Assembly: GCA_007694185.1 (NCBI GenBank)
Contig: RECD01000197.1
Span: 1 to 33,816, forward strand
Direction of reading: 5' to 3'
Length of the DNA stretch: 33,816 bases
From: Planctomycetaceae bacterium
GTDB taxonomy: Bacteria > Planctomycetota > Planctomycetia > Pirellulales > Pirellulaceae
Position numbers and translations under genes: made by a program. Every line of letters starts with the position of its first letter. Position 1 is the first letter of the stretch. Positions 1-33,816 of this stretch are shown here, piece by piece. The notes under the pieces are model-generated. The model had not been told where the DNA came from. It ran no database searches and saw only the letters and a list, made by a program, of their open reading frames with translations.

Positions 1-20
1 CCTGCCGCTATTTATGTTAG

Positions 21-41
21 CGGAACGGCGCGAGCCGTCCG
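21..41. repeat. GNRA-loop hairpin downstream of csrA
   Basis: A short inverted repeat lies just past the csrA stop. Plus-strand bases 21-29 pair with 34-41 with one bulged A at 24, closing a GCGA tetraloop at 30-33. There is no T-run on either side, so it is not a textbook intrinsic terminator. It may still end or stabilise the csrA transcript. From memory this sequence resembles an intergenic repeat common in Rhodopirellula-type genomes, but no second copy was noticed in this window. Confidence 0.4.
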
Positions 42-73
42 GTCCTACCCTAATTTTCAATGGGAACACCGCA

Positions 74-373
74 CTAGGGACCTTGCCGATGGGAGCGGGG
101 GTTTGGCCCGCGTGACAGCCTCGGATCGCGGCCTTCCCGTACCGGCCGTTCGTCCGACGGGGGATGAACCCCGCGGGTCGTTTCGGCGTCGGTCTGAGAA
201 GCGCGGCGATTTTCTCGCTGAATCGCTTCGTAAACCTCTTGCCGATGGACCGGGATCGATTGAGGGGCTTCAATCCCCAGCCTCACCTTGTCGCCGCGGA
301 TGTCAACGATCGTCACGACCACATCGTCGCCGATCATGATGCTTTCGTCTCGATGTCGCGAAAGGACCAACAT
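74..373 (-). CDS. csrA: Carbon storage regulator CsrA with long C-terminal tail
   Basis: CsrA is a small homodimeric RNA-binding protein that controls translation and mRNA stability by binding GGA motifs near ribosome binding sites. The first 55 or so residues are a clear CsrA core: MLVLSRHRDESIMIGDD at the start, then a VRLGIEAP strand and VHRQEVYEAIQRE. The RNA-contact arginines near residues 6 and 44 are kept. The ATG at 373 is chosen because it gives the conserved MLVLSR start and has GAGG about 6 bases upstream; an in-frame TTG at 388 is possible but adds five unconserved residues. CsrA is usually 60-75 aa. This one is 99 aa, with a roughly 40-residue tail rich in Arg, Pro and Ser that looks disordered. 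It is the last gene of a minus-strand run beginning with psd. The 271 bases between it and the methyltransferase hold no gene I can support. Confidence 0.9.
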   Translation of the reverse strand: MLVLSRHRDESIMIGDDVVVTIVDIRGDKVRLGIEAPQSIPVHRQEVYEAIQRENRRASQTDAETTRGVHPPSDERPVREGRDPRLSRGPNPRSHRQGP

Positions 374-644
374 GGTTCCCTCGTCCAATGTTCAATTGTG
401 GTCGGTACGGTCAAACCCAACGTCGCGACACCGACCCTGGATCGGATGGGACTTCCCATCGATTCCGGCGACGATCTCGACAACGGGTCTATCGGCAACG
501 ACTCACGAAAATCGACAACTATCAGACAAAGTTAGGGCTTGTCCGATCGTGCCGATTCGAACCCTTGGAACGAAAGTGCCCGTGGTGGTCAACGTGGGCT
601 AGCAGAGACCGCAGCGGCAGGGCGGGCGGCAACGGTCGAGGGGT

Positions 645-1331
645 TCATTTCGAGCCGACCAAGGCAGGCTGACCCGCCGGCAAGTCGAGCTTGGTCGCCG
701 TCATGATTGTGAACAGGGAGGTTGGCGACGTCTTGTAGCGACGTTCCACTTTTAGAGGCATTTCCGCGACGATCTCTTGGAGGCTGAGGTCCGTTCGCCA
801 ACCCAGTCGGCGGGTCACGGCGCCGGCCGAGTCGACCATCCTCGCGATCCAGGGGTTGTTGCTGCGAAAGTGGTTGATCAGCAAGATTCGCCCGCCCGGT
901 TTGCAGACGCGTAGCATCTCCAGCATCATTCGACGGGGGTCCGAGACGACGCTGATGACGTGAAACGAGGTCACGACGTCAAAACTCGCATCCGGAAATT
1001 TCAGCTCCTCGGCATTCATCGGCAGGACGTGGAAGTTCGTCATTCGGCCGTCATTGATTTGCTTTTGGGCTTGAGCCAACATCGACTCCGAGAGATCGAC
1101 GCCGGTCAACTCGATTTCCCGCGGATAAGCCAGCAAGGACATCCCGGTGCCGATCCCGACTTCCAGCACGCGATCCCCCGGCTTCAGCTTCAAGCTCCGG
1201 ATGGCGGTCAAGATCCGCCGTTTCGCCAACATCGGCCAGACGGCATCGTAGGCGGGGGCGAACTCCCGATACAAGCGACTCGCGTGGGGCGCCTTTCTGG
1301 CAGTTGACTTCGTCCTGGTGCTACTGACCAT
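645..1331 (-). CDS. pmtA: PmtA-type phosphatidylethanolamine N-methyltransferase (class I SAM methyltransferase)
   Basis: A 228-aa Rossmann-fold SAM methyltransferase. Motif I is VLEVGIGTGMSL near residue 55, motif II acidic is TGVDLSESML, followed by FPDASFDVVTSFHVISVV and CKPGGRILLINHF. The pattern PAYD, VLEVGxGTG, ASFD, NHF and LGWR is what I recall for the Rhodobacter-type PE methyltransferase PmtA, which turns phosphatidylethanolamine stepwise into monomethyl-PE, dimethyl-PE and phosphatidylcholine at the inner membrane face. Neighbours support this: psd and pssA lie just upstream on the same strand and make its substrate. A 244-base gap separates it from pssA, so it may have its own promoter. 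The ATG at 1331 is the only sensible start and has no Shine-Dalgarno. A ubiquinone or menaquinone C-methyltransferase (UbiE-like) is the main alternative. How many methyl groups it adds cannot be read from sequence. Confidence 0.72.
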   Translation of the reverse strand: MVSSTRTKSTARKAPHASRLYREFAPAYDAVWPMLAKRRILTAIRSLKLKPGDRVLEVGIGTGMSLLAYPREIELTGVDLSESMLAQAQKQINDGRMTNFHVLPMNAEELKFPDASFDVVTSFHVISVVSDPRRMMLEMLRVCKPGGRILLINHFRSNNPWIARMVDSAGAVTRRLGWRTDLSLQEIVAEMPLKVERRYKTSPTSLFTIMTATKLDLPAGQPALVGSK

Positions 1332-1575
1332 GATTCAAATGGGCCTGCGGGGACTCGCGGGGGAAACGCCGATGTTTGCCTTCCGTATCCGGCGTGCGAT
1401 TCCGTTGGGCCTCATTGTGGGGTTTCGCGAGTTGCGAGGCAAGTGTCGCCGGATTGCCGCGGTGAGCGGTCGTGATCGGATGACCTGCTGTTGCGGCAGG
1501 GGGCTTCGCGTTCCCCCGTCTTCACGGCCCCGCCGCACTTTCACGAACCGTTCGGGCCGTGAGTCCGGGGGCGGA

Positions 1576-2526
1576 TCAGTTGACCTGCCGGGTCCGTTCG
1601 GGATGTTCTTCTTCGGAATCGAGGCCCGGCGGTCGGTCCGTCGGACCGGCCAATGGCAGCGACCGTCGCCACTGCCTCGCGGCGGGGGCGAACGCGTACC
1701 AGCAAAACGCCAGCGGGAGCGCCAGTTCGTGAAGGATGATCACCCCACCGACGGCAAAGAGCGCTCGACCGATCTGATTCGGCGAGCGACGGCCCCGCAT
1801 CCACTGCTGCACGACGTGCGGGTAGGTGAACCGGGACACCATCAAATAGGCCAAGACGACGGCCAACGCGGGAACGAGGTACTCACAGATCACCAACGCC
1901 CATTCCGCCGCGTTCCGCACCCACACACGAGAACTCTCGTGAGTCAAAAATTCCAGATGCGGCATCGCGATCGTGAACGCGGCGATCGTTCCGGCCGCCG
2001 CCGGGCTAGGCAACCCGTCGAAGCCTTCGTGCCCGTCATCTTCGTCGGTGTCGACGTTGAAGCGTGCCAGGCGGATCAGGACGCAGAGGGCAAAGATCAC
2101 CCCGATCGCCCAAGCGATGCGATGTGGCAGGACATCGCTAAACCGCCACACGATCACGGCCGGCGCTGCCCCGAAGGTGATCGCGTCGCAGAGGCTGTCC
2201 AACTGGGCGCCGAACTCGCTCGATTGACCCGTCATTCGAGCCGCCGAGCCGTCCAGCGCATCGAAGACCATACCGCCGAAAATCAGCAAGCCGGCGACGA
2301 ACAGCTGTTCCTCGTTGGTCCAGTCGAGCAGCGCGCTGGTCGCGACCGCGATCGCGGCCATCCCGCAAACGCCGTTGCCCAGGGTCAGCAGCGTGGGCAG
2401 GACCGCCAGCGTCAGGCGACGTCTTGGCCTACGCCGGGGGGGGCTCTTGGCAGGCCACTCCTTTCCCTGAGGACCGCTGACGACCTGCCAATTTTCTCGC
2501 CGCATCGGCTTGCGAGGTGATTTCAT
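1576..2526 (-). CDS. pssA: CDP-diacylglycerol--serine O-phosphatidyltransferase (phosphatidylserine synthase)
   Basis: This integral membrane enzyme condenses CDP-diacylglycerol with L-serine to give phosphatidylserine and CMP. The full CDP-alcohol phosphatidyltransferase signature is present: D92-G93-x2-A96-R97-x8-G106-x3-D110-x3-D114, with an extra acidic D89. Around it are several hydrophobic spans (about residues 38-66, 77-91, 135-153, 177-195, 210-230 and 250-275), expected for a type II bacterial PssA. A 37-residue N-terminus rich in Arg, Lys and Pro precedes the first span, and a 35-residue polar tail closes the protein, so at 316 aa it is longer than typical 240-260 aa forms. Its ATG overlaps the psd stop in an ATGA arrangement (2523-2526), which implies translational coupling and joint expression of synthase and decarboxylase. 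Confidence 0.92.
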   Translation of the reverse strand: MKSPRKPMRRENWQVVSGPQGKEWPAKSPPRRRPRRRLTLAVLPTLLTLGNGVCGMAAIAVATSALLDWTNEEQLFVAGLLIFGGMVFDALDGSAARMTGQSSEFGAQLDSLCDAITFGAAPAVIVWRFSDVLPHRIAWAIGVIFALCVLIRLARFNVDTDEDDGHEGFDGLPSPAAAGTIAAFTIAMPHLEFLTHESSRVWVRNAAEWALVICEYLVPALAVVLAYLMVSRFTYPHVVQQWMRGRRSPNQIGRALFAVGGVIILHELALPLAFCWYAFAPAARQWRRSLPLAGPTDRPPGLDSEEEHPERTRQVN

Positions 2527-3722
2527 CCGTTCCTCTCGGGAGCGTTCGATTCCTGCGTGGCGATTTCCTGTTCGCCAAGACCGGGTCGCGATGCCAGCTG
2601 GGTCGTCGGATCAACGGTCTCGGCCCCCGAATAACCTTCCGTCGCAAGCCGTGGAAGATCGAGGCGGTATCGTGCCAGCCTGCTTGACCCTGCCCTGACT
2701 TTGTCTCCCACGGCGATCTCCAGCTCCAGCGATTCGTCACGTGGGATGACCAACTCGGTTCGCGACCCCAGCTTGATCATGCCGAAGGCTTCCCCCCGAG
2801 CCAGGACGTCGCCCGGCCGAACCCAGCAGACGATCCTGCGAGCGAATTGGCCCGTGATCTGGCGGATCCGAAAGGTTCGGGAAGGACGGTCTCGGGAAAC
2901 CAGCAGCAGGTCGAGATGTTCGTTTTCTCGAGCCGATTCAGGTCGCAGAGCGTTGAGAAACTTGCCCGGCCGGTACCGTACCCCGATCACGCTTCCCTCG
3001 AGCGAACTGCGGTTGATGTGAACATTGAATATGGAAAGGAAAATTCCGATCTGAATCGCCGGACCGATGGTCGGATCTTCGATCGATTCGATTTGGACGA
3101 TTTTACCGTCAGCCGGTGAGACCACCACGCCATGTTCGGTCGGAATCGCCCGGGGGGGGTCACGAAAAAACCAGATGACCAGAATCGCGACAATCGACGG
3201 AGGCAATGCCAGCGGCCACCAATACCAGCCGACCGCCAAGGCGAGCAAGAAGCAAAAGCCGGCGATCAGGATCAATTCCGCCAATCCCGCCCGGACGAAC
3301 GGCAACGCGTCCCGCCAGCGGAACGGATCGTCGCTGTCAGGCCACCAGTAGGTTTCCTGGTTGCGAAAGTACTTCAGGTCACGGGGGTCGATCGGATCGA
3401 ATGCCAGTTTGCCCTGCGAACCCTGCCTTAAGGATCGCATGCGTTCGACGTAGCCAGGCCGAAGAGCCCGCAAAAACCAACGGCGGACCCGTCCCCAGGC
3501 CAACTCGATGCTCATCACCACGCCACCACCCGGCTGGATGGATGTCAGCCGTGGGTCCATGGCCGGAGGCATCGGCAGCGATGCCTGTTCGGTTTTTTCG
3601 GCTGGAACGTCCGCTCCGGACGATGTTAGACTCATGAGCTGGTTCGTCGCGGTTGAAGAAGCTGGATTCGCGGGCCGAGGTTGGTTCCGAGAGGTTTGCC
3701 TGAACAGCCTGCCGACAATCAC
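2523..3722 (-). CDS. psd: Phosphatidylserine decarboxylase proenzyme
   Basis: Decarboxylates phosphatidylserine to phosphatidylethanolamine using a pyruvoyl group made by self-cleavage. Seen in order: a hydrophobic double span at about residues 146-186, WFFRDPPR, VVSPADGKI, FNVHINR with the conserved His (about 235), and the cleavage motif KLGSR, whose serine is residue 320 (codon 2763-2765). The GSR form, rather than GST, is the variant I associate with the shorter rhizobial and archaeal-type decarboxylases. The enzyme should split into a long beta chain and a short alpha chain of about 80 residues. The GTG at 3722 gives 399 aa. The first 70 or so residues are low-complexity and unlike the family, so an internal ATG at 3635 (30 residues in) or 3515 may be the real start; none has a good Shine-Dalgarno. 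It overlaps pssA by 4 bases. Confidence 0.9.
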   Translation of the reverse strand: MIVGRLFRQTSRNQPRPANPASSTATNQLMSLTSSGADVPAEKTEQASLPMPPAMDPRLTSIQPGGGVVMSIELAWGRVRRWFLRALRPGYVERMRSLRQGSQGKLAFDPIDPRDLKYFRNQETYWWPDSDDPFRWRDALPFVRAGLAELILIAGFCFLLALAVGWYWWPLALPPSIVAILVIWFFRDPPRAIPTEHGVVVSPADGKIVQIESIEDPTIGPAIQIGIFLSIFNVHINRSSLEGSVIGVRYRPGKFLNALRPESARENEHLDLLLVSRDRPSRTFRIRQITGQFARRIVCWVRPGDVLARGEAFGMIKLGSRTELVIPRDESLELEIAVGDKVRAGSSRLARYRLDLPRLATEGYSGAETVDPTTQLASRPGLGEQEIATQESNAPERNG

Positions 3723-3948
3723 CGCCGGCCCGATGTCAGGCCTGATATTGGAACCGGTTTATCGGCTTTCGTTAATCCCGTTTCGGAAAACGGTTCACCC
3801 CCGACCTCAGCAACCCGTTACCGCCCCGATGTTGGTGATGGCGAATTTCGCGTGCGACGCCCTGTCGCCGAAGCGATGCCGCCCGAGCCACCCTTTATCA
3901 GCGGACCTGACTTCCGTCGCCAGCCTGCCAGCCTGCTAGCCTGCCCTC

Positions 3949-5634
3949 ATGATACCTCGTTACCTGGTTCCTTTCCGAGCGGCCTCGGCGACCCACTACT
4001 TCACCGATTTGTTGGTGATCGGCGGTGGCTTGGCCGGCTTACGGGCGGCCAATGCCGCCCTACCGCACCAATCCGTGCTCGTCGTCACGAAGGACAAACT
4101 TTACGAATCGAACAGCCAGTACGCCCAGGGTGGGATCGCGGGGGTGCTCGACCCGGAGGATCGGTTCGAGGACCACGTCGCGGACACCTTGGCTGCCGGC
4201 GGCAACCTGTGTGACCCCGCGGTCGTCGACCTGGTCGTTCGTGAAGCGCCCCGCCGGATCGAGGAACTGATCGACTGGGGCACCCGTTTCGATCAGCTCT
4301 CCGGCAGCCTCGCGCTGGGACGCGAGGGCGGCCACAGCCGGCAACGGATCGTACACGCGTTGGGCGATGCGACCGGCAAAGAAGTGATGCGAGCGGTCAT
4401 TCAGCGCAGCCGTGATTTGCCCAACTTGGAAATTTGGGAACAGACTTTCACGCTCGATCTGCTGACCCACGAGGGGCTTTGCCGGGGGGCGTTGGTCAGC
4501 GGCAATGATGGCCGCTTGATGTTGGTTTGGGCAAAACAAACCATCCTTTGCACCGGCGGCAACGGCCAGGTTTATCGGGAATCGACCAACCCGTCCGTCG
4601 CGACCGGAGACGGGTTTGCGGTCGCCTACCGCGCGGGGGTGGAACTGCGCGACATGGAGTTCTGCCAATTTCATCCCACCGTGTTGTACATCGCGGGCGC
4701 TTCTCGGTCGCTGATCACCGAAGCGATCCGGGGCGAAGGGGCTTGGCTGCTGGATCATGACGGCCGGCGGTTCATGCCTGATTACGATCCTCGAGCCGAA
4801 CTCGCCCCACGCGATGTGGTCAGCCAATCGATCGTTCGGCAAATGGCCAAAACCAAGTCGTCCTCCGTTTATCTGAGCCTGAGGCACCTGCCGGCCGCAT
4901 TGGTCCGCCGACGGTTTCCGGGAATCGGCGAGGCTTGCGCCAAGTTCGGGATCGACATCACGGTGGACCCGATCCCTGTTCGCCCGGGAGCCCATTACAT
5001 GATCGGCGGGGTCACGGTCGACGGCCAAGGCCGCACCAGCTTGCCGGGATTGTGGGCCGCCGGCGAAGTCACCAGCAGCGGGCTGCACGGGGCCAACCGT
5101 TTGGCCAGCAATAGCCTCTTGGAGGGATTGGTCTATGGCGCTCACGCCGGTGAAGCCGCCTCCTTGGCCGCAGCCGAAATGCCCGATTCGATGCGGGCAT
5201 TCAGGCTGGAACACGCTGCCCACGAGCCGTCGATCGACTTCGACGTGGCCGACGTGAAGGCTTCGCTCAAGAGCTTCATGGGACGCTTGGTCGGCGTTCA
5301 ACGCGACGAGGCCGGCTTGCAGGAAGCGACCGCCGCCGTCGACTCGATCTGCGGCTTCGCGATGCAGCGTCAGTTCGATCAGGTCGGCGGTTGGGAATTG
5401 CAAAACCTGCTCTGCACCGCCCAAATGATGGCCCGCGCCGCACTCGCCAGGACCGAGTCGCGTGGGGTGCATTTCCGCTTGGACTACCCGGCGGTCGATG
5501 ACCCGAATTGGCGACGGCATCTGTCGATCCGGCTCGACCGCGACGGCGGCCAACCCTTCGCGGGCCCGCTGCTGAAAACGTCCGAACAGCCTGGCGACCG
5601 CGACACGGTTCCGGTCGAAACCGCGGCGGGCTGA
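3949..5634 (+). CDS. nadB: L-aspartate oxidase
   Basis: First enzyme of de novo NAD synthesis: an FAD flavoprotein that oxidises L-aspartate to iminoaspartate for quinolinate synthase (NadA). Evidence includes the N-terminal dinucleotide-binding motif VIGGGLAGL at 23-31, SQYAQGGIAG at 56-65, the REGGHSRQR active-site stretch near 125-133, QFHPT, RGEGAWL, HYMIGGV, and GEVTSSGLHGANRLASNSLL near the C-terminal end of the FAD domain. These separate NadB from the related succinate dehydrogenase flavoprotein, which would carry the covalent-FAD histidine. Its length of 561 aa is slightly above the usual 530-540. The ATG at 3949 is the natural start. The gene is divergent from psd across 226 bases that should hold both promoters. 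nadA and nadC are not in the window. Confidence 0.95.
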   Translation: MIPRYLVPFRAASATHYFTDLLVIGGGLAGLRAANAALPHQSVLVVTKDKLYESNSQYAQGGIAGVLDPEDRFEDHVADTLAAGGNLCDPAVVDLVVREAPRRIEELIDWGTRFDQLSGSLALGREGGHSRQRIVHALGDATGKEVMRAVIQRSRDLPNLEIWEQTFTLDLLTHEGLCRGALVSGNDGRLMLVWAKQTILCTGGNGQVYRESTNPSVATGDGFAVAYRAGVELRDMEFCQFHPTVLYIAGASRSLITEAIRGEGAWLLDHDGRRFMPDYDPRAELAPRDVVSQSIVRQMAKTKSSSVYLSLRHLPAALVRRRFPGIGEACAKFGIDITVDPIPVRPGAHYMIGGVTVDGQGRTSLPGLWAAGEVTSSGLHGANRLASNSLLEGLVYGAHAGEAASLAAAEMPDSMRAFRLEHAAHEPSIDFDVADVKASLKSFMGRLVGVQRDEAGLQEATAAVDSICGFAMQRQFDQVGGWELQNLLCTAQMMARAALARTESRGVHFRLDYPAVDDPNWRRHLSIRLDRDGGQPFAGPLLKTSEQPGDRDTVPVETAAG

Positions 5635-5739
5635 TGTCAATTTGCGATGGATACGGTACCGGTCATTTGCGCCTCAAACGGTACCAGTTGGCGAGCGTAG
5701 CCGGCGTCCATTCGCAGTGTCATTTCGGCACGGTTGGCG

Positions 5740-6705
5740 TCAACGGTTCAACCAATCGGCCATGATCCGAGTGACCCGATCGCCGACATCATGCTGGACA
5801 AAATGATCCGCGTCCGGGAAGGTGACGAGGGTCAGTTCGTTGTCGATCTGGTCCCAGGTTCCGTTGAGCGCCGGCGATAACAGGGCTTTGTCCTTCAACC
5901 CGTGGAACATCAACACCGGGCAGCGCACTTTTGGGAAGGGCTCGGTCGATGGCTGGTAGGGCGGGCGGGGGTAGTTGGCCTTGTAATAGTTGAGCATCCC
6001 CTCCATTGAGGACCGCCGCAGTGCGACCACGTACTTTTGATAGGCGTCGACATCTTTGACCCAGCCGGCGAGGCCCTCGGGCGTCAACGTGGCCGCCGCA
6101 TCCGGTTGCTGAAAAAAACGGGCGTAGGCGCTGTTGCGTTGCTGCTCGGGGTTGGTCGCGAGTTCTCGCGCCAGCCCTTGAGGGTGCGGCAGGTTGAGGA
6201 TGATCAGCCGCCGCGTCATCTCCGGCCGTGTCATCGCGAACGACCAAGCGACCATCCCTCCCCAATCGTGGCCGACCACGATCGCCCGTTCCTGACCAAA
6301 ATGGCGGATCACCGCCTCCACGTCGCCGACCAGTTTATCGAGGGTGTAGTTTTCAACCCCTTCCGGCTGATCGCTCTCGTTGAACCCCCGCTGGTCGATC
6401 GCGACGACTTGGAACTTTTCGGAGAGCGTCGGGATCTGATTCCGCCAGGTGTACCAGTAATCGGGAAAGCCGTGAATCATCACGACCAGCGGGCCTGTGC
6501 CGCGGGTGACGTAGTGGATCCGAACGTCACCCGAGTTGGCGAAGCCATGAACGCCCAACTCGGCTTCCTCCGCCCTTGCGGGCACCGGCGAGGCAGACGA
6601 AGGCGGGGCGGGCGCCGGCGGGGCGGGAGACTGGCCGTCGGCCACGCCCCAGGTGATCCCCAGCAGCCCGAACGCGATCCCAAAATTCTGCAACCAGCGA
6701 TTCAT
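5740..6705 (-). CDS. Exported alpha/beta hydrolase, epoxide hydrolase-like
   Basis: A 321-aa alpha/beta-hydrolase with a likely signal peptide (residues 1-24, cleavage near ADGQS) and an Ala/Pro-rich linker to about residue 47, so it probably acts outside the cytoplasmic membrane. The oxyanion motif HGFP is at 78-81 and the nucleophile elbow GHDWGG puts Asp147 in the nucleophile position, as in epoxide hydrolases and haloalkane dehalogenases rather than serine esterases. Asp272 and His301 complete the triad. Two lid tyrosines fit epoxide hydrolases: Tyr194 before FFQQP and Tyr242 in LNYYKAN, matching from memory Tyr383 and Tyr466 of human soluble epoxide hydrolase. Haloalkane dehalogenases lack that pair, so epoxide hydrolysis is preferred; the natural substrate is unknown. 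It is transcribed toward nadB with a 105-base gap. Confidence 0.8.
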
Positions 6706-6749
6706 CGGACAGCTCCTGTCGGGAAGGAAGGTTGCTGGGAGAGGCTATA

Positions 6750-8555
6750 TCAGAACGGGTTGAGTTCCAACCAGCGTTCCTCCGCTTCCGCCAATTCGGA
6801 AGCGATCCCGGTCAATTCGTCATGCAAACGCACGGCCTCTTTCGGGTCGGTTTCGCTCAACAGCTTCTGGTCCAATTCTCGCTTTTGCTGATCGAGCTTC
6901 GCGATCCGCTTTTCGAGATTTTTCAATTCCTTGTCGGCGCGACGCTGGTCTTGCTGAACCGCCCGGTGATTCGCCGCATTGTCCTTCGCGGGGCTGCCCC
7001 CCGGCGCACCGGAGCCGGACGGTTTGGCTCCCGATTTGCCGGCCGCGAGGTTTCGTTGCCGCTCGCCCTCGTCGACTTCTTGCTCGACCGCCTGCAAGTA
7101 GGTTTCGTAATTGCCGAAGTAATTCTTGGCGGAACCGTCGCGGACCTCGATCACGCTCGTCGCCACCCGCCGCATGAAGTGCCGATCGTGGCTGGTGAAG
7201 ATCACGGTCCCTTTGTACATCAGCAACGCGTCGGCCAGGGCCTCGACCGTTTCCACATCGAGGTGGTTGCCCGGTTCGTCAAGCACCAGGATGTTGTCCG
7301 TCCCCAACAGCAACGCGGCCATGCAGAGTCGCGCCCGTTCGCCCCCGGAGAGCACCTTGACTTTCTTTTGCACGTGTTCGTCGCGGAACAGCAGCGCGCC
7401 GGCCATCGCCAACACCTCCTGACGCGTGACCTCGCGATCGCTGGTCTGTTCCAGCGTCTCGAGGACCGTCATCCGTTCGTCCAGGCTGGAGTAAACGTGC
7501 TGGGCATAGGTCCCGATCTGGCAACCGTATCCCCAGCGAAGCGTGCCATCCAACAGCGGCAGCGACCCGACGAGCGTTCGCAGCAGGGTCGTTTTGCCCT
7601 GGCCGTTGTCACCCACGATGGCGGCTCGCTGGCCATGTTCGATTTCGAGCGTGATCGCCTCGGCGACGCGGTGGTCGGGGTACCCGATCGCCATCTCGTT
7701 GCACCGCAGCGCCGTCCCCTGACGGGGTTGAACGCGGGGCGGGCGGATCTGTACCGTCGGCTCGTCGACTTCGATTTCGGTCGTCTGCAGCCGTTCCAAC
7801 TGCTTCGCTTTGCTCTTGGCTTGGCTGGCCGTGGAGGCGTTCGCACGGTTCTTTTCGATGAACCGTTGGAGCTGCTTCTGCTTGGAGGCCACCGTCGCGT
7901 TGACCCGCCGGTCGTGTTCTCGGCGCTCCTCGCGATAATCCCAGAAAGCGTCGATCCTGCCGTTGAACATCGTCAGCTTACCGCGGGAAAGCTCCAGCGT
8001 GTGACTGCAGGTTTCCTTTAAAAAGGCTCGATCGTGAGAAACGATCAATGCGGCTTTGTTGAAGTCACGCAGGAAGTGTTCCAACAGGATCTGGGTCCGC
8101 AAATCGAGAAAGTTCGTCGGTTCGTCGAGCATCAGCAGGTTCGGGTCGTGTAGCAGCAGAGCTGCCAATTTCACGCGCGTCTGCCAGCCGCCCGATAACG
8201 CCTTGACGGGGCCTTCCAGATAAGCCCCTTTCAGTTCGAATTGGCCCGCCACCTCGCCACACTTCCAGTCCGGCATGCCGCTGTCACGCATCAAAAAATC
8301 GAGCGCCGATTCGCCCGGCTGGAACGGGTCGTGTTGGCGGAGATAGCCGACCCGCAGACTGGGATGGTGAATCACCTCGCCACGATCGAGTTCCTCTTCT
8401 CCGAGCAGAATCCTCAACAGCGTCGACTTGCCAGCGCCGTTGCGGCCGACAAAGCCGACCTTGACGTCGTCGACCAAGGCGGCGTCGGCAGCGTCCAATA
8501 GAATTTGGTCACCAAAGCGTTTGAACGCGTCACGGATCTGGATCAGTACGGCCAT
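6750..8555 (-). CDS. ABC-F family ATP-binding cassette protein (Uup/YheS-like)
   Basis: A soluble tandem ATPase with two nucleotide-binding domains and no membrane segments; ABC-F proteins act on the ribosome or in translation quality control. Domain 1 has Walker A GRNGAGKST, signature LSGGW and Walker B LLMLDEPTNFLD. Domain 2 has GDNGQGKTT, LSGGE and ILVLDEPGNHLD. Between them is the charged linker around residues 240-300. The C-terminal 90 residues form a strongly predicted coiled coil (QDQRRADKELKNLEKRIAKL and onward), as in Uup. In the second Walker B the usual Thr of DEPTNHLD is Gly. I choose the ATG at 8555 (601 aa) because it gives the family's MAVLIQIRDAFKRFG opening; an upstream in-frame start at 8672 would add 39 unconserved residues. 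Resistance-type ABC-Fs cannot be excluded, but the coiled coil favours a housekeeping role. Confidence 0.88.
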   Translation of the reverse strand: MAVLIQIRDAFKRFGDQILLDAADAALVDDVKVGFVGRNGAGKSTLLRILLGEEELDRGEVIHHPSLRVGYLRQHDPFQPGESALDFLMRDSGMPDWKCGEVAGQFELKGAYLEGPVKALSGGWQTRVKLAALLLHDPNLLMLDEPTNFLDLRTQILLEHFLRDFNKAALIVSHDRAFLKETCSHTLELSRGKLTMFNGRIDAFWDYREERREHDRRVNATVASKQKQLQRFIEKNRANASTASQAKSKAKQLERLQTTEIEVDEPTVQIRPPRVQPRQGTALRCNEMAIGYPDHRVAEAITLEIEHGQRAAIVGDNGQGKTTLLRTLVGSLPLLDGTLRWGYGCQIGTYAQHVYSSLDERMTVLETLEQTSDREVTRQEVLAMAGALLFRDEHVQKKVKVLSGGERARLCMAALLLGTDNILVLDEPGNHLDVETVEALADALLMYKGTVIFTSHDRHFMRRVATSVIEVRDGSAKNYFGNYETYLQAVEQEVDEGERQRNLAAGKSGAKPSGSGAPGGSPAKDNAANHRAVQQDQRRADKELKNLEKRIAKLDQQKRELDQKLLSETDPKEAVRLHDELTGIASELAEAEERWLELNPF

Positions 8556-8991
8556 GTCAGGGGCGATCGGGGAGGCAGAGGGAAAGTGGCAGCAACGCGG
8601 GGCAGGGCCGGTAGCGAGCGGAGACCGATCTTCGCGACCGCCAGTTTGACATCGGCCGCCCGTTCGCTCCACCGGGCTTGCCGACCGGACCGTTCGACCG
8701 GGCGACCGCCGGATCGCTATGGGGCGAGATCACTCAGCGACTCGCTCGGAATGGCGGCCATTTCGACGCTGCGGCTGTTCCCGAGTTTGGTCATCAGCCC
8801 AAACTCACGCTCGCCGCGCGTACCAGCTTGCCTGGCGACCAGCATCCGCCGTTTTTCCACACGGCTATAAGACGCTACCCGACAACCAAACCGATCGCCT
8901 CCACCGGGACTCGGATCGGGCTCGCCAACGATGCAGTCTCGCGACGCCTTTCCGATCAGTTGTGACGGTCGCTGAATGAGGACGCGGCGAC
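8556..8991. other. Long non-coding stretch upstream of the ABC-F gene
   Basis: 436 bases lie between the ABC-F start and the end of the next minus-strand gene. I see no convincing gene here: the open frames on the plus strand have no recognisable motif, no Shine-Dalgarno and overlap the ABC-F start. No tRNA, strong hairpin with T-run, or clear -35/-10 pair was found. It presumably carries the ABC-F promoter and the 3' end of the methyltransferase transcript. Confidence 0.5.
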
Positions 8992-9930
8992 TTAGTCAGG
9001 CAGCAGAATTCGAGTAGGAGCGGAAACGTTGCCGCCGGGACCGACCTCGGGAACATCTGGCGGAGCCGGATCGTGAGGGGTAACCAACCTTCGGACAGAT
9101 TCGCCAGCGGCATGACTGCCGAGCGGGGCTCGTTTACGAGCCTTGATTCGCAGGTACGGCGGCACGAATCGGGCTCGGTCGCCAAAGCTGTTGGCAGGCG
9201 CCTCCGGATCGGCATGAAACGGCTCGATAAAATCTTCGATCACCATGCCATTTCGGCAGATTCCACCGAGAATCTGTTCCAGCCGATGCAAATATTCGAT
9301 CGCCCCCAACTCCCGCAAACGCTTGGTCGCTGATGAACTCTCCGCAGCCGCCGGGATCGGTCCGTCGCGATAGCAGGGATGGAGGATCTCATAGTGAGAT
9401 CTCAGATTGCGACCGTGAGACGCTTGCAGATTGATGGGCGATTTGTGTTGGCTGACGTAAATCCCGCCGGGAACCAAAACCCGCGACACCTCGCGAAAGA
9501 CGGGGCCGATGTCGGGGAGATAACAGGTGCTAACGGGATGCACGACGATCTCGAAGGACGCGTTGGCCAATGGCGTGAGCTGGTCCATTGAGGCTTGGAC
9601 GATCCGAATGCTCAGCTTTCGGCGTCTGGCGACCTGACGATCGAGCTCCAGCATCGCGGGGCTGATGTCGACCACGGTCACTTCGGCGCCGGCCGTCGCA
9701 TACAACGCACTTTGACGACCTCCGCCCGCGGCCAAGCATAGCAGCCGCTTGCCACGGACGCTCCCTTCCAGCCAACCGATCGGGTCGAGCGTGCCCAGGG
9801 GATCGGCCAATTCGGCGTCGCTCGCCGGTCGGCAGAGCGCAGACTGTGCCGTTACGAGCGAATCGTAACAACGCTGGTTCGAGCTCAACGCGGCACTGCG
9901 GGCCGCAGAATGGGGTTCAATCGTGCTCAT
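8992..9930 (-). CDS. Class I SAM-dependent methyltransferase, substrate unknown
   Basis: A 312-aa protein with a methyltransferase core at about residues 55-170. Motif I reads LLCLAAGGGRQSALYA, the acidic loop is VTVVDISPAML, and the post-core strand is SRVLVPGGIYVSQHK. This resembles Methyltransf_11/25-type small-molecule enzymes. After the core comes a His- and Arg-containing segment ending near FHADPEAPANSFGDRA and PPYLRIKARK, followed by about 45 residues of Pro-rich tail. The substrate cannot be named. The start is the ATG at 9930, preceded directly by an in-frame TTG that adds one residue. The gene stands alone on the minus strand between the 71-aa gene (185 bases away) and the ABC-F gene. 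Confidence 0.75.
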   Translation of the reverse strand: MSTIEPHSAARSAALSSNQRCYDSLVTAQSALCRPASDAELADPLGTLDPIGWLEGSVRGKRLLCLAAGGGRQSALYATAGAEVTVVDISPAMLELDRQVARRRKLSIRIVQASMDQLTPLANASFEIVVHPVSTCYLPDIGPVFREVSRVLVPGGIYVSQHKSPINLQASHGRNLRSHYEILHPCYRDGPIPAAAESSSATKRLRELGAIEYLHRLEQILGGICRNGMVIEDFIEPFHADPEAPANSFGDRARFVPPYLRIKARKRAPLGSHAAGESVRRLVTPHDPAPPDVPEVGPGGNVSAPTRILLPD

Positions 9931-10114
9931 CAACAGCGTAGCTTACCCGACGACCACCCCGGTCGACGAGTGACTCGATCCCTGAGTCAGACGCTGCAAA
10001 AGAAGACGGCGAGATGTGGGGGGTGAAAGACACGCCTTCCCAGCATCGCCGATGGTTCTGTCGCCGATGATTCGGCCTCTCGATCGAGAACGAAGTAGCT
10101 AAACGTCCAGTCGA

Positions 10115-10330
10115 TCACGCCGCTGTCAGCTTGTCGAGCAGCTCTGCGAAACGACGATCGGCTTCACGCCGTCGCTCCATTCGCTCGGCAACCGACCAGC
10201 TACTGCGAATCGCCAACAACCGGCGGGAGATTTCTTCATCCGAGACAGTCGTCTCATTCTGAGTCAATCGGTTGCGTGATTCGACTTGACGAACAGCTTC
10301 GTGGATTCTCGGGGTGGTAGCGGCAAGCAT
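10115..10330 (-). CDS. Small hypothetical protein, 71 aa, with strong ribosome binding site
   Basis: I do not recognise this protein. It is 71 aa, highly charged and probably all helical: an N-terminal stretch IHEAVRQVESRNR, then VSDEEISRRLLAIRSSWS, then an Arg/Glu-rich helix RMERRREADRRFAELLDKL. It has no signal peptide, membrane span or cysteine. The reason to call it real is the start: ATG at 10330 is preceded by AGGAGG exactly 7 bases upstream, far stronger than any other start in the window. A perfect TTGACA -35-like hexamer is read on the same strand at 10374-10379, though no good -10 follows at the right spacing. The helix-rich charged make-up would fit a small regulatory or adaptor protein, but that is a guess. 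Confidence 0.62.
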   Translation of the reverse strand: MLAATTPRIHEAVRQVESRNRLTQNETTVSDEEISRRLLAIRSSWSVAERMERRREADRRFAELLDKLTAA

Positions 10331-10337
10331 GGTAAAT

Positions 10338-10343
10338 CCTCCT
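10338..10343 (-). promoter_or_regulatory. Consensus Shine-Dalgarno AGGAGG of the 71-aa gene
   Basis: On the minus strand AGGAGG sits 7 bases before the ATG at 10330. It decides the start of this small gene and contrasts with most neighbours, where no such site is visible. Confidence 0.75.
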
Positions 10344-10571
10344 GAAAAGTGAAACCAATTTAGGGTAACCGTATGTCAAGTCGCGGAGACTCGCCGACAG
10401 CCGACTCATCCCGCGACCTTCAAGGTCCTCTCCAGCCCTAATTCTTGGCGGTCAGACCGATCTGATGAACAAGTCAATGCAATCGGTGTGCCAACGGCGA
10501 TTTAGACGCAGGATTTAAACAAACGGTTCCCGCTTCATTTGATTATAGTCAGCAAATTCCCTGAAATCGAC

Positions 10572-10979
10572 TTAATCCGAGGTGGCTGAGCAGTCTCCAG
10601 CCGCCGCCTCGCCCCACAGGATTCTTTCAAAGGTTTGCAAATCATGCAAACTGCGATCGATCAAATGGAGGACACTCGCTGACGGGACCGCCTTGGGAAT
10701 CGGCGGAGGGTAGATGGGGTTGATGATTCGCTCGACCAGCTCTCGCCAGCGAACCCAAGGCGCATGCCCTTTGAGGTCTGCGTATTGAAGCAGCCCCTCA
10801 CGGTCGTAGAGCATGCCATCGATCTGCCAATCGTCGCCGACCCAAACCAGTGAGCCGTCGGGTTCGAAGTACAGTCTCGGAACCTCACCGAGACGTTCGG
10901 CGACGTCATCGAACCGGCTGGACATCGGCCCGCCATCGGGGCCATACAGATAAACGTGGAAGGGGGTGTTGGAGGTCAT
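10572..10979 (-). CDS. Conserved-looking hypothetical protein, third gene of uvrA-cutA operon
   Basis: A 135-aa soluble protein I cannot assign to a family. It opens with a beta-like stretch FHVYLYGPDGGPMSSRFDD, then EVPRLYFEPDGSLVWVGDDW and an acidic, aromatic-rich middle with LLQYADLKGHAPW, ending in a helical C-terminus (LIDRSLHDLQTFERILWG). No catalytic motif, cysteine pair or membrane segment stands out. The start is the ATG at 10979, which overlaps the cutA stop as ATGA, so it is translated with cutA and belongs to the uvrA-cutA operon. This coupling argues it is a real gene. A function linked to DNA repair or metal tolerance is not shown by the sequence. Confidence 0.72.
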   Translation of the reverse strand: MTSNTPFHVYLYGPDGGPMSSRFDDVAERLGEVPRLYFEPDGSLVWVGDDWQIDGMLYDREGLLQYADLKGHAPWVRWRELVERIINPIYPPPIPKAVPSASVLHLIDRSLHDLQTFERILWGEAAAGDCSATSD

Positions 10980-11323
10980 GGGGAGATTCCGGGATCGGGT
11001 CGGACCGCCTGTTCGACCCATTCGGCATAGGCGGCGGATGCGTCAGCGGGTCGAATGACGATCCATTGGGGCAGTGAGTACGGGTGCTGGTCGTGAGCGG
11101 CTCGTTGCAAGTCTTCGAGCCGGGCTTCTGTCGACTTGATCGATAGCCTCCATTCCGCCGACCGTTCGGCTTTTCCCTCCCATACGTAATGACTGGTGAT
11201 CGGGCCGTCGATTTGGACGCAGGCGGCGAGCCGTCGTCGGATCAGCTCGGCGGCCAGTTCCTCGGCACGCTCCGCGGTATCGACGGTTGTGATGGCGATC
11301 ACCAGTTCCGGCGAATTAGACAT
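10976..11323 (-). CDS. cutA: Divalent cation tolerance protein CutA
   Basis: A 115-aa member of the CutA1 family, trimeric ferredoxin-like proteins originally tied to copper tolerance in E. coli but whose biochemical role is still unclear. The family marks are present: an N-terminal strand VIAITTVDTAERAEELA, RRLAACVQI, the conserved HYVWEGK stretch, LSIKSTEARLEDL, and the HPYSLPQ motif before the last strand. The start chosen is the ATG at 11323, which places VIAIT where the family begins; a longer frame reaching 11401 would run into uvrA and add non-family residues. The ATG overlaps the 3' end of uvrA by 8 bases and the stop overlaps the next gene by 4, so the three are translationally coupled. 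Confidence 0.93.
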   Translation of the reverse strand: MSNSPELVIAITTVDTAERAEELAAELIRRRLAACVQIDGPITSHYVWEGKAERSAEWRLSIKSTEARLEDLQRAAHDQHPYSLPQWIVIRPADASAAYAEWVEQAVRPDPGISP

Positions 11324-14240
11324 GCTGCGATCCTGCAAGGGTTTGGCCCGTTCGCGAAGGTTTGACGAGGGCAACTTCCGCCGGGGTACCGGTGGCGACA
11401 ACGGTGCCTCCCTGGTCGGCGGCTCCCGGTCCGAGATCGATCAGGTAATCGGCTGCCCGGATCAGTTGGGGGTTGTGTTCGACAACGATCAAGGAGTGCC
11501 CGGCTTCGATCAGTTGATCGAGGCAGGCGTGCAGTCGATCGATGTCCGCGAAGTGCAGTCCGGTGGTCGGTTCATCGAGGATGAACAGCGTTTTTCGCTT
11601 GGCCGAACCGGCCAAAAAGGCGGCTAGCTTCAACCGTTGGGCTTCACCGCTCGACAGCGTCGTGGCGCTTTGCCCCAAGGCGACGTAATCGAGCCCGACG
11701 GCAATCAGTCGTTGCAACCGCTCTTGGACCTTTTCCTCACCACGAAAAAAACTGTGGGCGGCGCGGACGGTCATACCGAGAACGTCAGCGATCGAGCGGT
11801 CACGGTAGCGAACCTGCAAGATTTCGTCCCGATAACGCGTACCATGACAGGCGGGGCATTTCATCGAGACGTCGGCCAAGAACTGCATATCGATCGTGAG
11901 TTGCCCGTCCCCCTCGCAGGTCGGGCAGCGCCCCGCTTCGCTGTTGAAGCTGAAATGTCCGGGGCCGAAATTGCGAACCTTGGCCTCGACCGTCGCGGCA
12001 AAGGCGGTGCGGATCGCGTCCATCGCTTTGACGTAGGTCACCGGGTTGCTCCGCGGGCTGCGGCTGATCGGCGCCTGGTCGATCAGTTCGCAATGACCGA
12101 TGTCGACGACCCCTTCGATGTCATCGTGAGCCAGTGCCGTTGCGGCAGACAAACCGAGCCGGCGACGGACCGCCGGGTAGAGCGTGTCCTGGACCAGCGA
12201 GCTCTTGCCGCTGCCTGAGACGCCCGTGACCAAGCACAGGACACCGAGCGGAAAGGAGACGTCGATCCCCTGCAGGTTGTGTCCGCGAGCGTTGCGGAGG
12301 GTCAGGAAACCGCGCGGGACACGCGGTTTCCGATCGCTCAGCCCGCCACCGCGACGGCCAGATAAGTAATCTCCCGTCGGGCTGGTGCGGTCCGCCAGCA
12401 TCCCCTTCAGGTTGCCTTGATAGACGATCGCCCCGCCGGAATCACCGGCACCCGGGCCGAACTCGATCAGCCGATCGGCCGCACGCATCAGGCTTTCCTC
12501 GTGTTCGACGACGACCACGGTGTTGCCCCGGTCACGCAAACCGAGGATCACCCCGCGAAGCCTCGCGACGTCGTGGGGATGCAGCCCCGCGGTCGGCTCG
12601 TCCAGCACGTACAGCATGTTCACCAAGGAACTGCCGAGCGCCCCGGTCAACGCGACCCGCTGCGTTTCTCCCCCTGACAAGGTGCGCAGGGTTCGGTCGA
12701 GTTGCAGGTAGGCGAGCCCAACGCGATCGAGGTAATCGAGCCGTCGCAGGATTTGGCCGAGCGGTTCAGCGGCGATCGTGCGACGCGTCGGATCGAGTTC
12801 CAACGAATTCACGAACGCGACGACCTGGTCGCCTCGCATCGCCGTGACGTCCGCGATGTGCTTGTCGCCGATCCGGTAACTGAGTGCTTCCGGTCGCAGG
12901 CGTTTGCCGCCGCATTCGGGACAGGTCCGATAGGAGCGGTAGCGAGACAGCAGCACCCGAATGTGCATCTTGTACTTCTTCCGCTCCAGCCAAGCGAAGA
13001 ATCCATCCAAGCCGCCGAACTTTCGCTCGGGCACCCCCTGCTGAATCAGCCGCAGCTGTTTTTTCTTCAGCGCGCGAAACGGGACATCGACCGGCAGGTC
13101 GTAATCGGGGGCGAGTTCCAGCAACTCGTCGAGTTCGTGTCGGTAAGAAGGTGAATTCCAAGGCTGGATCGCCCCTTCCCGGATCGACAATTCCGGGTTG
13201 GGGATCACCAGTCCCATGTCGATGTCGACCACATCGCCGAAGCCCTCGCAGCGCGGGCAGGCCCCGAGCGGCTGGTTGAAATGGAAAAGCCGCTGTGTCG
13301 GCTCGGGATAGTCGATTTCGCAGACTTCACAACGCAGGCGATTGCTCAGCAGAATCCGCGACCAAGGCCGTCCGTCAAGCAGTAAGGAATCGGACGGTTT
13401 GCGTCGGGTCGCTCCCGACCGGCGGCCGCGGCCGGCTCGAGCACCGGCGTCCGAGCCGGGTGTTGAACCGAAAAATGCTTCCCAAGCATTCGGCTGAGTC
13501 GCCGCGTCGTCTTCGATCAGCAGGACCCAGCGGCCTTCCCCTTCGCCGCCCGCCGTTTCCAACGATTCGGTGACCTGGTCGATCGGGCTGGACGGCGTCA
13601 GCCGGTCGACGATCACGGTCGCGGTGATCCCTCGCTTGGGGATCGCCCTCGCCAGTTCGGTGCGGTCCGATTCCGCGAGATGAAAGAGTTGTTCGCCGAT
13701 GATCAGCCGTTGGTAGCCGGCTTGTTGCAATTCCGCCAGACGTTCGGAGGTCTCTTCGCGGTTGCCAAGGACGACCTCAAAGCCGAGCATCAGCCGCGAT
13801 CCCGCGGGCAACTCGCCGATGGACTTGGCGACCAGCGCCGGGTCGTCACGACGGATTTCCGCCCCGCAGCCGTGGCAGGTCAAGGTCGCGATTTTCGCGA
13901 ACAACAATCTCAGGTGGTCGGCGATCTCGGTCGCCGTCGCCACGGTGCTGCGGCTGGTACGACCGCCGCCGGCACGGGTCACGGCGATCGCGGGGGGAAT
14001 CCCTTCGATCGAATCGCAGTCCGGCTTGTCGAGCCGCTGCAAAAATTGCCGCGTGTACGCCGAGAAACTCTCGATGTATCTCCGCTGGCCCTCGGCGTAG
14101 AGCGTGTCGAGGGCAAAGCTGGTTTTTCCGCTGCCGGAGAGCCCGCAGACGACAACCAATTCACCGCGCGGGACGTCAACGTCGACCCCCCGAAGGTTAT
14201 GAACCCGACATCCGCGGACACGAATCGGCTCCGATGACAT
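11316..14240 (-). CDS. uvrA: Excinuclease ABC subunit A (UvrA)
   Basis: Damage-recognition ATPase of bacterial nucleotide excision repair, loading UvrB at lesions. 974 aa with two ABC modules. Module 1: Walker A GLSGSGKT at 33-40, EGQRRYIESFSAYTRQFL, a UvrB-binding-type region at about 120-245, a zinc module (CEVC at 304-307 and CPRC at 328-331), signature LSGGETQR at 521-528 and VLDEPTAGLHP. Module 2: GVSGSGKS at 673-680, the zinc hairpin CPTC at 772-775 and CPAC at 795-798, signature LSSGEAQR at 862-869, and ILDEPTTGLHF. Two oddities: a low-complexity Arg/Gly/Ser insertion at about 246-288, and the second signature, where the usual LSGGE is LSSGE. Retention of the UvrB-binding region argues against a UvrA2-type paralogue. 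First gene of an overlapping operon with cutA and an unknown. Confidence 0.93.
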   Translation of the reverse strand: MSSEPIRVRGCRVHNLRGVDVDVPRGELVVVCGLSGSGKTSFALDTLYAEGQRRYIESFSAYTRQFLQRLDKPDCDSIEGIPPAIAVTRAGGGRTSRSTVATATEIADHLRLLFAKIATLTCHGCGAEIRRDDPALVAKSIGELPAGSRLMLGFEVVLGNREETSERLAELQQAGYQRLIIGEQLFHLAESDRTELARAIPKRGITATVIVDRLTPSSPIDQVTESLETAGGEGEGRWVLLIEDDAATQPNAWEAFFGSTPGSDAGARAGRGRRSGATRRKPSDSLLLDGRPWSRILLSNRLRCEVCEIDYPEPTQRLFHFNQPLGACPRCEGFGDVVDIDMGLVIPNPELSIREGAIQPWNSPSYRHELDELLELAPDYDLPVDVPFRALKKKQLRLIQQGVPERKFGGLDGFFAWLERKKYKMHIRVLLSRYRSYRTCPECGGKRLRPEALSYRIGDKHIADVTAMRGDQVVAFVNSLELDPTRRTIAAEPLGQILRRLDYLDRVGLAYLQLDRTLRTLSGGETQRVALTGALGSSLVNMLYVLDEPTAGLHPHDVARLRGVILGLRDRGNTVVVVEHEESLMRAADRLIEFGPGAGDSGGAIVYQGNLKGMLADRTSPTGDYLSGRRGGGLSDRKPRVPRGFLTLRNARGHNLQGIDVSFPLGVLCLVTGVSGSGKSSLVQDTLYPAVRRRLGLSAATALAHDDIEGVVDIGHCELIDQAPISRSPRSNPVTYVKAMDAIRTAFAATVEAKVRNFGPGHFSFNSEAGRCPTCEGDGQLTIDMQFLADVSMKCPACHGTRYRDEILQVRYRDRSIADVLGMTVRAAHSFFRGEEKVQERLQRLIAVGLDYVALGQSATTLSSGEAQRLKLAAFLAGSAKRKTLFILDEPTTGLHFADIDRLHACLDQLIEAGHSLIVVEHNPQLIRAADYLIDLGPGAADQGGTVVATGTPAEVALVKPSRTGQTLAGSQHV

Positions 14241-14268
14241 CGTCGTCCGGCCGGGTGGGCGCGCCGTT

Positions 14269-14421
14269 TTAGCGGCGGGTCTTCTTCGTCTTGGCGTTGC
14301 CCTGACGAACCTTCAACTTCGGATTGCTTTTGCAAATCACGTAAATTCGGCCACGCCGACGCACCACCTGGCAATCCGGATGCCGGTGCTTGAGCGAACC
14401 GATGCTGCTTACAACTTTCAT
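14269..14421 (-). CDS. rpmJ: 50S ribosomal protein L36, zinc-free (C-minus) type
   Basis: A 50-aa gene. The protein starts [20 protein letters not shown] and continues [20 protein letters not shown], ending in a Lys/Arg tail, which closely matches the YkgO-type L36 of E. coli. Standard L36 binds zinc with three Cys and one His; here only Cys17 and Cys30 remain, so zinc binding is unlikely. In E. coli the zinc-free form is an extra copy induced under zinc shortage; here it may be the only copy. The ATG at 14421 is the start and TAA at 14269-14271 the stop, 28 bases before the uvrA start on the same strand. Confidence 0.92.
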
Positions 14422-14659
14422 GATCGAAAACTCAGGTCTGCGGTGATAACAATCCGGCTGCGGCTGATGGAGGAAGATACACCGTAATCCGATCGGCCGC
14501 CAAGGGCGGATCGGTCCAGGTCATCGCCGACAAACAACGCTCAAAGGTACCGAGCACTCCCGGCGGAGACAATGGGACCGGCCGACTTTTGACCCGATTG
14601 GCCGCTCGCCGAGAAAGTGAGCAAACGGCAGCAACCCGAGATCAAACGGCAGCCCCAAA

Positions 14660-14932
14660 TCAGGCGACGGCTTGCGACTTCTTGATCGCGGCGACCAAAC
14701 GGCTCTTCAACCGCGCCGCCGTATTGGCGTGAATCAGCTTCGTCGAAGCGGCCTGATCGAGCCGCTTGGCCGCCAACCGGAACTCGGTGGTGGCAACTTC
14801 CACGTTACCGGCCGCGATGGCAGCCCGAACCTTGCGGATTTGGGTTCGCAGTGAACTACGCCGAGCGCGGTTCCGGGCCCTTCGTTTGTCGTTTTGGCGA
14901 AGCCGTTTCTTGGCGGTGGAGGTGTTTGGCAT
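14660..14932 (-). CDS. rpsT: 30S ribosomal protein S20
   Basis: A 90-aa, very basic, all-helical protein that binds 16S rRNA early in small-subunit assembly. It begins MPNTSTAKKRLRQNDKRRAR, the hallmark N-terminus of S20, followed by the NRARRSSLRTQIRKVRAAI helix and the late LIHANTAARLKSRL segment that matches the conserved IHKNKAARxKSRL region. The length is normal. The ATG at 14932 is unambiguous, with no Shine-Dalgarno. It stands alone: rpmJ lies 238 bases downstream on the same strand and the cobA-hemD gene diverges 183 bases upstream. No obvious promoter hexamers or terminator could be fixed in these gaps. Confidence 0.96.
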   Translation of the reverse strand: MPNTSTAKKRLRQNDKRRARNRARRSSLRTQIRKVRAAIAAGNVEVATTEFRLAAKRLDQAASTKLIHANTAARLKSRLVAAIKKSQAVA

Positions 14933-15115
14933 GGCGAGGTCGGGCGGTCCGGTCCAAACGACCGGGCGGGGGTCGAGTAAAGGAGACGATCAACGATAGA
15001 ATCAGGACGCACAAAACGCCCCCGCCGACCTGCCGGCCAGCGGATATACGCGAAAAGTATGCCAGGCCCCGGGTGGCTTGTCCAGGGCTAATCCGACCGC
15101 GCATATTAGTCGGCC

Positions 15116-16696
15116 ATGCAACCTTCTGCCTACCTGATCGGTGCCGGCCCCGGCGACCCCGGCCTTCTGACTCTCCGAGGTGCCGAATGCTTGGGCCGGG
15201 TCGAGGTCGTGCTGTATGACGGGCTCAGCAATCCCAAGCTGCTCCAACACGCCCCCCAGGCGGAATGGATCTGTGTCGGCAAACATGGCCAAAGCCGAAT
15301 TTGGACCCAGGCCCAGATCAACGAGGAGATGATCCGGCATGTTCGAGCCGGCCGGCGTGTCGCCCGACTGAAGGGTGGCGACCCCGCCGTCTTTGCCCGC
15401 ACGGCCGAGGAGATCGACGCGCTGCGGGGCGCGAACATCCGCTTCGAAGTCGTCCCCGGGATCACCGCGGCCTTGGCCGCGGGCAGTTACGCCGGGATCC
15501 CGATCACCCATCGCCGTTTTGCCTCCGCGGTCGCCTTGGTCACCGGCCAAGAAGAGCCGGGCAAAGCCCCGTCGTCCCTCGATTGGGAAGCTCTGGCCCG
15601 CTTTCCCGGCACGCTGGTGGTTTACATGGGTGTGACCACCGCTCGCCACTGGACGGCAGCGCTGCTCGCGGCCGGCAAGCCGCCCGAAACGCCGGCCGCC
15701 ATCCTGCGACGCTGTTCATTGCCCGATCAGGAAAAAATCATCTGCCGCCTCGATCAGGTCGCCGACCGGCTGACCCCAGCCTCCAAGCTGCGGCCCCCCG
15801 TGATCGTGATCGTGGGTGAAGTCGCCCGACTGGCGTCCGAACCCTGCTGGTTTGACGACCGACCGCTGGCCGGCCAATCCGTGCTGGTGACCCGTGCGGA
15901 ACAACAGGCGGAAGAATTGGCCGCCCCGCTGACGGAACTGGGTGCCGAAGTCCTGGTCCAGCCCGCGATCGAACTGCTGCCTGTCGAAGATTTCTCCGAA
16001 CTGGATGCGAAAATCGCCGCGATCGCCGACTACGACTGGCTGATTTTTACCAGTCGCAACGGGGTCAGCCATTTTCTCGATCGCATGTGGGCACTCGGCA
16101 AAGATTCACGCCACCTGAAAAACGTCCGGCTGGCGGTAGTCGGAAAGCGAACCGCCCAGGCACTCCACGACCGGCACTTGCTGCCCGATCTGGCCGCCGG
16201 GATGAACGCCGAAGCCCTGGCCACGGAACTGATCGCCCGAGAGTCGTTGAAGTTGCCCCATGGAGCGACACCGACCAACGAACCGGCCGCCCCCTTGGCC
16301 GGCCGACGATTCCTGTGGGCCCGCGCCAGCCGCGGGCCCGACCGCCTGGCCCAACGGCTGACAAATGCCGGCGGCCAGGTGCAGCAGGTGGTCGCCTATC
16401 GCCATCTCGATATCGCCGTCGCCGATCCGGTGGTCGCCGCTCGCCTGGCAGGTGGCAAACTGAACTGGGTGACGGTCACCAGCGACGCCACCGCCCATGC
16501 CTTGGTGCGGCTGTTCGGCGATTCGCTCCGCACCGCCCAAATCGCGTCGCTCAGCCCCAACATCACCTGCACCCTCAAACGGCTCGGCTTGCCCGTCGCG
16601 GCCGAGGCGGCGGAACCGACGATGGGTTCCCTCGTAACCGCGATGGCCGACCAGTCGTTGAACGATCCGAGCGGCGGGACCGAAACGTCGTCTTGA
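15116..16696 (+). CDS. cobA: Fused uroporphyrinogen-III C-methyltransferase / uroporphyrinogen-III synthase
   Basis: One polypeptide joins two tetrapyrrole enzymes. Residues 1-245 are the SAM-dependent methyltransferase (CobA/SUMT) that makes precorrin-2: YLIGAGPGDPGLLTL at 6-20, VVLYDGLSNP, RLKGGDPAVFAR at 84-95, VVPGITAALAAGSYAGIPIT at 112-131 and VVYMGV. Residues about 250-515 are HemD, which closes and inverts ring D of hydroxymethylbilane: it opens LAGQSVLVTRAEQQAEELA and includes LIFTSRNGVSHFLDRM, VVGKRTAQAL and VTVTSDATAHALVRLF. HemD is weakly conserved, but its order and length fit. Such fusions are known in several phyla. The fusion couples uroporphyrinogen III formation with its diversion to siroheme or cobalamin. 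The ATG at 15116 starts right at the conserved fold. hemC is not in the window. Confidence 0.93.
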   Translation: MQPSAYLIGAGPGDPGLLTLRGAECLGRVEVVLYDGLSNPKLLQHAPQAEWICVGKHGQSRIWTQAQINEEMIRHVRAGRRVARLKGGDPAVFARTAEEIDALRGANIRFEVVPGITAALAAGSYAGIPITHRRFASAVALVTGQEEPGKAPSSLDWEALARFPGTLVVYMGVTTARHWTAALLAAGKPPETPAAILRRCSLPDQEKIICRLDQVADRLTPASKLRPPVIVIVGEVARLASEPCWFDDRPLAGQSVLVTRAEQQAEELAAPLTELGAEVLVQPAIELLPVEDFSELDAKIAAIADYDWLIFTSRNGVSHFLDRMWALGKDSRHLKNVRLAVVGKRTAQALHDRHLLPDLAAGMNAEALATELIARESLKLPHGATPTNEPAAPLAGRRFLWARASRGPDRLAQRLTNAGGQVQQVVAYRHLDIAVADPVVAARLAGGKLNWVTVTSDATAHALVRLFGDSLRTAQIASLSPNITCTLKRLGLPVAAEAAEPTMGSLVTAMADQSLNDPSGGTETSS

Positions 16697-16837
16697 AAAA
16701 TTGCGGACAGACCGCCCCAGTTTGGCTTGCCAGATCCGTCAGTGGCCACTAGATTGCTCGATCCCGGTCGGGCGCACCTGGTTGCGAGCCTGCCCGATCG
16801 GCTTTCGACACACCCCCTTTAACGCGGTTTCCTGACT

Positions 16838-17293
16838 GTGGTCGCTCAAAGAAGCTACGTCGCCAAGCCCGGCGAGCTAGAAAAGAATTGGTTCGTAGTG
16901 GACGCCGCCGATGAGGTTCTCGGGCGGTTGGCGAGTGACATCGCGATGATCTTGATGGGCAAGCATCGTCCCGAGTACACGCCCCACGTCGATTGCGGCG
17001 ACTTCGTCGTGGTCGTGAACGCGGAAAAGGTTGGCATGACCGGCCGCAAAATGGACGTGCGGCATTACACCTGGTACACGGGTCACCCCGGGCTCCGCCT
17101 GGAAAGCTACAGCGATCGCCAAGCTCGCAAGCCGGAAGATCTGATTTTCCACGCGGTCCGCCGCATGATGCCCAAGAACAAGCTCGCTCGGCACATGATG
17201 AGCAAACTGAAAATTTACGCCGGCCCTGAGCATCCGCATGCGGCTCAAATGCCCATGCCCTTGCAGCGGACCAGCAAAAAAGTGACGGCCTGA
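16838..17293 (+). CDS. rplM: 50S ribosomal protein L13
   Basis: 151 aa. Large-subunit protein that binds 23S rRNA early in assembly. Key stretches: KNWFVVDAADEVLGRLASDI, LMGKHRPEYTPHVDCGDFVV, NAEKVGMTGRKM, and the HAVRRMMPKNKLARHMMSKL helix followed by YAGPEHPHAAQMP, all standard for L13. The only start that fits is GTG at 16838, with no visible Shine-Dalgarno. It is followed by rpsI on the same strand, the usual L13-S9 pair, but with an unusually long 146-base spacer containing two hairpins. The 141 bases upstream, after cobA-hemD, probably contain a promoter though none could be fixed. Confidence 0.96.
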   Translation: MVAQRSYVAKPGELEKNWFVVDAADEVLGRLASDIAMILMGKHRPEYTPHVDCGDFVVVVNAEKVGMTGRKMDVRHYTWYTGHPGLRLESYSDRQARKPEDLIFHAVRRMMPKNKLARHMMSKLKIYAGPEHPHAAQMPMPLQRTSKKVTA

Positions 17294-17294
17294 C

Positions 17295-17329
17295 CCCCGC
17301 ACGCGGGGCGGTCACTCCGAACCGGAGTG
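17295..17329 (+). repeat. Two tandem hairpins between rplM and rpsI
   Basis: Immediately after the rplM stop are two perfect short inverted repeats: bases 17295-17299 pair with 17304-17308 (5 bp, loop CACG), and 17313-17319 pair with 17323-17329 (7 bp, loop AAC). Neither is followed by a T-run, so full termination is unlikely. They could set the L13:S9 ratio by attenuation or RNA processing, or be remnants of an intergenic repeat: the string GGTCACTCCG also occurs in the hairpin at 28115-28143. Confidence 0.45.
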
Positions 17330-17439
17330 GGCCTGTCGGACCCTGAGTGAAGCCTTGAGGCTGTCGCGAGATCGCCGGGAACGTATCCCGACAGATCTCC
17401 TTGATCGAATTCACAACGTTCCTTTCCTGGCTATCTTCG

Positions 17440-19444
<2,005 letters not shown>

Positions 19445-19455
19445 GGAACGCCCCG

Positions 19456-20910
19456 TTGGCTTCACCGACCGACGATGCCGCGAACGCTGCTGCCGCCGAC
19501 GCACTCGGCGGCTCCGGTCCCTATCGACCGATTCCGGACGGGGACGTTGCCGCCGCGGGGACGGTCGCGCCAACCGAGTCGTTCGCAGAGCGGCACCCGC
19601 TGAGCAACCCGTCGTTCGTCGGCTACGTCTCGACGCAGTTCCTGGGAGCCTTCAACGACAACCTGTTCAAGCAATTGATGCTGCTGCTCGCCTTGCCGAC
19701 CGCAGCGGCGGTCGCGGTCGATCAAGCCGACGAGGGGGGCGACCTGCAAGGGATCGCGACGATGGTCTTCGGGCTGCCGTTCGTGATCTTCGGAGGCCTG
19801 GCCGGCTACCTGGCGGACCGCTTCAGCAAGCGGCGGGTGATCGTCCTCAGCAAGGTGGCGGAGATCGTCGTGATGACGCTGGGGCTGCTGGCGTTCCTGG
19901 CGGCCCCCCAAATCGGCTTCTCGGGGCTGTGGATCGTGATGTTCCTGATGGGAACACAGAGCGCCTTTTTCGGCCCGGGGAAATACGGGATCCTTCCCGA
20001 AATGCTGCGAAGTTCCCAATTGGCTCGGGCCAACGGCATCGTGATGATGACGACCTTCATGGCGATCATCTTCGGGACGGGCGCGGCCGGTCCGATCAAG
20101 GATTGGTTCACACCTGACGGGGCGAGCCGATTGGACGCCGCGCATTCGCTGTGGGTCGCGTCCTGCGTTTGCATCTTCATTGCGGTCGCGGGGACCTTCG
20201 TCAGCCTCTGGATCCGTCCGGTCGCGGTGGCGGCACCGGGCCTCGGCTTTCGCCCCGAATACCTCCTTGTCCCTCGCCCGATGCGAGGGCTGCTGAGGCG
20301 GGACCGACCGCTGGTGGGCGCCCTGTTGGCCTCGTGCGCTTTTTGGCTGATCGCCGGCCTGACCATCCAAGCGGTCAATTCCCTCTGCGGCACGCAGTTG
20401 AAAATGAGCAACACGGCGACCAGTTGGATGGTGTCGCTGATCAGCATCGGGATCGCGGTCGGCGGATTGCTCGCCGGGTGGCTCAGCCGATTCTGGGGTG
20501 ATCGCTGGGTGCTGCGGATCGGCATGTGGGGCGTCGTGGCGGGCTGTGCCATCCTGTCTATCACGTTGCCCGATGGCCGGCTGCTGATCGGACGGGGCGG
20601 GCTGCCGATCGTGCTGATCCTGCTCGGGACCGCGGCAGCGATGTTCGCCATCCCGATCCAGGTCTTCCTACAAGCCCGTCCGCCAGCCGAATTGAAGGGC
20701 CGCATGATCGCGGTGATGAATCAAGCAAATTTTTTCGCGATCGTCCTGTCGGGCGCCGTCTACATCGGACTCGATCAACTCATCGTGGCGACGGATTGGC
20801 CTCGCTCGGCACTTTTTGCGGCGATGGCCGTGATCTTCCTGCCCGTCGCGATCTGCTATCGACTCGATCCGTTGGCTCCCAACGAATCGTCGCCAGAAGT
20901 GGCATCATGA
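19456..20910 (+). CDS. MFS transporter, LplT-like (lysophospholipid transporter family)
   Basis: A 484-aa membrane protein with about 12 hydrophobic spans after a 50-residue polar N-terminus rich in Ala and Asp. The first span begins with STQFLGAFNDNLFKQLMLLL (residues 59-78); the FxxAFNDN motif is characteristic of LplT and of the MFS half of the LplT-acyltransferase fusions, which flip lysophospholipids across the inner membrane. The loop after the second span carries AGYLADRFSKRR, the MFS motif A. No acyltransferase domain is attached. The start is TTG 19456, with AAGGAA about 7 bases upstream and only 11 bases after the thiC stop, so the two genes are almost surely co-transcribed. That pairing would equally allow a thiamine-precursor role, but the sequence motif favours a lipid or other amphipathic substrate. 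Confidence 0.75.
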   Translation: MASPTDDAANAAAADALGGSGPYRPIPDGDVAAAGTVAPTESFAERHPLSNPSFVGYVSTQFLGAFNDNLFKQLMLLLALPTAAAVAVDQADEGGDLQGIATMVFGLPFVIFGGLAGYLADRFSKRRVIVLSKVAEIVVMTLGLLAFLAAPQIGFSGLWIVMFLMGTQSAFFGPGKYGILPEMLRSSQLARANGIVMMTTFMAIIFGTGAAGPIKDWFTPDGASRLDAAHSLWVASCVCIFIAVAGTFVSLWIRPVAVAAPGLGFRPEYLLVPRPMRGLLRRDRPLVGALLASCAFWLIAGLTIQAVNSLCGTQLKMSNTATSWMVSLISIGIAVGGLLAGWLSRFWGDRWVLRIGMWGVVAGCAILSITLPDGRLLIGRGGLPIVLILLGTAAAMFAIPIQVFLQARPPAELKGRMIAVMNQANFFAIVLSGAVYIGLDQLIVATDWPRSALFAAMAVIFLPVAICYRLDPLAPNESSPEVAS

Positions 20911-21128
20911 TCTCCCCAGGCCGGTTCGCAGCTCGATTTTGGACAGCGACTGGCGACGACACCTGCTGCCGACCCGTTTGCCGATGCCTGCCCCGAGCGA
21001 CCGGACGGCAGCGCCCGCGATGTACGGATCGGCGTTTCGTGTTAAGTTACCAACCGCCGCGATGTCGACCCTCCGTTTTACCTCGCGGCTTTTCACCCGC
21101 AACCGATCGCCCCTGGCTGTAGATTCCG

Positions 21129-23279
21129 ATGACCCTCGATCTCTATTCCCTCTGCCCCTCCGGAAACGGAAAGAAAATCAAGTTCTGCAAATGCCAGGAT
21201 TCACTCTCTGAGTTGGACAAGATCGTGACGATGGTCACGGGAGGCCAGGTTGTCCCGGCTCTCGATCGACTGAATCGCATGCTGGCAGAACACCCCGACG
21301 CGGCCTGCGCCTTGGCGATCAAGGGTCGGATCCTGCTCAACCTGCGTGAGTTCGACCTGTTGGCGGAAAACGCCGAAAGGTTCGTGCGATTGCAACCGAC
21401 CAACCCGCTCGCTTTGACCCAACGAGCAGTGGCCCAAATGGTCCAGGGCAAATTGGGCGAGGCGACCGAATCGATCCTGGAGGCCATTTCGGAGAGCGGC
21501 AATAAGTTCGATTCGTTCGTGTTGGAAGTCACTTCGATGTTGGCTTACCAATTGCTCGAGTCCGGTCAATTTTTGGCGGCTCGTGCGTACGCCATGCTGG
21601 TGATGATGACGGAAGGGTTCGAAGGCCAAGAAGCGGTGGCGAGCCTGCTGGAGAGGTTGAATACCGATCCTGCCGTCAGCCATCTCGTCAAGGCGCTCCC
21701 CAGCCATCGGCCGCGCCCCGAACGTGCCGAATGGGGTGAACGGTTCGACGAAGCCTTGGGGTTGCTGCGAAGTCACCGGATCACCTTGGCGAATACCAAA
21801 TTTTCGTCGCTTGCTCGGGCCTACCCGAATGAACCGTCGATCCTGTCAGGGCTGCTCACTTGCGCGATTTGGCGAGCCGACAGCAAGGCTCAGGTCGATT
21901 GCCTGAAGCGGTTGGCGCAGTGCGAACAACTCGATCCCACGCAGCGAAGCAAGTTCCTGGCGATGGCTTGGTTGAGCGAACCAGGCTTGCAGGACTTGTC
22001 GGTCGAATTGATGTCGATGAAATCCGATGTCGAAGATGTCGCCCGCGACGAACAGGCGCTGCGGTCCAATCCGTATTTCGCCGAAGTGCCGGATGCGACC
22101 TTGCGGTCGCTGGTCGCGTCCGAGGACGAAGTGCCGCCGCGATCAGGCTTCCAATTGCTCGATCAGCCGCTGCCCAGTTCGGAGACCACGATTACCGGCG
22201 AAAATCTTTCCGAGACACTGGCGCTTGTGCTGGTTTTCGGCAAACAGACCGACCGACCGGCGCGGATCGAGGTGAAGGCGGTTTTGCCGATGTTCTTGGA
22301 AGTGGTCCGACGCACCTTGGCAGAGACTTTGGAAAAGCTGCCGTGGGTCGAAGAACCCTATCAGTCGGTCCCGTTCGTGATGGCCAGCGACCCGCGGCCG
22401 GCCTGGGCCGATCGGCCGAATTATCGGAAAAACTTGGAGCCGATCCTGGCCGAGTTCCGCCAGTCACGCTTCGCGCACCGGATGACCAAGCAACCGCTTC
22501 CGGCGTTGAATCTTCGGAGCCTCGCGGATGCGGCGAACGATCCGAATCTGACGCTGCAACGGGAAGCGATCCTGCGAGTGTTGGAAAACACCGAATCGCT
22601 TGCTCAAAATCCCGAACTGCTCGACCAGGTCCGTCAGGAGTCCGGCGTCGCCCCCTTGCCGCCGCTCGTCCTGAAGACTGCCGACGAATTGGAACAGATC
22701 GAGAACTCAGACCTTCCCCGCGTCGATTGCCAGCAACTCGACGGAGAAGGGCTGCGGTTTCTGATGAGCCGAGCTCGGTTGCTGCAAATGGGCCAGGTGC
22801 TGCGGGAGGTGTCGCGTGAAGCGTTATCCCGTGAAGAAGTTCCCGGCGACGCGGACGACGCGAACTTCCGCTCCGGCGCCTACCTCGGGTTGATCGAATC
22901 GAGCGATACCTTCGAGGAATCGCTTCGCTGGATTGCCGAAGCTAAATCCTTCTTCGTCAAACGTGGCCTGGACACTGCGAACCTGTTGCTGGTCGAACTG
23001 TCGACCCGCATTCGGGCCGGTGACTTGGAAGGCTTCCAAACGACGCTGCGGACGTTGACGACCGAGCACAGCCACCGGGAAGAGGTGATGCAGATTTTGC
23101 AGCAGATGCTGATCTCTTTGGGCCTTCTTAACCCCGATGGATCTCCGCGACGTGGCCCGATGCGGCCGGGCGCCGCCCCGGAGCCTCCGGCATCCGCCGG
23201 TGGGATTTGGACCCCGGACGGTGGCGGGGCGCCGGACGCCCCAGCTTCCGGCAAGCTGTGGGTCCCCGGAATGGATTGA
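21129..23279 (+). CDS. TPR-like helical-repeat protein with degenerate SEC-C-like N-terminus
   Basis: 716 aa, no signal peptide or membrane span, so probably cytoplasmic. Residues 8-22 (LCPSGNGKKIKFCKC) look like a decayed SEC-C zinc motif (usual form CxCGSGKKYKxCC): Cys9, Cys20 and Cys22 remain and the second Cys is Ser. Residues about 30-200 form helical hairpins of TPR type (ALDRLNRMLAEHPDAACALA; EFDLLAENAERFVRLQPTNP), with further helices to about 300 and 600-680. The middle (about 350-560) has no family I can name. The last 55 residues are Pro/Gly-rich (GGIWTPDGG; SGKLWVPGMD). The gene lies 78 bases before two Hsp70-family genes on the same strand, so a co-chaperone or substrate-adaptor role is a reasonable inference, given that TPR proteins often bind Hsp70 tails. 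Start ATG 21129, no Shine-Dalgarno. Confidence 0.78.
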   Translation: MTLDLYSLCPSGNGKKIKFCKCQDSLSELDKIVTMVTGGQVVPALDRLNRMLAEHPDAACALAIKGRILLNLREFDLLAENAERFVRLQPTNPLALTQRAVAQMVQGKLGEATESILEAISESGNKFDSFVLEVTSMLAYQLLESGQFLAARAYAMLVMMTEGFEGQEAVASLLERLNTDPAVSHLVKALPSHRPRPERAEWGERFDEALGLLRSHRITLANTKFSSLARAYPNEPSILSGLLTCAIWRADSKAQVDCLKRLAQCEQLDPTQRSKFLAMAWLSEPGLQDLSVELMSMKSDVEDVARDEQALRSNPYFAEVPDATLRSLVASEDEVPPRSGFQLLDQPLPSSETTITGENLSETLALVLVFGKQTDRPARIEVKAVLPMFLEVVRRTLAETLEKLPWVEEPYQSVPFVMASDPRPAWADRPNYRKNLEPILAEFRQSRFAHRMTKQPLPALNLRSLADAANDPNLTLQREAILRVLENTESLAQNPELLDQVRQESGVAPLPPLVLKTADELEQIENSDLPRVDCQQLDGEGLRFLMSRARLLQMGQVLREVSREALSREEVPGDADDANFRSGAYLGLIESSDTFEESLRWIAEAKSFFVKRGLDTANLLLVELSTRIRAGDLEGFQTTLRTLTTEHSHREEVMQILQQMLISLGLLNPDGSPRRGPMRPGAAPEPPASAGGIWTPDGGGAPDAPASGKLWVPGMD

Positions 23280-23357
23280 TCTGCCGCGCATGACCGCCGC
23301 CGGCAGGAGTTCATGGAGGTCCTTTCTTTCCTTTGCTGAGTTTTCGGTCCCACACGA

Positions 23358-25160
23358 ATGCCATCTCGTTACTGCGTCGGAATCGACTTAGGGACCACCC
23401 ATTCGGTGGTCGCCTACACCCCGCTCGATGTCGAGCAGGCCGAACTGAGCTTGTTGCCGATCCCCCAAGCCGTCGCGGCCGGACAAATCGACTCGTTCGA
23501 CTCGCTCCCTTCCTTTCTCTACCTGGCCCCGGAGCCAGAACAGGCGGCTTACCGCTTGCCGTGGGGTGACTCGGATAACGACCCGGGACAAGTCGTCGGG
23601 GAAGCGGCGCGTGGCAAAGCCGCCGAATCGCCGCAGCGGGTCGTCGCGACGGCCAAAAGCTGGCTCGCCCATTCCCGCGTCGATCGGCATGCCGCGATCC
23701 TGCCTTGGCAGGCCCCTGCCGAGGTCAACAAGGTCTCTCCGGTCGACGCGACGAAGGCCTACCTCCGGCATTTGGTCGCCGCCTGGAACGAGGCTCATCC
23801 CGACGCCCCGTTGGCCGAACAGCAGGTGGTGCTGACGGTCCCCGCCTCCTTCGACCCGGCGGCCCGTGACCTGACGCGACAAGCCGCTTTGGCCGCCGGC
23901 TTGCCCGCGGACATCGTGTTGCTGGAGGAACCCCAAGCGGCCGTCTACCGCTGGGTTCAGGGACGTGGCGAACAGTGGCGACGGAATCTGACGGCAGGTG
24001 ACTCGATCCTGGTGGTCGACGTCGGCGGCGGGACCACCGACTTGACGCTGGTTCGTCTGTCAGAAATCGACGGGAACATGGAGTTGGAACGGCAGGCGGT
24101 CGGCAACCACCTGCTGGTCGGCGGCGACAACATGGACTTGGCGCTCGCCTTTCGCGTCGCGCAAAAATTGGAGGCCGCCGGCCATCGGCTGGACCCGTGG
24201 CAGAACGTCTCCCTGTGGCATGCCTGCCGCGCCGCCAAGGAACGTTTGCTGGGATCAGGCGAAGCGAAAAGCGAAACCATTTCGGTGCTCGGCCGCGGTA
24301 CCAAACTGATCGGCGGCACGATCTCGACCGAGTTGGACCGAGACGAAGCGGCCGCCTGTTTGGTCGACGGTTTCTTCCCCCACTGCACCCTCCAGGACAA
24401 ACCGGAACGGAACGTCCAATCGGGCTTTCAGGATCTGGGGTTGCCTTACGAATCCGATCCGGCGGTCACCCGCCACGTCGCCGCTTTCCTGTCGAGCCAA
24501 CGGCCGTCCGATGGTGGAAACCCGGCCGGCATGCCCACCCACCTGCTGTTCAACGGTGGCGTGTTTCGCGCCTCGCTGCTCCGTGACCGGTTTTGCGAAG
24601 TCACCACCGGTTGGGCGGGCGGTGAGGCTCCCACGGTTCTCGGCGGCCCGGAAGACCTCGATCACTCGGTAGCCCTGGGCGCCGCCTACTACGCTTGGTC
24701 AAAATCTCGCGGCGGCATCCGCATCCGTGGCGGCACCGCTCGCAGCTATTACATCGGGATCGAAACCGCCGGGCTGGCGATCCCCGGCGCCCCACGACCA
24801 CTCCGGGCGCTCTGCGTCGCCCCGCGCGGAATGGAAGAAGGAACCGCCGCGGAAGTGCCCAGCCAGGAAGTCGGTGTGATCGTCGGCCGCCCCGCCCGCT
24901 TTCGTTTTTTCTCGTCGACCGTCCGAGTCGACGACGCCGTCGGCGATTCGCTCGACCGCTGGTCACCGGAGGAATTGGTCGAAAGCGACCCGATCCACAC
25001 GACGCTCGATTCGGAACATTGCGAGCCGGACACGTGCCTTCCGGTGCGGTTTCAAAGCCAAGTCACCGAACTGGGTACTTTCGAACTCTATTGCCTCAGC
25101 ACCCAGGCCGAGGAACGCTGGAAAATGGGCTTCAACGTCCGCGAGGATGGTGACGCGTGA
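23358..25160 (+). CDS. Hsp70 family protein, lid-less (first of pair)
   Basis: 600 aa. The actin/Hsp70 ATPase fold is clear: phosphate-1 CVGIDLGTTHSVVAY at 6-20, VPASFDPAARD at 161-171, LLEEPQAAVY at 188-197, phosphate-2 VVDVGGGTTDLTLV at 219-232, GGDNMDLALA at 255-264, the adenosine motif LLFNGGVFR at 396-404 and DHSVALGAAYYA at 435-446. It differs from DnaK: the adenosine motif has FNGG instead of VGGxTR, the N-terminal domain has an extra loop at 55-125, and after about residue 455 only about 145 residues remain, enough for a short beta domain but not the helical lid; no EEVD-like tail is seen. It is thus a non-canonical Hsp70 whose substrate is unknown. It overlaps the next gene by 4 bases. 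No CIRCE-like repeat was noticed upstream. Confidence 0.9.
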   Translation: MPSRYCVGIDLGTTHSVVAYTPLDVEQAELSLLPIPQAVAAGQIDSFDSLPSFLYLAPEPEQAAYRLPWGDSDNDPGQVVGEAARGKAAESPQRVVATAKSWLAHSRVDRHAAILPWQAPAEVNKVSPVDATKAYLRHLVAAWNEAHPDAPLAEQQVVLTVPASFDPAARDLTRQAALAAGLPADIVLLEEPQAAVYRWVQGRGEQWRRNLTAGDSILVVDVGGGTTDLTLVRLSEIDGNMELERQAVGNHLLVGGDNMDLALAFRVAQKLEAAGHRLDPWQNVSLWHACRAAKERLLGSGEAKSETISVLGRGTKLIGGTISTELDRDEAAACLVDGFFPHCTLQDKPERNVQSGFQDLGLPYESDPAVTRHVAAFLSSQRPSDGGNPAGMPTHLLFNGGVFRASLLRDRFCEVTTGWAGGEAPTVLGGPEDLDHSVALGAAYYAWSKSRGGIRIRGGTARSYYIGIETAGLAIPGAPRPLRALCVAPRGMEEGTAAEVPSQEVGVIVGRPARFRFFSSTVRVDDAVGDSLDRWSPEELVESDPIHTTLDSEHCEPDTCLPVRFQSQVTELGTFELYCLSTQAEERWKMGFNVREDGDA

Positions 25161-28045
25161 GTCGGCCCGCCAGTTCGGATGCTTCCGTCGCGGTCGATCC
25201 AGGTGCCCCGCCGAGATACGTCGTCGGCATCGACCTGGGGACGACCAACTGCGCGGTCGCCTCCGTCGACACCCAACAGGTCTCCCGGTCGGGTGACTTC
25301 CCGATCTCGACCTACCTGATTCCCCAATGGGTCGACTGGGGACAATTCGAGCGATTAGCGACACTCCCGTCTTTCCACTACGAAACGCCTGCGGACGCGA
25401 CAGAAAAGCCCATCCTAGGCCGGCCTTGGGCCGAGCCCGCTGACGCCAAGACCGCTGATGGAGATACAGCCGAACCGGACAAACCCAACTTCGTCGTCGG
25501 CACCTTGGCTCGCGACGCCGGCATGCGACAACCGGGCCGCCGGGTCGCGTCGGCCAAGAGCTGGTTGTCGCATGCCGGTGTCGACCGTTCGGCGCCGCTC
25601 CTCCCTTGGCGGGGCGACGCGGACGTTTCGCGGCACAGCCCGGTCGAAATCTCGGCGCGATACCTAGCCCATATCCGCGAGGCTTGGGACGCGGAACACC
25701 CAGACGAACCGTTGGCCCAACAGGACGTGGTGATCACCCTGCCGGCCTCCTTTGACGAGGTCGGTCGCGAACTGACCGTCGCCGCAGCCCGCCGCGCCGG
25801 CTTACCTCGGGTGTTCCTGATCGAAGAACCGCAGGCCGCGTTCTACGCATGGATCCATCGCCACCGTGAGGATTGGCGGCAACGGGTCAGCCCCGGGCAA
25901 TTGATCTTGGTCTGCGACATCGGCGGCGGCACGACCGACTTCACGCTGATTCGCGTCCGACCGACGGGAGATTCCGGCGGCGAGGTGCAGTTCCATCGGG
26001 TCGCGGTCGGCAAACACCTGATCCTCGGTGGTGACAACCTGGACTTGGCGCTCGCCACCGGGCTGGAAGCGAAAACGGCGGGCGATTCCGGCGGCGCCGA
26101 GCCCGCGTCGCTGCCGCCGCGTCAATGGGATCGGCTGGTGCAAGCCTGCCGCGGCGCGAAGGAAAAATTACTCGGCGAGCCACGTCCGGAGTCGTTGACG
26201 CTATCGATCGCGGGCGATTCGGCGCGGCTGCTCGCGACCGGTTGGACCACGACGGTGACCGCCGCCGACTGCGACCGCCTGCTGGTCGACGGGTTCTTTC
26301 CCGAGGTACCGCTGGACGCCCACCCCGCGTCCGATGTCGGCGGGTTTCGCGAGTTCGGATTGCCCTACGCCCAAGATCCAGCGATCACGCGCCATTTGGC
26401 CGAGTTCCTCGCCACGCACGTTCGCGCGGGGTTGGCCGAGGACGATCCCATCGACGCCGCCCGGCCGGATTGGGTGCTGTTCAACGGGGGCGTGATGTCG
26501 TCCCCAATCCTCCGCCAACGGCTGCTCGATTCGGTGCGTGATTGGTTCGCGAACGGGTCGTCCTGGCAGCCGCAAGAACTCGTCAGCGACCAACTCGATC
26601 TGGCAGTCGCGCATGGCGCGGCCTACTTCGGGATGGTCCGGCGTGGACTGGGGGTTCGGATCGCGGCCAACCTGGGACGCAGCTATTTTTTGCAAGTCGC
26701 CGACGAACCGCCGGAAACGACCTGTTTGGTTCCCGGCAACGCCCAACCGGGCAACCGTTACTCGTCCGACCAATCGCTGCGGTTGAGCCTCGGCGTCCCC
26801 GTCCAGTTTCCGCTGTGGGTCAGCAGCACGCGGTTGACCGACGCCCCCGGCGATCGGGTCGCCATCGACCGCGGGGAGCTGACGCCTCTGCCGCCGATTC
26901 GCACCGTGATGGTCCGTGGCCGTTCCAAATCAGCCGGTGAAATCGATGTCCGGATGGAAGCGGAACTGTCCGAGATCGGGACGCTCGGGCTGTACTGTGT
27001 CGAGGAAAACGGCGGCAAACGATGGCGATTGGAATTCGATGTCCGCAGCACCTTGCAAACCGACCGAGCGGCTCATGCCGGCAGCGGCGAATCGCACGGG
27101 ATCGTCGACTTGGAATTGCAGAGTCGTTGTAACGAATTGATCCGCCAAACCTTTCTGCCACCCGGCTCTGGGGTGACCGTGGACGCCCCGGGTCCGCTGA
27201 TCAAGAAGCTCAAGGCGGCCAGCGGCCTGGACCGCGATCATTGGCCCCCCTCGCTCCTGCGCGGGATGTGGCAAGCCTTGATCGAGACCTCCGAGGGACG
27301 CAGACGCTCGGCGGCGCACGAAACCCGCTGGTTGAACCTGACCGGCTATTGCCTTCGCCCCGGGTACGGGATGGCGGTGGACGATTGGCGGGTCGGTGAG
27401 GTTTGGCGGCGAATCCATGGCAAACTCGCCTTCGCCGCAGCCGGATCCCGCACCGAATCGCTGATCCTCTGGCGGCGGATCGCCGGTGGCCTGACTGCCG
27501 GTCAACAAGCCGAACTGATCGCCCCCTGGCTCGCCACGCTCAAAGGCAAGGCGACGCTGAACGCACCTCATGAAGTCGCCGAATGGTGGCGGATGGTCGG
27601 GGCACTCGAACGCCTCCCCTCACACACCAAGGCGATGCTGGCCGAAACCGCGCTGGCTCTCGTCGAAACAAAAAAATCGGCCCCCCATCGCGACGCGTTG
27701 CTGTGGGCGATCGGCCGGTTGGCCAGCCGACAACCGCTGTACGGGCCGCTCAACACGGTTGTCGATGTCGGGCCGGCGGCAGCGATTGTCAAGCGAATCA
27801 TTCGGGGCACAGACAACGCCGTGGCGCGACAATTGGCCTTGATGCAGATCGCCCGACGGACCGGTGATCGCTACCGCGAACTGAGCCCGGAACTGCGTGA
27901 CCGCGTCGCGGATTGGCTGCAAGCGACCGAGGCGCCGCAGCGTTACCTGCGGGCCGTTCTCGAAGGGGGAGACTGGGACACCGAAGACTCGGCCGCGATC
28001 TTCGGAGAATCGTTGCCGCTAGGCATCCGACTGACCGACGGCTGA
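25157..28045 (+). CDS. Large Hsp70 family protein with DUF3731-type C-terminal domain (second of pair)
   Basis: 962 aa. Hsp70 ATPase domain at about 20-500: YVVGIDLGTTNCAVA at 21-35, LPASFDEVGREL at 195-206, LIEEPQAAFYAW at 221-232, VCDIGGGTTDFTLIRV at 252-267, GGDNLDLALA at 291-300, VLFNGGVMSSPILRQR at 440-455, and DLAVAHGAAYFG at 481-492. A beta-rich segment follows to about 630. Residues about 650-960 are a long helical domain (WPPSLLRGMWQALIET; YCLRPGYGMAVDDWRVGEVW; WWRMVGALERL; LWAIGRLASRQPLYGPLN) matching what I recall as DUF3731, always found behind such Hsp70s. Start GTG 25157 overlaps the previous stop in a GTGA arrangement, giving translational coupling and likely a 1:1 complex. Sequence kinship between the two ATPase domains suggests an old duplication. 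Function unknown. Confidence 0.9.
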   Translation: MSRPASSDASVAVDPGAPPRYVVGIDLGTTNCAVASVDTQQVSRSGDFPISTYLIPQWVDWGQFERLATLPSFHYETPADATEKPILGRPWAEPADAKTADGDTAEPDKPNFVVGTLARDAGMRQPGRRVASAKSWLSHAGVDRSAPLLPWRGDADVSRHSPVEISARYLAHIREAWDAEHPDEPLAQQDVVITLPASFDEVGRELTVAAARRAGLPRVFLIEEPQAAFYAWIHRHREDWRQRVSPGQLILVCDIGGGTTDFTLIRVRPTGDSGGEVQFHRVAVGKHLILGGDNLDLALATGLEAKTAGDSGGAEPASLPPRQWDRLVQACRGAKEKLLGEPRPESLTLSIAGDSARLLATGWTTTVTAADCDRLLVDGFFPEVPLDAHPASDVGGFREFGLPYAQDPAITRHLAEFLATHVRAGLAEDDPIDAARPDWVLFNGGVMSSPILRQRLLDSVRDWFANGSSWQPQELVSDQLDLAVAHGAAYFGMVRRGLGVRIAANLGRSYFLQVADEPPETTCLVPGNAQPGNRYSSDQSLRLSLGVPVQFPLWVSSTRLTDAPGDRVAIDRGELTPLPPIRTVMVRGRSKSAGEIDVRMEAELSEIGTLGLYCVEENGGKRWRLEFDVRSTLQTDRAAHAGSGESHGIVDLELQSRCNELIRQTFLPPGSGVTVDAPGPLIKKLKAASGLDRDHWPPSLLRGMWQALIETSEGRRRSAAHETRWLNLTGYCLRPGYGMAVDDWRVGEVWRRIHGKLAFAAAGSRTESLILWRRIAGGLTAGQQAELIAPWLATLKGKATLNAPHEVAEWWRMVGALERLPSHTKAMLAETALALVETKKSAPHRDALLWAIGRLASRQPLYGPLNTVVDVGPAAAIVKRIIRGTDNAVARQLALMQIARRTGDRYRELSPELRDRVADWLQATEAPQRYLRAVLEGGDWDTEDSAAIFGESLPLGIRLTDG

Positions 28046-28114
28046 CGCCCGCGCGTTGCCTCGCCTGCGGGCTGTCTGACGTGACGACGGTCGCGAGCAT
28101 GGCCGCCGGTCTCA

Positions 28115-28143
28115 CGGAGCCCGGCCGCAAGCGGGTCACTCCG
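28115..28143. repeat. Hairpin between converging Hsp70 and PhnZ-like genes
   Basis: CGGAG (28115-28119) and CCCG (28120-28123) pair with CGGG (28132-28135) and CTCCG (28139-28143), leaving a 3-base bulge and an 8-base loop. It covers the stop codon of the minus-strand oxygenase gene. A second weaker stem (28047-28052 with 28067-28072) lies next to the Hsp70 stop. There is no T-run. Either may act as a bidirectional transcript end. From memory the motif resembles a repeat common between planctomycete genes. Confidence 0.45.
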
Positions 28144-28687
28144 CGGGCGTTCCGACCCGGTCGATGTAGCCAAGGAAATGGTCCAGGTCGGGGGTCAGCC
28201 AATCGTTGACTTTGGCCAGATCGTCCCAGCGACGCAATTCGACCGCCGATTCGAAGTGTGGGTCGTCGCGAAAAGCCTCGAGTTCTTCCCTGTTCATCTC
28301 GCCGCCCTGCAGGTAGAAACTGACCACCGACGGCCGACTGAGGCTGGCCAAGTATTCGGGATCGACGGTGCAGAGGTAACGTTTCGCGTCGACATGGAGT
28401 CGAACCGGGCGGACGACGTCCGCTTCGAAGTGTCGCTTGAGAAACCGGAAGCCGCTGACTTCGTGTCGGTCATCCAGGCCTCGATCGGGCGAATCGTCGG
28501 GAAGGTCGTGCAGCAGATGGCCGACGTCGTGCAACAAGGCGGCCACGATCAGCGCCGGCGGGGAACTGGCAACCTCTGCCAACGTCGCCGCTTGCAACGC
28601 GTGCGACATTTGGGTGACCGATTCGCCGCCGTACTCCGAATCGCCGCGGCGAAGAAACAGGTCGCGAATCAGTTCGATGCGGTCCAT
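28136..28687 (-). CDS. PhnZ-like HD-domain diiron oxygenase (phosphonate degradation type)
   Basis: 183 aa HD-fold protein that fits the mixed-valence diiron oxygenases better than HD hydrolases. PhnZ cleaves the C-P bond of 2-amino-1-hydroxyethylphosphonate to glycine and phosphate. From memory its key residues are Tyr24, Glu27, His34, His58, Asp59, His80, His104 and Asp161. Here the matching positions are Tyr19 and Glu22 (YGGE), His29, His53-Asp54 (LLHDVGH), His75, His98 (HVDAKRY) and Asp155, with an almost constant offset of 5. The Tyr/Glu pair is the mark that sets oxygenases apart. The substrate is not proven: a TmpB-like role on trimethylated phosphonate, or myo-inositol oxygenase-like chemistry, is possible. 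No PhnY- or TmpA-like hydroxylase is in the window. The ATG at 28687 starts the fold directly. The neighbouring MFS gene is divergent. Confidence 0.85.
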   Translation of the reverse strand: MDRIELIRDLFLRRGDSEYGGESVTQMSHALQAATLAEVASSPPALIVAALLHDVGHLLHDLPDDSPDRGLDDRHEVSGFRFLKRHFEADVVRPVRLHVDAKRYLCTVDPEYLASLSRPSVVSFYLQGGEMNREELEAFRDDPHFESAVELRRWDDLAKVNDWLTPDLDHFLGYIDRVGTPAE

Positions 28688-28875
28688 CGGACACTGGGCT
28701 CCGGCGAGTCGATTTCGGTGAATGCAACCAGCTTACGGTACATCACCGACCGGGAGGGGCAATTTCACAGGTTCTTCACGCCTCCCATCCTCTGACGCGG
28801 CGGTTGGGGAGGATAAACTGGCGGCGGCGATGTCGGATCGCCGCCGCAGAATCGCCGAGAAATCCCGAGCAACCG

Positions 28876-30285
28876 ATGTCCGTCCCTGCCGATCCCGACC
28901 CCATCCCGTCGCCCCTGGATCGTCAAGCCGAGCCCGGCAGGCCGTTCGATTCAGACCCACCGGCGACGCCGCATCCGCCGGTATCGAAGGTGGCCCTGTT
29001 GGCAACCGTGGTCGCGGCCTTCGGAACTTATTTTTGTGTTTACGGTTTTCGTAAACCGTTCACCGTCGGCAGTTTTGTCGAGTCTCAATGGCTCGGGATC
29101 GGCTTCAAGGAGTGGCTGGTGATGTCCCAAGTCATGGGATACATGCTCTCCAAGTTCATCGGGATCAAGGTGATCGCGGAAATGCCGCCGCAGGGGAGAG
29201 CTCGCGGGATCGTTACCCTGGTCCTGTTGGCCCTGGCCTCGCTCGTCGCCTTCGCCGTGATCCCACGCCCCTACAACATCCTCTGCCTGTTCGCCAACGG
29301 CTTGGCCTTGGGCATGACTTTCGGCTTGGTCCTCGGGTTCCTCGAAGGCCGACGGGCGACCGAAGCCTTGGCGGCAGGGCTGTGTACCAGTTTCATCGTC
29401 GCGGACGGGGCGACCAAATCGGTCGGCGCTTGGCTGCTGGCGCTAGGCGTCAGCGAAGCCTGGATGCCGGCCGCCGCCGGCGGCCTATTTTTGTTGCCCT
29501 TGTTAATCAGTGTCGGCGTGCTGGCCCACTCGCCACCGCCGGATGACCGTGACCGGCTGGCTCGTTCTCATCGGCCGACGATGGACCGTGCGGCTCGCTG
29601 GGGCTTCTACGGCCGCTACGCCTTCGGCCTGACGATCCTCGTGGCCGTCTACTTGATGACGACGATCCTCCGCAGTTTCCGCGCCGACTTCATGCCCGAG
29701 TTGTGGATCGGATTGGGGTTGGACGCGCCGCCGGGAGCTTACACAAGATCCGAATTGTGGGTCGCCTTGGGCGTGCTCGCGTTCAACGGCGGCGCCGTTC
29801 TGATTTTGGACAATCGCCGCGCCTTCTTCACGTCGCTGTGGACCTGTTTGGCCGGTTTCCTGTTGATGGCCATCGCGCTGTGGTCATTGAGAACGGGCCG
29901 GGTCTCCCCTTTCGCTTTCATGGTGATGATCGGACTGGGCCTCTACTTACCGTATGTCGCGATGCACACCACCGTTTTCGAACGGTTGCTAGCGATGACC
30001 CGGGAACGCGGCAACCTCGGATTCTTGATGTACGTCGCCGACGCCTTCGGGTACCTCGGTTACGTCGGCGTGATGATGACCCGCAACGCGGTCTCCTGGA
30101 GCCTCCCGGCTGGGGCCGAGACCGATCTGGCTATCCGAGGGCAAAATCTGCTTGATTTTTTCCTTTCGGCTTGCGCCATCGCCATCGCCGTCTGCGTTTG
30201 CGGGCTGTTGGCCGCGATGGTCTACTTCGCCACCAAAGGGTCACGGACGATTCAGCTGAACCAATCGCTCATCACCTCGCCATGA
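28876..30285 (+). CDS. MFS-type transporter, DUF5690-like
   Basis: 469 aa with about 12 hydrophobic spans after a 40-residue polar, Pro-rich N-terminus. The first span holds FGTYFCVYGFRKPFTVGSF (about residues 57-75), whose RKPF resembles the start of organophosphate:phosphate antiporters of the GlpT/UhpC group, and which I recall as typical of DUF5690 proteins. GFKEWLVMSQVMGYMLSKFI and LGLYLPYVAMHTTVFERLLA are further marks. It is divergent from the PhnZ-like gene with 188 bases between, so a shared control region and an organophosphonate or organophosphate substrate are plausible inferences. Start ATG 28876 is preferred to an upstream TTG at 28804, which adds 24 basic residues. The last 34 bases overlap the end of the DUF1501 gene on the other strand. 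Confidence 0.75.
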   Translation: MSVPADPDPIPSPLDRQAEPGRPFDSDPPATPHPPVSKVALLATVVAAFGTYFCVYGFRKPFTVGSFVESQWLGIGFKEWLVMSQVMGYMLSKFIGIKVIAEMPPQGRARGIVTLVLLALASLVAFAVIPRPYNILCLFANGLALGMTFGLVLGFLEGRRATEALAAGLCTSFIVADGATKSVGAWLLALGVSEAWMPAAAGGLFLLPLLISVGVLAHSPPPDDRDRLARSHRPTMDRAARWGFYGRYAFGLTILVAVYLMTTILRSFRADFMPELWIGLGLDAPPGAYTRSELWVALGVLAFNGGAVLILDNRRAFFTSLWTCLAGFLLMAIALWSLRTGRVSPFAFMVMIGLGLYLPYVAMHTTVFERLLAMTRERGNLGFLMYVADAFGYLGYVGVMMTRNAVSWSLPAGAETDLAIRGQNLLDFFLSACAIAIAVCVCGLLAAMVYFATKGSRTIQLNQSLITSP

Positions 30286-31721
30286 ACGTCCGTCAATCGG
30301 AATTGCCGACCCTGATAACGGAACGTCAATCGGGTGTGGTCGATGCCCAAGGCGTACAGGATCGTCGCCTGCAGGTCGTGAACGTGGACCGGGTTGTCGA
30401 CGACGTTGTATCCATAAGGGTCGGTCTCGCCATAAGTCTGGCCACCTCGGATCCCCCCGCCGGCCATCCACATGCTAAAGCATCGAGGATGGTGATCGCG
30501 TCCGAAACTGTTGCCGGTCAACTGACCTTGGCAGTAGTTGGTTCGCCCGAACTCGCCGCCCCAAATGACCAGGGTGTCTCTCAGCATGTCACGTTGCTTG
30601 AGGTCTTGAATCAACGCCGCGGCGGGCTGATCCGTCTGTTGGCATTTTTTTGGCAACGCTTGCGGCAGACCGCCATGATGGTCCCAGCCCGGATGAAAGA
30701 GCTGAATGAACCGCACGCCACGCTCGGCTAATCGCCGCGCTTGGATGCAATTCGCGGCAAACGATCCCGGCGTGGTCGCGTCGGGGCCGTACAGATCGAG
30801 GATCGCTTGGGGTTCGTCCGACAGGTCGGTCGCCTCGGGGATCGACGTCTGCATCCGGTAAGCCATCTCGTGCTGAGCGATTCGGGCTTCGATCAGCGAA
30901 TCGTCGTTGTCGGCAAGCGCGAGTTCGTGCAACCGATTCAGCATCGCCAGTTCATCCCCGCGGGCTTGGACATCGATCCCGGGCGGGTTGTTCAGATACA
31001 ACACCGGGTCAGCATCGCTGCGAAATCGGACCGCCTGGTGCCGCGAGGGGAGAAACCCGTTGCCCCAATACCGGGAAACCAGCGGTTGCCCACCTTGGTC
31101 TTTGCTGACCATCACGACGTAAGCCGGCAGGTTTTCGTTCTCGCTGCCCAGCCCGTAATCGATCCAGGCCCCCATGCTCGGCCGACCTGGGAATTGCGAT
31201 CCCGTCTGCAGGAAAGTCACTCCCGGACCGTGGTTGATCGCTTCGGTGTATGCCGACCGAATCACGCACAATTCGTCCGCGACCTTAGCGGTGTGCGGCA
31301 ACAACTCGCTGATCCAAGTCCCCGCCTCGCCATGCTGAGAAAACGGAAAGGGCGAACCGGCGATCGGCAAGGTCGCTTGATTGCCGCTCATCGCCGTCAA
31401 CCGCTGTCCGCCACGAATCGATTCAGGCAATTCCGTCCCGTGCCGCTCGTTCAGCAGCGGCTTGTGGTCGAACAGATCCAACTGGGAGGGCCCGCCGGAC
31501 TGGAACAGGTAGATCACCCGCTTCGCGGTCGCCGGGAAGTGCGGTTTGACAAGCGTTCCGCCGGTACCGCTGGCGGCCGACGCCTCGTCGACCAAGCCTC
31601 CCGACCCGACCAGCAGATCAGCCATCGCGAGCGACCCGAAACCGAGTCCGCACTGCCGCAACGCCTGCCGACGGCTCAATCCGGATCGGTTCGGCAATCG
31701 GCTGGTTGTGGAAAATGACAT
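30252..31721 (-). CDS. DUF1501 domain-containing protein, Tat-exported
   Basis: 489 aa from the ATG at 31721. The N-terminus has a twin-arginine signal: LSRRQALRQCGLGFGSLAMADLL, shown here only by its key part SRRQALRQCG followed by a hydrophobic stretch, so the folded protein is exported. The body is a DUF1501 protein, related to the alkaline phosphatase/sulfatase superfamily and very abundant in planctomycetes: VIYLFQSGGPSQLDLFDHKP, SQHGEAGTWISELLPH, NHGPGVTFLQTGS, IQLFHPGWDHHGG, VIWGGEFGRTNY and GRDHHPRCFSMWMAGGG. The Asp/His sites fit metal binding, but catalytic activity is not established for the family. An upstream ATG at 31772 would lengthen the signal by 17 residues and overlap the peptidase gene. 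Members often sit beside a DUF1553/DUF1549 cytochrome protein; here it follows an S9 peptidase instead, 40 bases away on the same strand. Confidence 0.9.
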   Translation of the reverse strand: MSFSTTSRLPNRSGLSRRQALRQCGLGFGSLAMADLLVGSGGLVDEASAASGTGGTLVKPHFPATAKRVIYLFQSGGPSQLDLFDHKPLLNERHGTELPESIRGGQRLTAMSGNQATLPIAGSPFPFSQHGEAGTWISELLPHTAKVADELCVIRSAYTEAINHGPGVTFLQTGSQFPGRPSMGAWIDYGLGSENENLPAYVVMVSKDQGGQPLVSRYWGNGFLPSRHQAVRFRSDADPVLYLNNPPGIDVQARGDELAMLNRLHELALADNDDSLIEARIAQHEMAYRMQTSIPEATDLSDEPQAILDLYGPDATTPGSFAANCIQARRLAERGVRFIQLFHPGWDHHGGLPQALPKKCQQTDQPAAALIQDLKQRDMLRDTLVIWGGEFGRTNYCQGQLTGNSFGRDHHPRCFSMWMAGGGIRGGQTYGETDPYGYNVVDNPVHVHDLQATILYALGIDHTRLTFRYQGRQFRLTDVHGEVMSDWFS

Positions 31722-31761
31722 CGGCGGCTCGTCGATCGGTTCCAAGAGGGGGCGGGCTTCG

Positions 31762-33816
31762 TCACTCCGCATTGTACCCCACCGACGCGCTGGGGGACGG
31801 ATTGCCCCACAGGTGGTGGAGGAAGAACGCTTTTCGCCGACGTTCGCCGTAGCGACTTCCTCCGGCACCGTGGCCGGCCCCGGGAATGAACAACAGGTCA
31901 AAATCCTTATCGGCCCGGATCAGGGCGTCGACGACCTGCAGCGTCGATGCGGGGTCGACGTTGCGATCGAGTTCACCGACGGCCAACATCAACGCGCCGG
32001 TCACCCGTTCCACCCCGGTGACGTTGGATTGCTCTTCATAATGCGGTCCGATCGGCCACCCCATCCACAATTCGTTCCACCAAATTTTGTCCATCCGGTT
32101 GTCGTGGCAACCGCAATCGGCGAACGCGGCCCGGTAAAAGTCGCCGTGGTCGATCAAGGCCCGCAACGCGTTTTGGCCCCCCGCCGAACCGCCCCAAATC
32201 CCGACGCGGCTCAAATCCAGTTGCGGGAACTCCTCCGCCGCGGCCCGCAGCCACGCGATCCGATCGGGAAAACCGGCATCGGCCAGATTCTTCCAACACA
32301 CGTCGTGGAAGGCCTTGCTGCGATGCGACGTCCCCATCCCGTCGATCCGCACGACGATGAAGCCGAGGTCGGCCGTTTTGCGAAGCTCAAGGTGCCGCCC
32401 AAAAGCCTTGGGCACATGGGCGGAATGAGGCCCGGCGTAGATCAATTCCAGCACGGGATAACGCCGATCATCATCCGGGTCAAAGTCATGGGGAAAGACG
32501 ATCATCCCGTGAATGTCGGTTTCCCCGTCCCGTCCCTTGGCGACGAACCGCCGCGGCGGATGACCGACGGCCCGATTCAACGCCGCCGCGTCAGCCCGCT
32601 CGACGACACAGATCCGCTCACCGGTTCTTGGCGAGCGGATTTCGGTGACCGGCGGCAGGTCGATCCGGCTGTAGCGGACGACCAAGTGCTCGCCGGAGGG
32701 CGACCACTCCCAAGTGTGATGCCCGTCGCCCGCCGTCAACGGAAGCGGCGGTTCACCATCGAGCGATACCCGCAACAGGTGGAGGTGATACGGATCTTGG
32801 TCAGGATAATAGCCGCCGACCGCGACCACCAGCGTGCGGGAAGCGACATCCATTTCGACGACTTCGCGGACGACATAGTTGCCAGAAGTCAGTGGCCGGA
32901 TGACCTCGCCGGTCGATTGCCGGATCAACCACAGGTGGTTCCAACCGCTCCGCTCGCTCATCCAGATCGCTTCATCCGTTTCGTCGAGGAACCGCAGGTA
33001 ACGTTTGCCGTTGTAGTCGATGAAGGTCTCGCTCCGTTCATCGATCACCGCGCGGGTCTTGCCCCCGGCGATATCGATCGACAACACGGCCAACCGCTGG
33101 TGCCCCCGCTCGTTGTAGAGCATCCGGATGGCCGACGAATCGGCTTGCCAGGAAACGTCCTGGATGGCGTAGGGATTCGGGGCCTGTTCGTCGTCAACGA
33201 CATGGTGGGTCTCGCCATCGATGCCGAAAACGTGCATCCGGGGATGGTCGATCCGGTCTCCCGGCTTGGCGTAATCCACCAAAATCGTCTTGGGTTGCAA
33301 TTGATCCCGTGGCGACGATTCCACCAACGTCACCTGGCGTTTGTCCCCCAACCGGGTCTGAAACAGCCCGAAGTGCTTGCCGTCGGGCGCCCACCAAATC
33401 GGCTCGCGGTAGGGTGCCTCGGCCGTCCCGTCGGTGGTCAGGATTCGCTCGTCAACAACCGCCGACTCCGACACGGGATCATCCTCCTGCTGACCCTCGC
33501 GGTCGACTTGGGTCGAATCACCAGTCGCATTGTCCCCCGCGGCCACCAAGACGACGTTGTGATCGCGAATCGCCACCCGCCATCTGCCATCCGGCGAAGT
33601 CGTCCCCAACCGTCGACTGCGGTCGGCGTTCGCGTCACGCCGTCCTCGTCGTCTCGGGCTCGCCGCTGCGGGTGCCGGCGTCTGAGCGTCGAGCACGAAA
33701 CGTCCCTGTCCGGCCCGTGCCCGAAAGGCGGCGACCGGCCGCTCTCGCCCGTCGAGCAGCAGCCAGACATGGCCGGCATAGGTGTGTTGACGGCGAGTTT
33801 CCCCCGGACCGACTTC
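31762..33816 (-). CDS. S9 (DPP-IV-type) prolyl oligopeptidase family peptidase with VHL-like N-terminal segment, 5' end outside window
   Basis: The frame is open to the window edge, so 684 residues are visible and the true start lies beyond 33816; the GTG at 33694-33696 is internal. Visible residues 4-22 (PGETRRQHTYAGHVWLLLD) resemble the beta domain of the VHL protein. An Ala/Arg-rich linker and a DPP-IV-type beta-propeller (about 70-420; SPDGRW, WWAPDGKHFGLF, WMSERSGWNHLWLI) follow. The C-terminal alpha/beta-hydrolase has GGSAGG with Ser544 (codon 32185-32187), Asp617 in GELDRNV and His649 in GAGHG, a spacing matching S9 peptidases. The DPP-IV double-Glu motif (YEEE) that holds the free N-terminus is not seen, so dipeptidyl release is uncertain. 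Substrates are likely small proline-containing peptides; location depends on the unseen N-terminus. DUF1501 follows 40 bases downstream. Confidence 0.92.
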   Translation of the reverse strand, partial: EVGPGETRRQHTYAGHVWLLLDGRERPVAAFRARAGQGRFVLDAQTPAPAAASPRRRGRRDANADRSRRLGTTSPDGRWRVAIRDHNVVLVAAGDNATGDSTQVDREGQQEDDPVSESAVVDERILTTDGTAEAPYREPIWWAPDGKHFGLFQTRLGDKRQVTLVESSPRDQLQPKTILVDYAKPGDRIDHPRMHVFGIDGETHHVVDDEQAPNPYAIQDVSWQADSSAIRMLYNERGHQRLAVLSIDIAGGKTRAVIDERSETFIDYNGKRYLRFLDETDEAIWMSERSGWNHLWLIRQSTGEVIRPLTSGNYVVREVVEMDVASRTLVVAVGGYYPDQDPYHLHLLRVSLDGEPPLPLTAGDGHHTWEWSPSGEHLVVRYSRIDLPPVTEIRSPRTGERICVVERADAAALNRAVGHPPRRFVAKGRDGETDIHGMIVFPHDFDPDDDRRYPVLELIYAGPHSAHVPKAFGRHLELRKTADLGFIVVRIDGMGTSHRSKAFHDVCWKNLADAGFPDRIAWLRAAAEEFPQLDLSRVGIWGGSAGGQNALRALIDHGDFYRAAFADCGCHDNRMDKIWWNELWMGWPIGPHYEEQSNVTGVERVTGALMLAVGELDRNVDPASTLQVVDALIRADKDFDLLFIPGAGHGAGGSRYGERRRKAFFLHHLWGNPSPSASVGYNAE

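Follow-up and report, generated by a model that had tools for sequence, protein, structure and literature searches.

Three types of prokaryotic Hsp70, namely DnaK, HscA, and HscC, are named in the passages available from a review of these proteins (PMC8215388). The last one is described there as marked by deletions in the ATPase domain and by an insertion in loop L1,2 of the SBD-beta, and as working with membrane-anchored J-proteins, with the suggestion that a nucleotide exchange factor would be unnecessary. HscA and HscC are specialised Hsp70s, as are the two proteins presented in this work, here named HSP1 and HSP2, even though these lie far under the curated cut-off for HscA. The gene set closest to theirs combines DUF2760 (PF10816), Hsp70 (PF00012), and DUF3731 (PF12531), and the locus described below carries both of its Hsp70 types, arranged alike.

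The HSP1-HSP2 pair is widespread and unstudied. Our literature search found no paper mentioning DUF2760, PF10816, PF12531, or DUF3731. In Vibrio cholerae, VC1373 and VC1374 are called DnaK-related in tables, and VC1373-VC1375 are listed as one unit; in the portions of those sources at hand, these genes appear in tables from screens and transcriptome studies with no mechanism given, and one V. cholerae study reports in its available part that the regulator HapR activates the VC1375 promoter. A DnaK-related protein of Photobacterium appears, in the excerpt retrieved, as an entry of a carbonylation table, and the accessible passages of a paper dealing with DnaK duplication (PMC11019930) do not concern the HSP1-HSP2 pair.

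The stretch of DNA analysed here, referred to as the window, comprises 33,816 nucleotides from a Planctomycetaceae bacterium whose genome (G000) is 99% complete and encodes a canonical DnaK elsewhere. Three genes of the plus strand are found in it, with the sizes and the overlap that an earlier note had given them, as the open reading frame coordinates bear out: a SEC-C/TPR-like protein of 716 amino acids with an ATG start (21129-23279), hereafter the TPR protein; HSP1, an Hsp70 of 600 amino acids with an ATG start (23358-25160); and HSP2, an Hsp70 of 962 amino acids with a GTG start and a C-terminal DUF3731 domain (25157-28045). The stop of HSP1 and the start of HSP2 overlap by 4 bp (GTGA, 25157-25160), and the TPR gene is separated from HSP1 by a gap of 78 bp, in which a terminator-like site was looked for and none was found. 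Another divergent Hsp70 is encoded in the same genome at C11:32472-33200, within an open frame of 902 codons. The stretch from a UvrA-like gene to the TPR gene (11316-21129) is rearranged within the genus, the spacing between the two genes being about 6.9 kb in the window and about 0.6 kb, on different sides, in the genomes G363 and G294 (loci L151 and L153). An anti-phage defence role was considered and set aside, as PADLOC gave weak matches only (best E 0.00075).

Both HSP1 and HSP2 belong to the Hsp70 superfamily, according to the score of their ATPase domains against PF00012 (50.9 and 63.3 bits, respectively, for a Pfam cut-off of 20.6) and to their conserved catalytic and phosphate-binding residues. 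For these positions we use the DnaK numbering: the equivalents of D8, T11, K70, E171, D194, and T199 are kept in 17/17 HSP1 rows, and those of T11, K70, E171, D194, and T199 in 60/60 HSP2 rows, with D8 kept in 59 of these. The description of the pair as two coupled non-DnaK Hsp70s holds, since the scores against the DnaK equivalog TIGR02350 of NCBIfam (56.6 and 53.4 bits) are far under its cut-off of 822.55. The same is true for the HscA equivalog TIGR01991, with 81.9 and 73.6 bits for the pair and a cut-off of 708.55.

The AlphaFold2 model of HSP2, built on an alignment of 60 rows (pLDDT 85.5, pTM 0.86), shows a complete Hsp70 core. Its nucleotide-binding domain, at about residues 18-500 (25208-26656, plus strand), matches Hsp70 ATPase domains with Z of about 30-32 over some 350 residues, and is followed by an SBD-beta sandwich at about residues 505-626 (26669-27034, plus strand), whose modelled beta strands span residues 509-625. 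The model matches the ATPase domain plus SBD-beta of DnaK and BiP over residues 18-635, approximately, with Z of about 31-35 across some 470 residues and a best Foldseek E of 7e-24, and the 50 structure matches listed for it are Hsp70 cores. After the core comes a stretch of low confidence and then 16 helices between residues 652 and 946, in the region of the DUF3731 domain (residues 718-959; 27308-28033, plus strand), which is recognised with 236.7 bits against a cut-off of 25. HSP1 is 39% identical to residues 18-630 of HSP2 and ends there, the SBD-beta being assigned to HSP1 by this homology and to HSP2 by its model. The protein therefore stops where the beta-sandwich ends and has no lid, as the earlier note had proposed.

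Thus, the window pair shares with DnaK and with the eukaryotic Hsp70/BiP proteins of solved structure the ATPase domain, the SBD-beta fold, and the catalytic residues. Contrary to them, HSP1 lacks the alpha-helical SBD-alpha lid that follows the SBD-beta, and HSP2 runs on into DUF3731 instead. The pair also has FNGG in place of the VGG motif, a substitution noticed earlier, with the N kept in 17/17 HSP1 and 60/60 HSP2 rows; the EEVD tail is missing too, the last four residues being DGDA in HSP1 and LTDG in HSP2. Further, the equivalents of R167 and N170, the DnaK residues that contact the J-domain, have been lost: the first one is changed in 17/17 HSP1 and 59/60 HSP2 rows, and the second one is E in all 17 and all 60. 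The DnaK of the window's own genome retains both residues.

In the phylogenetic tree, a branch with support 100 has all 25 HSP1 rows on the same side, which indicates that the two Hsp70 types either parted before spreading over the phyla involved or spread together. The single, very long outgroup makes the root of this tree unsure, and HSP2 needs two changes in it, so that grouping as a unit is established for HSP1 only. The HSP1 and HSP2 of the window group with Stieleria proteins, which suggests a planctomycete host close to the Pirellulaceae.

The earlier note associated such Hsp70 pairs with DUF2760 in proteobacteria, and the association holds. Relatives of HSP2 are confirmed at least 579 times in public species genomes and, according to the record titles of the best 80 of these, they occur in Planctomycetota, Verrucomicrobia, Lentisphaerae, Chloroflexi, Nitrospirae, Deltaproteobacteria, Myxococcus, and Nitrosomonas. 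Among these best 80 of at least 579 relatives, which come from several phyla, 61 loci extend at least 2.5 kb upstream of HSP2, and in 33 of them HSP1 is the gene directly before it; 31 loci extend at least 1.2 kb upstream of HSP1, and in 29 of these the gene directly before HSP1 is DUF2760. DUF2760-HSP1-HSP2 is the commonest order across phyla among the matches listed. Of ten loci fetched from other classes of the phylum, six (L169-L172, L175, and L176) present the three genes in that order, one has DUF2760-HSP1 divergent from HSP2 (L177), another shows HSP1-HSP2 at the edge of the locus (L179), and in the remaining two HSP2 alone is visible (L178 and L180). A further locus, L181, which belongs to the class of the window, has the usual DUF2760-HSP1-HSP2 order.

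In the sample of 118 genomes of the class, PF12531 is present in 89 and DUF2760 in 88; HSP2 and DUF2760 occur together in 88 genomes, HSP2 without DUF2760 in one, DUF2760 without HSP2 in none, and neither of them in 29 (Fisher p of about 1e-26, a value that ignores kinship). HSP1 and HSP2 are both found in 85 of these genomes, HSP2 without HSP1 in four, and neither in 29. The search for HSP1 itself matches 89 genomes, and in 85 of them an HSP1 distinct from HSP2 could be placed; three of the other four show the HSP2 match only, and for the fourth (G252) the places are not listed. The absences are clustered by family and hence not independent. The 20 PF12531 absences listed are spread over seven families; as three of these (f1, f2, and f80) also include gene-bearing members, several joint losses are likely. 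As for gene order in the class, DUF2760 and HSP1 are adjacent in 56/85 genomes, and HSP1 and HSP2 in 16/85. This retention of the genes together even where they lie apart argues for a joint function more than for simple linkage. When 149 genomes were drawn evenly over the phylum, 17 of them had PF12531.

Within the window's genus, DUF2760 is present in 5/5 genomes. In the window itself, it is not immediately upstream of HSP1, a place occupied by the TPR gene; the genome nevertheless keeps it on a separate contig, at C69:140000-140383, with 117.2 bits. Its four genus mates likewise encode DUF2760 on a contig different from the ones to which the Hsp70 genes or the TPR gene were assigned. Two of these four, G363 and G376, which are of low completeness (78% and 83%, respectively), have DUF2760 and no DUF3731 match, and this counts against a strict co-occurrence.

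The DUF2760 domain is modelled with confidence by AlphaFold2, with block means of 90-97 over residues 61-186 (L204:5579-6136 and relatives), and its comparison with the PDB gave no match better than E 2.6, the best Z being 4.4 over 61 residues. Judged by a crude cut-off for hydropathy, its N-terminus passes in 16 of 33 rows, consisting of 15 rows from Deltaproteobacteria and similar groups plus that of the window's genome, which passes barely (1.72 for a cut-off of 1.6). On the contrary, 0/15 of the other DUF2760 rows from planctomycetes, Verrucomicrobia, or Lentisphaerae pass, many of them bearing instead a short, FF-containing, and probably amphipathic N-terminal helix. Any link of DUF2760 to the membrane therefore rests mainly on the deltaproteobacterial rows.

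The TPR protein gives only sub-threshold TPR matches in Pfam and no match to SEC-C (PF02810) at E <= 1. The alignment with its relatives reveals a degenerate SEC-C motif near its N-terminus, CPSGNGKKIKFCKC (21153-21194, plus strand), where the relatives carry CPCGSGKKxKFCC; of five relatives scanned, one scores above the SEC-C cut-off (L100, 20.8 bits for a cut-off of 20.4) and one below. The motif is what these relatives have in common with SecA-like metal-binding-domain proteins such as YecA, as these are described in the passages available of PMC8076867. The copy in the window differs from such proteins in the loss of one motif cysteine and in the missing PF02810 match. Members of the TPR family often end in recurring (L/I)WTP and LWxPGMD motifs, spaced by low-complexity Pro/Gly/Ala linkers, which judging from their sequence could possibly form a binding tail.

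The earlier note saw the TPR gene and the Hsp70 pair as a candidate trio, and it suggested a gene-neighbourhood survey to check it. The outcome does not favour the trio, as no conserved linkage was found beyond one sister species, which is one of the two results that the note had asked for to refute it. Considering the 47 class genomes that have both, the TPR gene adjoins HSP1 in one, that of the window, to which only the sister species G340 can be added. In this second genome, TPR-HSP1-HSP2 recurs together with synteny of the flanks, a contig boundary within HSP1 dividing the arrangement; the TPR proteins of both species are about 66% identical, and the TPR-HSP1 gaps are of similar length (about 62 bp in G340 and 78 bp in the window), with the genes on the same strand. 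A chimeric contig as the source of the adjacency was judged unlikely, because the same gene order recurs in this separately assembled genome. The 80 named loci of the pair (the best 80 of at least 579 relatives, with 2.5 kb or more of sequence before HSP2 in 61 of them) showed no TPR-family gene beside it; the lone weak match to the TPR profile (34 bits, L192) is encoded on the other strand, some 3 kb away from HSP2, and a repetition of the search with 38 of the 43 profile rows left the outcome unchanged.

The usual neighbour of the TPR gene is instead ribD, which lies downstream on the same strand in 24 of 35 loci examined, these being chosen from longer lists. Within the family, ribD is downstream in 11/15 TPR loci other than the window's (identified through Pfam in four of the eleven), and across the class in 13/20, of which 12 overlap the TPR gene or follow it by no more than about 115 bp and one is about 2.7 kb away. 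In the window's genome, despite its completeness, RibD_C (PF01872) had no match, in a search whose control matched 14/14. Regarding its genus mates, G340 retains ribD on a different contig, G294 shows none, and G363 and G376 have TPR followed by ribD. G294 has the TPR gene on one contig and the Hsp70 pair on another. The simplest history would be a rearrangement that parted the TPR gene from ribD and brought in the Hsp70 pair.

The distribution of the TPR gene points in the same direction. It is detected in 78/118 class genomes at E <= 1e-5, where some matches, being weak and partial, are perhaps not orthologues, and in 192/199 genomes of the family at 1e-10, in comparison with 124/199 for DUF3731. 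It is present in 28/29 of the class genomes without HSP2 and in 50/89 of those with HSP2, a lower share that partly reflects distance, with weak and partial matches dominating the remoter families. The TPR protein is probably a chance neighbour and not part of an Hsp70 machine: a bystander is the most likely role for it, because the pair came to lie behind a TPR gene that is normally followed by ribD.

Taking all this into account, we consider it probable that HSP1 and HSP2, as ancient, paralogous, and lid-less Hsp70 ATPases, form one chaperone module together with DUF2760, with the TPR protein as a bystander. Some observations go against this reading. The adjacency of TPR and HSP1 persists in two species with short same-strand gaps, and no terminator-like site is present in the window's gap, so that, from the layout of the genes, co-transcription is possible. 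Additionally, a distance of 18-25 kb separates HSP2 from the TPR gene in four class genomes (G256, G187, G183, and G207), and one of about 30-32 kb, as measured by eye, does so in three genomes that belong to one genus (G354, G264, and G325), with varying order and orientation in both cases; these distances are given as observed. The possible membrane link has the planctomycete DUF2760 rows against it, as mentioned above.

In the proposed module, HSP1 and HSP2 would act as two ATP-gated peptide-binding units without lids, binding and releasing segments of client proteins with ATP and with no classical J-protein. DUF3731 would replace the missing lid in HSP2 as a clamp for the client or for a partner, and DUF2760 would be the co-chaperone, whose N-terminus, either as a transmembrane or as an amphipathic helix, may bring the module to the membrane, perhaps as a tether. 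From the lost J-domain contacts and the DUF2760 N-termini we infer that the module would be J-independent and possibly linked to the membrane. A bolder version of this proposal, which we put forward only tentatively, is that of a fourth kind of bacterial Hsp70 machine, independent of J-domains, in which HSP1 and HSP2 would be an asymmetric pair and DUF2760 the dedicated co-chaperone holding it at the membrane. HSP2 might there act on HSP1, by analogy, much as Hsp110 does on Hsp70.

Other explanations fare worse. A recent local recruitment, in which the rearrangement in part of the genus would have made a new operon and the TPR protein would have gained a secondary role with the Hsp70s, fits the arrangement common to two species, the short gaps, and the missing terminator-like site in that of the window. 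It is improbable, however, given that the contig of the pair in G294 is not that of the TPR gene, that G363 and G376 retain TPR-ribD, and that what favours it concerns position, not function. We also think it rather unlikely, with the odds clearly against it, that HSP1 and HSP2, instead of being chaperones, serve as ATP-switched scaffolds with the Hsp70 fold, using their beta domain for fixed protein contacts. The missing lid of HSP1, the loss of the J-domain contacts, and a sub-threshold MreB/Mbl match would suit such scaffolds, but the DnaK-like core is complete and includes the SBD-beta, the catalytic residues are conserved, and PF00012 outscores MreB. Finally, the proposal of the earlier note that the TPR/SEC-C protein takes the place of DUF2760 as a dedicated adaptor of the pair, for which its helical-repeat and SEC-C-like features would be suitable and its same-strand adjacency in the window's genome and G340 would be expected, is very improbable and was abandoned, because DUF2760 is still encoded at C69, the TPR gene is present in nearly all class genomes lacking the Hsp70s, adjoins HSP1 in just one of those having both, is absent beside the pair in the 80 named loci (the best 80 of at least 579), and usually neighbours ribD.

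The preferred reading, a module of HSP1, HSP2, and DUF2760, bears on how bacterial Hsp70s are grouped, as the curated scores make the pair neither DnaK nor HscA, to be compared with the scheme of three types named in the available passages of the review (PMC8215388). In the class sampled here, HSP2 is co-inherited with DUF2760, and the change of the candidate partner from the TPR protein to DUF2760 shows experimenters which bait fits. If true, a J-independent Hsp70 machine, possibly linked to the membrane, would represent a new and testable mode of Hsp70 action.
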